From assembly GCF_000018405.1 (NCBI RefSeq), contig NC_009943.1, positions 3,103,001 to 3,167,000 on the forward strand: 64,000 nt of DNA. Reading direction: 5' to 3'. A model generated the notes under the pieces. That model saw nothing but the letters and a program-made list of their open reading frames with translations. It did no database searches and was not told the DNA's origin. A program made the translations under genes and the position numbers. This DNA comes from Desulfosudis oleivorans Hxd3 (GTDB lineage Bacteria; Desulfobacterota; Desulfobacteria; Desulfobacterales; Desulfosudaceae). Below are positions 1 to 64,000 of this stretch, piece by piece; position 1 is the stretch's first letter; each line of letters begins with the position of its first letter.

Positions 1-73
1 ACGGGTCCATTTATGGGTCTTGCCGGATCAAATCCGGGGGGACGGGAAAAGGCCGGACATCCTGGGAAACGGG

Positions 74-104
74 CACGGGCAAACCGCTTGCGGCTTTGCC
101 CGTG
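74..104. repeat. CACGGGCAA hairpin, copy 1
   Basis: Inverted repeat with left arm CACGGGCAAA and right arm TTTGCCCGTG around a short GC-rich loop. Related hairpins lie at 705-731 and 11925-11955, with a looser relative in the mtnP leader at 57862-57917. There is no clear T-tract, so a dispersed palindrome is as likely as a terminator. Bases 1-194 hold no convincing gene. Confidence 0.55.
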
Positions 105-194
105 ACACCCGTCCTGTTTTGATGTGGATAAAGAATATGAAAAAAGGCCGATACGGTTCACGTTCGGTTGCGTCATTCCTGCCGGGTGAAGGCG

Positions 195-644
195 TTACCC
201 TTCTGATATGACAAGATTCTCAATGCCGTTTTCGGCAAACTCGTCCTCGTATTTTTCCATCAGGTCTTCTGCTTCAGTGATTCTGTCCCAGGGCGACATT
301 TCCTGGACCACTTCGGCCCCTCTTTCCCTGATCAGATCTCTTTCGGCCAGACGGCTGCACAACTGTTCCCAGAAACAGAAGTCTTCAAACTCGTCGATAA
401 ACCGCGCGTCGGTTTCAGCCGCCTCATACTCGGCCGTGGGAAAATACTCTTTTTCTTCCGCGTCATACTGCACAAGGTTGTCGAACCCGAAGTCTTTGGC
501 ATGGGACAGCAGCTTCTGCTCAAGCGCGACATAGGGCTCGGTTTCAGAATCATCCTCCAGTTTATAGGAGTTCATGACCCAGTCCGAAATGGACAGGATG
601 TCCAGCAGCAGCCGATACTCTTCTTTTGTGATATCAATTTTCAT
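195..644 (-). CDS. Conserved-looking acidic hypothetical protein
   Basis: A 149-residue protein that I do not recognise. It is strongly acidic, rich in Glu, Asp, Tyr and Trp, has no signal peptide, no membrane segment and only two cysteines, so a soluble cytoplasmic protein is expected. The start is well supported: AAGGAG lies five bases before the ATG at 644. It precedes nothing obvious in an operon; pyrF ends 110 bases upstream on the same strand, and a terminator-like hairpin lies just past the pyrF stop, so it is probably transcribed alone. Function unknown. Confidence 0.7.
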   Translation of the reverse strand: MKIDITKEEYRLLLDILSISDWVMNSYKLEDDSETEPYVALEQKLLSHAKDFGFDNLVQYDAEEKEYFPTAEYEAAETDARFIDEFEDFCFWEQLCSRLAERDLIRERGAEVVQEMSPWDRITEAEDLMEKYEDEFAENGIENLVISEG

Positions 645-704
645 GGTGTCTCCTTGTGATGGTTAACTCTCATGTGGTGATGGAACGTATTGCCGGGGGT
701 CGGA

Positions 705-731
705 CACGGGCAAGCTGTCGCCTGGCCCGTG
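705..731. repeat. CACGGGC hairpin, copy 2
   Basis: Arms CACGGGC and GCCCGTG flank a 13-base loop in the gap between pyrF and the small acidic gene. It shares the arm sequence with the hairpins at 74-104 and 11925-11955. Confidence 0.5.
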
Positions 732-743
732 GCACTCGATACA

Positions 744-767
744 ACAGAAAAGCCCTATTTCAGGGCC
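744..767 (-). terminator. Putative terminator overlapping the end of pyrF
   Basis: On the minus strand the last codons of pyrF form a GCCCT/AGGGC stem that includes the stop codon, followed by TTTTCTGTT. Stem plus T-rich tail fits a weak rho-independent terminator. Confidence 0.45.
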
Positions 768-1504
768 TCTTCAATCTCTTTGCAGATGGCGGCGGCGGCA
801 GCGGCCGAGTCGTCGGGTTCGCGGATGGGACGGCCCACCACCAGGTAGTCGGCGCCGTTGCGAATGGCCTGGCCCGGGGTGGAGATGCGGCTCTGGTCAT
901 CGCGGGAGACCAGCCCTTTTGCCGGCCGAATGCCCGGCGTGACCGCGACAAAACCCTTGCCGAACCGCTCCTTCATGGCCGACACCTCCAGCGGGGAGCA
1001 GACGATGCCGGCAAATCCCCATTCAGCGGCGGCAGCAGCCCGCTTCATCACCAAGCGGGAGATGTTTTCAATATACTCCGGCCCATAGCCGGCGTCGCGC
1101 ACATCATCGGCGGACATACTGGTCAGCACAGTGACGCCCAGGACTCCCACCTGGCCGTCCGCCCCCTCCTGAGCCGCGGCCAGCATGTCTTTCTGGCCCG
1201 AGCAGTGGACCGTGGCAAAATCCACGCCCATGGCGGCAATGGCGTTCATGGTGCGGTAGACCGTCTCCGGAATATCGTAAAGCTTGAGGTCCAGAAATAT
1301 CTTTGCGCCGCCCCCGGCATCGTGAATGGTGTCGATGATACGGCGGCCGCCCCGGACAAACAGCTCCAGGCCCACCTTGAACATGCCCACGTGATTTTTT
1401 AAAAGGTGAACGTATTCCGCGGCTTCGGAAACCGTTGGCACATCCAGGGCAAAGACCAGGTAGTCTTTGGGGGCTCTGGATTTTATGGTTTTAATGCTGG
1501 TCAT
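755..1504 (-). CDS. pyrF: Orotidine 5'-phosphate decarboxylase
   Basis: Decarboxylates orotidine 5'-monophosphate to UMP, the last step of de novo pyrimidine synthesis, in the cytoplasm. The 249-residue length is normal for the short bacterial form. The active-site segment reads DLKLYDIPETV (family usual: DxKxxDIPxT), the N-terminal strand has ALDVP, and GADYLVVGRPI near the C terminus is the phosphate-binding end of the TIM barrel. I chose the ATG at 1504 (MTSIKTIKS) because the ten-residue upstream extension would overlap the preceding gene. It starts 14 bases after the nrdG stop on the same strand, so the two are probably cotranscribed, which joins UMP supply with deoxynucleotide synthesis. 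Confidence 0.93.
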   Translation of the reverse strand: MTSIKTIKSRAPKDYLVFALDVPTVSEAAEYVHLLKNHVGMFKVGLELFVRGGRRIIDTIHDAGGGAKIFLDLKLYDIPETVYRTMNAIAAMGVDFATVHCSGQKDMLAAAQEGADGQVGVLGVTVLTSMSADDVRDAGYGPEYIENISRLVMKRAAAAAEWGFAGIVCSPLEVSAMKERFGKGFVAVTPGIRPAKGLVSRDDQSRISTPGQAIRNGADYLVVGRPIREPDDSAAAAAAICKEIEEALK

Positions 1505-1518
1505 GAATATTTCCTTTT

Positions 1519-2208
1519 TTACCGTATAATACACCGTTCCACACGGTTTTGGGCAATATTTTTAAACCGCTCCATCTCTTCGGCGCCGATCACCGGGTCC
1601 TGATCAAAAAATTCGGGGTCGAGCATACGCTCTTTTCCGCAATGCTGCAACACATACAGCGGGGCGCCGGCCACCAGGTCCGCGATGCGGTGGACCGCTG
1701 CCTCATCCACAAAGGGCCGGACACAGGTGGTGCGAAACTCGCACGGCAGGCCGGAATTTTTGATCAGGTCGATGCTTTGAACAAGGGTATCGGGCGAAAG
1801 CCCGGGCCCGGCCAGGGGCTCGTACCGCTCCGGCGCGGTTTTGACGTCCATGGCGATATAGTCCACCAGGTGCTTTTTAATCAGGCCGGCGGTGACGCCA
1901 GGCAGGCTGCCGTTGGTGTCCAGCTTTACCAGAAAGCCCATTTCCTTTATTTTCGCGCAGAAATCGGCCAGGTCGGGCTGGAGGCAAGGCTCGCCGCCGG
2001 TGATGGAGACCCCGTCTAAAAAATGGGTACGCTCGGACAGAAAGGCGAAAAAATCGGCCTCGGACATAAAGTCCGGCCCTTTTGGCCGCACCAGGTCCGG
2101 GTTGTGGCAGTAGGGACAGTGGTAGTTGCATCCCACGGTAAACACCACGCAGCCCACCCTGCCGGGATAATCAATGGCTGAAATTTTTTGAAGGCCGCCG
2201 ATACGCAT
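1519..2208 (-). CDS. nrdG: Anaerobic ribonucleoside-triphosphate reductase activating enzyme
   Basis: Radical SAM enzyme that installs the glycyl radical on NrdD. The signature is CNYHCPYC (Cys27, Cys31, Cys34), the CxxxCxxC site for the SAM-bound [4Fe-4S] cluster, followed by the GGEP motif (ITGGEPCLQP) that binds the SAM amino group. At 229 residues it is the longer type of NrdG-like activase rather than the ~155-residue enteric form. It lies downstream of nrdD on the same strand, 215 bases away across a hexanucleotide repeat tract and a terminator-like hairpin, so it may have its own promoter. It could in principle activate another glycyl-radical enzyme, but nrdD is the only one here. Confidence 0.9.
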   Translation of the reverse strand: MRIGGLQKISAIDYPGRVGCVVFTVGCNYHCPYCHNPDLVRPKGPDFMSEADFFAFLSERTHFLDGVSITGGEPCLQPDLADFCAKIKEMGFLVKLDTNGSLPGVTAGLIKKHLVDYIAMDVKTAPERYEPLAGPGLSPDTLVQSIDLIKNSGLPCEFRTTCVRPFVDEAAVHRIADLVAGAPLYVLQHCGKERMLDPEFFDQDPVIGAEEMERFKNIAQNRVERCIIR

Positions 2209-2244
2209 GATACTTTTTACCTGTCTTTATCTCCCTGCTGCTCA

Positions 2245-2356
2245 TCTTACTCTTACTCTTACTCGTGCTCGTGCTCGTGCTCGTGTCCGTGTCCGTATTT
2301 TTAATCCTTATTCCTCGATACCGATTTCGACCCCGATACCGATACCGATACCGATT
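2245..2356. repeat. Compound hexanucleotide repeat tract (locus a)
   Basis: On the plus strand the tract reads (CTTACT)3(CGTGCT)3(CGTGTC)2 at 2245-2297, then, after a short gap, CCGATA/CCGATT hexamers at 2315-2356. It sits immediately 5' of nrdG and 3' of nrdD. Seen from the nrdG coding strand the GATATCGG-type tract comes first and the GAGCAC/GAGTAA-type tract lies nearest the start codon. The same two-part order recurs at 21124-21223 and 53430-53511. Confidence 0.85.
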
Positions 2357-2357
2357 G

Positions 2358-2397
2358 AAATAATGAAAAGGGCGGCCCGGTTAAAAGGGTCGCCCTT
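2358..2397 (-). terminator. Rho-independent terminator after nrdD
   Basis: On the minus strand AAGGGCGACCC and GGGCCGCCCTT form an 11-bp stem with one mismatch and an 8-base loop, followed by TTCATTATTT. It lies 27 bases past the nrdD stop and should end most nrdD transcripts before nrdG. Confidence 0.7.
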
Positions 2398-2423
2398 GCG
2401 TTTGCCTGTGAATAGGGGGCTTC

Positions 2424-4616
2424 TTAACGGGCGCCCACCGCCGCCTTTGTTCCCGGGCCGACGATGCTGGCACTTTCCCGCTCGGCATAGGCGGGAATGC
2501 TCTTCATCTCCATGCTCTGCTGTACGCCGGAGTCAAAGGTCTTGCGCATGTCAAACTCCACCTGCTTGCCGTCATTCCACTGGGATACCGGCCGCAGGTA
2601 GCCCACCACCCGGGAGTAGATTTCGGTTTCGCTGCCGCAGCTGGCACAGGTTTCGTGTTCACCGTTCAGGTAGCCGTGGAACGGACACACGCTGAAGGTG
2701 GGCGACAGGGTAAAATAGGGCAGGTGGAAGTTTTCGGCCACCTTGCGCACCAAGGCCTTGGCGCCGGCAGTGTCGTGAACCTGTTCGCCCAGGAAGATGT
2801 GAAAAACCGTTCCGCCGGTGTACTTGGTCTGAAGGTCGTCCTGAAGGGTCAGGGCCTCGAACACGTCGTCGGTGTAGTTGACCGGCAGCTGGGTGGAGTT
2901 GGTGTAAAAAGGTACCGGCTTGCCGGAAGCGCAGGTCTCGTTTGCGCAGATAATGTTGGGGAACCGCTGTTTGTCCAGCATGGCCAGCCGGAAAGAGGTG
3001 CCTTCGGCCGGAGTGGCTTCCAGGTTGAAGATTTCACCGGTCTCTTCCTGAATTTCGGAAAGCCGGTCCCTTAAAAAATCCATCACCTCCAGGGCAAATC
3101 CCCGGCCGGTGCGGCTGCCGATATCTTCACCCATAAAATTGACACACGCCTCGTTCATGCCGATGATACCCACCGTGGAAAAATGGTTCTTCCAGAAAAA
3201 GCCGGTTTTCTCCTTTATACCCCGCAGGTAAAACTTGGAGTAGGGATACAGGTTGTTCTCGGTAAAGTTCTCCAGCACCTTGCGTTTGATGATCAGGCTG
3301 TCCTTGGCCAGGTTCACCAGGCGGGCCAGGGTGTCGAAGAACTCCTCCCGGGTGCTGGACACATAGCCGATACGGGGCAGGTTGATGGTGACCACGCCGA
3401 TGGAACCGGTGAGGGGATTGGCGCCGAACAGACCGCCGCCCCGCTTGGCCAGCTCCCGGTTGTCCAGCCGCAGGCGGCAGCACATGGACCGGGCGTCCTC
3501 GGGTGACATGTCGGAATTGATGAAGTTGGAAAAATAGGGAATGCCATACTTGGCGGTCATCTGCCAGATGGGTTCCAGGTTGGGGTTGTCCCAGTCAAAA
3601 TCCTTGGTCACGTTATAGGTGGGAATGGGAAAGGTGAAGACCCGGCCCTTGGCGTCGCCCTCCATCATGATGTTGGCAAAGGCACGGTTGATCAGGTCCA
3701 TCTCCTCCTGGAACATGCCGTAGGTTTCGGTTTCGCTGATCTTTCCCCCCACGATGACCGGCTGATCCTTCAGTGTCGTCGGCACCAGCAGGTCCATGGT
3801 GATGTTGGTGAACGGGGTCTGAAAGCCCACCCGGGTGGGGATATTGATATTGAACACGAATTCCTGAAGGGCCTGTTTCACGCCCTTGTAGTCCAGCCGG
3901 TCGTGGCGCACGAACGGGGCCAGCAGGGTATCAAAGTTGGAAATGGCCTGGGCACCGGCAGCCTCGCCCTGAAGGGTATAGAAAAAGTTGACGACCTGGC
4001 CCAGGGCCGACCGGAAGTGCTTGGGCGGCGAGCTTTCCACCTTGCCCGTGACCCCTTTGAACCCCTTTTCCAGCAGGTCCTGAAGGTCCCAGCCCACGCA
4101 GTAGACTGACAGCAGGCTCAGGTCGTGAATATGGAGGTCACCGCTTTTATGGGCGTCCCTCACTTCGGGCGGATAGACCCGGTTGAGCCAGTACTCGGCG
4201 GTAACGTCTGAAGAGATATAGTTGTTGAGGCCCTGGAGAGAATAGCTCATGTTACTGTTCTCTTTTATTTTCCAGTCCATCTTCCCGATATAGTTTTCCA
4301 CCAGCTTGACACTGGCCTTGGTGGCGATGTTACGGATCTGGGTGTGCTGTTCGCGATACAGGATGTAGCTCTTGGCGCTCTTATAAAAAGGTGAATCCAG
4401 CAGGACCCGCTCCACGATGTCCTGAATCTCCTCCACCTCAGGCACCGGTCCCAGCTTCATCTGGCTGGCCAGGGTAAGCACCCGCAGCGTCAGCTTTTTT
4501 GCCTCCCGGCCGTCGAATTCGCCGGTGGCCTTGCCTGACTTGGCAATGGCCTCCGTGATCTTCTTGGAATCAAAGGTGGTGATTCTGCCATCCCGTTTCT
4601 TGATGCTTTCGAACAC
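2424..4616 (-). CDS. nrdD: Anaerobic (class III) ribonucleoside-triphosphate reductase
   Basis: Reduces ribonucleoside triphosphates to deoxynucleotides under anoxia using an oxygen-sensitive glycyl radical. The protein (730 residues) begins with an ATP-cone (VFESIKKRDGRITTFDSKKI..AI..), the allosteric activity domain, then the ten-stranded barrel, a zinc-site region (CPFHGYL...CASCG) and the C-terminal glycyl-radical loop YSRVVGYLRPVSQWNDG. The start is the GTG at 4616, because AAAGGAGG lies seven bases upstream; an in-frame ATG further upstream at 4673 lies within the leader. Two NrdR-box-like sites precede the gene. NrdG, its activase, follows on the same strand. No aerobic class Ia/b reductase is present in the window. 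Confidence 0.96.
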   Translation of the reverse strand: MFESIKKRDGRITTFDSKKITEAIAKSGKATGEFDGREAKKLTLRVLTLASQMKLGPVPEVEEIQDIVERVLLDSPFYKSAKSYILYREQHTQIRNIATKASVKLVENYIGKMDWKIKENSNMSYSLQGLNNYISSDVTAEYWLNRVYPPEVRDAHKSGDLHIHDLSLLSVYCVGWDLQDLLEKGFKGVTGKVESSPPKHFRSALGQVVNFFYTLQGEAAGAQAISNFDTLLAPFVRHDRLDYKGVKQALQEFVFNINIPTRVGFQTPFTNITMDLLVPTTLKDQPVIVGGKISETETYGMFQEEMDLINRAFANIMMEGDAKGRVFTFPIPTYNVTKDFDWDNPNLEPIWQMTAKYGIPYFSNFINSDMSPEDARSMCCRLRLDNRELAKRGGGLFGANPLTGSIGVVTINLPRIGYVSSTREEFFDTLARLVNLAKDSLIIKRKVLENFTENNLYPYSKFYLRGIKEKTGFFWKNHFSTVGIIGMNEACVNFMGEDIGSRTGRGFALEVMDFLRDRLSEIQEETGEIFNLEATPAEGTSFRLAMLDKQRFPNIICANETCASGKPVPFYTNSTQLPVNYTDDVFEALTLQDDLQTKYTGGTVFHIFLGEQVHDTAGAKALVRKVAENFHLPYFTLSPTFSVCPFHGYLNGEHETCASCGSETEIYSRVVGYLRPVSQWNDGKQVEFDMRKTFDSGVQQSMEMKSIPAYAERESASIVGPGTKAAVGAR

Positions 4617-4730
4617 TTGCGGCCTCCTTTGAAACAATCGTATGAAACAAAAAACAGGGTTTACAAACACCAACCCGTCGATCTGTATCGTTTTAATTAT
4701 GGGAATGGGGTTGCCCCTGAAAGTAGCCTC

Positions 4731-4760
4731 AACCTAGCGCAAGATGTTGTGATGTGTCAA
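4731..4760 (-). promoter_or_regulatory. Putative nrdD promoter
   Basis: On the minus strand TTGACA (4760-4755), an 18-base spacer and TAGGTT (4736-4731) form a promoter-like pair 115 bases upstream of the nrdD GTG. The -35 is perfect, the -10 weak. The two NrdR-like boxes overlap the spacer and lie just upstream of the -35, as expected for repression. Confidence 0.5.
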
Positions 4761-4783
4761 CTAAAAAATTCAAGATATGGTGT
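4737..4783 (-). promoter_or_regulatory. Tandem NrdR-box-like operator upstream of nrdD
   Basis: Two related sequences, CAAGATGTTGTGA (4740-4752) and CAAGATATGGTGT (4771-4783) on the plus strand, are spaced 31 bp start to start, about three helical turns. Their reverse complements, TCACAACATCTTG and ACACCATATCTTG, resemble the established NrdR box (acaCwAwATaTwGtgt). Paired boxes at this spacing in front of a ribonucleotide reductase operon are the known signature of the ATP/dATP-sensing repressor NrdR. The nrdR gene itself is not in the window. Confidence 0.65.
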
Positions 4784-4978
4784 TTTTTCCTTAACCAGCA
4801 TATTTCATGAAATTTTTCGGCATGATGAATATCCAGCCGGAGACAATTCGGTAAAATAAAATTCGGGCACTTTTCAAAGCCCAAACCGCCATGGGCGGCC
4901 TGAGGTGTTTTGCATCCCTTTTATGTAGAAAACCCTCATAAAATCTAATGGTTAAAACAACCGGTACATGACAACCCA
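4784..4978. other. Intergenic remainder between nrdD promoter and rtcB
   Basis: No gene is supported here. It contains TTTCATGAAATTTTTCGGCATGA at 4801-4822, an arm of the dispersed TTTCATGAAA palindrome family also seen at 22811-22831. An 80-codon open frame across 4617-4859 has no ribosome site and overlaps the NrdR boxes. Confidence 0.5.
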
Positions 4979-6412
4979 TCATCCTTTGACAACCGCTAAA
5001 GGTCTTATTTTTGCAACCTTTTTTGCGATCCCCGCCCGGTGGACCACCTCCACCACGCTGTTGACATCCTTGTAGGCCTCGGGCATCTCCTCGGCGGCGG
5101 TGGTGCGGCCCTGGCACCGCAGGGCAACGCCCCGGCCGGCCATTTCGGAGAACAACTCCCTTCCCCTTGCCGCCTTTTTGGCGGCGGTGCGGCTGAGCAC
5201 CCGGCCCGCGCCATGGCAGGCCGACCCAAAGGTTTCGGCCATGGCGCCGTCGCATCCGGCCAGCACGTAAGAGCCGGTGGCCATGTCGCCGGGTACCAGC
5301 ACGGGCTGGCCCACGTCGCGATAGGCCGCACACAGGTCGGGATGGCCGGGGGCAAAAGCGCGGGTGGCACCCTTGCGATGGACACACAGGTCCCGCACGC
5401 GGCCATCCACCTCGTGGCGCTCCTTTTTGGCGATATTGTGGCACACGTCATACACCATGCGCATGCCAAGATCTGCCGGTCCCTTTGCAAACACCCGCAT
5501 GAACACCTCCCGGCAGAGGTGAAGCATCACCTGGCGGTTGATCCAGGCAAAGTTGGCGGCGCAGGCCAGAGCCGAAAAATAGCGTCGGCCGGCCGAAGCG
5601 TTGACGGGGGCGCAGGCCAGCTGGCGGTCGACCAGTTCGATGTTGGATTTGCGGGCCTCCTTTGCCATCACCGCCAGGTAGTCATCGCACACCTGGTGAC
5701 CCAGCCCCCGGGAGCCGGAGTGCAGCATCAGGGTGATCCGTCCCTCGGCCAGGCCGAACCGGGCCGCCACCGCCGGATCAAACACCTCGACCACCTCGCC
5801 CACCTCTATAAAATGGTTGCCCGACCCCAGGGTGCCCAGCTGGCGCCGGCCCCGTTCCAGGGCGTTGTCGCTGACCGCTTCCGGATCCGCTTCGGCCATG
5901 TGGCCGCAGTCCTCGGTGCGGTCGATGTCGTCGGCATCCCCAAGACCCCGCTTGACGGCCCAGGACGCGCCCTGGGAAATGGCCTTTTTCTCCTCTGCCA
6001 CGGTCAGCCGAATGCCGCCGGTGGAGCCCACGCCGCAGGGAACACCGGCGTAAAGGGCGTCGGCCAGGTCGGCAATCCGGGGGCCGACCTCGTCGGCAAA
6101 AAGTTTTGTGACGGCCAGCCGCACCCCGCAGTTGATGTCGTAGCCCACGCCGCCGGGAGAGATGACGCCCTCGTCCATGTCAAAGGCTGCCACCCCGCCG
6201 ATGGGAAAGCCGTAGCCCCAGTGAATGTCGGGCATGGCCAGGGAGGCCTTTACAATGCCCGGCAGGGTGGCGACGTTGGCCACCTGGCGGCAGGCCTCCT
6301 CCTTTTGAAGGGCCGCCATCATGGCCGCATCGGCATAGATGATACCCGGCACCCGCATGGCGCCGGTTTGCGGAATTTCCCAGCGATAGTCATCGATCTG
6401 TCTTAATTCCAT
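4979..6412 (-). CDS. rtcB: RNA-splicing ligase RtcB
   Basis: GTP- and Mn2+-dependent ligase that joins 2',3'-cyclic-phosphate (or 3'-phosphate) ends to 5'-OH RNA ends, used in tRNA or rRNA repair. The 477 residues carry the family hallmarks in order: MPDIHWGYGFPIGGVAAFD, the metal-site cysteine in GGVGYDINCGVRL, GTLGSGNHF, LHSGSRGLGHQ, and the C-terminal guanylylation-site region with conserved His. I chose the ATG at 6412 (MELRQIDDY) over an upstream in-frame ATG at 6442, as the shorter start matches the family N terminus. No archease or rtcA lies beside it, so the ligase stands alone. Confidence 0.95.
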   Translation of the reverse strand: MELRQIDDYRWEIPQTGAMRVPGIIYADAAMMAALQKEEACRQVANVATLPGIVKASLAMPDIHWGYGFPIGGVAAFDMDEGVISPGGVGYDINCGVRLAVTKLFADEVGPRIADLADALYAGVPCGVGSTGGIRLTVAEEKKAISQGASWAVKRGLGDADDIDRTEDCGHMAEADPEAVSDNALERGRRQLGTLGSGNHFIEVGEVVEVFDPAVAARFGLAEGRITLMLHSGSRGLGHQVCDDYLAVMAKEARKSNIELVDRQLACAPVNASAGRRYFSALACAANFAWINRQVMLHLCREVFMRVFAKGPADLGMRMVYDVCHNIAKKERHEVDGRVRDLCVHRKGATRAFAPGHPDLCAAYRDVGQPVLVPGDMATGSYVLAGCDGAMAETFGSACHGAGRVLSRTAAKKAARGRELFSEMAGRGVALRCQGRTTAAEEMPEAYKDVNSVVEVVHRAGIAKKVAKIRPLAVVKG

Positions 6413-6571
6413 ATTTTTACCTCGGATGGCTTTGTAAGACATTCAATCTTCAGTTGCGAGCTCCCATCGGACCTGGAGTCGACTGCAAGCTGAGTTTGTT
6501 GCCCGTCACTGTTTATTTACATCCTTGTTGTTTTAGGACAGAATCCATCTTATTTCTTATCTGCTTTTCCA

Positions 6572-6766
6572 TGTACTTTTCTTGGCGCCAAGAAAAGTAC
6601 CAAAAGAAGGCGGCCCTGCAGCTTGGCCTTCGGCTGCCCTCGCGCAAACACTTTTTCCGGCGCGGGCAGGAACTCGCCCGCTTCGCGGTGCTCAAACAGC
6701 CTGCCCGCTTCTCCCGGAAAAAGCATTCGCGCTCGGCTGCGCTGCAATGGGCAAAAGCAATCGCTC
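6572..6766. repeat. Structured ~195-bp dispersed repeat, copy 1
   Basis: Begins with a perfect 28-bp palindrome (half-site GTACTTTTCTTGGC, 6573-6600) followed by CAAAAGAA. A second, longer fold then pairs CTTTTTCCGG with CCGGAAAAAG and GCGGGCAGG with CCTGCCCGC. Copies 2 (11994-12186) and 3 (55142-55335) have the same layout with compensating stem changes. It lies between the rtcB 5' end and the polA 3' end. Short open frames through it are by-products of its GC-rich palindromes. Confidence 0.85.
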
Positions 6767-6833
6767 ATGCCCAGTATACTACTTCCGCCTTAAGGATAAA
6801 ATTTTCAGGATATAAACAGCACAAGATGGCTCT

Positions 6834-6955
6834 ATGGCTTTGTAAAACGTTCAAGGTCAAGGCGCGCAAGTCCCGACGAATGAAGCTGTACTGGCGGTAC
6901 GCTGAATGAGGAGGGACGCCGCGCAACGCAGAGATTGGACGTTTTACACAGCCAT
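6834..6955. mobile_element. MITE-like element with terminal inverted repeats
   Basis: A 122-bp unit with ends ATGGCTTTGTAAAACGTTCAA (left; 19 of these 21 positions pair) and the complement ATGGCTGTGTAAAACGTCCAA (right), and an internal GTCCC/GGGAC pairing. It has no coding capacity. A left-end-like sequence (GGCTTTGTAAGACATTCAA) lies near 6427, and a right-end remnant lies at 21238-21272. This is consistent with a non-autonomous palindromic element; no matching transposase is in the window. Confidence 0.6.
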
Positions 6956-6964
6956 CATTATTTA

Positions 6965-9643
6965 TCAATGGGCGTCGGCCCAGTTGCTACCCTGCGCCAC
7001 ATTCACCTTAAGCCGCACGGCCAGGTCGCAGACATTCTCCATGATGTCGGCCACCAGGGCGCTGACGGTTTTCACCTCGTCCGGCGGGCACTCCAGCACG
7101 ATTTCATCGTGCACGGAGAGCAGCATGACCGAAACAAGTTTTTCTTTTGCCAGGGCCTTTTCCGTTGCAATCATGGCCAGCTTCATGATGTCCGCGGCCG
7201 TGCCCTGAATGGGGGTGTTGATGGCGGCCCGCTCGGCATAGCCCTGCAGGGTGCGGTTGGGGCTGTCGATGTCGGGCAGATACCGGATGCGGCCGAACAT
7301 CGTGCGGGTCTGGCCGGTTTCGCGCGCATCGGCAATGGCTTTGTCCATGAACTCTTTTACCCGACTGTAGCGGGAAAAATAGCTGTCCATGTAATTTTTC
7401 GCCATCTTCTGGCTGATGCCCAGGTCCCGGGCCAGGCCAAAAGGGCTGATGCCGTAAACAATGCCGAAGTTGATGGCCTTGGCCTGGCGCCGCACGTCCT
7501 CGGTGATCATTTCGGGAAAAAGCTGAAACACCTCGCTGGCGGTGCGGGTGTGAATATCCTCGTCGTTTTCAAAGGCCTCGATCAGAATGGGGTCCTGGGA
7601 GTAATGGGCCAGGATGCGCAGCTCCACCTGGGAGTAGTCGGCCGACACAAAGGTCCAGCCGGGCCGGGGCACAAAGGCCTTGCGAATCTGGCGGCCCTCC
7701 TCGGTGCGAATGGGAATGTTCTGAAGGTTGGGGTCGGTGCTGCTGAGGCGGCCCGTGGCTGTGGCGGTCTGGTTAAAAGAGGTGTGAATCCGGCCGGTCT
7801 CCGGGAGAATCAGTTCGGCCAGGGCGTCGGCATAGGTGGACTTGAGCTTGGCCAGGGTGCGATGGCGCAGCAGCAGGGCCGGCAGCTCGTGGTGGTCCGC
7901 CAGGGTGGTCAGCACGTCCGCGTCGGTGGAGTAGCCGGTCTTTTTCTTGGTTTTCTTCTGGGTGGGAAGCCCCAGTTTTTCAAACAGGATCACGCCCAGC
8001 TGCTGGGGCGAGTTGATGTTGAAGGTCTCCCCGGCCAGGCCGTAGATCTCACCCTCCAGCTTTTCCAGTTGCCCCTCCAGTTCTTTGGAAAGGGCGGCCA
8101 GGGCCTCCCGGTCCACGGCCACGCCGGCCATCTCCATGTGCATCAGCACCGGCACCAGGGGCATCTCAATGGTTTCAAGCAGCTCGAAAAGGCCGCCCTG
8201 TTTCAACTCCTTTTCCAGCAGCCGGTGCAGGCTGAAGGTGATGTCCGCGTCCTCGGCGGCGTAGGGGATGGCCTCCTCCAGCGGCACCGCTGAAAAGCAT
8301 TTGGCGTTTTTGCCGGTGCCGGTGACATCCTGGTAAGAGATCATGCGATGGTTGAGATAATCGGCGGCCAGCCGGTCCAGGCCGTAACTGCGACGGGTGG
8401 GGTTGAGCAGGTAGGCGGCGATCATGGTGTCAAATACCGGGCCGTCTATTTTAAAACCACAGCGGGAGAGCACGGTCCAGTCATACTTGACGTTCTGGCC
8501 GATCTTGGTGATCTTTGTGTTTTCAAAAGCCGGGGCAAGGATTCGAAGCACCGCGTCCCGGTCCAACTGCACGGGCGCGCCTTCGTATGCGTGGCCCACG
8601 GGAATGTAAAAGGCCTCGTCCGGTTCCAGAGCCAGGGATATGCCCACCAGCCGGGCCTTCATGGGATCAAGGGCCGTGGTCTCGGTGTCAAAGGCAAAAC
8701 AGGAGGCTTTTTCCAGCCGGCCGGCCAGGGATTCCAGCTCCTGTTGGGTCATCACGCCGGTATAGCGCTTGCCCGACAGGTCGGTCTGCTGTGGAAACTC
8801 CTTTTGCAGGCCTGTAAACTCCAGCTCGCCAAAAAGGGCGGAAAGGGCCGCGTTGTCCGGCGCCTTGACCGTAAAGGCCTCAAGGTCCCATGCCACAGGC
8901 GCGTTGGTGTCGATGGTGACCAGTTTTCTGGCAAGATAGGCGTCGTCCCGGTGGGCCAGCAGGTTTTCTTTCTGCTTCTTTTTGGTGATGGTCTCCACCC
9001 GGTCGTAAAGGTTGTCCAGGGAGCCGAACTCCTGAATCAGGGCCAGGGCCGTTTTTTCGCCGATGCCCGGAACGCCTTTAATGTTGTCCGACGTGTCGCC
9101 GGACAGGGCCATGGCGTCGATCACCTGGGCCGGCTGGATGCCGAACTTTTTTTCCACCGCGGCCCGGTCGATGACAATCTCCTTCATGGGGTCCCAGATG
9201 GTGACATGGTCGGTGACCATCTGGGCAAAATCCTTGTCCCCGGAAACAATCACCGTGTCAAAGCCCTCTTTTTCGGCCTTTACCGCCAGGGTGCCGATCA
9301 TGTCATCGGCCTCGTACCCCTGCTGCTCTACAATTGGCAGGTTAAACCCTTCCACGATCTTCCTGATATAGGGAATCTGCACGGCCATGTCCTCGGCCAT
9401 GGGGGGGCGGTTGGCCTTGTATTCCCTGTCGATCTCGTGCCGGAAGGTGGGGCCTTTGGCGTCAAAAAAGACCACGGCATACTCGGATTCTTTTTCCTTC
9501 ATCAGCTTCATCAGCATGCGGGTGAAGGAAAAAGCCGCGTTGGTGGGCAGCCCTTTGGAGTTGGAAAGGTTTCGCACGGCATGATAGCCCCGGTGAATAT
9601 AGGCGGTGCCGTCGATCAGATAGATCACGCGGTTGTCCGGCAT
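6965..9643 (-). CDS. polA: DNA polymerase I
   Basis: Repair and Okazaki-fragment polymerase. The 892 residues hold all three domains: a 5'-nuclease/FEN domain (about 1-290, with GYEADDMIGTLA and SGDKDFAQMV), a 3'-5' proofreading domain starting with FAFDTETTALDP near residue 318 that keeps the DxE catalytic pair, and the family A polymerase (about 520-892) with motif A SADYSQVELR, the O-helix segment RRQAKAINFGIVYG and motif C SVHDEIVLE. The start at 9643 is set by AGGAG five bases upstream; an in-frame ATG at 9664 is less likely. It appears complete and active. It is transcribed alone towards the MITE-like element. Confidence 0.97.
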   Translation of the reverse strand: MPDNRVIYLIDGTAYIHRGYHAVRNLSNSKGLPTNAAFSFTRMLMKLMKEKESEYAVVFFDAKGPTFRHEIDREYKANRPPMAEDMAVQIPYIRKIVEGFNLPIVEQQGYEADDMIGTLAVKAEKEGFDTVIVSGDKDFAQMVTDHVTIWDPMKEIVIDRAAVEKKFGIQPAQVIDAMALSGDTSDNIKGVPGIGEKTALALIQEFGSLDNLYDRVETITKKKQKENLLAHRDDAYLARKLVTIDTNAPVAWDLEAFTVKAPDNAALSALFGELEFTGLQKEFPQQTDLSGKRYTGVMTQQELESLAGRLEKASCFAFDTETTALDPMKARLVGISLALEPDEAFYIPVGHAYEGAPVQLDRDAVLRILAPAFENTKITKIGQNVKYDWTVLSRCGFKIDGPVFDTMIAAYLLNPTRRSYGLDRLAADYLNHRMISYQDVTGTGKNAKCFSAVPLEEAIPYAAEDADITFSLHRLLEKELKQGGLFELLETIEMPLVPVLMHMEMAGVAVDREALAALSKELEGQLEKLEGEIYGLAGETFNINSPQQLGVILFEKLGLPTQKKTKKKTGYSTDADVLTTLADHHELPALLLRHRTLAKLKSTYADALAELILPETGRIHTSFNQTATATGRLSSTDPNLQNIPIRTEEGRQIRKAFVPRPGWTFVSADYSQVELRILAHYSQDPILIEAFENDEDIHTRTASEVFQLFPEMITEDVRRQAKAINFGIVYGISPFGLARDLGISQKMAKNYMDSYFSRYSRVKEFMDKAIADARETGQTRTMFGRIRYLPDIDSPNRTLQGYAERAAINTPIQGTAADIMKLAMIATEKALAKEKLVSVMLLSVHDEIVLECPPDEVKTVSALVADIMENVCDLAVRLKVNVAQGSNWADAH

Positions 9644-9756
9644 GGCGTCTCCTGATGGAATCAAATGGTTGAATGAACTGGATGATTTATATCACGGGGC
9701 AGAACCGGGGGCAAGATGTGCCGAAGCGCCCGGCGAGACCGGGCTTGTCTAATAAG

Positions 9757-9785
9757 GTCATTGCGAGCGGAGCGAAGCAATCCTG
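9757..9785. repeat. GTCATTGCGAG repeat, half copy
   Basis: GTCATTGCGAGCGGAGCGAA followed by GCAATC matches one arm of the dispersed palindrome found complete at 30668-30757 and 39847-39922. Confidence 0.6.
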
Positions 9786-9795
9786 ATCATCCAAA

Positions 9796-9829
9796 TCGAT
9801 ATCGGGATCGGGATCGGGGTCGGGATCGC
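9796..9829. repeat. Hexanucleotide tract (locus b)
   Basis: Imperfect ATCGGG hexamers between the divergent polA and chemoreceptor genes. Only the GATCGG-type half of the compound tract is present here. Confidence 0.75.
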
Positions 9830-9941
9830 ATTGACACACAAGCCCGGTCTCTATATAATTAATTACAATAAAAGCAAATTCTTATCGTCACCAACAGGCG
9901 GGCTTTTACGGGAGAACATCAACAGCCAAGGAGCAGCGGTA

Positions 9942-11876
9942 ATGAACCCTAATGACATCCTGAAGCAGTTTAAAAAATACGGGGCATACGGCCAGTTGAC
10001 GTCCATCGGTTTTTTTGTACTGGTATTCTCTTTCGCCTATCCACTCAACAGGGACCGGGAGCTTTTATGGTTTCTGATCGCCTTCAGCCTTTCGGCGTTT
10101 ATTATTATATATGTTTATTTTGTCTACTGGATCAACACCAAGCTGTTCCGTTTAATAAATACGATCACTGAAAAGGGGGTGCTGGAAAAACTGGCTCACA
10201 ACTTCAGGATCACCGGAAACAGAATTTTTTCCATACAGATCGGAGCACTGGTGATGATTTATGTGCCGGTGATATCCTTCATGTATTTTTACCTCGGGTA
10301 CAAAAATCTTTATTACCATTTTTATGTGTTTTTTATCAGCCTGTTTATCATTTTATTTCTCGGATACTTTACGAGGAACCTTTATTATTTCAGAACATAT
10401 CCGATCGGCAGATTCGGTATACCGGTCCCTGTCCAGCGACTCAGGAGCAAGGTCGTCAGCCTGGTCCTCCCCATCATATTGCTTGTCAATGTAGTGATTT
10501 CAATTATTGTTTACAACCTTTACCTTCCGGTCATCAAGGCTGAAATTGACGATAACGTATTCATGTTTATAAAATATGAAGCGACCGCGCTGGCGTCCCT
10601 TGAGGATATGCGGGGTTACGCGCCCGCGTATTGCGCTAAAGAGGGATGCACCCTTCTTGTCACAGAAAAAAATGGAGATATTGTTTACGCTTATCCGGAT
10701 AAAGGCATGACGGGAAAAAACATCTCCACCGTGGTGGAGAGAAGCGAGCGTCACGGGTATTTCAAGGAATCAACGCTTGAATCTCTTACGTCTTCACGCG
10801 GGCGTGAAACACAAAAGTTCGAAGGTATTTTGGAGTCGGAGGTCTCCGTGTATTATGCGGCGCAACTGCCCGGGGGCGATAGGCAAATGCTTGCCGTTTT
10901 CCCTGAACATATTTTATACAACAACATTTACAGGAGCATATTTTTTGTCACACTCTCGCTTTTCCTGCTCAATCTGACGCTCTGGGTTATCATAAACAGG
11001 CGGCTCAGGGTGGTCTCCAGGGCCATTGATAACGTCATGCCGGCCATAACAAAAGCAACAAAAGGCGATCTCACGCAGACGATAACGGTGGTTAAATCAA
11101 GGGATGTATTGGAGGATTTCGCCAGGCAGTTCTCTGCCCACATTAACAATATAAAGGAGTTTATGATCGACGTAATAAAGAGCGCCGAAGTATTGAGCAG
11201 CGCCTCAATCGATGTCAACAGAACGGCGCAGTTGATAAAAAGCGGGGCCGATGAACAGGCCCTGAGCGCCGAAAAGATCACGGCCGCACTTGAAGAGATA
11301 CGGGAGGCGGTGGCGCGCAACTCGGAAAACGCGAAAAACACGGACGAAATCGCGAAAATGTCCGCGGTAAGCGCCGAAGCCGGAGGCGCCTCTGTTGAAA
11401 AAACCGTTGCTTCGATGAAGGAGATAACAGACAAAACCGTGCTCATTAAAGATATTTCGTATAAAACAAACCTTCTGGCCTTAAACGCGGCCATTGAAGC
11501 GGCAAGGGCCGGAGAGTACGGCAGGGGGTTCGCCGTGGTTGCCGGCGAGGTGAGGAAACTTGCGGAAAAAAGCGCCTCGGTATCCAAGGAAATAAGCGAA
11601 CTTTCACAGTCCGCCCTGGGCGTATCAGAGGAGTCGGGCGTGCTTCTTAAAGAGCTTGTGCCAAAAAGCAGGGAGACGGCTGAGCTCGTCCGTGAAATTT
11701 TTAAGATGTCTGTAGATCAAAGCACCGGTGTTGCTCAAATAGGCACCGACATGGAGCTTCTAAAAGAGATCGCTCAGAGAAACGCTGACGTATCGGGTGA
11801 AATGGCAAGCATATCCGATACCTTTAAAGACCAGGCGGCGATTCTCAAAGAGAGAATAACGCGCTATAAAGTCTGA
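9942..11876 (+). CDS. Methyl-accepting chemotaxis protein with multi-pass N terminus
   Basis: Chemoreceptor that should signal through CheA/CheW, though no che genes are nearby. The start is the ATG at 9942, with AAGGAG eight bases upstream; an earlier frame reaches into repeats. Of 644 residues the first ~185 contain about five hydrophobic helices (e.g. [52 protein letters not shown]), then a periplasmic segment of ~130 residues, a sixth helix near 330-350, a HAMP-like linker, and the signalling hairpin whose tip reads [20 protein letters not shown] (~509-530). A normal MCP has two helices, so the N terminus is a MASE-like membrane sensor or an unrecognised domain. Its base composition is less GC-rich than its neighbours. 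Confidence 0.9.
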
Positions 11877-11912
11877 CCCGGACATTTCATGAAATATCCG
11901 GCAAACCGGCCC
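11877..11912. repeat. CCGGA..TTTCATGAAA palindrome, copy 1
   Basis: The near-perfect 24-bp palindrome CCGGACATTTCATGAAATA-TCCGG (11878-11901) starts at the chemoreceptor stop codon. Similar sequence follows the stops at 16816 and 24557, with diverged relatives at 4801, 22811 and 47572. Confidence 0.6.
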
Positions 11913-11924
11913 GGAAGACAGGGC

Positions 11925-11955
11925 CACGGGCAAAGGCCGAAAGGCCTTACCCGTG
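11925..11955. repeat. CACGGGCAA hairpin, copy 3
   Basis: CACGGG and CCCGTG enclose an inner GGCC-GAAA-GGCC stem-loop. It lies downstream of the chemoreceptor, and may act as its terminator although no clean T-run follows. Confidence 0.5.
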
Positions 11956-11993
11956 CTTCATTCAATCATCATTTTTTTCTTTCTTGCTTATCC

Positions 11994-12186
11994 GTGTACT
12001 TTTCTTGGCGGCAAGAAAAGTACCAAAAGAACCGCGCCCTGCGGCTTGGCCTTCGGCTTCCCTCGCGCAAGCGGGTTTTCCGGCGCGGGCAGGAACTCAT
12101 CCCGCTTCGCGGGATTCAAACAGCCTGCCCGCTTTTTCCGGAAAACCCGCTTGCGCTCGGCTGCGCCGCAACGGGCGAGAGTCCTT
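11994..12186. repeat. Structured ~195-bp dispersed repeat, copy 2
   Basis: The same two-hairpin element as at 6572, between two convergent genes. Here the long stem is GCGCAAGCGGGTTTTCCGG paired perfectly over 19 bases with its complement. It differs from copy 1 by paired substitutions (GGG/CCC in place of the CACT/AG region), and an inner ATCCCGC-TTC-GCGGGAT stem-loop is also present. Confidence 0.85.
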
Positions 12187-12316
12187 TCATTGGCGTTCGG
12201 TCCACCATTAAACAATGGGCCTTAATGGAAAAACCTGCCCGTAATTCGTTTCAGAGCAGAACAGTCGCTCGCAACGACGAACGGGTGCGGCGGGCCGACT
12301 TGTCCGGCGTAAAACT

Positions 12317-12347
12317 TCGATAGCGATTTCGATACCGATACCGATTT
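12317..12347. repeat. Hexanucleotide tract (locus c)
   Basis: CGATAG/CGATTT/CGATAC/CGATAC hexamers just downstream of the nucleotide cyclase stop. The rest of the gap 11877-12378 is repeat sequence without a gene. Confidence 0.7.
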
Positions 12348-12378
12348 GGAGCGGGAAAAGGCCATTCATGGATGGAAA

Positions 12379-14601
12379 CTACTTGATGGCAAAATGGAAT
12401 ACCCCGTCCCATTCGGAAAGGACCTGTTCGTCCCGGCGGCGGCCCAGGTCCCGGCAGCGGCGAATATAAAAATCGAGGGTGGCCAGGGTGTCGTCCAGGC
12501 AGGGGTTTGCCGTAACAGCCACCTGCCCCCGCACACGACCGTAAATCGCTTCGGCCTCGTCAAAGGCGCCCCGGCGATACAGGGCAAAGGCGCGCTCCAG
12601 ATCCCCGGCAACCTCTTGTTTGCAGGCCACGGCATCAGGGCCCAGGTGATCATAGACCTCGTAGATGGCCACCGGCGCCTTTTTACCCTTGACCTGGACC
12701 ATGTCCAGAAAGGCCACGGCATAGTTTCCGCAAAGCCGCTTCCTGAACTCCTCGGAAATGATCAGGGGCACGCCGTAGTGGCGGGTCAGGGCCTCCAGCC
12801 GGCTGGCCGCGTTGACGATGTCACCGATCACGGTGTAGTCCATCTTGCTTTGCGAGCCGATGTTGCCGGCCACCACATGGCCCCAATTAATGCCGATGCC
12901 GATGGACAAGGCCCGGTCGCCTGAAAAAGGGCCGGAACCGTTGAAAGTCCGAAGCTCCCGGCACATGGAAACCGCGGCCCGCAGGCAGGCGTCCGGATCG
13001 TTAAACAGGGCCATGATGCCGTCGCCGATAAGCTTGTCGATCTCGCCGTTTTCACCAATGATGCACCGGTTCATGCGATCAAAAAAATCGTTAAGCAGCT
13101 CCACGATCCGTATGGGATCCCGGTTTTCAGACAGCCGGGTAAACTCCCGAATATCAGCAAACAGGACGCCTATCTCCCGGTCCTGCGGCGGAATACGGGT
13201 GGGATCATTGCCGGCGGCGATCATCTCCACCAGGGATTTACGGGTATACACCTCGGTGATGCGCAGCCGGCGGGCCGTTTCGTCGCGCTCGGCCACCAGC
13301 TGTTTTTTCTCCTCCAGCAGCTCGGCGCTCATGGTCTGGGCCTGCTCCACCCGTTCCCGGCTGTCGGCCAGGACCCGCTCCAGGTGGTCCTTCAAAATAG
13401 CGATGCGGTTGGCATAATGACGATAAACCCGAAAAAGCGCGATGGTAAAATTTACGGCAAACACCCCCGCCAGAAACAGAAAAGGGGCACTGACACCCGC
13501 CAGTGCACCGGCCCCCAGGTAAACCGCCACCATGAGCGCGTTGGCCCCCAACAACTGCAGAAAGGGAACCGACACCACCCGCCGGTCCCACTGAAGAGTA
13601 AACGCCACCTCGCCGGTGCCCATGCCCGAAACACCGGAAATCCGGGGCGGCAGGTCCAGCCGGAAAAACTTCTGCACCACCAGGCGGTAGGCGGCCAGAA
13701 TGGCCTGGTCCCCGCTCAGGGTACAGGCGGCATAGTACGGACCGGTCTTTGCCGGGTCCCATGCCGGGTGGCGGGAGAGGCGAAACCGTGCCCGGTGCCG
13801 GCGCCGATCGTGATCAATCTCCACGTGGTAGGCCCGGGTGGACTTGTTGAGCATGTATTGGAGCACGTGCATCAGCATGCCGTCCGGCGCAAAGGAGAAC
13901 CCCTCCAGGTCGTAATAATCGAAACAGGCTTCCACAATGGCAAACACGCTGTTCTCGTTGGTGACGATCTTGACAAACTCGATCAGGTAGTACCAGAACT
14001 CCGACGAGAGCCAGGTGTTTGGCATCTTGACGATCTCGTCCCTGAAACTCACGGCGCCCTGGTGCCGGCACAACAGGTCGGCCCACTCGTACAGGTCACT
14101 AAAATTCACGCCCCTGGCGCCGTACCCCTTGAATATGGCGCAGAGCATGCTGAAGGTGGAGTCCCGGTCCGGGCCGCCGTAGGGAAGATGGTCCAGAAAG
14201 CCCTTTTCCCATATCTTGTGATAAACCGGAAGCTGGTCATGACCGTCCTCTCCCACGTGCCAGTCGTAACGGCCCACGGCCTTTTTGCAGAACATCTGAA
14301 GGTAAAAATAGTACTCGTTGGTGTACCAGCGGGAGTCATCAAGAAGATCGACCGGTGAGGCCGGGTAAGGGCCTTTCGGGGCATGCCGGTTCAGCTTTTC
14401 CACCAGGGCCGGCGTGTCGCCGCCGCACGCCTCAAAATAGCGCAGGGTCGCGGCCACGGCCCGGCCGGAAATGCCGTAAACCGATTCGATCTCCTTTGGT
14501 GACGGTTCACGATAACGGCCCTCCCCGGTTACAGGCCAGGGACAGTGGCGCATGGGCCGCCCCTCCACGTCTATGCCCCATCCGATGGCGCCGGAGCCCA
14601 T
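12379..14601 (-). CDS. Membrane class III adenylate/guanylate cyclase
   Basis: Makes a cyclic nucleotide, probably cAMP, as second messenger. The C-terminal third holds the class III catalytic domain (~475-640): the first metal Asp in GVLFADIREFT, the second in KLIGDGIMALF, and the transition-state Asn/Arg in VIGDIVNAASRLEAL. Two membrane helices lie at about 345-390 (LLGANALMVAVYLGAGALAG and FLFLAGVFAVNFTIALF), followed by a coiled coil (~400-455). The first 340 residues match no domain I recognise and probably sense a ligand; a ~90-residue tail follows the catalytic domain. The ATG at 14601 is favoured because GGAGGGGG precedes it; a further-upstream ATG at 14622 would overlap the preceding gene. 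It is the third gene of an operon with the pterin-binding protein and the deacetylase-fold hydrolase. Confidence 0.9.
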   Translation of the reverse strand: MGSGAIGWGIDVEGRPMRHCPWPVTGEGRYREPSPKEIESVYGISGRAVAATLRYFEACGGDTPALVEKLNRHAPKGPYPASPVDLLDDSRWYTNEYYFYLQMFCKKAVGRYDWHVGEDGHDQLPVYHKIWEKGFLDHLPYGGPDRDSTFSMLCAIFKGYGARGVNFSDLYEWADLLCRHQGAVSFRDEIVKMPNTWLSSEFWYYLIEFVKIVTNENSVFAIVEACFDYYDLEGFSFAPDGMLMHVLQYMLNKSTRAYHVEIDHDRRRHRARFRLSRHPAWDPAKTGPYYAACTLSGDQAILAAYRLVVQKFFRLDLPPRISGVSGMGTGEVAFTLQWDRRVVSVPFLQLLGANALMVAVYLGAGALAGVSAPFLFLAGVFAVNFTIALFRVYRHYANRIAILKDHLERVLADSRERVEQAQTMSAELLEEKKQLVAERDETARRLRITEVYTRKSLVEMIAAGNDPTRIPPQDREIGVLFADIREFTRLSENRDPIRIVELLNDFFDRMNRCIIGENGEIDKLIGDGIMALFNDPDACLRAAVSMCRELRTFNGSGPFSGDRALSIGIGINWGHVVAGNIGSQSKMDYTVIGDIVNAASRLEALTRHYGVPLIISEEFRKRLCGNYAVAFLDMVQVKGKKAPVAIYEVYDHLGPDAVACKQEVAGDLERAFALYRRGAFDEAEAIYGRVRGQVAVTANPCLDDTLATLDFYIRRCRDLGRRRDEQVLSEWDGVFHFAIK

Positions 14602-14606
14602 GAGTT

Positions 14607-15395
14607 CTAAACCCCCTCCCATGAAAAAATGTCCGACCGCAACAGATGTTCGCTTGCAGCGCCGGAATCAACCGTGCGGTGATGAAAAATGTTGACCAGG
14701 GCCAGGCTGAGTCCGGCGTCGGCCAGCATAGCCAGAAAAGCCACCTCTGCCGTCCGCTTCTTTTCTTTCGGCCCCGGACCGGTAGTGAGATTGGAAAGCC
14801 CGGCAATGGCGCGCACCGGAAGACCGAACAGGTCGGGCAGCATGCGAATCACCTCAACCACGGCCCGGTTGTGCCGCACCCCGTTTTCCCACATCAGGGG
14901 CGCTATCACCGGGTCAATGATCAGCCGGGCCGGGTTCACGCCGGCTTTTTCGGCTGCCGCCAGCAACCGGCCGGCCACCTCCAGGCAGTCGGCAACATCC
15001 ACCGGCACCCGGCTGCGCTCATCCAGCAGAAATCCAACAATGTCGGCATCAAACCTTTTTGCCAGGGGCAGGATGGTTTCAATCTTCCGAGGCTCAAGTG
15101 AAAAGCCGTTGATGATGACCGGGTTCTTGCAGGCGGCCAGACCGGCGGCCAGGGCCGCGGCATTGGTGGTGTCCAGCAGCAGGGGCAGGTCAGTTGCCGT
15201 TGCCACCGTGTTCACCAGAAAGGTCATGGCCGCTTCAGGATCTTTTTTCAGGGGACCGGGGTTGATATCGATAGCCTGGGCACCGGCTGCCACGCACCGG
15301 GTCACCAGATCGCGGATCGGCCCGGGGTCGCGGTGTAAAATCGCCTGTTCAACGACCGGGTTGACAATATGAAGGTTGTCGGCCACAAAAATCAT
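14607..15395 (-). CDS. Pterin-binding (methyltetrahydrofolate:corrinoid type) methyltransferase
   Basis: TIM-barrel protein of the pterin-binding family that includes dihydropteroate synthase and methyltetrahydrofolate:corrinoid/iron-sulfur protein methyltransferase. The family pattern is visible in order: DNLHIVNP, AIDINPGPLKKDP, LPLLLDTTNAAAL, NPVIINGFSLE, DPVIAPLMWENG and RAIAGLSNLTTG. The 262-residue length and the NPGPL and SN motifs fit the methyltransferase branch better than folP. Its ATG overlaps the upstream stop as ATGA, so the two genes are translationally coupled. No corrinoid protein gene is adjacent, so the methyl acceptor must be encoded elsewhere or the reaction differs. Confidence 0.85.
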   Translation of the reverse strand: MIFVADNLHIVNPVVEQAILHRDPGPIRDLVTRCVAAGAQAIDINPGPLKKDPEAAMTFLVNTVATATDLPLLLDTTNAAALAAGLAACKNPVIINGFSLEPRKIETILPLAKRFDADIVGFLLDERSRVPVDVADCLEVAGRLLAAAEKAGVNPARLIIDPVIAPLMWENGVRHNRAVVEVIRMLPDLFGLPVRAIAGLSNLTTGPGPKEKKRTAEVAFLAMLADAGLSLALVNIFHHRTVDSGAASEHLLRSDIFSWEGV

Positions 15396-16135
15396 GCTGC
15401 CATGCCCTGGATCAGGGCCAGGACGTTCTGGCCCAGCACATCGTGGTTGTAGCCCCCCTCCAGGACGGCAAAGCATCCGCCGCTGTTTCGCCGGGCCGCG
15501 CCGGCCGCCATTTTGCCGATCTCAAAATAGTCGCCGGTGGACAGGACCCCGCCCCAGTCTTCCATGTGGTTGTCAAACCCGGCGGAAATGCCGATAATGT
15601 CGGCCTCGCACCGGTCCATGGCGTCTGCCACCTCCCGCAGATAGGCGTCGCGCCGCATGGCATCCACGTTATGGACCGTGACATAGGACTTGTCTCCCAG
15701 AATGTTCACGGTGCCGTCGCCGTAGTGAAGGTCGATGTCCAGCACATAGGCACTGTCGATGCGGCCCCGGTTTTTCAAAGACGCAATGGCCACGGCCATG
15801 TTGTTGAAATAGCAGAACCCCCAGGAGGCATCGGCAGAGGCGTGGTGGCCCGGTGGCCGGACCAGGGCAAAGCAGGGCTCGGCCAGGCCGATTTGGGCGG
15901 CCTGCACGGCCCCACCCGCGGCCAGCATGGCAACAGGATAGAGCCGCTGACGCCTCACCTCGTCGATATGGGCTTCGGTGTGCACGGCCGCCACGTCGTT
16001 ATGGTCCGCCATCTCGGCGGTCACAAACCCGGCAAAAGGGTCGATGACCTTGACCACGGCCTCCATTCGGCCCTTTGCCGCGGCCGGGTCCGATGTGTAG
16101 ACCTGGTAAAAATCGGGATGAAAAACAACCTTCAT
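15392..16135 (-). CDS. Histone-deacetylase-family hydrolase (acetylpolyamine amidohydrolase-like)
   Basis: Zinc hydrolase with the arginase/deacetylase fold. The 247 residues show ALVRPPGHHA with the catalytic His pair, GFCYFNNMAVA, the zinc-binding VLDIDLHYGDGT (Asp and His), GISAGFDNH (third zinc ligand Asp) and the C-terminal VLEGGYN. Bacterial members remove acetyl groups from polyamines, lysine or small acyl-amines; the substrate here cannot be inferred. GGAG six bases before the ATG at 16135 sets the start. It is the first gene of a three-gene operon, which is an unusual combination. Confidence 0.9.
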   Translation of the reverse strand: MKVVFHPDFYQVYTSDPAAAKGRMEAVVKVIDPFAGFVTAEMADHNDVAAVHTEAHIDEVRRQRLYPVAMLAAGGAVQAAQIGLAEPCFALVRPPGHHASADASWGFCYFNNMAVAIASLKNRGRIDSAYVLDIDLHYGDGTVNILGDKSYVTVHNVDAMRRDAYLREVADAMDRCEADIIGISAGFDNHMEDWGGVLSTGDYFEIGKMAAGAARRNSGGCFAVLEGGYNHDVLGQNVLALIQGMAA

Positions 16136-16315
16136 GGTCGACTCCTTCAATGAATCATGTTTTTTCAACTATACAGGCATGCGGCCCGGTGTTCAACCGT
16201 TTCCTTGAATCGGATAAATGAAAAAGCCTTGTGTCCGGAACAGGCTCTTTATAAGATAGGCACGATCTGATTCAGAGCGTATCACAATATCAAAAACACA
16301 AACGGAGTGCCGGCT

Positions 16316-16816
16316 ATGAGCAGGGACGATGAATACCTTCTGGAAAATGTATGGGAAGACAAAACCCCGGAACTGAAAAACGAAATCATCGAGTTCTGGA
16401 TGAAAAACAACGCCCTGCCCACAAGGGAAATGGCCATGGAGCGGGTCCGGCAGGTGTTCTGCATCGGCAGGGACGGCGCCACCGGCCAGATCGCCGGGCT
16501 GGGCACGGTTTACGAAAAATACAACCCGCAGCTGGAAAACTCCTTTTATTACTACCGCAGCTTTGTGGCGCCGGATCACCGCCGATCCCTGCTGGCCACC
16601 AACCTGGTGCTGCACACCCGGGATTTTTTTGAAGCCGCCTTTGTCAAAAAAGAGCTGACCAAGTGCATCGGCATGTTCGTGGAAGTGGAAAACGAATACC
16701 TGCAGAAGAGCCGGAACCAGGCGGTGTGGCCCTATAGCGGCTTTGTCTATATCGGCAAGAACGCAAAGGGCTACCACCAGCGGGTCTATTACTTTAAAGG
16801 CGCGCTGATCTCCTGA
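16316..16816 (+). CDS. Hypothetical protein, GNAT-like
   Basis: A 166-residue soluble protein. The central stretch SFYYYRSFVAPDHRRSLLAT followed by a helix resembles motif A of GNAT acyltransferases (strand, bulge, R-rich turn for acyl-CoA pyrophosphate), but the canonical Q/RxxGxG/A is not intact, so the assignment is tentative. The ATG at 16316 follows GGAG by eight bases. The next gene starts 12 bases after its stop within a copy of the TTTCATGAAA palindrome. Function unknown. Confidence 0.7.
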   Translation: MSRDDEYLLENVWEDKTPELKNEIIEFWMKNNALPTREMAMERVRQVFCIGRDGATGQIAGLGTVYEKYNPQLENSFYYYRSFVAPDHRRSLLATNLVLHTRDFFEAAFVKKELTKCIGMFVEVENEYLQKSRNQAVWPYSGFVYIGKNAKGYHQRVYYFKGALIS

Positions 16817-16845
16817 CCCGGATAGTTCATGAAATATGCGGGTAA
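16817..16845. repeat. TTTCATGAAA palindrome, copy 2
   Basis: CCCGGATAGTTCATGAAATA followed by TGCGGG is a variant of the palindrome at 11877, again starting at a stop codon. It supplies an in-frame ATG to the next gene. Confidence 0.5.
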
Positions 16846-17506
16846 ACAGCCCATGAAAAATACCGGAAAAAACCAGTGGTACGACGGATACCTGTACGGA
16901 TGGTTCTTTGATCCCGTGGAAACCGCCAACCGGCAAATGATTCTTGATTTTGTTCCGGAAGGCAGTACCGTGCTGGACGTAGGCTGCGGCACGGGCCGGC
17001 TGGCCCTGGAACTGGCCGCCAAATGCCGCCACGTGACCGGTGTTGACCTGTCCCGCCGTATGCTGGCCTATTGCGAAAGACAAAAAAACAAACGGGGCGT
17101 AAAAAATCTGGATTTTGCCTTTGGCGATTCCACCCGGCTGGCACAGGATCTTGACCGCAGTTACGACGTGGCCGTCACTTCACTGGCCCTTCACGAAATG
17201 GGGCCTGACGAACGTCACGCCACTGTCCGCGCCATGGCCGCCGTGGCCGACAGGCTGGTGATCTCCGATCACACGGTGCCCCAGCCCGCCACGCTGCCCG
17301 GGTTTGTGATACACCTGATGGAATGGTCCCTCGGCGGCCGGGACATCTTCCCCCTGTATCGGGAATACGTGGTCTCCGGCGGCATCCTGGGCGCCCTGGA
17401 ACGCTGCGGTCTCTCCCCGGACCGGCAGCGCATGGACCGCCACGGCATTCGCCACGTGGTAACGGCTTCTACCAGGACCGACGTTTTACGAGACCCCCTT
17501 CCTTGA
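16829..17506 (+). CDS. Class I SAM-dependent methyltransferase
   Basis: Transfers a methyl group from S-adenosylmethionine to an unknown acceptor. Motif I is VLDVGCGTGRLALEL and the following acidic residue lies in HVTGVDLSRRML; motif II/III (DVAVTSLALHEM) also fits. The ATG at 16829 lies inside a dispersed palindrome, so the ATG at 16853 (MKNTGKNQWY) may be the true start; neither has a clear ribosome site. It resembles ubiquinone/menaquinone-type (UbiE-like) small-molecule methyltransferases in order of motifs. The gene ends ten bases before the convergent ettA. Confidence 0.85.
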   Translation: MKYAGKQPMKNTGKNQWYDGYLYGWFFDPVETANRQMILDFVPEGSTVLDVGCGTGRLALELAAKCRHVTGVDLSRRMLAYCERQKNKRGVKNLDFAFGDSTRLAQDLDRSYDVAVTSLALHEMGPDERHATVRAMAAVADRLVISDHTVPQPATLPGFVIHLMEWSLGGRDIFPLYREYVVSGGILGALERCGLSPDRQRMDRHGIRHVVTASTRTDVLRDPLP

Positions 17507-17516
17507 GCACCCCGGG

Positions 17517-19199
17517 TTAACGGGTCAGGGGCCGGTACTTGATCCGGTGGGGCTGGTCCGCCGCCTTGCCCAGCCGCCGCTTGCGGTCCGCCTCGTAGTC
17601 GGAGTAGTTGCCTTCAAACCAGACCACCCGGCTGTCCCCCTCAAAGGCCAGAATGTGGGTGGCGATACGGTCTAAAAACCAGCGGTCATGGCTGATCACC
17701 ACGGCGCAGCCGCCGAAATTTTCCAGGGCCTCTTCCAGTGCCCGCATGGTGTTCACGTCCAGGTCGTTGGTGGGCTCATCCAGCAGGATGACATTGCCGC
17801 CCTCTTTGAGCATACAGGCCAGGTGGACCCGGTTGCGCTCCCCGCCGGAAATCATGGATGTTTTCTTCTGCTGGTCGGCGCCGGCAAAGTTGAACCGGGA
17901 CACATAGGCCCGGGAGTTGACCTCCCGGTTGCCCAGGGCAAGTATATCGGCCCCGCCGGAAATCACCTCCCAGATGGACTTATTCGGATCCAGGCTTTGG
18001 CGGTCCTGGTCCACATAAGCCAGCTTCACGGTCTCACCGACGCGAAGGGTGCCGGTATCCGGTGTCTCCGCGCCGTTGATCATTTTAAACAGGGTGGTCT
18101 TGCCCGCGCCGTTGGGGCCGATCACGCCCACGATGCCGCCCGCCGGCAGGGCAAAGTTCATCTCTTCAAACAGGAGCCGGTTGCCATAGGCCTTGCTCAC
18201 CCCCTGGGCCTCGATCACCACCTTGCCCAGGCGCGGGCCCGGCGGAATGTAGATTTCCAGGTCCCCGGCCGCTTTTTCATGCTCCTGGCTGAGCAGGTTC
18301 TCATAGGCGGTGATGCGGGCCTTGGACTTGGCGTGCCGGCCCTTGGGCGACATGTGAATCCAGTCCAGCTCCCGCTGCAACGTCTTCTGCCGCTGGGATT
18401 CGGTTTTTTCCTCCTGCTGCAGGCGGGTCTGTTTCTGCTCCAGCCAGGAGGAGTAGTTGCCCTTCCAGGGAACACCTTTTCCCCGGTCCAGCTCCAGAAT
18501 CCAGCCGGCCACGTTGTCCAGAAAATAGCGGTCATGGGTCACGGCGATGACCGTGCCGGCATAGTCCTGAAGGTGCCGCTCCAGCCAGGCCACGGTTTCC
18601 GCGTCCAGGTGATTGGTGGGCTCGTCCAGCAGCAGGATGTCCGGTTTCTGAAGCAGCAAACGGCAGAGGGCCACCCGCCGTTTCTCGCCGCCGGACAGCA
18701 CCTTGATGGGCGTGTCGCCGGCCGGGCAGCGCAGGGCGTCCATGGCCATCTCCAGGCGCGCGTCGATGTCCCAGGCGTCCAGGTGGTCGATCTTTTCCTG
18801 AAGCACACCCTGGCGTTCGATGAGCTGGTTCATCTGATCGTCATCCATGGGCTCGGCAAACTTTTCGCTGATGGCGTTGTACTCGTTGATCAGGGCCACG
18901 GTCTCGCTCATGCCCTCCTCCACAACGGCCCGGACGGTTTTTTCCGGATCCAGTTGCGGCTCCTGCTCCAGGAACCCCAGGGTATACCCCGGGGACAGCA
19001 CGGCCTGGCCGTCAAACTCGGCATCCACCCCGGCCATGATCCGCAGAAGCGAGCTTTTGCCCGAGCCGTTGAGGCCCAGGACCCCGATCTTGGCCCCGTA
19101 AAAATAGGACAACGAAATGTCTTTTAAAACCTGCCGGGTCTGGTGAAACTTGTTGACCCGCACCATGGTGTAGATGATTTTTTCGGCTTCCGTGCTCAT
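17517..19199 (-). CDS. ettA: Energy-dependent translational throttle protein (ABC-F)
   Basis: Ribosome-bound ABC-F ATPase that gates entry into translation elongation according to the ATP/ADP ratio. The 560 residues (E. coli EttA has 555) contain two ATPase domains, with Walker A GLNGSGKSS and GPNGAGKTT, signatures LSGGEKRR and ISGGERNR, and Walker B LLLDEPTNHLD and ILLDEPTNDLD. The interdomain linker is rich in basic residues, as expected for the P-site tRNA interaction motif. The start at 19199 is fixed by AGGAG five bases upstream; an in-frame upstream ATG at 19259 is unlikely. No membrane segments are present. Confidence 0.94.
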   Translation of the reverse strand: MSTEAEKIIYTMVRVNKFHQTRQVLKDISLSYFYGAKIGVLGLNGSGKSSLLRIMAGVDAEFDGQAVLSPGYTLGFLEQEPQLDPEKTVRAVVEEGMSETVALINEYNAISEKFAEPMDDDQMNQLIERQGVLQEKIDHLDAWDIDARLEMAMDALRCPAGDTPIKVLSGGEKRRVALCRLLLQKPDILLLDEPTNHLDAETVAWLERHLQDYAGTVIAVTHDRYFLDNVAGWILELDRGKGVPWKGNYSSWLEQKQTRLQQEEKTESQRQKTLQRELDWIHMSPKGRHAKSKARITAYENLLSQEHEKAAGDLEIYIPPGPRLGKVVIEAQGVSKAYGNRLLFEEMNFALPAGGIVGVIGPNGAGKTTLFKMINGAETPDTGTLRVGETVKLAYVDQDRQSLDPNKSIWEVISGGADILALGNREVNSRAYVSRFNFAGADQQKKTSMISGGERNRVHLACMLKEGGNVILLDEPTNDLDVNTMRALEEALENFGGCAVVISHDRWFLDRIATHILAFEGDSRVVWFEGNYSDYEADRKRRLGKAADQPHRIKYRPLTR

Positions 19200-19519
19200 A
19201 CTGGCTCCTGAAAATGGGATTTGTAATCTTTTGCGAGGCAACGCATCGAACATGCGCAATCAGGATGTATCATAAACCGGCCGCCCTGCCAATACCTCTT
19301 ATAAGTGGAACAGGTCACCCTCTTGCCCGCCACCGTCTCAAATGATATGAATCATGGGTGGCAAGACACCAGAACCGTCACTGGGAGGACACGGTGATCC
19401 GCCAGATGCTTCAAGCCCGGCTGCCTGTAAAATGAGGGTTGAAAAAATCCAGCCGGCAGCGTATGAAACATGAAACCCTGTTCGAAAAAACCATTCACCT
19501 GAAAAAGGAGTGCGGCCGC
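19200..19519. other. Intergenic region without recognised gene
   Basis: 320 bases between divergent ettA and the START-domain gene. A loose GCCACC/GGTGGC inverted repeat lies near 19330-19365 but nothing else stands out. Promoters for both genes must lie here; I could not assign convincing -35/-10 pairs. Confidence 0.4.
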
Positions 19520-20236
19520 ATGAGACTCAAACCTGTTCTGCTTTTCCTGCTGATTTTTTCAACCGCACAGTTTGGCGCTTTTGCTGATGACGCGGCGGAC
19601 AACGGGTGGCGGACCGTTTCAGACGAAAACGGAATCGTTGTCGAAAACCGGCCCCTGGACGAATTTAAAATGAAGCAGCTTCGGGCCCGGTGTGAAGTCG
19701 AGGCCCCCGTGGAGGTGATCTACGAGGTGATGGACGATGCGGACAGCTACCATGAGTGGTTCGGCGACTGCCTGTTACAGAGAACCATCCACCGGTTCAA
19801 TGATTATGACAAAATCAGCTACCACGTGGTGGACCTGCCCTGGCCTCTGAATGACCGGGATGCCGTGTCCAGGGTCGTCACAACGGCGGACTGGGAGGCG
19901 GGAACCGTAGAGACTCGCGTGGATTCCATTCGCAGTGTGGAAGAGGCCGCTGTCTGGGGAATGGACCCGGAGACGGAAAAAAACGGCCGCGTCAGAATGC
20001 CGGTGATGGACGGCATTTTCACCTACACCACCACCGGCCCGAACACATCAGCCTTCACCTACATCGCCATCGCGGACCCGGGCATTGCTCTGCCGGGCTG
20101 GCTGCTCAACGCCTTTTCCACCACTCAGCCCATAAACACCCTGAGAAACCTGAAAAAACAGGTCAAAAAGGAAATTTACTGGGAAAAAGCCAGTGCCCGG
20201 CACGGAAAGGTCTTTTCGCCGGAAGCGACGGAGTAA
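19520..20236 (+). CDS. Exported START-domain lipid-binding protein
   Basis: The 238-residue protein begins with a clear signal peptide (MRLKPVLLFLLIFSTAQFGAFA) and continues with a START/SRPBCC-type fold: GWRTVSDENGIVVENRP, RARCEVEAPVEVIYEVMDD, and HVVDLPWPLNDRDAVSRV, which is typical of START proteins that bind lipids or sterol-like ligands. It is likely periplasmic. AAGGAG nine bases before the ATG at 19520 sets the start, although the frame opens earlier. It ends ten bases from the convergent nadK stop. Confidence 0.85.
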   Translation: MRLKPVLLFLLIFSTAQFGAFADDAADNGWRTVSDENGIVVENRPLDEFKMKQLRARCEVEAPVEVIYEVMDDADSYHEWFGDCLLQRTIHRFNDYDKISYHVVDLPWPLNDRDAVSRVVTTADWEAGTVETRVDSIRSVEEAAVWGMDPETEKNGRVRMPVMDGIFTYTTTGPNTSAFTYIAIADPGIALPGWLLNAFSTTQPINTLRNLKKQVKKEIYWEKASARHGKVFSPEATE

Positions 20237-20246
20237 TGGAAACTCC

Positions 20247-21083
20247 TTAATACCCCGCCGGTCCCCCACCCCACTTGAGCTTGGTTTTCAGCACGTCAAA
20301 ATAACGCTGGCCCGGCAGGATGATCATGTGCACCGGGTGGGCCGCTTTTTCGATCATCAGACGATGACCTTCCGTCATTTCAAACCCCTCCTGGCCGTCC
20401 AGGGTGACCATGATGTCCGACGGCGACTGGGCCAGGCGCAGCTCGATGCGCACCGAGTCCGGCACCACCAGGGGCCGGTTGGTCAGGGTAAAGGGACAGA
20501 TGGGAGTTAAAATGATACCGGGCACGGCCGGGTGAATCACCGGCCCGCCGGCGGCCAGGGAATAAGCGGTGGAGCCGGTGGGCGTGGAAACAATCAGGCC
20601 GTCGCCGTGGTAGGTGGTCAGGTCGTAGCCGTCCACAAAGGTGTGAATATGGGCCAGCCTTGCCAGGGCCCCCTTGTTGATCACCACGTCGTTTAACACC
20701 GTGCGCCGGGCCTGTTCCTGGCCATTTTCATAAATGGTCACCCGCAGGCGCATGCGCTTTGCAATGGTAAACTCGCCTTTTAAAATCTTTTCAGCCGCGG
20801 AGAAGAGGTCGTCCTCCACGGTTTCAGACAGAAAGCCCACGCCGCCGAACTTGATGCCCACCAGCGGTATGGGGGCGTCCCCGATCCACCGGGCCGCGCT
20901 CAAAAAAGTGCCGTCGCCCCCCAGCACAAACACGCACCCCAGGTCTACCGGTGCCTTTCTGTCGTCTGAAACGCTGCCCGTGCGCACCACTCCCACGCCC
21001 CGGCCGGCCAGCCATTTTTCCAGTTCATCAGCGTTGCGGGCCGCCTCGGGATCGGTCTTTACCACCAGTCCTATGGTTTTCAT
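20247..21083 (-). CDS. nadK: NAD kinase
   Basis: Phosphorylates NAD+ to NADP+ with ATP or polyphosphate. The 278 residues include the phosphate-binding [13 protein letters not shown], the substrate-binding LNDVVINKG and the glycine-rich [24 protein letters not shown], all in the normal order for the bacterial enzyme. It starts with an ATG at 21083, downstream of a compound hexanucleotide tract that separates it from pheA on the same strand. The C terminus (KWGGGPAGY) is slightly extended. Confidence 0.96.
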
Positions 21084-21123
21084 CTCGTTATTCCTGAAAA
21101 ATTATGACCGCTATACCTTATCA

Positions 21124-21223
21124 TCTTACGCTTACTTTTACTCTTGCTCCTGCTCTTGCTCTTGATTGTTCAGCCACTATGGTTTCGATACCGATACCGA
21201 TAGCGATCCCGATACCGATTTCG
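21124..21223. repeat. Compound hexanucleotide repeat tract (locus d)
   Basis: CTTACG/CTTACT/CTCTTG/CTCCTG-type hexamers at 21124-21164 and CGATAC/CGATAG/CGATCC hexamers at 21184-21223. It lies just 5' of nadK with the same internal order as locus a. Confidence 0.85.
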
Positions 21224-21237
21224 AAAGGCGCTATATC

Positions 21238-21272
21238 CGCGCAACGCAGAAACTGGGCTTTTCACGAAGCCA
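21238..21272. repeat. Remnant of MITE-like right end
   Basis: GCGCAACGCAGAAACTGGGC followed by TTTTCACGAAGCCATC resembles the right end of the element at 6834-6955. No left end is found nearby. Confidence 0.5.
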
Positions 21273-22391
21273 TCAGCAGTCGTTCAGATGCAGCCCCGCA
21301 GGATAGCTCCCCAGCACCCGCAGGGTCTGGCAGTTTTCAACCAGTTCGGCCTGAAGGTCGGCATACTCGTCATCGGAGAGGTCGCACTCCAGGTCCGCGA
21401 AGAACAGGTACTGCCATTTTTCAGACCGCATGGGCCGGGATTCAAGTTTTTTCATGTTGATGCCCCCTCTGGCCAGAACGGAAAGCACACTGACCAGGGC
21501 CCCGGACTTGTCCGGCAGGGTGAACAGAATTGATGTCTTGTCCCGGCTGCCGCCGGCAGGGGCCTGGTGACCGATGACGATGAATCGGGTCCAGTTGTCC
21601 GGCGCGTCTTCGACGGGCCCGGCCAGCAGGTTGAGGGAAAACATGGCGGCCAGCTGGCGGTGGCCCACGGCGACGCAGTCAGGCCGGCCCGCCGCCTCAC
21701 GGGCCGCGGCGGCCGTGCTGCCCACAAACACCACATGGGCCTCGGGCAGATGGCTCGAAAGCCAGGCCGCGCACTGGTCAATGGCCCGGGGGTGTGAGTA
21801 AACGGTCTGAATACCGGCAAGTCCGGTGCCGGCCCCTACCAGGTGATAGCTGATACGCAGGTAGATTTCAGCCTGAATATGCACACCGTAGCGGAGAAAA
21901 AGATCCAGGTTCTGGCCGGCGCTGCCGGAAAGGGAGTTTTCCAGGGGCACGATGCCCAGGTCGGCCTTTTTGCCGGCAACCGCGGCAAACACCGTCTCCA
22001 GGCTGGGGCAGGGTTCAAAGTCGGTGCTGCTGCCCAGCAGCTCCCGGCCGGCAAAATAGGAAAAGGTGCCTTCCGGCCCCAGGTAGACCGCCTTCTGGGG
22101 TTGCTGCAAGCGCCGGGAGGATGAAAGGATCTCCCGGTAGATGGTGCGCAGGTGGTCGTCGGGAAGGTCTCCGGGGTTTTCCGCCACCAGCCCTTCAAGC
22201 ACCTCCTTTTCCCGAAAGGGCTTGAACACCGCCTGGTCGGCGGCCGACTTGACCCGGCCCACCTGGCGGCAGAGCCGGGCACGATGGTTGAGCAGGGCCA
22301 GAAGCTCCCTGTCGGTGCGGGTGATCTCCCGCCTTAGGTCGTCAAGGCCGGAAGGCATGGATACAACATCCGTGGATGCGGAACGGTTCAT
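21273..22391 (-). CDS. pheA: Bifunctional chorismate mutase / prephenate dehydratase
   Basis: Converts chorismate to prephenate and then to phenylpyruvate in phenylalanine synthesis. The 372 residues contain an AroQ-type mutase helix bundle (~15-95: LDDLRREITRTDRELLALLN and the Arg/Lys-rich second helix), the dehydratase domain (YLGPEGTFSYFAG, VPLENSLSGSA, TRFIVIG), and a C-terminal ACT domain (~290-370) with the feedback-inhibition motifs GALVSVLSVLARGGINMKKLESRP. I chose the ATG at 22391; a GTG four codons upstream is possible. A complete aromatic pathway is not in the window. Confidence 0.95.
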   Translation of the reverse strand: MNRSASTDVVSMPSGLDDLRREITRTDRELLALLNHRARLCRQVGRVKSAADQAVFKPFREKEVLEGLVAENPGDLPDDHLRTIYREILSSSRRLQQPQKAVYLGPEGTFSYFAGRELLGSSTDFEPCPSLETVFAAVAGKKADLGIVPLENSLSGSAGQNLDLFLRYGVHIQAEIYLRISYHLVGAGTGLAGIQTVYSHPRAIDQCAAWLSSHLPEAHVVFVGSTAAAAREAAGRPDCVAVGHRQLAAMFSLNLLAGPVEDAPDNWTRFIVIGHQAPAGGSRDKTSILFTLPDKSGALVSVLSVLARGGINMKKLESRPMRSEKWQYLFFADLECDLSDDEYADLQAELVENCQTLRVLGSYPAGLHLNDC

Positions 22392-22461
22392 GGACGGCTT
22401 CACCTTTTGCTGATTTTCTAAATTATTGCACTATACCACAATCTATGTTAGTACAAAACCC

Positions 22462-22794
22462 ATGAAACAATATGTGATCGACGAGTTAAGGCCCGGAGAA
22501 TACGAAAAAATCCGGTCTTTCCTGGACGATACCGTCGGCCCGTCCGCCATGGAAAACATTTACTTTGTACCGGTTCCCCTGGAGTTACTTTCCGACACCC
22601 AGCGGCGTCACACCGACTGCCGGCCCCACTGTTTTGCCGTGGAACTGGACGAGACCCGTATTTCCTGTGAACTGCTGGTCCGCGCACCCCAAAAAATTCG
22701 CTGCGACTGCATCACCTATGCCACCGCCGGCCAGCGGGAGTGGCTGATGACCTATATGGATTCTCTCCTGGAACGGCTGGGCATCATCACCTGA
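22462..22794 (+). CDS. Small hypothetical protein
   Basis: A 110-residue soluble protein with five cysteines (TDCRPHC, ISCELL, IRCDC) that I do not recognise. The paired cysteines could bind a metal but do not make a standard zinc ribbon. The ATG at 22462 starts MKQYVIDELRPGEY; an upstream in-frame start at 22426 runs through AT-rich leader sequence. Neither has a strong ribosome site. It lies between divergent pheA and RNase J, 113 bases before the latter. Confidence 0.6.
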   Translation: MKQYVIDELRPGEYEKIRSFLDDTVGPSAMENIYFVPVPLELLSDTQRRHTDCRPHCFAVELDETRISCELLVRAPQKIRCDCITYATAGQREWLMTYMDSLLERLGIIT

Positions 22795-22799
22795 CCCGA

Positions 22800-22831
22800 T
22801 CCCGAATCTTGCATGAAATTTTTCGACATGA
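22800..22831. repeat. CATGAAATTTTTCG motif
   Basis: TTGCATGAAATTTTTCGACA closely matches TTTCATGAAATTTTTCGGCA at 4801. Both belong loosely to the TTTCATGAAA family and lie in AT-rich intergenic DNA, here ahead of RNase J. Confidence 0.4.
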
Positions 22832-22907
22832 ATAAATACTTAAATAAAGCGCGATGTTCTGCAATGAACTATAACCAAATCAACTCGTGAAACATCCGGG
22901 ATACAAC

Positions 22908-24557
22908 ATGCTGAAAATCACGCCCCTGGGCGGAACACGGGAAATCGGCCTGAACATGACGGTGATCGAATACGGCGACACCGCCTTTGCCATCGACGCG
23001 GGCCTGATGTTTCCTGAAGGATACATGCTGGGGGTGGACATCGTGCTGCCGGACATGGACTATATTCGGGAAAAGGGGAAGAACTTCGCCGCCGTGGTGC
23101 TGACCCACGGGCACGAAGACCACATCGGCGCCATTCCCTACCTGCTGCGGGACATGAACGTGCCCATCTTCGGCACCCCCTTCACCCTGGGCCTGGTCAG
23201 GCACAAACTTGAAGAGGCGGGCCTGCTGGCCAACGCCCGGCTCCACACCATTTCCCTGGATGAATTCCTGCGCATCGGCCCCTTTGAGCTGGACTTCATG
23301 CGGGTCAACCACAGCGTGGTGGATGGTGTGGGCATGGCCATCAAGACGCCGGTGGGCACCGTGGTCCATTCCGGCGATTTCAAGCTCAGCCAGAGCGCCT
23401 TTCCCTGGATGAACACCGACGTGGACAAGTTTGTGTGGTACGGGGGCCAGGGGATTCTGGCCCTGCTGTCCGACTCCACCAACGTGGAAAAGGACGGCCG
23501 CACCATTTCGGACATGGCCGTGGGTGAAACCCTTGAGAAAATTATCGCAAAAAGCCCGGGCCGGGCCATTGTGGCGCTGTTTGCCTCCAACATCGTGCGC
23601 ATTCAGCAGATCGTCGACATCGCCGAAAAACATAACCGAAAAGTGATCTTTGACGGCCGCAGCATTGAAACCAGCACCCAGATCGCCAGGGATCTGGATT
23701 ACCTGCGCCTGCCGGACGGCATCGAGATGAACATTCGGCAGATTGACGAGGTTCCCGACGACGAGGTGGTGGTGATCACCACCGGCAGCCAGGGCGAACC
23801 CATGAGCTCCCTTGCCCGCATGGCCACGGGCAGCAACAAGATGATCAAGACCCGGCCGGGGGATACCATCATTCTTTCGTCCAAATTCATTCCCGGTAAC
23901 GAACGGGCCATCACCAGCATCATCAACCACTTCTATGAACAGGGCGCGGACGTGGTCTATGAAAAGATTTCCGATATTCACGTGTCCGGCCATGCTTTTC
24001 GGGAAGAGCTGATAGAGATGATGCAGATGGTCAACCCGACATACTTTATTCCCGTCCACGGCGAGCGGCGCCACCTGATCCACCACGCTCGCCTGGCCAA
24101 ACAGGCCGGCATTCCCGAAGAAAACATCATTCTTCCGGACAACGGCCTGGTGATCGAATTCGACGAAACCGGTGTCCGGACCAAAGACCACATCACCACC
24201 GGCCGGGTGCTGGTGGACGGCAAGGGCGTGGGCGACGTGGGCAGCAGTGTGCTGCGGGAAAGAAAAGAGCTGGCTGAAGACGGCATCGTGGTGGTGGTGA
24301 TCGTATTTGATGAGGAGACCGGCATCGTGGTTCACGGGCCGGAACTGCTGTCCAGGGGGTTTGTGTTTCAGAACCTGAAGGGCCATATCCTGGAGGATGC
24401 CCAGTGCGTGATCCTGGAAATCCTGGAGGAGGTGCGGCCGGACATGCCCGACCGCGTCTCGGTGATCGAAACCCAGATGAAAAGCGCCCTGCGGCAGTAT
24501 TTCAAATTCACCATCAAACGGCGGCCGGTTGTCATTCCTGTGATGATTGAGGTATGA
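22908..24557 (+). CDS. rnj: Ribonuclease J
   Basis: Metallo-beta-lactamase/beta-CASP ribonuclease with endonuclease and 5'-3' exonuclease activity in mRNA decay and rRNA maturation. The 549 residues carry the zinc motif LTHGHEDHIGAIPYLL, the later zinc ligands in VNHSVVDGVG and VHSGDFK, the beta-CASP segments LSDSTNVEKDGRT and TTGSQGEPMSSL, and VSGHAFREEL and PVHGERRHL that complete the site. The ATG at 22908 (MLKITPLGGTREIG) is chosen over an upstream GTG as it matches the family start. ftsK follows 70 bases downstream on the same strand. Confidence 0.95.
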   Translation: MLKITPLGGTREIGLNMTVIEYGDTAFAIDAGLMFPEGYMLGVDIVLPDMDYIREKGKNFAAVVLTHGHEDHIGAIPYLLRDMNVPIFGTPFTLGLVRHKLEEAGLLANARLHTISLDEFLRIGPFELDFMRVNHSVVDGVGMAIKTPVGTVVHSGDFKLSQSAFPWMNTDVDKFVWYGGQGILALLSDSTNVEKDGRTISDMAVGETLEKIIAKSPGRAIVALFASNIVRIQQIVDIAEKHNRKVIFDGRSIETSTQIARDLDYLRLPDGIEMNIRQIDEVPDDEVVVITTGSQGEPMSSLARMATGSNKMIKTRPGDTIILSSKFIPGNERAITSIINHFYEQGADVVYEKISDIHVSGHAFREELIEMMQMVNPTYFIPVHGERRHLIHHARLAKQAGIPEENIILPDNGLVIEFDETGVRTKDHITTGRVLVDGKGVGDVGSSVLRERKELAEDGIVVVVIVFDEETGIVVHGPELLSRGFVFQNLKGHILEDAQCVILEILEEVRPDMPDRVSVIETQMKSALRQYFKFTIKRRPVVIPVMIEV

Positions 24558-24559
24558 TG

Positions 24560-24594
24560 CCACATAATCTGGACATTTCATGAAATATCCGGGA
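24560..24594. repeat. CCGGA..TTTCATGAAA palindrome, copy 3
   Basis: TCTGGACATTTCATGAAATA followed by TCCGGG, 14 bases after the RNase J stop. It is the closest match to copy 1 at 11877. Confidence 0.6.
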
Positions 24595-24627
24595 TAACCT
24601 GTTCGCTTTTGTGGAATAAAACGGCTT

Positions 24628-26778
24628 ATGCGAAAAGAACTCGGTGGTATTCTGATCCTGTTTCTGGTGGTACTGACCACGGTCAGCCTGCTGACCTTCA
24701 GCCCGGCCGACCCCTCCATCAATCACGCCCGGGGGCCGGGAGACATTCATAACTTCTTCGGCGTGCTGGGGGCCTACACCGCGGGGCTGCTGCTCTCCGG
24801 TTTCGGCCTGGGGGCCTTCTGGATTCCCTTTCTGCTGTTTCTTGCCGGCATGCGGGTGCTGGGCGGCAGGCCGGCCAAAACCATTCTGCCCATCGCCCTG
24901 GGCGGGCTGCTGCTGATTATCGCCACCGGCTGCCTGTTCGCCCTGCGGCAGGATATCTATTCCCTGATGGGCAGCCGGTTTCCCGCCGGCGGCATCACCG
25001 GCATTCCCTTAAAAGACCTGCTGGTAAGCTATGCCGGGCCGGCCGGGGGCGCCTTTATCGCCTTTCTGCTGTTCCTGACGGGCCTGATCATCGCCACCGG
25101 CTTCTCCCCGGTGCGCTTCGGCCGAAGGTGTTACGCCCTGGGCCGCCGCCTCTATGACGCCCTTCGCACGCGCTACATCATTCGGCGGGAAAGAAAACTG
25201 AAAGCGGAAAAACGGGCCGAAGTTCAGAAAAAACAGGCCCAGAAGCCCGAACGGGAAATTGTCATCAAGGCACCGGCGCCGGTGACGGCGGTTCCGCCGG
25301 TTCCCGCGCCCAAGCAGAAAGAGTTCGATTTCATGAGCCCGTCGGGCCCCTTTGACCTGCCGTCGGTCAAGTTTCTCACTGACCCGGACAAGCGACCCGC
25401 CTCCATGGATGACGACAGCCTGCACATGCAGGCCAAGCTGCTGGAAAAAAAGCTGGAAGACTTCGGCATCAGCGGTGAGGTCACCGAAATATCGCCCGGC
25501 CCGGTGGTCACCACCTTTGAATACCGGCCCGCGCCCGGTGTAAAGATCAACCGGATTGTCAACCTGTCCGACGACCTGGCCCTGGCCCTGCGGGCCATTT
25601 CCATTCGCATCGTGGCCCCCATTCCCGGCAAGTCGGTCATCGGTATCGAGATACCCAATGCCGAGCGGGAGGTGGTACGCATAAAAGAGATCATCGTCTC
25701 CCAGTCCTTTGAAAAATCAAAGTCCAGGCTCACCCTCTGCCTGGGAAAGGACATCGTGGGCGAGCCCGTGGCCGTGGAGATGGACAAGATGCCCCACCTG
25801 CTGGTGGCCGGCTCCACGGGCTCGGGCAAAAGCGTGGCCCTGAACACCATGATCTGCAGCCTGCTCTACAAGGCCCGGCCCGACGAGGTCAAGCTGCTGA
25901 TGATCGACCCCAAACGCATCGAGCTCTCCCTGTACGACGGCATTCCCCACCTGATCGCCCCGGTGGTGACCAACATGAAAAAGGCCACCAACGCCCTGAA
26001 CTGGGCCGTCCGGGAAATGGAGGAGCGGTATGAAAAACTGGCGTCAAAGCAAGTGCGCAACATCGCTCAGTACAACAAAAAGATAGAAAAGGAGAGCGAC
26101 CATCCCGACGATGAGAAGCTCCCCTACATCGTCATCATCATCGACGAGTTTGCCGACCTCATGGCCGTGGCCTCCCGGGATGTGGAGACCGCCCTGGCAA
26201 GGCTTGCCCAGATGGCCCGGGCCGCGGGCGTCCACCTGATCCTGGCCACCCAGCGGCCGTCGGTGAACGTGATCACCGGCGTGATCAAGGCCAACTTTCC
26301 CACCCGCATCTCCTTTCAGGTGTCGTCCAAGATCGACTCGCGCACCATTCTGGACACCAACGGCGCGGAAAGCCTGCTGGGCAGCGGCGACATGCTCTAC
26401 CTGCCGCCGGGCACAGGCAAGCTTCAGCGGATTCATGGCGCGTTTATCTCCGAAGACGAGGTCAATCGCATCATCGAATTCCTTAAAAAGCAGAAAGAGC
26501 CGGAGTTTGACGAAAGCGTGACCCTGGCGCCGCCGGCGGCTGAAGAAGCCGACGGAGACCTGGAGTTCGACGACCGGTACGACGAGGCCGTGGCCCTGGT
26601 GAGCCGAACCCGGCAAGCCTCCATCTCCATGATCCAGCGCCACCTGCGCATCGGCTACAACCGGGCCGCCCGCATTATTGAGGTAATGGAACAACAGGGC
26701 GTGGTGGGGCCTTCGGACGGGGTCAAACAACGGGAAGTACTGATTTCAAACCTTGAGGACATGGACGGCGGCAAATGA
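24628..26778 (+). CDS. ftsK: DNA translocase FtsK/SpoIIIE
   Basis: Septal, ATP-driven DNA pump that clears chromosome ends and activates dimer resolution. The 716 residues comprise four membrane helices in the first ~170, a short basic/proline linker (~190-240), and the RecA-like motor (~270-640) with Walker A GSTGSGKS near 394 and Walker B YIVIIIDEFADLM. The C-terminal winged-helix gamma domain (~645-716: ISMIQRHLRIGYNRAARIIE) reads polarity sequences. The linker is short compared with E. coli FtsK, as in SpoIIIE-type proteins. The next gene overlaps its stop as ATGA. Confidence 0.95.
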   Translation: MRKELGGILILFLVVLTTVSLLTFSPADPSINHARGPGDIHNFFGVLGAYTAGLLLSGFGLGAFWIPFLLFLAGMRVLGGRPAKTILPIALGGLLLIIATGCLFALRQDIYSLMGSRFPAGGITGIPLKDLLVSYAGPAGGAFIAFLLFLTGLIIATGFSPVRFGRRCYALGRRLYDALRTRYIIRRERKLKAEKRAEVQKKQAQKPEREIVIKAPAPVTAVPPVPAPKQKEFDFMSPSGPFDLPSVKFLTDPDKRPASMDDDSLHMQAKLLEKKLEDFGISGEVTEISPGPVVTTFEYRPAPGVKINRIVNLSDDLALALRAISIRIVAPIPGKSVIGIEIPNAEREVVRIKEIIVSQSFEKSKSRLTLCLGKDIVGEPVAVEMDKMPHLLVAGSTGSGKSVALNTMICSLLYKARPDEVKLLMIDPKRIELSLYDGIPHLIAPVVTNMKKATNALNWAVREMEERYEKLASKQVRNIAQYNKKIEKESDHPDDEKLPYIVIIIDEFADLMAVASRDVETALARLAQMARAAGVHLILATQRPSVNVITGVIKANFPTRISFQVSSKIDSRTILDTNGAESLLGSGDMLYLPPGTGKLQRIHGAFISEDEVNRIIEFLKKQKEPEFDESVTLAPPAAEEADGDLEFDDRYDEAVALVSRTRQASISMIQRHLRIGYNRAARIIEVMEQQGVVGPSDGVKQREVLISNLEDMDGGK

Positions 26779-27389
26779 GTTTTGATCCTGATGATTTAAA
26801 AAACATCAAAGGCTTTCTTGACAATGACGAGGCCCGGCACCTCTACGACATGGCGCTCTGGTCCAGCGTTGCCGGCCCCTGCCTGGAGGTGGGCAGCTAC
26901 TGCGGAAAATCGGCGGTATGCCTGGGGGCTGCCTGCCGGGAGAACAACGCCCTTCTTTTTTCCATCGACCACCACCGGGGTTCTGAAGAGCAGCAGCCCG
27001 GCGAAGAATATTTTGACCCCGCGCTTTTTGATCACCGGGCCGGACAGATCAACACCCTTCCCTTTTTTCTTTCAGCCATCGAAAAAGCCGGGCTTGCCGA
27101 CACTGTGGTGCCTATTGTATGCAGTTCGACCACGGCGGCAAAAGGATGGGCCACACCCCTTTCCCTGGTGTTCATTGACGGCGGCCACTCCCTTGAAACC
27201 GCCACCACCGACTACCGATGCTGGGCGCAACACATTATTCCCGGCGGTCTGCTGCTGATTCACGATATTTTTGAAAATCCCGATGAAGGGGGCCAGGCCC
27301 CGCACGAGGTCTACAAAATGGCCCTTTCCTCCGGCCTCTTTAATCCCCACTCCCGGGTAAAGACCCTGGGGGTGCTGCAACGGAAATGA
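26775..27389 (+). CDS. Class I SAM methyltransferase (Methyltransf_24-like)
   Basis: A 204-residue methyltransferase-fold protein. CLEVGSYCGKSAVCLG is motif I, SIDHHRG holds the ribose-binding acidic strand, and LVFIDGGHSLE followed by GGLLLIHDIF is the DxGHxxxxxxxD(I/V)xxW/L-like pattern of the CmcI/Methyltransf_24 group, which methylates small molecules or sugars. Its ATG overlaps the ftsK stop (ATGA) and its own stop overlaps the next ATG in the same way. The three genes are therefore translationally coupled, although ftsK is not an expected functional partner. Confidence 0.83.
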   Translation: MSFDPDDLKNIKGFLDNDEARHLYDMALWSSVAGPCLEVGSYCGKSAVCLGAACRENNALLFSIDHHRGSEEQQPGEEYFDPALFDHRAGQINTLPFFLSAIEKAGLADTVVPIVCSSTTAAKGWATPLSLVFIDGGHSLETATTDYRCWAQHIIPGGLLLIHDIFENPDEGGQAPHEVYKMALSSGLFNPHSRVKTLGVLQRK

Positions 27390-28861
27390 CCCCCGGCGCC
27401 GGTCCCCAAAAACAGTTTTCCAGTCTCTGGGTTTCAAAAACCCTTCCCCTTCTTCTTGTGACCGGAGCTTCTGTTCTGATGATTCTGTCGGCCCGCGGGG
27501 ATTTATGGCATGACGAAGTATGGTCCATACTTTTTGCCGAAAACGCGAGAACCCCTCTGGAACTGTTTTTTTTTAAACACGACAACAACCATCTGTTAAA
27601 CACGCTCTTTTTATATCTGGCCGGCAATCAGACGCACTTTATCGTTTATCGCCTGCTTTCCATCCTTTCAGGTATCGGCTCTTTTCTGCTGTTGGGCCAT
27701 ATCGCCCGAAAGCTCTGGGGGAACCGGGATGCGATACTGGCACTGGTACTTTGTGGATCTTCTTTTCAACTGATTCTCATGTTTTCCGAGGCCCGTGGAT
27801 ATGCGCCGGCCATCTTTTTCTCTCTACTGGCCTTTGCCTGCCTGCTACACGTTGGAGATCCGCTCAAGACGCTGACCCTGCTGCTGTTCTGGGCCGCGTG
27901 CGTGTTGGGAATCCTTGCCCATGCCACGTTTGTTATCATCTTCTTTGCGATGCTTTCTTATTCCCTGACTCTGTTCTCCGTGGCGCATAAACGGGGACAA
28001 AAACTCTACACACAAACTATCCGGCTGTTTTTCATCTACGGCCCACCCGCTATCTTCATGACAGTCCTGTACCTCTGGTTTTTTTCTCCAATGATGATCG
28101 GCGGCGGACCAGAAGTTTCAAAAGCGCAAAACATCCTGCAAAGCCTGTCCCTTCCTTTCGGCCATATATGGAAACCAAAAATTGCCGTTGTTGCCTTCAC
28201 TGTTACGGCTCTCATCATGGTCGCGGGGTGCTTTCTGCTTTTTCGGCAACAAAACCGGCTGTGGTCTTTTTTTGTCGCGTCATTGATCGCCATACCGGTA
28301 CTGATTGTGGGTATCACCCGTCCCTCTTACTTCTCCCCACGGTATCTCACCATCTGCCTGCCCTTTTTTTACCTGCTTACAGCCCGTCTTCTGGGCACAC
28401 TGGTCACCAGCGGCAAATGGAACAAATGGATGGCAATCTTTCTGGTGGCGCTCTTTATCGCCGGTAATGCACAGCCGATGGTTTCCCTGCTTTTAAACGG
28501 GCGCGGACATTACAAAGCCGCCCTGGAAGCCATTATCGAGCATTCAGACGGAGACAAAGTGGTAATCAGTGGTAATGATTATTATAAAATGATGCGACTG
28601 ATCTTGTTCTACCGCCGCTTTCTGCCCTCTTCTCCAGAGATTCAATATGCCAAACCTTCGGAATGGGAGCAGCAGCAGCCGGACTGGTTTATTACCTTCA
28701 GCTGGAGACCTGAAAAACAGCCGCTGCCGCTCATCGTCATGCCGTATATCGGCAGCTATGCTCTTTTTGGTGAATATCGATACAGCGGTTACGGGTCAGG
28801 ATGGCACTGGTTTCTCTATCAGAAAGCGCCCCCAAAAGAACAACCGGTGCCGGCCGGCTGA
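27386..28861 (+). CDS. GT-C-fold membrane glycosyltransferase (family 39-like)
   Basis: A 491-residue integral membrane protein with about ten hydrophobic helices. The first loop after helix 1 reads GDLWHDEVWS, with the acidic pair that GT-C enzymes of the ArnT/PMT type use to bind the polyprenyl-phosphate sugar donor. The C-terminal ~110 residues are soluble. It probably transfers a sugar from a lipid carrier to a periplasmic acceptor; the acceptor is unknown. ATGA overlap couples it to the upstream methyltransferase. Its stop abuts the stop of the convergent iron-sulfur protein gene, with no bases between. AT content is higher than in the neighbouring genes. Confidence 0.8.
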   Translation: MTPGAGPQKQFSSLWVSKTLPLLLVTGASVLMILSARGDLWHDEVWSILFAENARTPLELFFFKHDNNHLLNTLFLYLAGNQTHFIVYRLLSILSGIGSFLLLGHIARKLWGNRDAILALVLCGSSFQLILMFSEARGYAPAIFFSLLAFACLLHVGDPLKTLTLLLFWAACVLGILAHATFVIIFFAMLSYSLTLFSVAHKRGQKLYTQTIRLFFIYGPPAIFMTVLYLWFFSPMMIGGGPEVSKAQNILQSLSLPFGHIWKPKIAVVAFTVTALIMVAGCFLLFRQQNRLWSFFVASLIAIPVLIVGITRPSYFSPRYLTICLPFFYLLTARLLGTLVTSGKWNKWMAIFLVALFIAGNAQPMVSLLLNGRGHYKAALEAIIEHSDGDKVVISGNDYYKMMRLILFYRRFLPSSPEIQYAKPSEWEQQQPDWFITFSWRPEKQPLPLIVMPYIGSYALFGEYRYSGYGSGWHWFLYQKAPPKEQPVPAG

Positions 28862-29665
28862 TCAATGCGGCGAATTTTTCCGGTTTTCCGGAAAATGGGG
28901 GCATGCCTTGAGGCAGGCAAAACAGGAGACCCCGTAGCTGTCAAAAAAGCTTAAGGCAAACAGGTCCATCAGACCGGTCAGAAACCGGCTTTTTCCCACC
29001 GGCCAGCGGATGGCCGACAGCACCCAGCGTGGCGGCATCAGGGTGTGCTTTATGCAGTTGCCCATGCACTGCATCTTGTCGATGCCTTTTTCCGACAGGG
29101 CCCCCACCGGGCAGGCGTCCATGCACTTATGGCAGTTGTCCGGGCAGAGCTTTGGGAACTCGGCCGGGCCGGTGGCCGGCCAGTCCATGGTGGTGATCAA
29201 CCCGCCCAGGCGCAGAATGTTTCCCTTTTCCGGATGGATCAGCAGCGTGTTTTTGCCCATCTTGCCCAGGCCCGCTGCCACGGCCGCGTGCTTCAGGCTG
29301 ATCAGGCCCCGGGGTTCGCCGTTGTGAAACTTCAGCGGGCCATAAGAGGGGATGGGCAGGGCCGCGTGGCCGGCGGCCTCCAGCATCAGGCAGGCGGCGT
29401 TGGCCGCGTCATTGGTGGCCTGGTAGTAGGTGTGAAAGGCGGCCGTATAAAAAGAATAAAACCCGTTATTGCGCGGCGTCTGGAAAACTGACAGGGGCAG
29501 GGGCCTGGCCAGGATCACCACAGACCGGGCTTCAGGCAGCATATCCCCGGGCCGAAAACCCTCAGGCGCGGTTTGGTTAAGCAGGTCCGCACTGGCAACG
29601 CCGAAAACAGGAATCCCCCTTTTTTCCAGAAGCGCCTGGATGTCATTGATGACGGTATTGGCCAT
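28862..29665 (-). CDS. Epoxyqueuosine-reductase-like iron-sulfur protein
   Basis: A 267-residue protein related to the QueG-type reductase/4Fe-4S family. The N-terminal ~170 residues carry the shared scaffold (GFRPGDMLPEARSVVILARP, GKMGKNTLLIHPEKGN) and the C-terminal part a ferredoxin-like cluster region CPDNCHKCMDACP, then CMGNC and CFACLKACP. The length is less than QueG (~370), so a true tRNA-modifying role is not assured; many anaerobes have such paralogues of unknown function. AGGAG six bases before the ATG at 29665 fixes the start; the frame extends upstream through a hexamer tract. Confidence 0.8.
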   Translation of the reverse strand: MANTVINDIQALLEKRGIPVFGVASADLLNQTAPEGFRPGDMLPEARSVVILARPLPLSVFQTPRNNGFYSFYTAAFHTYYQATNDAANAACLMLEAAGHAALPIPSYGPLKFHNGEPRGLISLKHAAVAAGLGKMGKNTLLIHPEKGNILRLGGLITTMDWPATGPAEFPKLCPDNCHKCMDACPVGALSEKGIDKMQCMGNCIKHTLMPPRWVLSAIRWPVGKSRFLTGLMDLFALSFFDSYGVSCFACLKACPHFPENRKNSPH

Positions 29666-29724
29666 GGATGTCTCCTGTGGGTGAAAAACAAAGGTGTTTA
29701 AAAATTTGTGCGAGACGGGGATTT

Positions 29725-29760
29725 CCGATGCCGATCCCGATCCCGATAGCGATCCCGATT
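29725..29760. repeat. Hexanucleotide tract (locus e)
   Basis: CCGATG/CCGATC/CCGATC/CCGATA/GCGATC hexamers 60 bases upstream of the iron-sulfur protein start and just past the thioesterase stop. Confidence 0.75.
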
Positions 29761-29774
29761 TTGATACAATATGG

Positions 29775-30503
29775 TCAGGCCAGAACGATGTCGCCGCAGG
29801 CATAGACTCCTGACGCGTCAAAAAAGGTGTAGGCGCAGGCCCCGTTTTCCCGCCGGGCCAGGCCGGCCTGAATGCGCTTCACCTGCCGGCCGATCTCCCG
29901 GTTGTACTGAATGGCAACCGTGCGGACCCCGAAGGTGTCTCCCACCTGGTTTCCGAGCAGGGTGTCCAGGTAGTCAAAATAGACAGCGTTGTTCACATGG
30001 CCCAGCATATCATAATCCGAACGCCGGGTGATGATCTCCATGCTCTCTTCGGGCACCAGGTTCTTGTTCGGCTTCCATGCCTCGATGTCCCGGTCCAGGG
30101 CCATGGCCGGCACCACGCCGTAAAGGTCGTCGGTCTCTTTGGGCACCTTGACCACCTTGCGCCGGGCCAGGTCCAAAAACAACCAGGAGCTGGCCGCCGT
30201 GGCCACCCTCTCCTTTCCCGCCAGAATTTCATACTCCCGGTAGGACTTGAACCCCCGGATGCCCCGGTGCCAGGTGTTCACCGTGACAGTTTCGCCATAT
30301 AACGGATAACGGGCAAGATCAAGAATGACCTTGTTTAAAATCCAGGCATAACCGGCGGCAATGATCACCCGGGTATCCCGATCGGCCTCGTGCACATGGT
30401 CCAGTGCCGCGTTCTGCAGAATGCGCATCAGGGCGTCCAGCTTGATCCGGCCGTCGGTGGCGGTCTGAAAATAGTCGATTTTCCGGGTCTGCTGAAATGT
30501 CAT
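29775..30503 (-). CDS. Acyl-ACP thioesterase family protein
   Basis: A 242-residue double-hotdog-fold thioesterase, which would release fatty acids from acyl-ACP or acyl-CoA in the cytoplasm. Residues 1-130 form the first hotdog (DYFQTATDGRIKLDALMRILQNAA..H, TVNTWHRGIRGFKSYREYEI) and SDYDMLGHVNNAVYFDYL is the second-half hotdog helix with the conserved Asp and Asn-His region. The length and two-domain layout fit bacterial FatA/FatB-like enzymes. I chose the ATG at 30503 because the upstream frame runs through hexanucleotide repeats. The nearby dehydratase and FadR-like regulator suggest fatty-acid metabolism, but they are not in one operon. Confidence 0.85.
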   Translation of the reverse strand: MTFQQTRKIDYFQTATDGRIKLDALMRILQNAALDHVHEADRDTRVIIAAGYAWILNKVILDLARYPLYGETVTVNTWHRGIRGFKSYREYEILAGKERVATAASSWLFLDLARRKVVKVPKETDDLYGVVPAMALDRDIEAWKPNKNLVPEESMEIITRRSDYDMLGHVNNAVYFDYLDTLLGNQVGDTFGVRTVAIQYNREIGRQVKRIQAGLARRENGACAYTFFDASGVYACGDIVLA

Positions 30504-30527
30504 ATGCGTCTCTTGCCTTCCATTTAA

Positions 30528-30603
30528 ATCGGTATCGCTATCGGGATCGGTATCGACATGCTTTATTCCTGATTGTAATTCGATTGCGAACCCGATCCCG
30601 ATG
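30528..30603. repeat. Hexanucleotide tract (locus f)
   Basis: ATCGGT/ATCGCT/ATCGGG/ATCGGT/ATCGAC hexamers at 30528-30556 and a shorter set (CGAACC, CGATCC, CGATGT) at 30581-30603, directly upstream of the thioesterase gene. Confidence 0.7.
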
Positions 30604-30667
30604 TCAAAGTGCCGATCAGATTTAACTGGATGCCGGGTCGGAGAGACTGTGTCGTAATTCATTTTTT

Positions 30668-30757
30668 GTCATTGCGAGGAGCAAAGCGACGAAGCAATCT
30701 CTTGCTAAGCCCTTATCAGTTGGACGTTCAAGATTGCTTCGCTTCGCTCGCAATGAC
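30668..30757. repeat. GTCATTGCGAGGAG palindromic repeat, full copy
   Basis: Left arm GTCATTGCGAGGAGCAAAGC..GAAGCAATCT and right arm AGATTGCTTCGCTTCGCTCG-CAATGAC pair as a long imperfect hairpin between the thioesterase and cysteine-rich genes. Confidence 0.75.
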
Positions 30758-30772
30758 TAAATATTGTTTTTT

Positions 30773-31090
30773 TTAAATTATGACACAGTCCTCAGGGTCC
30801 GGCATGTCGGATGGGGCACCGGTCTTTTTCAAAGTAGCCAGAATATCGCGAGCCGTTTTTTCATCGGTCACCGGCACAATCCGGGCATTGCCAAACGCCG
30901 TTTCATCAACACAGGCGCAGGTGCATCCGCACACCGCCACCACGACATCCGGCTGCCCGTCATCAGTCACCGTAAACGCTTCGTCCGCCTTCAGGCGCCG
31001 CCGGATATCTTCCGCCGTTGCCACCCGGTCATACCCGGCGTTGCACCCGCCGCAAAACACGACGCGGACGGATTGGGCCTTACTGGTCAT
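30773..31090 (-). CDS. Small cysteine-rich protein coupled to the dehydratase gene
   Basis: A 105-residue protein with eight cysteines in three groups: VFCGGCNAGYDR at the N terminus, VAVCGCTCACVDE in the middle and a single Cys four residues from the end. CGGCN followed by YDR looks like a metal- or cluster-binding motif, but I cannot name a family. It starts inside the last codons of the dehydratase gene (11-base overlap), so expression is coupled. A plausible role is electron transfer, cluster supply or activation for that oxygen-sensitive enzyme; this is inference from position only. Confidence 0.72.
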   Translation of the reverse strand: MTSKAQSVRVVFCGGCNAGYDRVATAEDIRRRLKADEAFTVTDDGQPDVVVAVCGCTCACVDETAFGNARIVPVTDEKTARDILATLKKTGAPSDMPDPEDCVII

Positions 31091-32534
31091 TGTCCTTGAT
31101 ACCACAGAGGGCTTTGGCCTTTTTCTTTTTCTCCTCCATGTTGGCCAGCCGGGAGATCATGATCCGCTGGGCCTGGGGAGATCCCGCGCCGTGCATGGAT
31201 TCGGTGAGGTAGCCCACCGCCGCCGTTCCCAGGGTGATATTTTCAATCAGCCGCAGGATACGGGCCCGGTTTTCGGGCAAAACCCCGTCCCGTGTCTGAA
31301 AATACTTTTTCAGCACCGGCCCGGTTTCGGGATCGTTAAAATCCTGCTCGGATGGCAGGGTCACCATCAGGCCGCCGGCAATATCCTGGGCCAGCCGGGA
31401 AAGCTCGTAGGGAAACCGGGTCACGTTCTGCTTGAATACGTTGGCCAGCAGGTTGTTCACGTAATAAGTCCCGCTGGGCTCTTTGTGGCCGGTGGCGGCG
31501 CAGGCCAGAGACCCGCAGAACAGGGACTCGTTCAAATGGTTCATCTCAACGATCTTGTCCTTGATGTGATGGGCCTTTTCCGCGCCGTTGTACTCGGCAA
31601 TGGTCTGGGACGCGCCGATGAGCACGTCCCCCACCCCTACCTTGCAGGCATAGCTCTGGCGGTGGTAGGAGGCAAACCGCTCCACCAGGTGGCCGGCAAA
31701 CTCGAATTCTTTGAGCATGAAAATGCGGTCGTTGGGCACGAACACATCGTCAAACACTACCAGGGCCTCGTGCCCCCCGAAAAAGGGGTTGCCCCGGTCG
31801 ATGGTGCCCATCTCCAGCTTGCGGGTGTCGCAGGACTGGCGGCCCATGATGTAGGTGATGCCCTCGGCGTCACTGGGCAGGGCAAAAGAGACCGCGTAGT
31901 CTTTGTCCTCCTCCCGCATGGAAATGGTGGGCATGACAATAACCTCGTGGGAGTTTACGGCCCCGGTCTGGTGGGCCTTGGCGCCCCTCACCACGATACC
32001 GTCGGGTTTGACCTCCACCACGCGGAGGTAGAGGTCCGGGTCTTTCTGTTTATGCGGCGGCAGGGACCGGTCTCCTTTGGGGTCGGTCATGGCGCCGTCG
32101 CAGGTCAGGTCGTTTTCCTGCACGTATTCAAGGTAGCGGATAAACCGCTTGTTGTATTCCGTGCCGTATTTGGCGTCGATGTCAAAGGTGGTCATGGAAA
32201 GGGCGTTGAGCGAGTCCATGCCCACGCACCGTTGAAAGCAGCAGCCCGTGGCCCCGCCCAGGAGCCGGCCCATGCGGGTCTTTTTTACCAGATCGTCGGT
32301 GCTCTGGTGAATATGGGTAAACCGGTTGATCTTTTTGCCGGTCAGGTGGGAGGTGGCCGTCATGATGGCCTCGTGCTCGGGCCGGTGGGCCAGTTCATAG
32401 GTCTTGGCCACGGCGTTCATGGACGGGCGGATGATGGGATGGTCCACCACGTTGGAAACCTTTTGGCCGAACATGTAAACCTTGAGATTAAGCTTGCGAA
32501 GAGAAGCCTCATAGGCTTCGGCGGTCATCATCAT
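31080..32534 (-). CDS. abfD: 4-hydroxybutyryl-CoA dehydratase / vinylacetyl-CoA isomerase family protein
   Basis: [4Fe-4S]- and FAD-containing dehydratase that converts 4-hydroxybutyryl-CoA to crotonyl-CoA by a ketyl-radical route. The 484 residues match the Clostridium aminobutyricum enzyme closely from memory: Arg90, Cys99, Gln101 and Cys103 (LLGGATGCCFQRCVG) and Thr190 fall at the same numbers, AKAHQTGAVNSHE and TESMHGAGSPQAQRI are conserved, and His291/Cys297 (HRQSYACK) supply the remaining cluster ligands. The His-to-Cys spacing is one residue shorter than the H292/C299 pair of the clostridial enzyme, so substrate or activity may differ. A cysteine-rich gene overlaps its 3' end. No CoA-transferase or 4-hydroxybutyrate dehydrogenase is adjacent. 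Confidence 0.87.
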   Translation of the reverse strand: MMMTAEAYEASLRKLNLKVYMFGQKVSNVVDHPIIRPSMNAVAKTYELAHRPEHEAIMTATSHLTGKKINRFTHIHQSTDDLVKKTRMGRLLGGATGCCFQRCVGMDSLNALSMTTFDIDAKYGTEYNKRFIRYLEYVQENDLTCDGAMTDPKGDRSLPPHKQKDPDLYLRVVEVKPDGIVVRGAKAHQTGAVNSHEVIVMPTISMREEDKDYAVSFALPSDAEGITYIMGRQSCDTRKLEMGTIDRGNPFFGGHEALVVFDDVFVPNDRIFMLKEFEFAGHLVERFASYHRQSYACKVGVGDVLIGASQTIAEYNGAEKAHHIKDKIVEMNHLNESLFCGSLACAATGHKEPSGTYYVNNLLANVFKQNVTRFPYELSRLAQDIAGGLMVTLPSEQDFNDPETGPVLKKYFQTRDGVLPENRARILRLIENITLGTAAVGYLTESMHGAGSPQAQRIMISRLANMEEKKKKAKALCGIKDNDQ

Positions 32535-32662
32535 GGCGATATCCTCCGTCGTGAGAATTTGACCTGTTGAGTGGGCGCCAGCCCTGATGGCGGCTGGCAG
32601 ATGATATGTTACTTTATCTTACAATACAAAAATCGGCTTGAGAATCTCAAAAAATTAAATCT

Positions 32663-32755
32663 CACCGCAGAGACGCAAAGGACGCAAAGAAAAAGCTGAA
32701 CGCTGCGCGTAAAGCGAAAAACATACCCCTTTGCGGACTTTGCGCCTTTGCGGTG
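32663..32755. repeat. CACCGCAGAGACGCAAAG inverted-repeat element
   Basis: Left end CACCGCAGAGACGCAAAGGA and right end CTTTGCGCCTTTGCGGTG are inverted copies enclosing ~45 bp. A half copy is at 35200-35230. It occupies most of the gap upstream of the dehydratase gene's partner region and carries no gene. Confidence 0.65.
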
Positions 32756-32764
32756 CAAAAGGCG

Positions 32765-33481
32765 CTATACAGAATTCTTCTTCAGGTAAACCACCAGGCT
32801 CTTGCCCATCACCGGATTCAGCAGCCGGCTGGAAAAGCGGGTGATTTTCGGCCGCTTCATGATGTCCCAGGTCAGAAACCGGTGATAGAGATTGACGGCC
32901 ATGGAATCGGTACGCGTGGGCCCCACCAGGCACTTGAGCCACCAGTAGGGCGAGTGCAGGCTGTGGGCAAAATGGCTGGCCCAGGTTCTTGCGCCCAGGG
33001 ACTCCAGGCGACTAACCAGCTGGGTCTTGGCGTAGATACGCACATGGCCCTGGTTGGCATTGACATAATCGTCGGACAGCATCCAGCAGATGCGCTCGGG
33101 AAAATAGCGGGGCACACTGACCACCAGGTCCTTGCCCGGCTTGAGAACGCGCAGCAGCTCGGCCATGGCGTCCCGGTCCGCTGGAATGTGCTCCAGCACC
33201 TCGGAACAGATCACCACGTCAAAGGTGGCGTCGGCAAAGGGAAGCCGGGTGATGTCGGTCACGGACAGGCCCCAGCACCCCCCGCCGTGTTCGCCCAGCT
33301 GATCGTGAAAGTGCAGTTTCTCCCGGGCCACTGCCAGGGAATTAAAGTTCAGGTCCGCGCCCACCACGGTAACGCCCTTGAGCCGGTAGGCGGCACAGGT
33401 GTGACGGCCCTCGCCGCATCCGATGTCTAAAATCCTTGCGCCGGGTTTTACTTTAAGCCTGCTGAAGTCCGCGGTGACCAC
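32765..33481 (-). CDS. SAM-dependent methyltransferase, glycosyltransferase partner
   Basis: A 238-residue class I methyltransferase: motif I ILDIGCGEGRHTCAA, the acidic strand VVGADLNFNSLAVA, and the FDVVICSEVLEHI post-motif region typical of Methyltransf_11. The C-terminal ~60 residues are basic and may touch the membrane. The start is the GTG at 33481, preceded by GAGAGG at six bases, giving a 29-base overlap with the upstream glycosyltransferase gene. Close coupling suggests it methylates the glycan or lipid product of that enzyme. The frame upstream of the GTG is the glycosyltransferase read in another phase. Confidence 0.82.
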   Translation of the reverse strand: MVTADFSRLKVKPGARILDIGCGEGRHTCAAYRLKGVTVVGADLNFNSLAVAREKLHFHDQLGEHGGGCWGLSVTDITRLPFADATFDVVICSEVLEHIPADRDAMAELLRVLKPGKDLVVSVPRYFPERICWMLSDDYVNANQGHVRIYAKTQLVSRLESLGARTWASHFAHSLHSPYWWLKCLVGPTRTDSMAVNLYHRFLTWDIMKRPKITRFSSRLLNPVMGKSLVVYLKKNSV

Positions 33482-34718
33482 GAATAACCTCTCTGTAAAC
33501 CGCCTCGGTTTTTCTGGCGGCGTTTTCCCATGTGAAATGACGATGTACCCGCTCGTATCCTTTTTGTCCCAGTTCCCGGGCCAGGGCCGGGTTGTCGAAC
33601 ACCCGCACGATCTCCCGGGCCAGGGCCTCGGGGTTTTCCGGGGGCACCAAAATACCGGCGTTCCCCACCACCTCGGGCAGGGCACCGCCGGAGGTGCTGA
33701 TCACCGGCACTCTGCACGCCATGGCTTCACCGGCGGGCAGGCCGAACCCTTCATACACCGACGGCACCACGGCCACCGTGGCCCTGGCGTACTGGCGCAC
33801 AAATTCCTCGTTGCTGATCCGGCCCGTGAAGGTGATCAGGGGGCCGATGCCCAGCTTTTTCACCAGCCGCTCCACGCCGCCGTTTTCCTTGGGCTTGCCG
33901 ATCACGGTAAGAAAGACCTCCCGGTGGGCCGCGATCTTTGCCACGGCATGCAGCAGGTGATACAGCCCCTTTAACGGCGTGTCCGCGCTGTTGGTCACGA
34001 TGATGCGGTTCGGCTCCCGGGCAATCTCATCGATGGGATAAAACAGCTCGGTGTTGATGCCGTTGGGAATCACGGAAAACCGGTCCGGCCGCACCCCGAA
34101 GTCCCTGCTGATGTCTTTTTGGGCCCGCTCGGAAACAGTGATAATACGGGGCAGTGACCGTGCCACCCTTTTCTGCATGCCCAGAAATGAAAACCACCGC
34201 ATCTGCTGAAGCTTTCCCACTTTTGACCGGACGCTGCGAATGGCGATCTCCCGGTCCACGGTGATGGGGTGGTGAATGGTGGCCACGGCAGGCACCACCC
34301 GGCCGATGGCCCACAGTCCATAGGACAGGCTCTGGTTGTCGTGAATGATGTCGTAGTCCTTGAAACGGTTACGCATGAACTGATAGGCCCGCAACCCGAA
34401 GGTGAAGGGCTCGGGAAATCCCATGGTGGAGACGCCGAACCACTCCATGAAATTGATGGGCCGGGCCAGCTCCCGCAGCGACGGCATACGGAACAACGCC
34501 TCCGGGTTGTACAGGTCCAGGCACGGCAGGTGGGTCAGCTTGACCCCGTCCTTGAGCTGGGGGTCGGGCGGGCCGGAAATCACCTCCACCTGATGGCCCA
34601 GGCGGGAAAGCCAGTAGCTCAGGTTGCGCACATAGACACCCTGGCCCCCGCAGTGGGGATTGCTTCTGTAACTGAGCAGGCCGATGCGAAGCGGGCCGCT
34701 ATCGGTTGCCGCTGGCAT
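33453..34718 (-). CDS. GT4-family glycosyltransferase
   Basis: A 421-residue GT-B-fold enzyme. The N-terminal half begins LRIGLLSYRSNPHCGGQGVYVRNLS (the GGxxxY/N loop that closes over the donor), and the C-terminal half contains IPNGINTELFYP and the donor-binding ARATVAVVPSVYEGFGLPAGEAMAC, with the EGFGLPxxE signature of retaining GT4 enzymes. It lacks membrane helices. GGAG before the ATG at 34718 supports the start. Together with the overlapping methyltransferase it forms a two-gene unit, possibly for a cell-surface glycolipid or polysaccharide. Confidence 0.9.
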   Translation of the reverse strand: MPAATDSGPLRIGLLSYRSNPHCGGQGVYVRNLSYWLSRLGHQVEVISGPPDPQLKDGVKLTHLPCLDLYNPEALFRMPSLRELARPINFMEWFGVSTMGFPEPFTFGLRAYQFMRNRFKDYDIIHDNQSLSYGLWAIGRVVPAVATIHHPITVDREIAIRSVRSKVGKLQQMRWFSFLGMQKRVARSLPRIITVSERAQKDISRDFGVRPDRFSVIPNGINTELFYPIDEIAREPNRIIVTNSADTPLKGLYHLLHAVAKIAAHREVFLTVIGKPKENGGVERLVKKLGIGPLITFTGRISNEEFVRQYARATVAVVPSVYEGFGLPAGEAMACRVPVISTSGGALPEVVGNAGILVPPENPEALAREIVRVFDNPALARELGQKGYERVHRHFTWENAARKTEAVYREVIRGHRGLQQA

Positions 34719-34972
34719 TGCCTGTCTCCATTAAATTTATGTTCACAATAAACCTTAAAATCAAATAGTTATTCAACAACCGGGCCGTACGTGCCACATG
34801 TTGCCAACACACACGAAAAACAACAAACCATACAGCCGAAACCCGTTTGCCGTCAAGGGGTTTTACGGCCGGTCCTTTCTGGACACCATCGGGCTGATAC
34901 GGTATAACAGCCTTACACAACGGCCCGCATCAAGAATCGTTTTGAACCTGAAATCCCGCGAAAGGAGGCCCC

Positions 34973-35176
34973 ATGGAGTGCCGCAAAGACCAGAACATGA
35001 CCCGCTGCAACTGTACCTATGACCCGTGCTCAAGAAAAGGAATCTGCTGCGAATGCCTTGAATATCACTTACGGAGCCGGGAACTGCCCGGCTGCTGTTT
35101 CCCCGACACCGCCGAGCGGACCTACGACCGGTCCTTTGACCACTTCGCCCGCCTGGTGGCCGGCGGAAAAATATAA
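34973..35176 (+). CDS. Cysteine-rich DUF6485-like protein
   Basis: A 67-residue protein with the pattern RCNCTYDPCSRKGICCECLEY followed by LPGCCFP and TYDRSFDHFARL, matching a small family of unknown function (DUF6485) from memory, common in anaerobes. Eight cysteines suggest metal binding, probably zinc or an iron-sulfur centre. AAAGGAGG at eight bases upstream gives a strong ribosome site. It stands alone between divergent and convergent neighbours. Confidence 0.8.
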   Translation: MECRKDQNMTRCNCTYDPCSRKGICCECLEYHLRSRELPGCCFPDTAERTYDRSFDHFARLVAGGKI

Positions 35177-35199
35177 GGAAACCCCGAAAAATTAAATTT

Positions 35200-35230
35200 C
35201 ACCGCAAAGACGCGGAGGACGCAGGAAAAG
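35200..35230. repeat. CACCGCAAAGACGC repeat, half copy
   Basis: CACCGCAAAGACGCGGAGGA followed by CGCAGGAAAAG matches the left end of the element at 32663-32755. Confidence 0.5.
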
Positions 35231-35266
35231 CATCAGCACGCAGTGAAAGGCGGGCGGTATGGCCGC

Positions 35267-36637
35267 TCAGACGGCCTTTTTCTGTTTCAGAATATCGTAG
35301 TAGGTAAGAATACGCTCTATATAGCGGACCGCCTCGTTTCCCCTGGCGTACCCGTAGGTGGTGTCCGCGTAATACTCCCGGTTTCGCAGCAGGGGCAGGA
35401 CCTCCTTCAGGGACTGCCACCGGTTGGGGTCCATGCCCATGTTTTTGGCGATCTGCTGGGCGTCCCGCACATGGCCGTAGCCGATGTTATAACTGGCCAG
35501 GGCAAAAAGCAGACGGGTGCGGGGATCCTCAATATCGTCAAACCGGTGGCGCAATTTGGCCAGGTAGGCCACGCCGGCGGTGATGTTCTGCTCGAAATCG
35601 AACCGGTCGGTCACCCCCATCTCCTCCGCGGTCACCCGGGTGAGCTGCATCAATCCCTTGACCCCTGTGTGACTCTGGGCAAAGGGGTCAAAATGGGACT
35701 CCTGGTAGATCACCGCCGCGATCATCTGCCAGTCAAAACCATGACGGTCCGCGGCCTTTTCAATCAGGGGCCGGAACCGGGGGAGCCGGGTGTAGATTCG
35801 CTGGTGGAATTTTTTGACATCCACGTAATCAAAGGTATCCACTGCCGTATAATACCGGTTATAAATTCTTGTAAAGGTCCCGTTTTCTTTGATCTCGTCA
35901 AAAAAGCGGTTGATTTCGGTCCGCAGGCCCCTGTCTCCCTTGCGTACGGCCCAGGCCAGGGGCTGCTCCTTTTCAATGGGAAAGGCGATACGGATGTCCG
36001 GGTAGTAGCGCCGGTTCAGCAGCGCGATGGCCGAATCGGCCACGGTGATGTCGATTTGTCTCTTGGCCACCTGCTCGATCAGTTCCTCGGTGGGGGTGTT
36101 CCGGTGAAGCACCAGTTGCAGGTCGATGCCGTCGGCCTGCAACGCCTCCAGCCGCTGCTGGTAGGTGGTGTCCTCCCGCACATGGACCGTCCGGCCGGCC
36201 AGGCCGGCCGGTGTTACGATGCTGTGGTCGGACTTGTGAAGAATCAGGTGCTGGCGTACCGAAAGATAGGGCTCGGAAAAATCGGCGTACTGTTCGCGTT
36301 TTCTGGTGTGGGTCATGCTGGCCGCGATGAAATCGCCGTCTCCCCGCTGCAGGGAGGCAAACAGAGCATCCCACCCCGGCGTTTTGACCTCCAGGTCCAC
36401 ACCCAGATGTCCGGCAAAGGCCTTTGCCAGATCATATTCAAACCCCATGGGGGTCTCTTTATAGATGTAGTAGCTGTTGGCGTTGTTTTCCGTCAGAACG
36501 ACGATTTTGCCATGCTGCCGGATTTTCCACAGGGACTGCATGGAACGCCGGTAATCATAAAACCATGCAACGCCAATGGCCAGGGCCACCCACAACAGCA
36601 CCACGGTCACGCGTCGAAGCGGTCGTCTCATGGCCAT
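35267..36637 (-). CDS. mltF: Membrane-bound lytic murein transglycosylase F
   Basis: Cleaves peptidoglycan glycan strands to 1,6-anhydro-muropeptides. The 456 residues have an N-terminal hydrophobic segment (VTVVLLWVALAIGVAW), a periplasmic solute-binding-like regulatory domain (~40-260; GFEYDLAKAFAGHLGVDLEV), and a C-terminal lysozyme-like SLT domain with the catalytic Glu in IAAVIYQESHFDPFAQS, followed by GLMQLTRVTAEEMG and ASYNIGYGHVRDA. The start at 36637 lies five bases after the cbiR stop, so the two form an operon. E. coli MltF is of similar two-domain design (about 520 residues). Confidence 0.93.
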   Translation of the reverse strand: MAMRRPLRRVTVVLLWVALAIGVAWFYDYRRSMQSLWKIRQHGKIVVLTENNANSYYIYKETPMGFEYDLAKAFAGHLGVDLEVKTPGWDALFASLQRGDGDFIAASMTHTRKREQYADFSEPYLSVRQHLILHKSDHSIVTPAGLAGRTVHVREDTTYQQRLEALQADGIDLQLVLHRNTPTEELIEQVAKRQIDITVADSAIALLNRRYYPDIRIAFPIEKEQPLAWAVRKGDRGLRTEINRFFDEIKENGTFTRIYNRYYTAVDTFDYVDVKKFHQRIYTRLPRFRPLIEKAADRHGFDWQMIAAVIYQESHFDPFAQSHTGVKGLMQLTRVTAEEMGVTDRFDFEQNITAGVAYLAKLRHRFDDIEDPRTRLLFALASYNIGYGHVRDAQQIAKNMGMDPNRWQSLKEVLPLLRNREYYADTTYGYARGNEAVRYIERILTYYDILKQKKAV

Positions 36638-36642
36638 TCCAT

Positions 36643-37455
36643 TCAACAGTTGCCGGTTTTCTGAAACGTATGCCACAGCCGGTCCAGACAGTCCAGAGAG
36701 GCAAAGAGGGCCTCTGCGGAAAACACTTCCAGTGAAAGGGTGCCGGCAAAGTTCGATAGCATGTAAAGCAATTCCTGCTGCCGGCCGGCAGCAAGGACAT
36801 CCAGGGCCAGGTGATCCTCAGCCCCGGACGCGCCGTGGGCATGAATAATGGCAACGCGATCCCGGAACAGATCAAAGGCGGCCCTGCTGTCATACCCTTT
36901 TACCGCAAGATGCCCGATGTCCAGGCAGACCGAACAGTCCAGAGTCTCCACGATATCGTAGAGAAAGAAGGGCGGGTAGTCCAGGGTTTCAAGGGCCAGA
37001 GACCGGGGGGGAAGAGAATGGGCCGCCAGAATCCGCTCAAGGCGCCGGCAGACCCGCTCCTCCCAGATGCGGGAAGGCCGGGTTCCGTTAGGCTGGTCAC
37101 AGGGAACGTGCAGGGTCCATGACGTGGGAACCAGTGACCGTGAACGGTCCACCGCCTCGCCGATGGCCTTTTCAGCGGCCCGGGCCTCGGCCCTATCAGC
37201 GGCGGCAATGGAGACATCAATGGGCAGATGCACGTTATAGGCGACGGCGCCGGAACCGCCCAGGGTTTTCAGCGCGCCGATTTCACCGGCGGAGGGCAGG
37301 CGTTCCGGCCCGCTTTCAAACAGCAGCAGCTCGATCTCATCCACCAGGGGCGCCAAGCGCCGGACGTTTTCCGCGTAGCCCGCCGGATAGACAAAGGAAG
37401 GGCAGGCCAGGGAAAAGGGATACACCCCCTTATAGGCCACCGGCGCCGGGGTCAT
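36643..37455 (-). CDS. cbiR: Cobamide-remodelling CbiR-like phosphodiesterase
   Basis: A 270-residue TIM-barrel protein of the sugar phosphate isomerase/AP-endonuclease superfamily. It matches the CbiR family from memory: FPAxx..YAENVRRLAPLVDEIELLLFE near the N terminus, YNVHLPIDVSI, LHVPCDQPNG, ALETLDYPP, CLDIGHLAVKGYD and IIHAHG, which provide the metal-binding Glu, Asp and His ligands. CbiR hydrolyses the cobamide phosphodiester to salvage and remodel corrinoids. The host's corrinoid-type pterin methyltransferase implies a need for specific cobamides. No cobS/cobU genes flank it and no cobalamin riboswitch is seen upstream. The upstream neighbour on the other strand is ParA-like. Confidence 0.78.
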   Translation of the reverse strand: MTPAPVAYKGVYPFSLACPSFVYPAGYAENVRRLAPLVDEIELLLFESGPERLPSAGEIGALKTLGGSGAVAYNVHLPIDVSIAAADRAEARAAEKAIGEAVDRSRSLVPTSWTLHVPCDQPNGTRPSRIWEERVCRRLERILAAHSLPPRSLALETLDYPPFFLYDIVETLDCSVCLDIGHLAVKGYDSRAAFDLFRDRVAIIHAHGASGAEDHLALDVLAAGRQQELLYMLSNFAGTLSLEVFSAEALFASLDCLDRLWHTFQKTGNC

Positions 37456-37606
37456 GGCACAGCCCGCTGATTGTGGGGTTTTTCGTAGCGTGTCATGATG
37501 CCAGTCTACAGGGGGGGAAAAGAGCGGGCAAGTTTTTTCTTGCGTGCCGCCTGCCGGCGTGGTACTTCTCCTTTAGAAGAATTCATATTAGGGAGAAAAG
37601 AAGCCT

Positions 37607-38392
37607 ATGCGAAAAATTGCCGTTGCCATGGCCAAGGGCGGGGTGGGAAAAACCACCACGGCCGTCACCCTTGCCCATGGCCTTGCCATGACCGGCGCCA
37701 CCGTGGTGCTGGTGGACTGCGATACCCAGGGCCAGGCCGCCGGATTTCTCGGGGTCAAGCCGCCCCACGGCGTGTACGAATTTGTCACCGGCGAAAACCG
37801 CAAGGGTGAGCCGGTATCCAAAAACAGCGCCCTGTTCCCGGCCCGGGACAACCTCTGGCTGCTGGCCGGCGGCATGGGCCTGGTGGAGCTCAAGCACCGG
37901 CTGGGCGAGTATCCCCGGGACCAGCGCCATGCGGTGCTGGCCTCGGCCCTGGTGCCCAAAGGGGACGGGCTGGACTACCTGATATTTGACTGCGCGCCGG
38001 GCTGGGACGTGCTGAGCGTAAATGTGCTGATGGCCGCCGACGAAGTCCTGTGCCCGGTGGCCATGCAGGCCCCCTCCCTGGAAGGGCTCAAGGTCTTTTT
38101 TTCCTACCTGCTGTCGGCCCAGAAACAGAACCCGGCCCTGCGGCTCAAGTATGTGCTGCCCACCCTGTTTGACCGGCGGACCCGGCACAGCCCCGAAGTG
38201 CTGGGCCAGTTGAAAAAACGGTTTGCCCGGCAGATGTGCGCGCCCATCGGGTATAACACCGGCCTGTCCGAAGCCGCGGCCCGGGGACAGACGATTTTTG
38301 AACTTCGGCCCGGCGCCGTCAGCGCCGAGGGGTATCGACTTCTTGTGCGAAAGGTGATTGAAGATGGCAAAAACCAAGAAACCCATTCCTGA
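37607..38392 (+). CDS. ParA/MinD-family ATPase
   Basis: A 261-residue deviant-Walker ATPase: AMAKGGVGKTTTAVTLAHGL is the signature-lysine P-loop, VLVDCDTQGQAAGFLG is Walker A' and YLIFDCAPGWDVLS is Walker B. This family positions plasmids, chromosomes, receptors or other cargo. Unlike chromosomal parA it is not beside parB or gidB; its partner is the small gene that overlaps its 3' end by 29 bases. No parS or plasmid origin is recognisable. It could be a relic of a plasmid partition locus or a dedicated cargo-positioning pair. Confidence 0.87.
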   Translation: MRKIAVAMAKGGVGKTTTAVTLAHGLAMTGATVVLVDCDTQGQAAGFLGVKPPHGVYEFVTGENRKGEPVSKNSALFPARDNLWLLAGGMGLVELKHRLGEYPRDQRHAVLASALVPKGDGLDYLIFDCAPGWDVLSVNVLMAADEVLCPVAMQAPSLEGLKVFFSYLLSAQKQNPALRLKYVLPTLFDRRTRHSPEVLGQLKKRFARQMCAPIGYNTGLSEAAARGQTIFELRPGAVSAEGYRLLVRKVIEDGKNQETHS

Positions 38393-38660
38393 TTTTTTTG
38401 ACGATGCCGGGCCCGATCCCGTGACCGCCGCCACCGGCGGGCACAGGGGGGCCAAAACAGGCGCGGCCAAGAAGAAGGCCGGGTTTTACCTGGCCACGGA
38501 GCTGCTGGACCGCTTTGACCGGACCTTTTACCAGCTCAAGCTCGAAGGGGCCAGAATCGACAATAAGTCGGCCCTGCTGGAGGCGGCCCTGGCCTTTGCC
38601 CTGGAAGACATGGAAAAGGGCGAAAAGAGCGCTTTCCGGAAACGGCTGGCCGGTTCCTGA
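38364..38660 (+). CDS. Small basic partner of the ParA-like ATPase
   Basis: A 98-residue protein. The first ~30 residues (MAKTKKPIPDFFDDA) are polar and disordered, and the rest, AGFYLATELLDRFDRTFYQL followed by IDNKSALLEAALAFALEDME, has the strand-helix-helix spacing of a ribbon-helix-helix DNA-binding domain. Start at 38364 inside the parA-like gene (29-base overlap) implies translational coupling. By analogy with ParA-associated CopG-like proteins it may bind DNA or stimulate the ATPase; this is inferred from context and fold. Confidence 0.7.
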   Translation: MAKTKKPIPDFFDDAGPDPVTAATGGHRGAKTGAAKKKAGFYLATELLDRFDRTFYQLKLEGARIDNKSALLEAALAFALEDMEKGEKSAFRKRLAGS

Positions 38661-38724
38661 AACCGGTCCGCTTTGAAAAAGCCGGGCAGCGCCGCGGCGC
38701 AAACGCCCGCTGTCAAAGCGATGT

Positions 38725-39792
38725 GTGGCCCTCTTACAAAAAAGGCGGGATTCGTTGAAAAAAAGCGCCACCCTCAGCCGTAAGATCGCAAACGGCATCT
38801 TTTCCATCCGGCTGCCCCTGACCGGCGACAAGCCGGGGCCGGTCAACGTCTACCTGTTTACCGGAAAAAACAACGTTACCCTGTTGGACACCGGAACCGC
38901 CGGGGCTTTCGGCGTGCTGCAAAAGGCCCTGGCCGAGCACGGCATGGGCTGCGGCGACATTGGCCGCATCGTGCTGACCCACAGCCACATCGACCACTAC
39001 GGGTCGGTCCAGAAGATCCTGCGTGCGGCCCGCCGGCCCGTTGACATTGCCGGCAACTTCACCCAGCCGGTGAGCATTGCCACGGGCATCGGTGTTTCCC
39101 GGCAGACCATGGGGGCGTTTCTGGCCCTGATGGGGGTGCCTTTTGCCGTTCGCCACCTGATGCGCATCCTCTCCGTTGTGTTTTCATCCATGGGGGAAAG
39201 CTGCGAGGTGACCACCCGGATTAAAGAGCCGGACTCCGTGGAAATGGGCGATTATACCTGCCGGGTCATTGAAACCCCGGGCCACACACGGGACTCCATC
39301 TGCCTGTACCATGACGCCACGGGCATGCTCTTTTCCGGGGACCATGTGCTGCCCCATATCACGCCCAACGCCTTTGTCATGCTGCGGGAAAACGAGCCCC
39401 TGCCCCGGCGGCTGAGCCAGAAGGAATTTTACGGCTCCATTGAAAAGGTGCGGGCCCTGTCCCCCACGGTGGTTTATCCGGCCCATGGCCGGGCCATCAC
39501 CGATCTGGAAGCGGTGGTGCGCATGTACACGGTCAGCTATCAGAACCGGAACCGGCTGATTCTTGCCCTTCTTGAAAAAGGAGAACAGAGCATCTACCAG
39601 GTGGCCCGCCGGCTGTTTCCCAACCTGCGCACGGCCCGGCTGCCCCTGGAGATTTTTCTGGCCGTGTCCGAGGTCTATACCCATGTTCAGGTTCTGGAAG
39701 AAAAGGGACTTGTGAAAACCGGGCCTGTCGGCGGGGTGCTGATGGTTTCATTGCCCGGCCGGCAGACGTCGCCCCGAACAGACCCGGCCTGA
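38725..39792 (+). CDS. Metallo-beta-lactamase-fold hydrolase with winged-helix C terminus
   Basis: Zinc-dependent hydrolase of the glyoxalase II/lactonase type: VLTHSHIDHYGSV supplies HxHxDH, VIETPGHTRDS the third His, LFSGDHVLPH the bridging Asp, and YPAHGRAI the last His. A central insertion and a C-terminal ~90 residues (LALLEKGEQSIYQVARRLFP) resemble the LACTB2-like winged-helix tail. The frame opens with GTG at 38725; the TTG at 38755 (after AAAGGCGGG) could be the true start, as it lies next to a better ribosome site. Substrate unknown. It converges on mpl across dispersed repeats. Confidence 0.85.
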   Translation: MALLQKRRDSLKKSATLSRKIANGIFSIRLPLTGDKPGPVNVYLFTGKNNVTLLDTGTAGAFGVLQKALAEHGMGCGDIGRIVLTHSHIDHYGSVQKILRAARRPVDIAGNFTQPVSIATGIGVSRQTMGAFLALMGVPFAVRHLMRILSVVFSSMGESCEVTTRIKEPDSVEMGDYTCRVIETPGHTRDSICLYHDATGMLFSGDHVLPHITPNAFVMLRENEPLPRRLSQKEFYGSIEKVRALSPTVVYPAHGRAITDLEAVVRMYTVSYQNRNRLILALLEKGEQSIYQVARRLFPNLRTARLPLEIFLAVSEVYTHVQVLEEKGLVKTGPVGGVLMVSLPGRQTSPRTDPA

Positions 39793-39802
39793 CCGAATCT
39801 CC

Positions 39803-39836
39803 GTCATTGCGCAGAGCTTTGCGACGAAGCAATCTC
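39803..39836. repeat. GTCATTGCG repeat, half copy
   Basis: GTCATTGCGCAGAGCTTTGC..GAAGCAATC, one arm of the same repeat family, in tandem with the full copy at 39847. Confidence 0.65.
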
Positions 39837-39846
39837 CTCCAGCCCC

Positions 39847-39922
39847 GTCATTGCGAGGAGCGCAGCGACGAAGCAATCTCTATCGCATACGGCAAAGATT
39901 GCTTCGCTTCGCTCGCAATGAC
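39847..39922. repeat. GTCATTGCGAGGAG palindromic repeat, full copy
   Basis: GTCATTGCGAGGAGCGCAGC and CTTCGCTCGCAATGAC arms pair across a ~20-base loop, between convergent genes where it could work as a bidirectional terminator. Confidence 0.8.
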
Positions 39923-39952
39923 ACAAAATGCGTTCAAGACTGCTTCGCCTTA

Positions 39953-41377
39953 TTAAAGACCGACCAGCAGCTTCTCATGAATGTTGTCAAACCCGCCGTT
40001 GGACATCACCAGCACCACGTCTCCGGCAGCTGCCCTGCCCTTTAAAAAATCCACAATGGCGTCGGCCCCGTCAAAACAGTACGCCTCCTTGCCGCTTTTT
40101 ATAAGGTCATCGGCCAGCTGCTGTGAAGAAAAGCGCATGCCTTCAGGCACCTTTTCCGGCAGGGGCACCCGGCTGACACACACCATGTCCGCCAGGTCAA
40201 AGGCCTTTGCGTAATCCTGCTGGAACACGTTGCGCATGCTGGTGTTGGTTCTGGGTTCAAACACCGCGATCAGCCGTCCCTCCGGGTAAAAGGGCCTCAC
40301 CCCGGCAATGGTCGCGGCCACGGCCGTGGGATGGTGGGCAAAATCGTCCATCACCGTAACCCCGCGCACCACGCCCCGCACCTCCTGCCGCCGCCGCACC
40401 CCGGAAAAAGTGGCCAGGGCTTTTTTTATCTCTTCCGCCGGCACGCCCACGCTGTGGGCCGCGGCCGCGGCTGCCAGGGCGTTTAACAGGTTGTACCGGC
40501 CGATCAGCCGGGTCTCAAACGTGCCAAACACCGCATCGCCGCATATCATCTCCACCACGCTGGCCGGCGGCTGTAATGTCACCCTGCCCAGCCGCCACGC
40601 CGAATCGTCCCGGTTGCCGTACATTTTAACATTGCAGGCCCGGCCTTTTACCAGGTCCCTCACCACCGGGTCTGAATCAAATGCCAGAAGCAGGCTTTCC
40701 GGCAAAAGGCCGCCGATAAACTTATCAAAGGTTTTTCGAACAGCCCCAAAGTCGGCAAAAATATCGGCATGGTCAAACTCCACGCCGGTTAAAATGGCCA
40801 CCTTTGGCCGGTAGTGAAAAAACTTGGACCGCTTGTCAAAAAACGCGGTGTCATACTCGTCACCCTCGATCACCATGTGCCGGCCCTTGCCCAGCCGATA
40901 GTTGCCGCCAAAGTCTTTTACCACGCCGCCGATCACAAATGACGGGTCCAGGCCCGCGGAATAGAGCATCCACGCCAGCAAAGAAGAGGCGGTGGTTTTG
41001 CCGTGGGTACCGCACACCAGCAGCACCTCCCGGTCTTTTGCGGCAAAGTGCTGTATGGCCTGGGGCATGGAGCAGTAGGCAAGGCCCGCCTCAGCCAGCC
41101 GCACCACCTCGGCATTGTCTTTGGACACGGCATTGCCCACCACCACCAGGTCGGGCCGGTTATCCAGGTTTTCCGCGGCAAACCCCCGGGCCACGGGAAT
41201 CTGATTTTGGGCCAGAAGATCGCTCATGGGCGGGTAGACATTTCTGTCCGACCCGGTCACCGCATACCCCAGCTCCTTGAGCATGCAGGCCAGGGCCGCC
41301 ATGGCCGTTCCGCACACCGCAATCAAATGGACATTTTTGACATCATCCGGGATTCTGTTTTTATTCGGATCGATCAT
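39953..41377 (-). CDS. mpl: UDP-N-acetylmuramate:tripeptide ligase
   Basis: Murein-recycling ligase that joins UDP-MurNAc to L-alanyl-gamma-D-glutamyl-meso-diaminopimelate. The 474 residues have the Mur ligase layout: an N-terminal Rossmann domain (HLIAVCGTAMAALACMLKE), the ATP-binding VCGTHGKTTASSLLAW, the IEGDEYDTAFFDK Mpl/MurC-specific segment, GRYNLLNALAA, and MDDFAHHPTAVAATI, which is the Mpl version of the C-terminal domain. It lies next to the accessory island and its first ~22 codons are duplicated at 42936-43009. Confidence 0.94.
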   Translation of the reverse strand: MIDPNKNRIPDDVKNVHLIAVCGTAMAALACMLKELGYAVTGSDRNVYPPMSDLLAQNQIPVARGFAAENLDNRPDLVVVGNAVSKDNAEVVRLAEAGLAYCSMPQAIQHFAAKDREVLLVCGTHGKTTASSLLAWMLYSAGLDPSFVIGGVVKDFGGNYRLGKGRHMVIEGDEYDTAFFDKRSKFFHYRPKVAILTGVEFDHADIFADFGAVRKTFDKFIGGLLPESLLLAFDSDPVVRDLVKGRACNVKMYGNRDDSAWRLGRVTLQPPASVVEMICGDAVFGTFETRLIGRYNLLNALAAAAAAHSVGVPAEEIKKALATFSGVRRRQEVRGVVRGVTVMDDFAHHPTAVAATIAGVRPFYPEGRLIAVFEPRTNTSMRNVFQQDYAKAFDLADMVCVSRVPLPEKVPEGMRFSSQQLADDLIKSGKEAYCFDGADAIVDFLKGRAAAGDVVLVMSNGGFDNIHEKLLVGL

Positions 41378-41383
41378 GTCTGC
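41310..41383. repeat. mpl 5'-end direct repeat, copy 1 (within intact gene)
   Basis: The first ~22 codons of mpl plus six upstream bases. The same sequence occurs in the same orientation at 42936-43009 with 70 of 74 bases identical. Confidence 0.85.
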
Positions 41384-41715
41384 ACTTCCTGTTCTCCAAA
41401 AAACTCCGCCGGGTTTTATCCCTGATTACCCACACACTGATGCTGCCTCATAGGGTATGATCAATAACTCATTTTCCATTGACATTTCAATAAAATAAAA
41501 ATAGGGTCGAAAAAAACCGGGGGGGACAGGCGCTTTACAGCCGCTCTACATCACAACACAGAATCCATGTCCGGACGGCACACACATCCCCGCCACCAGA
41601 ACAAATCGATGAAGCGTCCAACGTATAACAGTCGGGATAGACTGTGTCTCCCCTCCTTATGTGTTGGACCGCTCATCCCGGGCGTTTAGCCCGGTTTCAT
41701 GGTAAAGAGAGCTTC
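41384..41715. other. Intergenic region, accessory island left part
   Basis: AT-rich sequence with no supported gene. TTGACA at 41479-41484 followed after 17 bases by TAGGGT is a possible weak promoter for the gene at 41716. It is not a recognisable copy of the dispersed repeats. Confidence 0.4.
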
Positions 41716-42897
41716 ATGAAACTCACGTGCCCCAAGTGTGCTAAGAAACTTAAAGTTCCAGACAAAATGTCTGGGAAGCGAGGCAAGTGTCCGGCTTGTG
41801 GACAGATAATTACAGTGCCGCATAAGGCATCCATAACACCACAGGAGCCCGTGGTGTCTACGAAAGCCGCCATCCCAAGAGTCCCGGATGGACCGTCTTC
41901 ATTTTCCTCAAACGACAAGCCTGCGCCTGCTGTCTCCCAACCTGTCAAGAATCGTACTGAAAATGTTCTTAAAAAAGACCCAAAGGAATCTCTTGAACAT
42001 TTACAGAAGGTCTACCGGGATTTTGCAAAACCGGTCGGAAGGAGCTCGGCTGCTTTTGGATGTCTCATGGTGTTGGTGATAATTGCCGGGATCATTACCT
42101 GCTTCGCGGTCAGTTGGCTTCTCGGCATCTTTGGTGGGATATTGGTCTTAGTGCTAGTTGTATCGATTGCGAATCGAGTGGAGACCCCACACAAGAACCG
42201 TGCGAAAGAACGCGTCTCAGGACTGGAAAAACTTTATGGGCTGTCCCACCAGGAGTCTCTCGACCTTCTGGCAGCCACACGGTCCGGGGCCGAGACCGAA
42301 GACAAAAACGAATGGAAAACGTTTGTCACTGAAATTTGGGGGGAGGAGGCCCTGGCTCTAGCAGTAAAACAGGAACACACACCCAAACCAGCGCGCGGCG
42401 CAACGCATCCGGCGGGGGAAATGTCTGACTCGCAATCAGCAGTGTTTCGCCCTCTTGCAGATATTGTGTTCCCAAGTGCGTGCGTAGGCTGTTTTTCTGC
42501 CAATGCCACCGAAAGCCTTTTACTCAATACATGGGCGGCCACAAAGACAAGAACAGCAACCAACATCGGGGGCATCGGAGGTGCGTTTGTCGGGGCAATA
42601 GCCGGTGGCATCGTCGGGTCGATAGTTTCAAATGCTTGTGGAGAAACTGAATCTTACAATATCCCCATCTGTCGAAGCTGCCTGTACCGTCTGGAAAAAA
42701 CAAAAATTCAGGAATTGGCAGATGGGGGAGGCATCTTAGCACCAGGCCCGACGACCAACCTGTTTCTGAACCGTGAAATCAAGAAAGGGTGCATTCTTCT
42801 GCACTTCAACAATGAAGACTACGCCAGGGCATTTTGGGCACAGAACCAGGGAAAGGTGTTTGATACACTTAAAGGCTGCCGCCGTGGCGGTAAATAA
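41716..42897 (+). CDS. Unknown zinc-ribbon membrane protein
   Basis: A 393-residue protein that I do not recognise as a whole. It begins with a zinc ribbon, MKLTCPKCAKKLKVPDKMSG..GKCPACG (two CxxC knuckles), a polar stretch to ~100, two adjacent hydrophobic helices (~115-165; LMVLVIIAGIITCF, LLGIFGGILVLVLVVS), a second soluble part with CVGC and CRSC (a possible second zinc site) and a glycine-zipper hydrophobic segment IGGAFVGAIAGGIVGSIVS near 300. The start at 41716 is chosen because the zinc ribbon begins there. It is flanked by copies of the mpl 5' end, suggesting acquisition as a unit. Codon use is more AT-rich than in the flanking core genes. Confidence 0.75.
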   Translation: MKLTCPKCAKKLKVPDKMSGKRGKCPACGQIITVPHKASITPQEPVVSTKAAIPRVPDGPSSFSSNDKPAPAVSQPVKNRTENVLKKDPKESLEHLQKVYRDFAKPVGRSSAAFGCLMVLVIIAGIITCFAVSWLLGIFGGILVLVLVVSIANRVETPHKNRAKERVSGLEKLYGLSHQESLDLLAATRSGAETEDKNEWKTFVTEIWGEEALALAVKQEHTPKPARGATHPAGEMSDSQSAVFRPLADIVFPSACVGCFSANATESLLLNTWAATKTRTATNIGGIGGAFVGAIAGGIVGSIVSNACGETESYNIPICRSCLYRLEKTKIQELADGGGILAPGPTTNLFLNREIKKGCILLHFNNEDYARAFWAQNQGKVFDTLKGCRRGGK

Positions 42898-42935
42898 AGA
42901 GTGAACAAGGGCATGGTGTTAATGGCTTTCAGCCG

Positions 42936-43009
42936 CCGCACACCGCGATCAAATGGACACTTTTGACATCATCCGGGATTCTGTTTTTATTCGGGTCGAT
43001 CATGCCTGC
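42936..43009 (-). pseudogene. Fragment duplicate of the mpl 5' end
   Basis: Contains the mpl start codon and ~22 codons in the same orientation as intact mpl, with changes GAT to GAC, ATT to ATC (both silent), AAT to AGT (Asn to Ser) and one upstream base. After it the sequence is unrelated, so it is not translatable. The bias to silent changes suggests it derives from another strain's functional mpl rather than from drift of a dead copy. Confidence 0.8.
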
Positions 43010-43270
43010 CTTTTTCTGTTAAAAAATTGAAGCAATATCCTGGTCAATTATCCAGAGGACTTCTAACACCCAGAAAACGCAATAAGGTTCTGATTTTTCA
43101 GAAGCAAGATATTTGTTCAGCAGGTAGTTCTGAAAGTCTTTCATGGACATGGATAATTATTCTCCACGCTTATATAGATTCTATATAATCTTTTGTATGA
43201 TAAGGGAATATAGGAATCGTGGCAATGGTATTTTTGCATAACAAATTATGATGAATGGACAATTTATCAG
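43010..43270. other. Intergenic DNA between mpl fragment and cassette array
   Basis: AT-rich, with no convincing gene on either strand. No integrase-like sequence was seen here, which is where intI would be expected in an ordinary integron. The short minus-strand frame across 43181-43492 crosses palindromic cassette DNA and has no ribosome site. Confidence 0.5.
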
Positions 43271-43299
43271 TTGACAAAAACGACTGCACCCACAATAAT
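43271..43299 (+). promoter_or_regulatory. Pc-like promoter at the head of the cassette array
   Basis: TTGACA (43271-43276), a 17-base spacer and AATAAT (43294-43299) form a near-consensus sigma-70 promoter reading into the array. It lies 40 bases before the first GTT core (GTTCGCC, 43340-43346), the arrangement of an integron Pc promoter and attI. Confidence 0.65.
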
Positions 43300-43337
43300 C
43301 GGGAAACACTGGTGGGGAAATAGAATCAATATAATCT

Positions 43338-43413
43338 ACGTTCGCCGAGCGCGCAGCGGACTTCGTCCTTGCGCCCTCGGCGAATTGCCGCAGTTGAGCG
43401 ACGATAAAATCGC
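43338..43413. repeat. 76-bp direct repeat, copy A
   Basis: Starts at a GTTCGCC core and is identical over 76 bp to 46113-46188. It contains a TTCGCCGAG/CTCGGCGAA hairpin. In copy B it runs straight into a CGCTCAACTGCGGCAATTAG segment; here ~107 bp containing an attC-like site intervenes before that segment resumes at 43520. Confidence 0.85.
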
Positions 43414-43465
43414 TCCACCGCCTTGTCGCTTCCCGCTGCGCGCTCAGCGAACAAGACGTTGGAGC
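43412..43465 (+). other. attC-like site 0
   Basis: GCTCCACC at the left and GTTGGAGC at the right, with inner arms CTTGTCGC and GCGAACAAG that pair apart from one extra base, the unpaired-base feature typical of attC. The AAC of the left core is changed to CAC. It would close a short cassette without a gene (43340-43458). Confidence 0.5.
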
Positions 43466-43562
43466 GGACCCTTTACCGTCACGAAACTGCATGCATACGG
43501 CAATTTCATGCCGGGAAAGCGCCGCTCAACTGCGGCAATTAGCCATCGATAAAGGACAGAAA

Positions 43563-44264
43563 ATGTCAGAAGCAGAGGAAATTGCTAAAGCTGTTCAGGG
43601 CGTTGCCAATCTCGGAGAAAAATCCTTAGAGACATCAGAAAAGCTTGGAGGGTTCTTCGCGCGTGTATTTAAGGAACCTATTCAAGAGGTATCGGGTATG
43701 ATAACCGATAAATTGAGGTTTGTCCGCTGGCGCCGCCTAGTTCAAATGTCAGATGATGTAAATCAAATACTTAAAGACCGTGGTGTAGAAGATACTCGAT
43801 CAGTGCCACCAAAGTTGGCACTTCCAATATTTGAAGAAAGTAGCCTTGAAGATGATAAAAATATTCAACATTTGTGGAACCAGCTACTTGCTAATGCAAT
43901 GGACCCCAATTTTAATGGTGAGTTGAGGTATGGCTTTGTTGACATCATCAAGAACATTACCGGAATTGAAGCAGTAATTCTAAATAACTTTTACAATATA
44001 TTAAAAAGAGAAGGGCATCATGCTGATCTAGGTAAAATTACAAACTACAGCCTCAAAAAAGAACAAATTATGGAAATGGTTAAAATTGATGAAGGGACCT
44101 ATCAAGTAAGCATCTTCAATCTCATGCGCATGCAATGCATAGGCCCTGCAATACTGAGAGGCGGTGTAACTATGGGGTCTGAGCCACTAACAATTTATAA
44201 GGGCTCTGATGCTGTAACGCTCACACCCTTGGGCGTAAAGTTTATTGAAGCATGTATCAAATGA
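43563..44264 (+). CDS. Abi_alpha (DUF4393) family protein, cassette gene
   Basis: A 233-residue soluble protein of the family once called DUF4393 and now annotated as abortive-infection alpha. Features recalled from that family and visible here are the N-terminal helix AEEIAKAVQGVANLGEKSLE, the FFARVFKEPIQEVSGMITDKLRFVRWRR segment (interrupted here into shorter motifs in the family), PLPxxEESSLEDDKNIQHLWNQLL and a C-terminal LTPLGVKFIEACI. AAAGGA seven bases upstream of the ATG at 43563 sets the start. An attC-like site follows its stop after one base. A phage-defence role is likely from the family name and setting, not demonstrated. Confidence 0.75.
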   Translation: MSEAEEIAKAVQGVANLGEKSLETSEKLGGFFARVFKEPIQEVSGMITDKLRFVRWRRLVQMSDDVNQILKDRGVEDTRSVPPKLALPIFEESSLEDDKNIQHLWNQLLANAMDPNFNGELRYGFVDIIKNITGIEAVILNNFYNILKREGHHADLGKITNYSLKKEQIMEMVKIDEGTYQVSIFNLMRMQCIGPAILRGGVTMGSEPLTIYKGSDAVTLTPLGVKFIEACIK

Positions 44265-44265
44265 T

Positions 44266-44390
44266 GGCTAACAACACGTTGGTGAGGGACCGCAAGGCGC
44301 GGTCGGTGTTGGCACTTATCAAATAATTTTAAAAACGAAATTTCTGCGGTGGCCCGTTCCCCTTGCGGCCCCACACCGCGGACGTTGGGC
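44266..44390 (+). other. attC site 1
   Basis: GGCTAAC (44266-44272) to GTTGGGC (44384-44390), 125 bp. The left half GGACCGCAAGG pairs with CCTTGCGGCCC on the right and the outer halves pair imperfectly. It directly follows the Abi_alpha stop. Confidence 0.75.
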
Positions 44391-44397
44391 GTGAACT

Positions 44398-44925
44398 ATG
44401 CATATGAGAGAACACATTCAGCCCGTAGGCAAAATATTCACTGGGCCACGAATTTCACTTCCGGAAACCGCAGGCGTGTATGCTTTCTGGTGGATTGGTA
44501 GCAAAGAGGAGTTATTATCTTCAAACCGCCACATTGTCCTCAAGGGACCAGGGGGGCGACCCGTTGATGTCGTCTATGGCGATTGGTGGCCTGAAGAGTT
44601 AATTTATCCCTGCCTTTATATTGGAAAATCAACGAACATTAAGAAACGGTTCTCATTACACATAAAAAGCGGCTCACTTGGGAGGCTTCATGTTCCGCTT
44701 GACGGCAATATTAAGGCAAAACCGGCTACGACATCTTGTCAATTGCGTTTTGGGATAGAGCATATATTTCCATCCGAGGAAGATCCCTTATCGATGATTT
44801 ATGCGAAAGTTGGATTCTCTTTCAACACGGATTTTCCTGACAACGCAATCGCTGAGCGATTTTTCGAGGAGGACAAACTTGTGGGGCTTTGGAGACCATG
44901 GTTCAACATTGATTCAGAGCGATAG
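44398..44925 (+). CDS. GIY-YIG-like nuclease-fold protein, cassette gene
   Basis: A 175-residue protein with the order of GIY-YIG endonuclease motifs: AGVYAFWWIG (GVY in place of GIY), then YPCLYIGKSTNIKKRFSLHIK (YIG followed by the catalytic-region Arg), and a C-terminal AERFFEEDKLVGLWRPWFN with the metal-binding Glu. The long insert between GVY and YIG (~45 residues) is unusual for the family. It begins 7 bases after an attC core and its stop lies one base before the next, so it fills a single cassette. Role unknown; a restriction or defence nuclease is possible. Confidence 0.7.
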   Translation: MHMREHIQPVGKIFTGPRISLPETAGVYAFWWIGSKEELLSSNRHIVLKGPGGRPVDVVYGDWWPEELIYPCLYIGKSTNIKKRFSLHIKSGSLGRLHVPLDGNIKAKPATTSCQLRFGIEHIFPSEEDPLSMIYAKVGFSFNTDFPDNAIAERFFEEDKLVGLWRPWFNIDSER

Positions 44926-44926
44926 C

Positions 44927-44984
44927 GCCCAACCTATAAATTCAGCGGACGCAAAAAGCCGCGCCGCTGATTAAACAGTTATAC
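44927..44984 (+). other. attC site 2
   Basis: GCCCAAC (44927-44933) to GTTATAC (44978-44984), 58 bp, with inner TCAGCGG/CCGCTGA arms. It starts one base after the GIY-YIG gene stop. Confidence 0.75.
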
Positions 44985-45006
44985 GCAACAGAATAAGGCT
45001 ATTCCT

Positions 45007-45422
45007 GTGAAAAAATATATAAAGTTCAATTTATTGAAATTCACCCTATTGCAAGCCTTAATACCTCCAGTATTCTTCTTTTCTTTTAATATCCTTGTAG
45101 GGTTTGAAATACCAATGATAGTATTACTGGGCTTCTCATTGATAGGCGCCATAGGATTTGCTTTAGCTGGCGCAACCATGGCAGCAATGGTTTTAGATTC
45201 CGTTATGATCAACGATGAAATAAAAAATACGTCTCAAATAATTGGACGTGGATCGGTTCAATTGTCAAATGCAAAAGATCATTTTCTTTTGGCTCTGTTC
45301 TTATTACTCTGAAAGATAACGTTAATAAATCAATTGCCAGAATTCCACGTCCATTTTGGGCTGACGATCCGGAATTGATCAAAGATATTCTTGATAGAAT
45401 TGAAAATAAGCCCAGCGTATAA
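45007..45422 (+). pseudogene. Frameshifted small membrane protein, cassette gene
   Basis: The ATG at 45007 opens a frame of 101 codons (MKKYIKFNLLKFTLL) with two hydrophobic helices (~15-35 and ~38-68) that stops at 45312. From about 45275 a second frame, shifted by -1, continues FGSVLITLKDNVNKSIARIP and ends ENKPSV at a stop (45420-45422) placed inside the next attC core, exactly where a cassette gene should end. The simplest reading is one ~137-residue protein broken by a single frameshift. I found no clear slippery heptamer. Family unknown; the tail PRPFWADDPELIKDILDRIE is distinctive. Confidence 0.65.
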
Positions 45423-45544
45423 CCAGGCAGCCCAAAAGGACCGCCAGGGCATTCGGCTTTTGAACATTCGGGGAAAATTAAACATCAACCATCTTTAAGA
45501 CAGTCAGAGGGAGCCCTGGCGCCCTTTGGCTGCCGCCGTTAGCC
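45417..45544 (+). other. attC site 3
   Basis: GTATAAC (45417-45423) to GTTAGCC (45538-45544), 128 bp. GGCAGCCCAAAAGGACCGCC and GGCGCCCTTTGGCTGCC pair as a long imperfect stem. The left core overlaps the stop of the preceding gene. Confidence 0.8.
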
Positions 45545-45557
45545 TTCTTAACAAATA

Positions 45558-45965
45558 ATGTTAAGTAAACAAAAAATCGAAAAATCTGTTACTCTGATCC
45601 AGCTAATTTATTTTATTTTAGCCATATTTGGATTTTTGGGTATTTTCTTTGGTTTGTTGGGTTTGTTTGAGAGTGAAAGCCGAAATGATTCAATTGAAAC
45701 AATTTTCTTGTCGTTCATTTTCATTATTTTATATTTTGGCTTAGTGCAAAGAAAGGAATGGGTTATTCCAGCTATTCTTTTTTGCTCGGCTTTTGGAATC
45801 ATTAGGACATTAATTTTTGTGCTCCATCCGGCTTGTTCGTCCAATGCAATCGTTGAAAAATTTTTTATCTTTTTATTTTTTTTGTTTTGGACCTATCAAC
45901 TTCATATTTTCTCAAAACCTGAAGTTAAAAAATTGTTTTGTTGCAAAGGCGCTGTTTTGTTCTAA
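45558..45965 (+). CDS. Small multi-pass membrane protein, cassette gene
   Basis: A 135-residue protein with four predicted membrane helices (LIYFILAIFGFLGIFFGLLG, FLSFIFIILYFGLV, WVIPAILFCSAFGIIRTLIF, FFIFLFFLFWTYQLHIF) and short polar loops. I do not recognise the family; it resembles small membrane proteins that are frequent in cassette arrays and immunity genes. Very AT-rich codon use. The ATG lies 13 bases after an attC core and the stop 31 bases before the next. No ribosome site is obvious. Confidence 0.65.
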   Translation: MLSKQKIEKSVTLIQLIYFILAIFGFLGIFFGLLGLFESESRNDSIETIFLSFIFIILYFGLVQRKEWVIPAILFCSAFGIIRTLIFVLHPACSSNAIVEKFFIFLFFLFWTYQLHIFSKPEVKKLFCCKGAVLF

Positions 45966-45996
45966 GTTTTGGAGAACGGTAAACTCAAGGATGGAA

Positions 45997-46121
45997 GGCT
46001 AACCACGCCACCCACACGGACTCGCAGGGGCGGTCGGCTTTGGGTTTTGGCGTAATTTGGTGTTGAACTCACTTTAGCGAAGTCTGCAAACCCTGCTCGC
46101 CGGTGGTGGTGGACGTTCGCC
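45997..46121 (+). other. attC site 4
   Basis: GGCTAAC (45997-46003) to GTTCGCC (46115-46121), 125 bp, with GCAGGG/CCCTGC and CCACC/GGTGG pairings. The right core is followed by copy B of the 76-bp repeat. Confidence 0.7.
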
Positions 46122-46188
46122 GAGCGCGCAGCGGACTTCGTCCTTGCGCCCTCGGCGAATTGCCGCAGTTGAGCGACGATAAAATCGC
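46113..46188. repeat. 76-bp direct repeat, copy B
   Basis: Identical to 43338-43413. Here it continues into a perfect 17-bp inverted repeat, ATTGCCGCAGTTGAGCG with CGCTCAACTGCGGCAAT at 46160-46205, whose cores GTTGAGC and GCTCAAC look like attC core sites facing outward. Confidence 0.85.
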
Positions 46189-46222
46189 CGCTCAACTGCG
46201 GCAATTAGGGAAAAAATATGAT

Positions 46223-46260
46223 TTGACAACAGGTCCCTTTGTGGGTATATTGTAATTACA
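46223..46260 (+). promoter_or_regulatory. mazEF promoter and operator-like palindrome
   Basis: TTGACA (46223-46228), 17 bases, TATATT (46246-46251) is a strong promoter. The palindrome TGTAATTACA (46251-46260) overlaps the -10 end and start point, a fitting site for autorepression by the MazE-like antitoxin. Confidence 0.7.
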
Positions 46261-46282
46261 TTAACCACAATTGGAGGCGAAA

Positions 46283-46537
46283 ATGACGACTTTAATCAGA
46301 ATAGGAAATTCACAGGGTATCCGTATTCCAAAAGCGATAATCGAGCAAGCACGATTGGGAGACAAGCAATTGGAATTCAAAATAATCGACGACGGGCTGT
46401 TAATTCAACCTGTGAAGAAAAATAGAGAAGGCTGGAAAGAACAATTTGATAAAGCCCTTAAAGCCCAGGAATCAAGCGCATCGGATCAAGAGTGGTTGGA
46501 TGCCCCATTGGTAGATGAAGAGGACTGGGAATGGTAA
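46283..46537 (+). CDS. mazE: MazE-like antitoxin
   Basis: An 84-residue protein with an N-terminal AbrB/MazE swapped-hairpin DNA-binding fold (LIRIGNSQGIRIPKAIIEQARL, the IGNSxGxRIPK signature) and an acidic C-terminal tail (WLDAPLVDEEDWEW) that would wrap the toxin. GGAGG at 46272-46276 precedes the ATG at 46283, and a strong promoter lies 30-60 bases upstream. Its stop overlaps the mazF start by seven bases, so translation is coupled. The module carries its own promoter, as toxin-antitoxin cassettes usually do. Confidence 0.88.
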   Translation: MTTLIRIGNSQGIRIPKAIIEQARLGDKQLEFKIIDDGLLIQPVKKNREGWKEQFDKALKAQESSASDQEWLDAPLVDEEDWEW

Positions 46538-46860
46538 AAAAAGAGGTTCAAAGATTTGAGATTTGGCTGGTTCAACTTGATCCGACACAAGGTTCTGAAA
46601 TTAAAAAAACAAGGCCTTGTGTTGTTGTCTCCCCTGATGAAATGGCTGCTCTGAAGACCGCGATTGTTGCCCCGATGACATCCAAAGGATTTAGCTATCC
46701 AACCAGAGTCCAATATACATTTCAGGGTAAAAAAGGATTGATCTTGCTTGACCAACTGAGAGCCGTTGACAAATCCAGGTTAATTCAAAAACTTGGTGTA
46801 ATTTCCCAAAATTCGCAGATTAAAATTACCAATTGTTTGCAAGAGCTTTTCGCGTATTAA
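46531..46860 (+). CDS. mazF: MazF/PemK-type mRNA interferase
   Basis: A 109-residue toxin: RFEIWLVQLDPTQGSEIKKTRPCVVVSPDEM is spread over the first 40 residues with the RPxxVVS motif, AIVAPMTS carries the conserved Thr-Ser, and LLDQLRAVDKSRLIQKLG closes the active-site groove. It cuts single-stranded mRNA at short sequences; cognate antitoxin is the upstream mazE. It ends two bases before the next attC-like site. All catalytic-region motifs are intact, so the toxin is probably active. Confidence 0.9.
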   Translation: MVKKEVQRFEIWLVQLDPTQGSEIKKTRPCVVVSPDEMAALKTAIVAPMTSKGFSYPTRVQYTFQGKKGLILLDQLRAVDKSRLIQKLGVISQNSQIKITNCLQELFAY

Positions 46861-46862
46861 GT

Positions 46863-46923
46863 GGCTAACCACGGCATCAAAGCGACGGCAAAATGCCGCC
46901 GCGCCTTATGCCGGCCGTTGCAT
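46863..46923 (+). other. attC site 5
   Basis: GGCTAAC (46863-46869) to GTTGCAT (46917-46923), 61 bp, with CGGCAT/ATGCCG and CGGCA/TGCCG stems broken by single unpaired bases. The site is the most compact and regular of the series. Confidence 0.8.
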
Positions 46924-46934
46924 CTCAAAAAGGC

Positions 46935-46963
46935 TTGACAAGGCGTACGCAATAACGTACCTA
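46935..46963 (+). promoter_or_regulatory. yefM-yoeB promoter and operator-like palindrome
   Basis: TTGACA (46935-46940), 17 bases, TACCTA (46958-46963; weak). Between them GTACG (46945-46949) and CGTAC (46956-46960) are inverted, resembling the TGTACA-cored operators of YefM-type antitoxins. Confidence 0.5.
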
Positions 46964-47000
46964 TGGATGGGTTCGAAAATTTTATTATAAAAGGTAAATC

Positions 47001-47243
47001 ATGCCGACATTAACTGCCACAGAAGCAAGGTCAAAACTCTATGGCCTGATCGATGAAACAGCTGCGTCCCATGAGCCAATAATTATTAAAGGCAAGCGCG
47101 GTAATGCAGTGCTTATCTCTGAAGATGACTGGCGCTCTATCCAGGAAACAATTTATCTCCTGAACATTCCAGGTATGCGGGAATCAATACGAGACGGTTT
47201 AGCCACCCCCGTCGAGGAGTGTACAGAGGAACTTGATTGGTAA
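47001..47243 (+). CDS. yefM: YefM/Phd-family antitoxin
   Basis: An 80-residue protein. TLTATEARSKLYGLIDETAA is the N-terminal DNA-binding segment of the Phd/YefM fold and EPIIIKGKRGNAVLISEDDW is the family's hallmark strand. The C-terminal PVEECTEELDW is the toxin-neutralising tail. It is preceded by the palindromic operator at 46945. The stop and the toxin start share one base (TAATG), so translation is coupled. It lies within a single cassette between attC sites 5 and 6. Confidence 0.88.
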   Translation: MPTLTATEARSKLYGLIDETAASHEPIIIKGKRGNAVLISEDDWRSIQETIYLLNIPGMRESIRDGLATPVEECTEELDW

Positions 47244-47503
47244 TGTGGCTGATCGTCTTCACAAAGCAAGCGCAAAAAGACGCAAAAAAACTATCCTCTG
47301 CCGGTTTAAGACCAAAAGCAGAAATGTTGATTGAGGTTTTGCGTGAAAATCCTTTTATGACACCTCCTCCCTATGAAAAGCTATTGGGTGATTTATCGGG
47401 GGCGTATTCCCGTCGCATCAATATTCAACATCGTCTTGTCTATCAAGTTCTTGAGGCTGAAAAAACGGTTAAGATTATACGAATGTGGGCTCATTACGAA
47501 TAG
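47243..47503 (+). CDS. yoeB: YoeB/Txe-family toxin
   Basis: An 86-residue RelE-superfamily mRNA interferase: FTKQAQKDAKKLSSAGLRPKAEMLIEVL forms the N-terminal helices, then PYEKLLGDLSGAYSRRINIQHRLVYQV with the conserved YSRRI..HRLVY core and the C-terminal IIRMWAHYE in place of the usual RYHY. In YoeB the final His and Tyr act in ribosome-dependent cleavage; here His and Tyr are kept one residue from the end. The ATG at 47243 overlaps the antitoxin stop. The attC-like site 6 begins 7 bases after its stop. Confidence 0.88.
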   Translation: MWLIVFTKQAQKDAKKLSSAGLRPKAEMLIEVLRENPFMTPPPYEKLLGDLSGAYSRRINIQHRLVYQVLEAEKTVKIIRMWAHYE

Positions 47504-47509
47504 TTTTTT

Positions 47510-47576
47510 GTATAACAAGCGGGTGCAGGTGAGCCTTCCGCTGGTGCTACAGGCCACCTGACCCGCGGCGTTATAT
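47510..47576 (+). other. attC site 6 (last)
   Basis: GTATAAC (47510-47516) to GTTATAT (47570-47576), 67 bp. GCGGGT and ACCCGC, and CAGGTG and CACCTG, form two stems. The right core runs into ATATGAAATATCCGGG, part of the TTTCATGAAA palindrome family, which marks the junction with the chromosome. Confidence 0.8.
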
Positions 47577-47665
47577 GAAATATCCGGGTTACCCCTTAAC
47601 CAGCCGATTGTCTGCCGCGTTTTTTTGAACACTGCTGTAACGAATTACAGAAAGGGTCGCGCCAT

Positions 47666-48655
47666 ATGAAAGCAGTGGTCACAGGCGGGGGCGGGTTTCT
47701 GGCCGGGCACCTGATAGACAAGCTGGTAGAAGCCGGACATTCTGTCAGGACGGTTGAGCTTCCGGGGCGGAACGTTCAACGGCTGAAAGATCTGGATGTG
47801 GAGATTGTTACCGGGGATCTATGTGATCCGAGCCTTGCCGCGCGGGCCTGCGAGGGTATGGACGTGGTCTTTAATCCCGCCGCCCTGGCCGCGCCCCTCG
47901 GTCCATGGAAACGGTTCTGGTCGATCAACGTTGAACTTGTCGACAATGTAATAGCGGGGTGTAAAAAGTCGGGCGTCCGTCGCCTGGTGCATGTCAGTTC
48001 CCCCTCTGCTGTTTTTGACGGCAGCGACCACTTTGACGCTGATGAAACGCTTCCCTTTCCAAAAAAGTTTTTAAACTACTACTGCGCGACCAAGGCGGAG
48101 AGCGAAAAGCGCGTCCTGGCGGCCAATGGCACAGACCTTGAAACCGTTGCGATCCGGCCACACGCGATCTGGGGGCCAAGAGACCGCACCCTGTTTCCGC
48201 GCATTATCGAGCGGGCCAAATCACGCCGTCTCGTTCAGGTAGGAGACGGAACCAATATCATCAGCACCCTTTATGTGGAGAACGGTGCCGATGCCCTGAT
48301 CCTGGCGGCCACCGCGGATAGAGCACCGGGTAACGTCTATTTTGTGACGGACAACGACACGGTTAACCTGTGGGGCTTTTTAAGACGCATACTGAACGAC
48401 CTGGGTTTGCCACCGATCAGGGCCAGGATCCCTTACCCGCTTGCTTATACACTTGGCGCCACTCAGGAGGTATTATGGACGGTTCTGAAGTTGTCCGGCG
48501 AGCCGACCATTACCCGCTATTCCGCTGCCGAACTCGCTAAAAATCACAGCTATTCCATAGATCGCGCCCGTACTGATTTGGGTTATGAGCCAACGGTTTC
48601 GCGGGAAGAGGGTCTACAACGTTTTTATGAGTGGGTCAGGAACAACCTGCTTTGA
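47666..48655 (+). CDS. NAD-dependent epimerase/dehydratase (3-beta-HSD-like reductase)
   Basis: A 329-residue extended SDR with the NAD(P) motif VVTGGGGFLAGHLIDKL, the catalytic Ser-Ser in VHVSSPSAV and the YxxxK in LNYYCATKAESEKRV. IRPHAIWGPRD is the segment shared with 3-beta-hydroxysteroid dehydrogenases and OleD-like 2-alkyl-3-oxoalkanoate reductases. It is the first chromosomal gene to the right of the cassette array, and the following SRPBCC and beta-propeller genes lie on the same strand within 60 bases of each other. They may act on one lipid-like substrate. Confidence 0.88.
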   Translation: MKAVVTGGGGFLAGHLIDKLVEAGHSVRTVELPGRNVQRLKDLDVEIVTGDLCDPSLAARACEGMDVVFNPAALAAPLGPWKRFWSINVELVDNVIAGCKKSGVRRLVHVSSPSAVFDGSDHFDADETLPFPKKFLNYYCATKAESEKRVLAANGTDLETVAIRPHAIWGPRDRTLFPRIIERAKSRRLVQVGDGTNIISTLYVENGADALILAATADRAPGNVYFVTDNDTVNLWGFLRRILNDLGLPPIRARIPYPLAYTLGATQEVLWTVLKLSGEPTITRYSAAELAKNHSYSIDRARTDLGYEPTVSREEGLQRFYEWVRNNLL

Positions 48656-48690
48656 CCCTAAAATCTTTCTTAGACACAAGAAGACACAGC

Positions 48691-49140
48691 ATGTTTAAAA
48701 AAGAAATCCATACCGAAATTGATATTGACGCAAAACCGGATGTCGTCTGGAACGTGCTTGTGGACCTTGCCGCCTATCCGGAATGGAACCCCATGGTTAA
48801 AGAAGCCGGCGGCGCGGTTCAGGCCGGGCAGCGGCTTTGCTTGCGTTATCACCCGGAAGGGCAGAAAAGCCGCATATTCAAACCGTTGCTGCTGGTCGTC
48901 CTTCCCGGCAGGGAGCTGAGATGGCAAGGTCAGCCCGGTATCCGCTTTCTGCTTGAAAGTGAGCATATCTATCTGCTGAAAGAGACGACCGGCGGAAAAA
49001 CTCATCTCGATCACGATATGGTATTTTGGGGGCTGCTGATCCCCCCGGTGAAAAATCTCATTGATAAAACGATACGGGGCCCTTTCAACGACCTGAACAG
49101 GGCCCTCAAGCTCAGGGCGGAAGGGATGGGCACCAACTGA
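48691..49140 (+). CDS. SRPBCC-family protein
   Basis: A 149-residue protein with the N-terminal IHTEIDIDAKPDVVWNVLVD followed by AYPEWNP, the standard opening of the START/Bet v1-like polyketide-cyclase family, and a C-terminal long helix NDLNRALKLRAE. These proteins bind hydrophobic ligands in a deep cavity. The ATG at 48691 is chosen over an upstream in-frame start at 48631 that would overlap the reductase gene. It lies between a reductase and a beta-propeller protein, in keeping with hydrophobic ligand metabolism. Confidence 0.8.
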   Translation: MFKKEIHTEIDIDAKPDVVWNVLVDLAAYPEWNPMVKEAGGAVQAGQRLCLRYHPEGQKSRIFKPLLLVVLPGRELRWQGQPGIRFLLESEHIYLLKETTGGKTHLDHDMVFWGLLIPPVKNLIDKTIRGPFNDLNRALKLRAEGMGTN

Positions 49141-49191
49141 CCGGGCAGTGCTGCTGTTTTGCCCGGATTCGAAACAGGTAAAGCCGCTTTT

Positions 49192-50100
49192 ATGCTAAAA
49201 AAATCAATAAAAATAGCCGCCATCTCTTTTCTGGTCCTGGTCGGGCTTGTAGTTCTCCTGGTGGCAGCAGGGGTTGTAAATACCCTGTATCTGACAAAAG
49301 GAATAAGCGGCGGTGCAAACGGCATCTTTTTTGACAAGAATGACCGTCTTTACATTGCCTCTGTTCTGGGCGGCGCTGTTCATGTTATGGACACCGGAAC
49401 CGGAGAGATCCTGGAAACCCTGAGCAAAGAAGAAAGTGTGGACGGGCCGGATGACGTGGAGGTTACACCCGGTGGCGACATATATTATACAGACATTTTG
49501 CAGGGGAACATTTGCCGACGTGCTGCCGATGGTGATGTTACAAAACAGCATATCGCCACCGGGGTAAACTCAATTGCGATATCAAAAGAGGGCAGGGTTT
49601 TTGTCGGGCTGGCAATTTTAGGCGATGCTTTATATGAAGTTGATCCTGATTTGAAAAAGCCGCCCCGCCTTGTTTCCGGCGCCCGGGGGCAATTCAATGG
49701 ATCGGATTTCGGGCCGGACGGCCGTTTATATACCGCCTTGAACCTTGCGGGAAAGATTGTTTCCACCAATGTGGATGCCGACAATCCGGTCACAACCGAA
49801 CTTGAAACTGATATTCAAACGGTGGCCACAGGGTTACCGACGGTGGCTGGCGTTAAATTCAATGCCAAAGGGGAATTGTATGCCTCCACATTTCTGGGCA
49901 ATATCTGGAAAATAGAGCCTGCTACCGGGGCCAGAGAGCTGGTGGCGGATGTCGGCTGTATCGGCATAGATAATATAGCCATTGACTCCAGGGACATCGT
50001 ATTTGTATCAAACACATTAAACGGACTGATCTATGAGGTACTGCCGGACGGGGGAACAAGACCCGTTAACAAAAAAGGCGGGGGCAGCGACCCGGCATGA
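49192..50100 (+). CDS. Membrane-anchored SMP-30/gluconolactonase-like beta-propeller
   Basis: A 302-residue protein with an N-terminal signal anchor (IAAISFLVLVGLVVLLVAAG) and a six-bladed propeller of repeated ~40-residue units such as GIFFDKNDRLYIASVLGG, EVTPGGDIYYTDILQGN and FNAKGELYASTFLGN, typical of the SMP-30/gluconolaconase/LRE family. The periplasmic face would carry the calcium site. It might hydrolyse lactones; it is in the same cluster as the reductase and SRPBCC genes. The frame opens further upstream at 49159 but the ATG at 49192 begins the hydrophobic anchor. Confidence 0.82.
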   Translation: MLKKSIKIAAISFLVLVGLVVLLVAAGVVNTLYLTKGISGGANGIFFDKNDRLYIASVLGGAVHVMDTGTGEILETLSKEESVDGPDDVEVTPGGDIYYTDILQGNICRRAADGDVTKQHIATGVNSIAISKEGRVFVGLAILGDALYEVDPDLKKPPRLVSGARGQFNGSDFGPDGRLYTALNLAGKIVSTNVDADNPVTTELETDIQTVATGLPTVAGVKFNAKGELYASTFLGNIWKIEPATGARELVADVGCIGIDNIAIDSRDIVFVSNTLNGLIYEVLPDGGTRPVNKKGGGSDPA

Positions 50101-50180
50101 CGGGATACGCATGTCAACGACTGACAACCAGATTGGTTCACTATCCAGAATGAGACACTTAGCCGGCTTGGAGAGAATAA

Positions 50181-50525
50181 ATGACCAAAAAACAGATAAT
50201 GCTTGATTTCGGCGGCCTTGTACTTGAGGCGGAACTGTTTGACACCGCCATTGCAAAAAGATTCGAGGCGCATCTGCCTTATACGGTCAGCCTGACGCAA
50301 TGGGGTGAGGAGCTGTACGGATCTGTCGGCATCGACCTTGGCGAAGAAAACCCGGTGCCCGATATTCCGGCAGGCGGCATCGCCTACAGCAGGCGCGGCA
50401 ACTACGTGTGCATCTTTTTCGGCCAGACCCCGGCCTGGCCGGTGGAGCACATCGGCCGGATTGCGGGCGACCAGTGGGAACGGCTTGTGGAAAACCCGGG
50501 CCTGGATGCCGTGACGATCCGGTAG
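50181..50525 (+). CDS. Cyclophilin-like fold protein
   Basis: A 114-residue protein of the cyclophilin-like family related to TM1367: DFGGLVLEAELFDTAIAKRF, LPYTVSLTQWGEELYGSVGI and RRGNYVCIFFGQTP are the recognisable strands. These proteins have the cyclophilin barrel but lack the proline isomerase active site, and their role is not known. GGAGAG five bases upstream supports the ATG at 50181. It is probably transcribed alone. Confidence 0.8.
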   Translation: MTKKQIMLDFGGLVLEAELFDTAIAKRFEAHLPYTVSLTQWGEELYGSVGIDLGEENPVPDIPAGGIAYSRRGNYVCIFFGQTPAWPVEHIGRIAGDQWERLVENPGLDAVTIR

Positions 50526-50538
50526 CCCGTTTTCCGGC

Positions 50539-50567
50539 TTGACAAAAAAGGCCGGGTGATATCTACT
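50539..50567 (+). promoter_or_regulatory. Putative promoter of ferredoxin-rubrerythrin
   Basis: TTGACA (50539-50544), 17 bases, TCTACT (50562-50567) about 100 bases upstream of the ferredoxin gene. The -35 is perfect and the -10 matches at four positions. Confidence 0.45.
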
Positions 50568-50669
50568 TGATGTCAAATCCGGCTGTCATTTTCCGTTCAT
50601 ACATTCCGCCTTTTCCAGGCTGTATGAGCGCCTTGTTACTGATCAATAAGACATTAAAAGGAGGAATTG

Positions 50670-50861
50670 ATGAAAGCACGCGTTACCAGCCAGTGCATGG
50701 GGGACCGGAACTGCAACAAGCTCTGCCCCGAGGTGTTCAAGTATGATGAAGACCAGCTGCTGTCCGTGGTCCAGTTTGACGTAATCCCTGAAAAATACGA
50801 GGCCCTGGTGCGCCAGGCCGCTGAAGAGTGCGGCGCCGAGGCCATTGAACTCGAAGAGTAG
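50670..50861 (+). CDS. Single-cluster ferredoxin with Asp ligand
   Basis: A 63-residue ferredoxin. Motif SQCMGDRNCNKLCPEVF has Asp12 in place of the second cysteine of CxxCxxC, with Cys9, Cys15, and Cys54 (EECGAEAI) as the other ligands and Cys19 left over. This is the pattern of Pyrococcus furiosus ferredoxin, whose Asp14 ligates the [4Fe-4S] cluster or yields a [3Fe-4S] form. AAAGGAGG precedes the ATG at 50670. Rubrerythrin follows 84 bases downstream on the same strand and is a natural electron-transfer partner for peroxide reduction. Confidence 0.85.
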   Translation: MKARVTSQCMGDRNCNKLCPEVFKYDEDQLLSVVQFDVIPEKYEALVRQAAEECGAEAIELEE

Positions 50862-50886
50862 CATCACCGCCACTGCGTGAACCTTC

Positions 50887-50919
50887 CAGGCCGGATGTTT
50901 TTTTAAAGCATCCGGCCTG
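50887..50919 (+). terminator. Perfect 11-bp hairpin between ferredoxin and rubrerythrin
   Basis: CAGGCCGGATG and CATCCGGCCTG flank TTTTTTTAAAG. No T-run follows the stem, so it may trim or attenuate the transcript rather than fully terminate it. Confidence 0.6.
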
Positions 50920-50944
50920 ATTCATTTCAACAAAGGAGATCCCC

Positions 50945-51520
50945 ATGGGAAAATTTCGTGACAGCCAGACCGCCCGCAACCTGATGCTTTCCTTTGCCGG
51001 CGAGTCCCAGGCCAGAAACCGGTACACCTATTTCGCGCGCCAGGCCTTTGAAGAGGGGTTTGTTCAGATTGCCGAGATCTTTGAAGAGACCGCGGACCAG
51101 GAGTGCGAGCACGCCCTGCGGTTTTTCAAGTTTTTCAACGGCGGAGAGATGGAAATTACCGGCAGCTTTCCCGCCGGCGTGATTCAGGATACCCATGACA
51201 ACCTGGTGGCCGCGGCGGACGGCGAACGGTTTGAACACAGTGAGCTGTATCCCGGCTTTGCCCGGATCGCCCGGGAAGAAGGGTTTGAGCGGGCCGCTGA
51301 CACATGGGACGCCATCAGCGTGTCTGAGCGGCAGCACGAGAAACGCTACCGGGACCTGGCCGCCAACATTTTGGCTGACCGCGTGTTCTCACGGGAAAAA
51401 CCGGCCGTGTGGCGCTGCCGGAACTGCGGCTACCTGCACACCGGCACCGAAGCCCCGGCAAAATGCCCGGCCTGCGTCATGCCCCAGGGCTATTTCGAGC
51501 TGCTGGGCGAAAACTGGTAG
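50945..51520 (+). CDS. rbr: Rubrerythrin
   Basis: Non-heme diiron peroxidase protecting anaerobes from hydrogen peroxide. The 191 residues have a four-helix diiron domain (AGESQARNRYTYFARQA, ETADQECEHALRFFKFF, GFARIAREEGFERAADTW, ISVSERQHEKRYRDL) with the usual Glu and His ligands, then a C-terminal rubredoxin-like domain CRNCGY..CPACVMPQ. The length and two-domain order are standard. The ferredoxin upstream is a likely electron donor. AAAGGAG lies before the ATG at 50945. Confidence 0.96.
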   Translation: MGKFRDSQTARNLMLSFAGESQARNRYTYFARQAFEEGFVQIAEIFEETADQECEHALRFFKFFNGGEMEITGSFPAGVIQDTHDNLVAAADGERFEHSELYPGFARIAREEGFERAADTWDAISVSERQHEKRYRDLAANILADRVFSREKPAVWRCRNCGYLHTGTEAPAKCPACVMPQGYFELLGENW

Positions 51521-51561
51521 CAGAAGACTGCTTTGCCAGCGGCGTAACCACGGCCTTTTTC

Positions 51562-51672
51562 GTCATTGCAAGGAGCGAAGCGACGTGGCAATCTCCTGCG
51601 CATATGTTCAAGATTGCTTCGCTGCGCAATGACGCCTGTCTGATCAGGATTGCTTCGCTACGCTCGCAATGG
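51562..51672. repeat. GTCATTGCAAGGAG repeat cluster
   Basis: One degenerate palindromic copy (51562-51633) followed by an extra GATTGCTTCGCTACGCTCGC arm to 51672. It lies between convergent rubrerythrin and the flavoprotein gene. Confidence 0.7.
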
Positions 51673-51694
51673 CCTCATAGTAATGTCTCCCGCA

Positions 51695-53389
51695 CTATCC
51701 ATCCAGCCCCAGGGTGCCGCCGGGATTCATGATGTTGTGCGGGTCAAAGTGACGCTTGAGGGCCCGCAGCACTTCCATCTGCTCCGCGCCCAGGTGGCGT
51801 TCCATTTTCGGGCCCATCATGCGGCCCACGCCGTGATGATGGCTCAAGGAGCCGCCGTGTTCCACGATGGCGTCGATGATGCCGCGCTGAAACGTCCGGA
51901 ACTCTTCAGCCCCGGCCATGGGCATGATAAAGATAAAATAAAGATTGGTGCCCTGGGCGTAAAAATGGGAAGAATGGGTCATGCAGACGGCCCTGACCCG
52001 GTCTTTTATGTATTTGCGCACACCCTGGTGGACATGGTGCAGGTTGTCCCATGTGACCGACGTCTCCAGTGTGTCGATAAGAATGCCGATATCGTTCAGG
52101 TCTTCGCGCATGTAGGGGTCTTTGAAGCGGGAGGCAAACCACTTGCTCGCCGGGTAGGTGGTCAGGTAGATGCCGCCGCAGGCCCTGCACACACGGCCGA
52201 CCTTTTTCTTCACGTTGGCGGCAAACCCCTTTTCACCGTCGGCCTGGCCCAGCATCAGGCAGCGCCGGCCGGGTTTCATGCCGCGAAGGCGCAGAAAGGT
52301 GTCGGCCGGGGTTCCGGCAATGCCGTACATGTTCATGGCCACGTCGGTCTCCTCAACGTCGGAGATGCGCAGCACCGAGGGCATGCCGAACTCCCCCTGG
52401 CTGATGTTCCGGGCCGCTTTCACCGCCGATTCCCAGTCCGGAAACATGTAGGAAAACCGCCGGGTGTTTTCCGGCATATACCGGAACACCTTCATGGTCA
52501 GGCCCACCAGCACGCCGAAACATCCTTCGCTGCCCTTCATGATGTCATTGACCTTGGGGCCTGTGGCCGTGCCCGGATAATCCAGCGTCTTAAACGACCC
52601 GACAGGTGTCACATACTCCTGGCTGACCACCAGGTCGTATGCATCACCGTAATAGGAGGAGAGCTGGCCCGACCCAAGGGTAACCACCCAGCCGCCCACG
52701 GAGGAGTATTCAAAAGACTGGGGAAAGTGGCCCCCGGTGTAACGGTGGCTGGCGCCGAACCGATCAGGCGCGTTGTTCAGCAGCTCCTCGTAGGCAGGCC
52801 CCATGATGCCCGCCTCCACGGTGATGGTCTGGTTGGCTTCATTAAATTCGATCACCCGGTTCATGTGGGTGCCCATGACCAGGGTCACGCCGCCGCCCAC
52901 GCCGTCCAGGCCCAGCGTGACCGAACTGCCGCCGCCGTAAACACGCGCCGGAACCTTTTTTTGATGGCAGTAGGCCACAATGGCGGCCACATCCTTTTTA
53001 TCCCTGGGATGCACCACGCAGTCGGCCACGTGTTCGGCCCTGCCGGTCCGGAGCTGAATCAGGTCTTCCATGGCCTTGCCGGACGAATGCAGCACCCGGC
53101 TGTAGTCGTCCGTGGCGATGTTCTGCTCTCCCACGATGGCGGCCAGGGCGGCCATGTCATCGGAAGAGAGACGGCAGGGAATGTCGTGTTTCACCGGCTG
53201 GTCCCCGGTGTCGGGCCCGCGCTTCAGGTCGGCGTCCGACAGCCCCAATGTCTGCTGAATCACCTTCAAAAACCCGGCGCTGGGATGTTTGAACCCGTCC
53301 GGCGCGCCCCACTTTAAAATCGACCGATAGGTGCCGGGTTTGGGCGGGGTGCTGATCCACTCCGGAGTTTTTTCCGCCTGCTTGCTCAT
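51695..53389 (-). CDS. Alkyldihydroxyacetonephosphate-synthase-like FAD enzyme
   Basis: A 564-residue flavoprotein of the vanillyl-alcohol-oxidase/AGPS group. The FAD-binding PCMH part has CVVHPRDKKDVAAIV, VYGGGSSVTLGLDG, FEYSSVGGWVVTLGSG and MKGSEGCFGVL, which match human AGPS region by region; SHHHGVGRMMG provides the three-histidine active-site motif. AGPS swaps the acyl chain of acyl-DHAP for a fatty alcohol to make ether lipids; bacterial members may also oxidise D-2-hydroxyacids. GGAGGG before the ATG at 53389 sets the start. It is cotranscribed on the same strand as the FGGY kinase, with a hexamer tract between. Confidence 0.82.
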   Translation of the reverse strand: MSKQAEKTPEWISTPPKPGTYRSILKWGAPDGFKHPSAGFLKVIQQTLGLSDADLKRGPDTGDQPVKHDIPCRLSSDDMAALAAIVGEQNIATDDYSRVLHSSGKAMEDLIQLRTGRAEHVADCVVHPRDKKDVAAIVAYCHQKKVPARVYGGGSSVTLGLDGVGGGVTLVMGTHMNRVIEFNEANQTITVEAGIMGPAYEELLNNAPDRFGASHRYTGGHFPQSFEYSSVGGWVVTLGSGQLSSYYGDAYDLVVSQEYVTPVGSFKTLDYPGTATGPKVNDIMKGSEGCFGVLVGLTMKVFRYMPENTRRFSYMFPDWESAVKAARNISQGEFGMPSVLRISDVEETDVAMNMYGIAGTPADTFLRLRGMKPGRRCLMLGQADGEKGFAANVKKKVGRVCRACGGIYLTTYPASKWFASRFKDPYMREDLNDIGILIDTLETSVTWDNLHHVHQGVRKYIKDRVRAVCMTHSSHFYAQGTNLYFIFIMPMAGAEEFRTFQRGIIDAIVEHGGSLSHHHGVGRMMGPKMERHLGAEQMEVLRALKRHFDPHNIMNPGGTLGLDG

Positions 53390-53429
53390 AATCCCTCCAT
53401 TCCAAATATTTCGTTTCACCTTTAATCTT

Positions 53430-53511
53430 TCCCGTGCCCGTGCCCGTGCTCGTGATCTCCCGCCTGTCTCGATTCCGATCCCGATAGCGATAGCGATCCT
53501 GATTTCGATCA
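53430..53511. repeat. Compound hexanucleotide repeat tract (locus g)
   Basis: CCCGTG/CCCGTG/CTCGTG hexamers at 53430-53455, then TCGATT/CCGATC/CCGATA/GCGATA/GCGATC hexamers to 53511. Same order and position (5' of the flavoprotein gene) as loci a and d. Confidence 0.85.
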
Positions 53512-53521
53512 GGCTGAGGGG

Positions 53522-55084
53522 TTACGCCGGGTATCCCGTAATGTCACGAATCTCCTCGTAGAGCGGGTTTAAGGCCGCAAACATTTTTTTATAAACCCGG
53601 TCGTACAGGTTGCGATAGATATCCACGTGGTCGGGGTCGGGCTCGAACACGACCTGGGGCTTGATCATGGCCGCAGCCGCCGCCTGAACCGACGAATACA
53701 CACCCAGGCCCGCGGCCGTGACAATGGCGGCGCCCAGGCCCGATGTCTCGTGGGTCTGCACCTTGACCATGGGCCGGTTGAATATGTCCGCCGTGATCCT
53801 GCAGATTTCGTCGCTCTGGGATGCCCCGCCTGAAACCGCGGCTTTTTCGGCAAAAAACTTTCCGGCCTTTTCCATCTGCTCAAGCCCTTCCATCAGACCG
53901 AACCCCAGCCCCTCGATCACCGACCGGTAGATGTGGGCCTTGGTGTGAACATCACCAAAACCGATCATGGCACCCTTGGCCGACGGTTTCTGCAGGCCGG
54001 GACTCCAGTAGGGCTGCACCACCAGGCCCATGGAGCCGGGCGCGGTCTTTTCCAGGTGGCGATTCAACACCACTTCAGCGGCAATGCCCTTCTCCTTTGC
54101 CTCCATCACCTCCTGAAAGGCAAACTCGTTTTTAAACCAGGTGATCATCCAGAATCCCCGGAAAATTTCCACTTCCGGGTTGTAATGGCCAGGAATGGGT
54201 GCCGGATAGGGCGGCATAAACCGAATGGGTTCAAAATACCTGCCGGACGTGGTCTGCACCGTGGCCGTGGTGCCGAAGCTCAGGCTCACCATGGAGGTGT
54301 CCACCACGCCGGCACCGATGGTTTCGCACCCCTTGTCCGACCCGCAGGCAATCACCGGCACGTTTTCGGGAATGCCGGTCTGCTGAGACGCCGCTCTGGT
54401 AATGCGGCCCAGCGCCTGGCCCGGGGGCACCAGCTCGGCCAGCTTGTCGGGTTCCACCGGAAAAAACAGGGCCGGCAGATCCGGTTTTTTCGTCCACCGC
54501 ATCTTCTTATAATTGAAAGGAAGGTGGCCGATCTGGGAGGCCACCGAATCGGCGAACCGGCCGGTGAGGCGAAAATTTAAAAACCCCGACACCTGAAGGT
54601 ATTTGGCCGTGGCAGCCCAGATATCGGGCTGGTTCTGCCGAATCCAGTTGCACTTTCCCTCGGCCTGAATGTCCAGCACGTTATGGTACATGCCGGCCAG
54701 CTTGAGCGCCAGTTTAATCACATGCCGGGGAACAAAGGGCGGCTGGGCCTTTCGCTGGTCCAGCCAGATGATGGCGGGCCGCAGGGGTTTGCCCGCCGCA
54801 TCCACGTTGATCATGCTGGCGCGCTGGGAGGTCACGCCGACACCGGAGACGTTTTTCATGTGGTCCGGATGTTCCGCCTTCAGCCGGTTACAGGCCTCGC
54901 ACAGGCTGTTCCAGTAGATTTCCGGATCCTGCTCGGCCCAGCCCGGCGCCGGGCTTACATAAGGCGCATACTCCACCTGAACCCTGGCCAGCAGGTTTCC
55001 GGTGTCGGAAAAAAGAAGCGTGCGAAGGCTCTGTGTGCCGCAGTCCACGGCCAGCAGAACGGCGGTGTCTTTGGATGGCGTCAT
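53522..55084 (-). CDS. FGGY-family carbohydrate kinase
   Basis: A 520-residue ASKHA-fold kinase phosphorylating a polyol or sugar. The N-terminal phosphate loop is LLAVDCGTQSLRTLLF, GVGVTSQRASMINVD and WLDQRK cover the substrate cleft, and the C-terminal FGGY half includes VSGGASQSDEICRITADIF and ETSGLGAAIVTAAGLG. Length and motifs fit glycerol, xylulose or erythritol kinases; the substrate cannot be set from motifs alone. The neighbouring glycerol-3-phosphate dehydrogenase and DHAP-synthase-like enzyme favour glycerol or a glycerol derivative. Confidence 0.87.
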   Translation of the reverse strand: MTPSKDTAVLLAVDCGTQSLRTLLFSDTGNLLARVQVEYAPYVSPAPGWAEQDPEIYWNSLCEACNRLKAEHPDHMKNVSGVGVTSQRASMINVDAAGKPLRPAIIWLDQRKAQPPFVPRHVIKLALKLAGMYHNVLDIQAEGKCNWIRQNQPDIWAATAKYLQVSGFLNFRLTGRFADSVASQIGHLPFNYKKMRWTKKPDLPALFFPVEPDKLAELVPPGQALGRITRAASQQTGIPENVPVIACGSDKGCETIGAGVVDTSMVSLSFGTTATVQTTSGRYFEPIRFMPPYPAPIPGHYNPEVEIFRGFWMITWFKNEFAFQEVMEAKEKGIAAEVVLNRHLEKTAPGSMGLVVQPYWSPGLQKPSAKGAMIGFGDVHTKAHIYRSVIEGLGFGLMEGLEQMEKAGKFFAEKAAVSGGASQSDEICRITADIFNRPMVKVQTHETSGLGAAIVTAAGLGVYSSVQAAAAAMIKPQVVFEPDPDHVDIYRNLYDRVYKKMFAALNPLYEEIRDITGYPA

Positions 55085-55141
55085 GGCTTCTCCTTTTATT
55101 TTTGCATGCCCTTAATTTATATTGTTCTTCAAACACTACCC
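55085..55141. other. Leader upstream of the FGGY kinase
   Basis: AT-rich sequence (55090-55140) with no gene. The remainder of the gap to 55412 is the third copy of the structured repeat. Confidence 0.4.
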
Positions 55142-55335
55142 GTGTACTTTTCTTTGGCGCAAAGAAAAGTACCAAAAGAAACATGCCCTGCAGCTTGGCC
55201 TTTGGCTGCCCTCGCACAAACGCTTTTTTCGGCACGGGCAGGAACTCATCCCGCTTCGCGGGATTCAAACAGCCTGCCCGCTTTTTCCGAAAAAAGCATT
55301 CGCGCTCGGCTGCGCTGCAACGGGCGAGGCGAATC
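55142..55335. repeat. Structured ~195-bp dispersed repeat, copy 3
   Basis: Has the palindrome half-site GTACTTTTCTTTGGC and the stems GCTTTTTTCGG/CCGAAAAAAGC and CGGGCAGG/CCTGCCCG. Relative to copy 1 the TTCGG/CCGAA stretch carries a compensated C-G to T-A change. It lies between the glycerol-3-phosphate dehydrogenase stop and the FGGY kinase start. Confidence 0.85.
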
Positions 55336-55412
55336 GTTTATGGCCAACCCACCATTCTGGACACCGGCCCGAAGTGCCTGAACGTCATAAAAGAATTGAG
55401 AGCCATACGGTA

Positions 55413-57020
55413 TTATTTTGCAAACAGCACAGACGGCGGGGCATAGGCTTCCCGCCACAGCTTTACGTAGGCCGCCTTTTCCGATTCCCACTGCTCCTGG
55501 TTCCAGCCCAGGGCCGATTTACAGATAGGTTCCAGCCGCTCAAAACAGGCGGCCCCGCCGTCGGCCAGCAGAATGCCAACGCGCACCCTGCGCAGCAGCA
55601 GGTCGGAAAGATGGCGCACCTGTCCGTGGCGGGCCGCAAAATCGATTTCAGCCCACAGGGTTTCCGTGGAAAATACCGGCGCCAGAAGGTCCGGCCCGCA
55701 CGTCTCCACCAGGGTGTTGGCCTGGTTTCCGTACCGGCCATAAAGCCGCGTCTGCACCGTTTTGTTCAGAGGCGCCATCTTTGAGGACCGGTTTTTCGGC
55801 GCGTCAAAGACCGGTTCGCTTTTGGACGGCAGGTTTTTGGCCGGCAGGTAGTCGCGGGCCGCCTTGAGCGCGTCGTTTGCCAGCAGCCGGAAGGTGGTCA
55901 GCTTTCCACCGGTAACGGTGACCAGTCCCTTTTCGTCCCACACCGCGTGTTCCCGGGATTCGGCGGAAGCGGCGGCCCTGCCGTGGCTGAGTACCGGCCG
56001 CACCCCGGCCATGGAGGCAATGCACGAGGACACGGAGATCTTCAACCCCGGCAGAATAAAATCCAGCCCCTCCATCAGGTAGTCGGCCTCGGCCTTTGTG
56101 AGTACCGGCTCGGTGTTCAGGTCATGGTCGTGGTCCACGTCCGTGGTGCCCAGAAAAGCGGTGCCTTCCCAGGGAAAGATAAACACCGGCCTTTTATCAG
56201 CCGGGTGCATGAAGCTCACCACCCGGTCCAGCGGAAACACAGACGCCGGAAAAATCAGGTGGCTGCCGCGCAACGGCCGAATATGAACACCGGACTCGGG
56301 CACCCGGCCCAGCTTCTCGGCCCAGGCCCCGGTGGCGTTGATCACCACCTTTGTGTCAAACCCGGCCGTGGCCCCGGTTTCCGTGTCTTGGGCCGTGATC
56401 GCGGCGACCCTGCCACGGCTGTCCCGTCCCACGGCCTGAACTTTCGTATAGTTTAACGCCGTGCCGCCGTTGGCAACGCCTTCCTGGATCAGGCGCAGCA
56501 CCAGCCGGGCGTCGTCCACCTGTGCGTCCTTGAAATAAAAGCCGCCGGTAAGGTTTTGGGTCCGCAGCCCCGGCACCAGGTCCGCCATCTGTCCGGCACT
56601 GTAACTGATATACTGTTTTTCAAGGGCCATGAGGCTGTAGACGGAAAGTCCCAGGCCCATGACAAGCCGGGACGGCCCGCCGTCTGAATAGACCGGCATC
56701 ATGAAACCCAGGGGATCCACCAGGCCCGGCACCTCGGCCAGCAGCCGCTGGCGCTCCTTTACCGACGCCCGGGTCAGCAGCACCTTGCCTTCCTTCAAAT
56801 AGCGCAGGCCGCCATGGACCATCTTGGAGGATCGGCTGGAGGTACCCCAGGCAAAATCGTTCTGCTCCAGCAGCAGGGTTCGCAGGCCCATGCGCACCGC
56901 CTCCCGGAACACGGCGGCGCCGGTGATGCCCCCGCCGATAACGACCAGGTCCCAGGAACGGGCCACGCTATCCACCGTGGCCGGGGTATTCGACATTACG
57001 TGTGTTGACATGCTTTCCAT
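55413..57020 (-). CDS. glpD: FAD-dependent glycerol-3-phosphate dehydrogenase
   Basis: Oxidises sn-glycerol 3-phosphate to dihydroxyacetone phosphate, passing electrons to the quinone pool. The 535 residues contain the dinucleotide motif DLVVIGGGITGAAVFREA, the GTSSRSSKMVHGGLRYL substrate/FAD segment, KVVINATGAWAEKL, FPWEGTAFLGTTD and VTVTGGKLTTFRLLA, followed by a C-terminal GlpA/GlpD helical domain (~400-535). Starts at 57020, 57011 and 56996 are all possible; the last would overlap the fadR-like stop as TAATG. It lacks glpB/glpC partners, so it resembles the single-subunit GlpD. Electron acceptor in this anaerobe is presumably menaquinone. Confidence 0.93.
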   Translation of the reverse strand: MESMSTHVMSNTPATVDSVARSWDLVVIGGGITGAAVFREAVRMGLRTLLLEQNDFAWGTSSRSSKMVHGGLRYLKEGKVLLTRASVKERQRLLAEVPGLVDPLGFMMPVYSDGGPSRLVMGLGLSVYSLMALEKQYISYSAGQMADLVPGLRTQNLTGGFYFKDAQVDDARLVLRLIQEGVANGGTALNYTKVQAVGRDSRGRVAAITAQDTETGATAGFDTKVVINATGAWAEKLGRVPESGVHIRPLRGSHLIFPASVFPLDRVVSFMHPADKRPVFIFPWEGTAFLGTTDVDHDHDLNTEPVLTKAEADYLMEGLDFILPGLKISVSSCIASMAGVRPVLSHGRAAASAESREHAVWDEKGLVTVTGGKLTTFRLLANDALKAARDYLPAKNLPSKSEPVFDAPKNRSSKMAPLNKTVQTRLYGRYGNQANTLVETCGPDLLAPVFSTETLWAEIDFAARHGQVRHLSDLLLRRVRVGILLADGGAACFERLEPICKSALGWNQEQWESEKAAYVKLWREAYAPPSVLFAK

Positions 57021-57688
57021 ATCTCGATGCTCTCCTCCATGGCCTGCCGGACAACGGGCGCCACCTTTTTTTTGCGACCAATGGCGTTTGACAGACTTTT
57101 ATAATACCGCCGGGAAGCGTCCCGGCCCTTTTTCTCGGTAAAGTAATGGCCGCCCAGCGCGGCAAACACCGGCTCAAAATCATTTAAAAACAGCGGATAG
57201 ATCAGATTGTGGCTGGCACGGGCCATTCGCATCTGAAGGTCCCAGTCATATTCAGCAAAGGCGGCGGGATCTTCGTTCAGGGTGTCGGCGGTTTCGAGCA
57301 GGGACAAAAAGAGCTCCGGATGAGCGGGCACGGCCTTTTCCGCGCAGGCCGGCAGAAAGACGGCCCGGGCCTCCAGCAGATGGACGACGCACTCGGGCGG
57401 CAGAAATTCGGGAAAGTCCGCCATGGTTTTGAGCATGGCCATGCCCCCGGCCTGCCAGTAGTCATTGACCACCGTGGGTTTGCCGTGGCTGATGGTGATC
57501 CAGCGGTCCCGGGCCAGGCGTTGCAGGGTTTCCCGAAGGGTCTGGCGGGTGATGCCCAGCCGGGCGGCCAGGTCCCGTTCGGCGGGAAGCAAGGTCCCCG
57601 GCGGCCAGGTCCCGTCCAGGATGGATGCGACAATATGGTGTTCGGCGTGCTGCGCCGGTTTAATCAGGGGTGTTTGTGAAAAATTCAT
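56996..57688 (-). CDS. fadR: FadR-like GntR-family regulator
   Basis: A 230-residue transcription factor very like enteric FadR: AEHHIVASILDGTWPPGTLLPAERDLAARLG and ITRQTLRETLQRLARDRWITI form the winged helix with the FadR-type recognition helix, followed by ISHGKPTVVNDYW and an acyl-CoA-binding helical domain in which FAEYDWDLQMRMARASHNLIYPLFLND and GRRYYKSLS match FadR segments. Acyl-CoA would release it from DNA. GGAGG four bases before the ATG at 57688 sets the start, and a FadR-type operator lies 18 bases upstream. It heads the glpD-kinase-flavoprotein cluster on the same strand. Confidence 0.85.
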   Translation of the reverse strand: MNFSQTPLIKPAQHAEHHIVASILDGTWPPGTLLPAERDLAARLGITRQTLRETLQRLARDRWITISHGKPTVVNDYWQAGGMAMLKTMADFPEFLPPECVVHLLEARAVFLPACAEKAVPAHPELFLSLLETADTLNEDPAAFAEYDWDLQMRMARASHNLIYPLFLNDFEPVFAALGGHYFTEKKGRDASRRYYKSLSNAIGRKKKVAPVVRQAMEESIEIWKACQHT

Positions 57689-57705
57689 GCTGCCTCCAGT
57701 CTGGT

Positions 57706-57722
57706 AAGAGGTCATACCAGTT
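57706..57722 (-). promoter_or_regulatory. FadR-type operator
   Basis: AACTGGTATGACCTCTT on the minus strand matches the enteric FadR consensus (AGCTGGTCCGACNTGTT) at 13 of the 16 defined positions, allowing A for G at position 2. It lies 18 bases upstream of the fadR-like start, where bound protein would block its own promoter. Confidence 0.65.
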
Positions 57723-57801
57723 GAGCGCAATAATGTCAAGTTTAAAATAGCCGGAACCTGTTTTTGCCCGCTTCGGCGACATCAATAAGGCCCGGCCATG
57801 C

Positions 57802-57830
57802 TTGACAATCATTCATCCATGTAGTATTTC
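57802..57830 (+). promoter_or_regulatory. Putative mtnP promoter
   Basis: TTGACA (57802-57807), 17 bases, TATTTC (57825-57830). The -35 is perfect, the -10 weak. It lies 130 bases upstream of the phosphorylase start. Confidence 0.4.
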
Positions 57831-57861
57831 CGGTCTATTAAGAAAAGGCAGGCAAATGTGG

Positions 57862-57917
57862 ACGGGCAACCCTGCGCACCGCCTTAAGGCGATTTTCAGG
57901 GGCTTGCCCTTTTTCAT
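57862..57917 (+). terminator. Terminator-like hairpin in the mtnP leader
   Basis: GGGCAA/TTGCCC and CCCTG/CAGGG form the outer stem around a 12-bp palindrome CGCCTTAAGGCG, followed by TTTTTC. Because no plus-strand gene lies upstream, it would act as a leader attenuator; it is also related to the CACGGGCAA hairpins elsewhere. Confidence 0.5.
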
Positions 57918-57959
57918 GACCAGACAGCAGTGGGCTGTAACACCACACCGGGAGAGAAC

Positions 57960-58709
57960 ATGAAAAAAATCGGCATTATCGGTGGTTCAGGGCTGGAAGA
58001 CCCGGATATTCTGCAGAACGCAAAAGACCTTGAGGTGATCACCCCTTACGGCGAGCCCACCTCTCCGCTGGTGTGCGGCGCCATTGACGGCGTGGAGGTG
58101 ATGCTGATCTCCCGCCACGGCCGGCGCCACCAGTTCTCCCCCTCCGAGGTCAACTACCGGGCCAACATTCATGCCTTAAAAGACCAGGGCGCCACCCATA
58201 TTCTGGCCACCACGGCCTGCGGCAGCTTAAAAGAAAAAATTCATCCGGGCGATTTTGTGATTCTGGACCAGTTCATCGATTTTGCCAAAATGCGGAAAAA
58301 CACCTTTTTTGACTCTTTTGAACACCTGGACTTGAGCGCCCACTCCCCCATGGCCGACCCCTTTGATAAACATCTGCGCGACCTGCTGATTCAAAGCGGC
58401 AGGGAACTGGGCCTGCCCATTCATGAAACCGGTACCGTTGTCACCATCGAAGGTCCCCGCTTTTCCACCCGGGCCGAATCCAGAATGTTCCAGGCCTGGG
58501 GCGCGGACGTGATCAACATGTCCGTGGCCACGGAGGCGGCCCTGGCCAATGAAGCCCAGGTTCCCTACGCGGCGGTGGCCATGTCCACGGACTACGACTG
58601 CTGGAGAGACGAGGAAGAGACCGTATCGTGGGAAGCCATTATGGAGGTGTTTCACAGCAACGCCGAACATGTGAAACAGCTGCTGATCACCGCGGTTTCA
58701 AAAATATAG
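57960..58709 (+). CDS. mtnP: S-methyl-5'-thioadenosine (or thioinosine) phosphorylase
   Basis: Phosphorolyses methylthioadenosine to adenine and methylthioribose 1-phosphate. The 249 residues match the family: IGIIGGSGLEDP, LISRHGRRHQFSP, NYRANIHALKDQGATHI, TIEGPRFSTRAESRMF, INMSVATEAALANEA and STDYDCW (Asp for adenine recognition). GGGAG before the ATG at 57960 sets the start. The adenine phosphoribosyltransferase gene directly downstream salvages the adenine product, which supports MTA rather than inosine as substrate. Confidence 0.92.
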   Translation: MKKIGIIGGSGLEDPDILQNAKDLEVITPYGEPTSPLVCGAIDGVEVMLISRHGRRHQFSPSEVNYRANIHALKDQGATHILATTACGSLKEKIHPGDFVILDQFIDFAKMRKNTFFDSFEHLDLSAHSPMADPFDKHLRDLLIQSGRELGLPIHETGTVVTIEGPRFSTRAESRMFQAWGADVINMSVATEAALANEAQVPYAAVAMSTDYDCWRDEEETVSWEAIMEVFHSNAEHVKQLLITAVSKI

Positions 58710-58755
58710 ACCGGCCGGCGGCCGGGACCCATCCCTTAAACAGGAGAAAACCACC

Positions 58756-59277
58756 ATGGATCTGAAAGCAACCATACGCACCCTGCCCAACTGGCCCATC
58801 GAAGGGGTAATGTTCCGGGACATCACCACCCTGCTTCAGGACCCGGCCGCCTTCAAGGAGGCCATCAACCGTTTTTACGACCGATACCGGACAATGAAGA
58901 TCGATAAAATCGTGGGCATCGACGCCCGGGGCCTGATCTTCGGCGCGCCCCTGGCCTACAAGCTGGAGGTGGGGTTTGTTCCGGTTCGAAAAAAGGGGAA
59001 AATCCCCTTTCGCACCATCGGCGCGGCCTACTCCCTGGAGTACGGGGAGAGCATGGTGGAAATTCATGAAGACGCCATTCTAAAAGGGGAAAGGGTCGTT
59101 GTTGTTGACGACCTGATCGCTACCGGCGGTACAGTGAAAGCCACCATCGACCTGGTGGAAAAGTTGGGGGGCGAGGTGGTGGAGTGCGCCTTTGTCATTG
59201 ACCTGCCCGACCTGAAAGGCCGGGAAAAAATTCGTGATTACAAAATGTTTGCATTGATGGAATTTGAAGGTGAGTAG
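58756..59277 (+). CDS. apt: Adenine phosphoribosyltransferase
   Basis: Converts adenine and PRPP to AMP. The 173 residues have GVMFRDITTLLQDPAAF, the VGIDARGLIFGAPLAYKL segment, the RKKGKIPF loop, and the PRPP-binding VVVVDDLIATGGTVKATIDL (VVDDxxxTGGT). AGGAG lies before the ATG. It forms a two-gene salvage unit with mtnP, recovering adenine from methylthioadenosine. Confidence 0.96.
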   Translation: MDLKATIRTLPNWPIEGVMFRDITTLLQDPAAFKEAINRFYDRYRTMKIDKIVGIDARGLIFGAPLAYKLEVGFVPVRKKGKIPFRTIGAAYSLEYGESMVEIHEDAILKGERVVVVDDLIATGGTVKATIDLVEKLGGEVVECAFVIDLPDLKGREKIRDYKMFALMEFEGE

Positions 59278-60255
59278 GTGAAAACAAGCGTTCGGGGGCT
59301 TTTTCGGGCTGTTTTTTACGCCTTGATGCTGGCAGGGGCGGCTTTTACCCCGGCAGCGGGAAGCGAAACAGCCACAGCCACGCCGGCGGCAAATGCCGCA
59401 CCGGTCGCGGAGGCCCCGGACAGAATCGCCTTTGAAGTCACGTGGGACGCCTACTACACATCGGCCGACCTGATCCTGAGCCTCACCGATGCCCCCATTC
59501 CCAGGGTGGGAGAAAAAAGTGAATACGAGGTCTACCGGGATCTGCTCAAAAGCTCCCTGGTACCCCGGTTCCTGCTGCTGGAGGCCAGCGTCAACCCCAT
59601 GCCGTGCCTGGGCGGGTTGATTAAAAAACATGCCAGGGAGTTTTACGACGACTCGGAAGTCATTGATGGCTTAAACCTTGTCAACGCCGTCACCGCCGGT
59701 TTTGACGAACCCTACGCCTTTTCGGTTTTTGCCGGCAACGTGGTGCAGTTTGAAAAAAAAGGCGAGCCCGGTAAGGCGGGCAACAACGGGTACATGGGGT
59801 TTCTGTTCAGCGTGGGCGACTACCACATCAAGGACAATGACTTTATCCATGACCAGTGGTACGAGATCGAATGGAAACTGAAAGGGGACCGGATATTTTC
59901 CGACCAGAAGCTCACCTGGAGTTTTCGACTGGGTGGTAAAGTGCACGAACATGCCGACATCTCCGACGCGATCTATGTCTCGTTGCGAAGAAGTCGGCTG
60001 GACTATGACGCCCCGGCCAGCTCCATACTGAAAAACAGCGGTTTTGAATACACCTTTCATGTCACCGCGGACCGGTTTCAGCCGATCAGCCACTACCTTT
60101 CCCTGGAAAAAAAGTGGCCCCTGAAAAACAGAAAATTTGCTTTTTCAATGGCCGTGGGCGGTGTGTGGGAAACCAGCCGGAAATACACCGGCTCCCTGTC
60201 GCGAAACAAATCCAGTGACTTTCAGCTGTTCATCCGGCCCAATATTGAATTCTAA
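59278..60255 (+). CDS. Exported protein, putative outer-membrane or periplasmic
   Basis: A 325-residue protein that I do not recognise. It starts at a GTG immediately after the apt stop and begins with a signal peptide (VFYALMLAGAAFTPAAGS) followed by an Ala/Thr-rich linker. The rest is rich in alternating polar and aromatic residues (SWSFRLGG, FEYTFHVTADRFQPISHY) and ends in IRPNIEF, a C-terminal Phe as in beta-barrel outer-membrane proteins. It is coupled to the apt gene but a shared function is not evident. Confidence 0.65.
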   Translation: MKTSVRGLFRAVFYALMLAGAAFTPAAGSETATATPAANAAPVAEAPDRIAFEVTWDAYYTSADLILSLTDAPIPRVGEKSEYEVYRDLLKSSLVPRFLLLEASVNPMPCLGGLIKKHAREFYDDSEVIDGLNLVNAVTAGFDEPYAFSVFAGNVVQFEKKGEPGKAGNNGYMGFLFSVGDYHIKDNDFIHDQWYEIEWKLKGDRIFSDQKLTWSFRLGGKVHEHADISDAIYVSLRRSRLDYDAPASSILKNSGFEYTFHVTADRFQPISHYLSLEKKWPLKNRKFAFSMAVGGVWETSRKYTGSLSRNKSSDFQLFIRPNIEF

Positions 60256-60360
60256 AGTAAACCCTCGAACCCTTGACCCCTTATCTGCCTTACAGCAAGG
60301 ACCTGAAGAAACCTGTTGGGTGATGAAAAAGTCAAAAACTGAAATGGATATTTTATAATT

Positions 60361-61095
60361 ATGGAAGACTACAGCGTCATAGAACTTGGACTCCAGGACA
60401 CCTTCTGTTTTGCCTGCGATCCGAACGTACCCTGCTTTAATGCCTGCGGCTGCGATGTGGTCCAGTACCTTACCCCCTATGATATTCTGCGCCTCAAGAA
60501 CAGCCTGGGACTCTCCTCCACCGAATTTCTGGAGCGTTACACCACCCACTACACGGGACAGGGCTCCGGCCTTGAGGTGGTGACACTGAAACGGTCGGCA
60601 GCGGACCGGCAGCGCCAGTGCCCTTTTGCCAACGAACAGGGATGCGGCGTTTACCCGGATCGGCCCTCCTCCTGCCGCGTCTATCCCCTGGCCCGGGTCG
60701 CCTCCCGGTGCCGGGAGACCGGCCGCGTCACAGAGCGTTACATGCTGATGAAAGAGCCCCACTGCAGAGGGTTTGACCGGGGCGTGCCCCGCACGGTTTC
60801 CCAGTGGATAGAAGACCAGGGCCTAGCCCCTTATAATGAGGCCAACGATCGGCTCATGGAGATCATCAGCGCGAAAAACAGGACGTCCCCGGGCCGGTCT
60901 CTGGACATGGTATCTAAAAAAATATTTTATACCGGCTGTTATGACCTGGACCGGTTCAGGCAGGAGATATTTGAAAAAGGGGACCTGGAGGGTCTGAATT
61001 TGGACGACGCCACTCTGGCCGCGGCTGCGTCGGATGACACGGCCCTGCTGGCCGTCTCTCTTGCCTGGGTTAAAAAAATGCTGTTTTCATCGTGA
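60361..61095 (+). CDS. YkgJ-type cysteine cluster protein
   Basis: A 244-residue protein of the UPF0153/CxxCxxCC family, whose cysteines probably bind zinc or an iron-sulfur centre. The visible pattern is FCFACDPNVPCFNACGCDVV near the N terminus and QCPFANEQGCGVYPDRPSSCRVYPL (the GCxxYxxRPxxCRxxP hallmark), with a further Cys in PHCRGF. Family role unknown; it is often near flagellar or redox genes. No clear ribosome site precedes the ATG. Confidence 0.85.
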   Translation: MEDYSVIELGLQDTFCFACDPNVPCFNACGCDVVQYLTPYDILRLKNSLGLSSTEFLERYTTHYTGQGSGLEVVTLKRSAADRQRQCPFANEQGCGVYPDRPSSCRVYPLARVASRCRETGRVTERYMLMKEPHCRGFDRGVPRTVSQWIEDQGLAPYNEANDRLMEIISAKNRTSPGRSLDMVSKKIFYTGCYDLDRFRQEIFEKGDLEGLNLDDATLAAAASDDTALLAVSLAWVKKMLFSS

Positions 61096-61123
61096 CCACC
61101 GCCCCGGCCCATAAGGAACACGC

Positions 61124-61948
61124 ATGGAAATAAAAGGAAAAGTGGCCCTGGTGCTGGGTGCAATCAAGGGCATCGGCCGTCACATCGGCCTTGCCCTGGC
61201 CGGCCAGGAGGCAAAACTGGGGCTCACCCACCATGACTGGGAAGAGAGCCTGCCTGAAATGCGAACCGCCTTTGCCCGGTCCGGGGCCGACCACCTTATA
61301 TGCCGGGTGGATCTGACCGACAGGGATGCTGCTGCGGCCATGGTGAAGACGGTGGCTGACCGGTTCGGCGGCATCGACATCCTGATCAACAACATTGAGC
61401 GGGGCGGCTGGCCCGTTGTGCACGGACCCTACACGCAAAAGCAGTGGGACCTGGAAATGGCCACCACCCTGCGGGCCAAGCAGTGGGTGTTTGAAGCGGC
61501 CCTGCCCCACCTCAAGGCATCCCCCGAGGCAGTGGTGATCAATCTCTCCTCCATTGCCGGCATAGTCGGCCGGTCCGGCCCGGCCGCTCCGGTATTCAAC
61601 GAGGGATACGCGGCGGCCAGCCGCGGTGTGTCCCTGCTGACCGAAACCTGGGCCCGCATGGGCGCCCCATCCGTCTGCGTCAACGAAATCATGCTGGGCT
61701 TTGTGGAGACCCGTCACGGGCCACATACCCGGGGCTGGGGCCTGCTGACCGACGCACAGAGACAGGCCATTGTCGATCACACCCTTGTAGGCCGCATGGG
61801 CACCCTGGACGATGTGAGCCGGGCCGTTCTGTTTGTCATACGGGATGCGCCCTTCATGACCGGCGCGGTGCTGCGCCTGGACGGCGGTTATGTGCCGGGC
61901 GGTGAAAAGATGAGTCCCATGCCCGACGGAGTGGAACAAAACAAATGA
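61124..61948 (+). CDS. Short-chain dehydrogenase/reductase with altered active site
   Basis: A 274-residue SDR. The NAD(P) motif VALVLGAIKGIGRHIGLALA, VDLTDRD, ILINNIERGG (for NNAG) and NLSSIAGIV (catalytic Ser) are in place, but the catalytic YxxxK reads GYAAASRG, with Ser for the Lys. C-terminal LRLDGGYVPGG is standard. Loss of the Lys usually removes or greatly changes activity, so this may be a binding protein or use a different mechanism. AAGGA six bases upstream supports the ATG. The MFS transporter gene begins 50 bases downstream. Confidence 0.85.
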   Translation: MEIKGKVALVLGAIKGIGRHIGLALAGQEAKLGLTHHDWEESLPEMRTAFARSGADHLICRVDLTDRDAAAAMVKTVADRFGGIDILINNIERGGWPVVHGPYTQKQWDLEMATTLRAKQWVFEAALPHLKASPEAVVINLSSIAGIVGRSGPAAPVFNEGYAAASRGVSLLTETWARMGAPSVCVNEIMLGFVETRHGPHTRGWGLLTDAQRQAIVDHTLVGRMGTLDDVSRAVLFVIRDAPFMTGAVLRLDGGYVPGGEKMSPMPDGVEQNK

Positions 61949-61997
61949 CAGCCGTTCTTTTCCCAATTTCGATCAAACCACTTGCGCTGAACGCCTT

Positions 61998-63302
61998 ATG
62001 ACACAAACTTCCCCGCGCCCGATCTTTTACGGATGGTACATTGTGGCCATCGCCTTTCTGGCCAACTTCATGGCCGTGGGCACCGGATTTTACGCGTTCA
62101 ACGCCTTTCTCGAGCCCCTGTGCGAAGCCCACGGCTGGACCCGGACCCAGGTCAACATGGCCCTGATGCTCGGCACCCCCTTCGGCCTGCTGGGCCAGTT
62201 TTTCTTTGGCACCCTGGTGATGCGCATAGGGGTAAAAAAGCTCATGATCACCGGCTCCCTGATATCGGGCATAGCCTTTATGCTGGTGTTCCAGGTGTCT
62301 TCCCTGTGGCTCTTCTATCTACTTTATATTCTGCTTTACGTGGGCAATGGCGCCTATGGGGGCATCGTGGCCAACTCCGCGGTCAGCAACTGGTTTATCC
62401 GCAAGCGGGGCAAGGCCCTGGGCATTGCCACTGCCGGCATGTCGCTCTCCGGCGCGGTGCTGCCCCTGGCCGCCATGATGTTGATCTCCCGGCTGGGAAT
62501 GGGGACCACCGCCATTCTTATCGGCGCCATGGTGCTGGTGCTGGCCCCCCTGGTCCGCCTGGTGATCGTCAACTGGCCAGAGGACAAGGGGCTGCAACCC
62601 GACGGAGAGATTCAATCCCAGCCCGAGAGCGAACCGAAACTGTCCGGCGGCCTTGCCATGGGTATTACCACGCCCGGCATTCCCCTTGAACCTTCATGTG
62701 TGCTGGACGACGTCCCCCGGTGGACCCTTGGCCGGCTGGTGAGAACATCGGTCTTCTGGAAAGTGGGCCCTGCCTATGCCATGGCCATGATCGGCGTGGT
62801 GGGGGTCATGTCCCAGTTGAAACCGAGATTCGTGGAGGTGGGGTTTTCAGACACAACGGCCATGCTGCTGATGGCGGCCACGGCCCTTGCCGGCACCCTG
62901 GGCAAATATGTGTGGGGCGCCCTGTGCGATGTCATCGCGGCCCCGAAAATGGCATCCACCATCATGGCCATCAACGGCATCGGCCTGCTGGCCGCCCTGT
63001 TTGTCCACTCACCGGCGGCCATCGGGCTTTTTGTCTGCCTGTTCGGGTTTGCCATGGGCGGGGTCATGTCCACCTACCCCATCCTGGTGGCCGACCTTTT
63101 CGGCAGAAAGGCCTTTCCCTCGGTCTTTCGGTTCATGGGAGGCTTTCTGGTCTTTCAGATGCTGGGCTTCGGTATCGCGGGCGCCAGCTTTGACCGATTC
63201 GGTTCCTACACACCGGCCTATATCCTGTTCATGGGGCTTGACGTGATCGCGGCCCTGATGCTGCTTTCCGTAAAACGGCCCCCGGCGGCATGTGACGACT
63301 GA
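61998..63302 (+). CDS. MFS transporter (oxalate/formate-antiporter-like)
   Basis: A 434-residue permease with twelve predicted membrane helices. FYAFNAFLEPLCEAHGWTRTQVN in helix 1-2, FGTLVMRIGVKKLM (loop 2-3 motif A variant), YGGIVANSAVSNWFIRKRGKALG and the central polar loop (~205-245) fit the monocarboxylate/oxalate-formate group. Its location beside an SDR-like gene could indicate uptake of a carboxylate or ketone, but no substrate is visible in sequence. The stop is followed by a half copy of the GTCATTGC repeat. Confidence 0.87.
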   Translation: MTQTSPRPIFYGWYIVAIAFLANFMAVGTGFYAFNAFLEPLCEAHGWTRTQVNMALMLGTPFGLLGQFFFGTLVMRIGVKKLMITGSLISGIAFMLVFQVSSLWLFYLLYILLYVGNGAYGGIVANSAVSNWFIRKRGKALGIATAGMSLSGAVLPLAAMMLISRLGMGTTAILIGAMVLVLAPLVRLVIVNWPEDKGLQPDGEIQSQPESEPKLSGGLAMGITTPGIPLEPSCVLDDVPRWTLGRLVRTSVFWKVGPAYAMAMIGVVGVMSQLKPRFVEVGFSDTTAMLLMAATALAGTLGKYVWGALCDVIAAPKMASTIMAINGIGLLAALFVHSPAAIGLFVCLFGFAMGGVMSTYPILVADLFGRKAFPSVFRFMGGFLVFQMLGFGIAGASFDRFGSYTPAYILFMGLDVIAALMLLSVKRPPAACDD

Positions 63303-63331
63303 TGCGTCACCACGCCCCCCTTTTTTAAAAC

Positions 63332-63361
63332 GTCATTGCCGGCCAGCGCCGAAGCAATCTT
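63332..63361. repeat. GTCATTGC repeat, half copy
   Basis: GTCATTGCCGGCCAGCGCCG followed by AAGCAATCTT, a degenerate single arm between convergent genes. Confidence 0.55.
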
Positions 63362-63403
63362 TTCCCGCGCCCCCTCTGCCATGGGATTACCACAGACCGA
63401 GAA

Positions 63404-64000
63404 CTACCGGGGATCTTTCTTTTTCTTTTCAGCCAGGCCGTCAGCATACCGCTTTTCACCGTACCAGTTCACCTGGCGGCACACCCCCCGGATCAGCTTG
63501 ACCTCTTTTGCCGTCAGGCCCACCCGGGAAACAAACCGGCGAAAATTGTTCATCCAGTAATCGGGGTTGTCCGGCCGCAGAAAATCGATGGCCAGCAGCA
63601 CCTCCTTCATCTGGTCGTACATGCCCTCCAGCTCAAAGCTTGAGGCAAGCCGGGGCTGAAAATGGTCCTGGTTCGGCCGGGCCGCGCCGAACAGCTCGTA
63701 ACAGATCACTAAAACCGCCTGGGCCAGGTTGAGGGAGGAAAATTCGGATGTGGGAATATGGACAAGGTTGTGGCAGTACTGAAGGTCTTCGTTTTCAAGG
63801 CCCCGGTCCTCGGGCCCGAACATCACAGCCACCGGGTTCTCCCGGCACAGGGTAACCGCTTTTTCAGCGAAGCCCCCGGGCGAAAGCACCATCTGCCGCT
63901 GCCGGCCCATGCGGGCGGTGGTGCCGGCAATGTAAGAAAAAGGCGACACCGCCGTGGCCGTGTCGCCGACAATCTCGATCTTTTCCACCACGTCCCGGCA
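63404..64000 (-). CDS. trmJ: TrmJ-like tRNA methyltransferase, 5' end beyond window
   Basis: The coding frame is still open at base 64000, so only the C-terminal ~199 residues are seen. VMFGPEDRGLENEDLQYCHN is the SPOUT motif 2 (GPExxGL), IPTSEFSSLNLAQAVLVICYEL is motif 3 (the SLNLxxAVxI/V knot), and the remaining ~80 residues are a basic C-terminal domain typical of TrmJ/LasT-type enzymes. TrmJ makes 2'-O-methyl at tRNA position 32. The product may be TrmJ or a close SpoU relative. Confidence 0.87.
   Translation of the reverse strand, partial: CRDVVEKIEIVGDTATAVSPFSYIAGTTARMGRQRQMVLSPGGFAEKAVTLCRENPVAVMFGPEDRGLENEDLQYCHNLVHIPTSEFSSLNLAQAVLVICYELFGAARPNQDHFQPRLASSFELEGMYDQMKEVLLAIDFLRPDNPDYWMNNFRRFVSRVGLTAKEVKLIRGVCRQVNWYGEKRYADGLAEKKKKDPR

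Follow-up and report, generated by a model that had tools for sequence, protein, structure and literature searches.

A duplicated mpl start beside the remains of a decayed integron in Desulfosudis oleivorans Hxd3

The window, a stretch of 64,000 nucleotides from Desulfosudis oleivorans Hxd3, contains an intact mpl gene whose 5' end occurs a second time on the far side of an intervening segment. The features of this part of the locus are:

39953 to 41377, minus strand: mpl, intact, 474 aa (TIGR01081, 410 bits, cut-off 388.7)
41310 to 41383, minus strand: mpl 5' end, copy 1, the functional start (70/74 with copy 2)
42936 to 43009, minus strand: mpl 5' end, copy 2, a stub of about 23 codons (70/74 with copy 1)
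41384 to 42935, no strand: segment between the mpl starts, of which only short motifs recur in the own genome
41479 to 41507, plus strand: promoter-like motif TTGACA-17-TAGGGT, directed towards the zinc-ribbon gene, spacing set by eye
41610 to 41684, no strand: imperfect attC-like hairpin GTCCAAC...GTTGGAC, status unsure, sharing 34 bp with a site at 1643.5 kb
41716 to 42897, plus strand: zinc-ribbon protein, 393 aa, the longest ORF between the copies, no family over cut-off

The duplication lies exactly where the initial annotation had placed it: comparison of the stretch with itself gives 70 of 74 identical bases between 41310-41383 and 42936-43009, with a BLAST E of 2.5e-29 in a search within an 18.8-kb stretch. 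Copy 2 consists of 6 leader bases and 68 coding bases, departs from mpl at codon 23 and then runs into a stop; it should not be annotated as a second mpl gene. Matches to mpl in the own genome number six, namely the gene, the copy 2 piece and four remote Mur-ligase-like places. Three of the mismatches between the copies are coding (41321, 41334 and 41369) and the fourth, at 41379, falls in the 6-nt leader. As was initially reported, two of the three coding changes are silent (D3, GAT/GAC; I19, ATT/ATC), the third being N15S (AAT/AGT). The conclusion drawn from this, that copy 2 stems from another, functional mpl gene, is not shown by it: two silent differences out of three do not suffice as proof that the donor was functional, since at least two of three would be silent with a probability of about 0.15 under neutrality (by arithmetic, with about one quarter of sites silent), and the mechanism favoured below would make copy 1 the donor's. 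The four differences do not separate donor from recipient. Outside the 74 bp, the similarity of the two leaders was matched or beaten by 9 of 400 random 40-mers from the window, 15 of 400 shuffles and 3 of 26 other gene leaders. Homology of the leaders beyond the repeat is thus not convincing, and the argument that the leader has diverged faster than the coding sequence was dropped for that reason.

The segment between the copies differs in composition from mpl (59% GC) and from the cassette array described below (42.6%), with 48.5% in its first part (41384-41715) and 51% in the zinc-ribbon gene. The encoded protein, by appearance a membrane protein, gave 17 listed Pfam families, every one below its cut-off, and the nine further ORFs between the copies (56-125 aa) gave no Pfam match at E 0.1. 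Relatives of the zinc-ribbon protein elsewhere are distant matches to its N-terminal part only (within residues 1-136), found on two contigs of one planctomycete assembly and in 19 of 290 other genomes of the order; none lies on a plasmid, and the own genome yielded no second copy of the gene. A transposon with target duplication does not fit the segment, as the repeat is 74 bp long with 4 differences and Pfam gives no transposase family among the ten ORFs.

Upstream of the zinc-ribbon gene, part of the promoter-like motif at 41479-41507, TTGACATTTCA, recurs at 8 other aligned places (6 at E<0.01, 2 at E>1), while the strict consensus scan did not report the motif. The nine aligned sites (the window and L002, L003, L005 and L107-L111) define a dispersed motif, TTGACATTTCA..AATA.A..TAG, perhaps the target of some regulator. 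Because it recurs at 8 places in the genome, the segment may be home-grown. The motif had also been considered as an attI site or a mobile element, a reading set aside once the nine-site alignment showed it to be dispersed and promoter-like. Some of the nine sites have TGTG.CAT..CG-like repeats nearby.

The hairpin at 41610-41684 raises the question of whether the segment is itself an integron cassette, as this would place an attC-like site to its left, one that has 34 bp in common, at 91% identity, with a site preceding another gene at 1643.5 kb, in the region of a second array. But the fold is only weakly better than shuffles (z -1.66, 13 of 200 as good), and nowhere in 42870-43340 is there a complement of more than 3 bases to the segment's start, TTGGACCGCT; we regard a cassette origin of the segment as very unlikely.

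The initial annotation, whose reading of an insertion at the 5' end of mpl is the likeliest one, overlooked what lies directly next to copy 2, namely a probable integrase remnant, an attI-like region and a series of cassettes:

43022 to 43150, minus strand: remnant of an integron integrase N-terminus, 43 aa up to a stop (profile E 6.3e-5)
43151 to 43340, plus strand: attI-like region, AT-rich, with the motif before the first cassette, ending ..AATAGAATCAATATAATCTACG^TT
43271 to 43299, plus strand: promoter TTGACA-17-AATAAT in the attI-like region (11/12, consensus scan)
43341 to 43538, plus strand: gene-less cassette of 198 bp, sitting exactly between G and TT
43539 to 44384, plus strand: Abi-alpha cassette (PF14337, 8.9e-24), start and own end complementary over 9 bp
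44385 to 44978, plus strand: GIY-YIG-like cassette (PF01541, 0.0035, below cut-off), 7-bp match
44979 to 45538, plus strand: small-ORF cassette (ORF 45007-45312), no family over cut-off, 8-bp match
45539 to 46062, plus strand: small-ORF cassette (ORF 45558-45965), no family over cut-off, 9-bp match
46063 to 46917, plus strand: MazE/MazF cassette region with an 89-bp shortened 198-bp element (46116-46204), complementarity failed (4 bp)
46918 to 47570, plus strand: Phd/YefM antitoxin and YoeB/ParE toxin cassette, taken as the last, complementarity failed (2 bp)

The remnant becomes recognisable only when it is compared with long integron integrases at their N-termini. A profile of ten such N-termini, run on the 1202 ORFs of the window, gives it E 6.3e-5 and no other ORF better than E 3.9; the profile comprises ten of a set of eleven long integron integrases of the order (the near-duplicate L091 was omitted), six of which were already among the matches to the remnant peptide. 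When the six most similar members served as the profile, a biased choice, the value was 1.7e-6. Identity to three of the integrase N-termini is 29-32%. Alone, the 43-aa peptide has no match in Pfam or the PDB, a single-sequence search of 116 genomes returned only its own copy, and a comparison with 55 loci without long integrases gave nothing better than E 1.6 beside own copies. The own genome has no match to TIGR02249 over the cut-off of 265 bits, and none at E<=1e-40; its best frame reaches 86 + 66 bits in two pieces.

The attI-like region carries the motif AATAGAATCAATATAA.CTA.G, which also precedes the first cassette in a similar region of the second array of this genome, located after a tRNA-Arg (the window contains no tRNA). 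Near-copies occur at 3275.0, 3528.7 and 482.6 kb, those at 3528.7 and 482.6 kb being directly followed by units that look cassette-like by eye. Attention is also drawn to the attI-like motifs at G000:C1 1652.5, 3275.0, 3528.7 and 482.6 kb (L123, L120, L121 and L124). These further motifs suggest that remains of several integrons persist in the genome, which has no integrase over the cut-off.

Cassettes span 43341 to about 47570, and their assignment rests on the rule that the 5' TTRRRY of a cassette pairs with its own 3' RYYYAA. Fourteen own pairs average 6.86 bp and 182 cross pairs 2.76 bp, and none of 200,000 permutations was as good as the own pairs, a result that is favoured by the choice of cassette boundaries by eye, in some cases after the match had been seen. 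Four of the six cassettes tested in the window pair over 7-9 bp and two, MazEF and Phd/YoeB, fail; elsewhere in the genome seven of eight pair over 6-10 bp and one over 3. Bottom-strand folds at seven sites (z -1.17 to -5.11) were all better than most of 200 shuffles; at the weakest, z -1.17, 28 of 200 shuffles were as good, and the attC candidate of the Phd/YoeB cassette folds with z -5.1. A strict attC pattern scan reported two of the sites along with ten matches elsewhere, because the start and end boxes in a linear array belong to different cassettes. No Rfam family matched the window at the gathering score. The Abi-alpha protein (43563-44264, PF14337) also matches the candidate defence families PDC-S47. 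To the right of the array, 47666-48655 shows a likeness to OleD-type 2-alkyl-3-oxoalkanoate reductases (282 bits, cut-off 580).

The 198-bp element at the head of the array occurs in six full copies, 97-99% identical, distributed over two arrays, in addition to the 89-bp shortened one. The copies lie at 43341-43538 in the window and, in the second array (L053, minus strand, upper ends), at 15974, 14915, 14256, 12817 and 12068. Every full copy has G before it and TT after it, and at five of seven places the TT-start that follows is complementary over 6-9 bp to its own cassette's end; the element is therefore placed after attI or attC and ahead of the following cassette. Its appearance is that of a non-coding integron cassette which has multiplied within a single genome. 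Its end reads A^TT here and G^TT in a related integron of genome G214, and relatives occur in at least 2 of 290 other genomes, with two candidates scored for each. In the second array, a large ORF at L053 9606-10958, by appearance an IS transposase, interrupts a cassette whose two ends are still complementary over 10 bp.

How the array came to lie beside mpl can be approached through the neighbouring genes, in particular the following:

51695 to 53419, minus strand: FAD-linked oxidase, the neighbour of mpl in G001 (71.5% to L102 4259-5953)

In G001, which with G002 represents the same family in a set of relatives that holds none of the same genus, five genes are contiguous and collinear in the order GntR regulator, oxidoreductase, kinase, oxidase and mpl, the oxidase at L102 4259-5953 directly preceding mpl (names other than mpl are given by appearance or from family matches below cut-off). 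In the window the first four of these occupy 57.7-51.7 kb, with mpl at 41.4 kb, so that 41.38-51.69 kb, a gap of 10.3 kb, lies between genes that are adjacent in G001. Among the 30 relatives examined, whose available upstream stretches of 2.3-18.9 kb often ended with the contig, the oxidase precedes mpl in G001 only, and in G002 another gene, a transporter by appearance, takes that place; the ancestral order thus rests on one genome, and the 10.3 kb is either one or more insertions relative to G001 or a loss in G001.

Both copies at the same positions in all related genomes would, as first proposed, have dated the duplication before the divergence of strains. A second mpl start was present in 0 of 30 relatives, five showing only chance matches of 20-31 bases; these 30 were taken from 39 other relatives, nine being dropped for a poor mpl match, a partial match at a contig end, a short contig or a sequence left unfetched. 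The same comparison bears on the idea that the 74-bp repeats are the attL and attR of a genomic island which integrates site-specifically at an att site in the 5' end of mpl. Islands with a replacement gene end are known, and the length of the repeat would fit. But Pfam finds no recombinase family in the ten ORFs between the repeats, and recurrent site-specific integration is unlikely on that account and in view of the 30 relatives without a second start; we judge an island highly improbable.

The initial annotation described a 1.5-kb segment acquired at the mpl 5' end. An insertion does remain the likeliest explanation, and the acquired stretch is probably larger, because 41.38-51.69 kb splits the G001 neighbours and copy 2 abuts a truncated integron integrase with attI and a cassette array. 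The repeat, the integrase-like remnant, the attI-like site, the cassettes and the split neighbours can all be seen directly, and they have led us to favour the following sequence of events, to which we give an even chance of being right. An integron, its integrase gene facing mpl, would have inserted with its neighbours between mpl and the adjoining oxidase gene; the integrase gene would later have been cut after about 43 codons, so that the remnant came to abut the mpl start now seen as copy 2. A related DNA fragment with a promoter, the zinc-ribbon gene and an mpl start of its own would then have been joined in. One end would have paired with mpl by homology, such that the new start (copy 1) was in frame with the gene; the other would have been linked, at a junction lacking homology, to codon 23 of the old start, of which a 74-bp stub would persist with the new DNA on one side and the dead integron on the other. 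We infer the pairing of one homologous with one illegitimate junction, the order of events and the assignment of copy 1 as the donor's start. The lack of demonstrable homology between the leaders fits different origins, and fits a bare 74-bp fragment as well.

Two other histories would leave the same picture. In the first, everything between mpl codon 23 and 42935 underwent a tandem duplication in place, and a later deletion began in the second start's leader and extended into the integrase gene. No donor is needed, the segment's promoter-like motif is found elsewhere in the own genome, and two illegitimate events at a decaying integron would be plausible, but the deletion must end within a few bases of the second ATG and no second zinc-ribbon copy was found in the genome; such a history is a lesser possibility, to be taken seriously though on the whole somewhat unlikely. 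In the second, the integron side is the newcomer, with copy 2, the remnant and the cassettes coming from a strain that had the integron upstream of mpl and becoming joined to a resident mpl-segment locus. The direct attachment of copy 2 to the integrase remnant speaks for this, and it comes near the earlier view of copy 2 as foreign; a source is lacking, however, and a larger incoming piece is needed, which makes it unlikely.

On the favoured reading, of integron insertion, integrase loss and one-end-homologous joining, the locus shows a chromosomal integron that separated a core gene from its neighbours and then decayed; a housekeeping gene that has been patched now stands next to what is left of it, the cassettes, attI and a truncated integrase. 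The setting is an order in which integron integrases are common, TIGR02249 being over cut-off in 135 of the 291 genomes searched, a total of 291 that includes the own genome. A more far-reaching version, which we consider quite improbable, treats the repeat as a rescue scar: integron decay, having joined the integrase remnant to the mpl start, would have cut mpl off from its gene neighbours, and related DNA taken up with a promoter and a good ribosome site would have restored its expression. If true, horizontal transfer would here be seen to have repaired collateral damage done by an integron.

The insertion of linear DNA with one homologous and one illegitimate end is a described process (PMC3240628), and homology-facilitated illegitimate recombination of this kind could leave part of the anchoring gene repeated on the far side of the insert, as seen here; at the mpl locus it is deduced from a single genome. 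Decayed integrons, like the one around the repeat, are a known type of structure, and a literature search on integrons under the species name found nothing. The integron of G214 (L179) resembles them in having an integrase gene on the minus strand, an AT-rich attI and a relative of the 198-bp element (72.6% across 157 bp that take in the attI end and the first part of the element). It differs in keeping a full integrase of 410 aa (TIGR02249, 416.6 bits, cut-off 265). CALINs, as characterised in one account (PMC9024848), lack an intact integrase, contain two or more cassettes bounded by attC and have been proposed to be degraded integrons. The locus described here likewise retains cassettes and has no intact integron integrase; unlike a CALIN, it preserves 43 codons from the start of the integrase gene along with an attI-like site, and the truncation abuts the duplicated start of a housekeeping gene.
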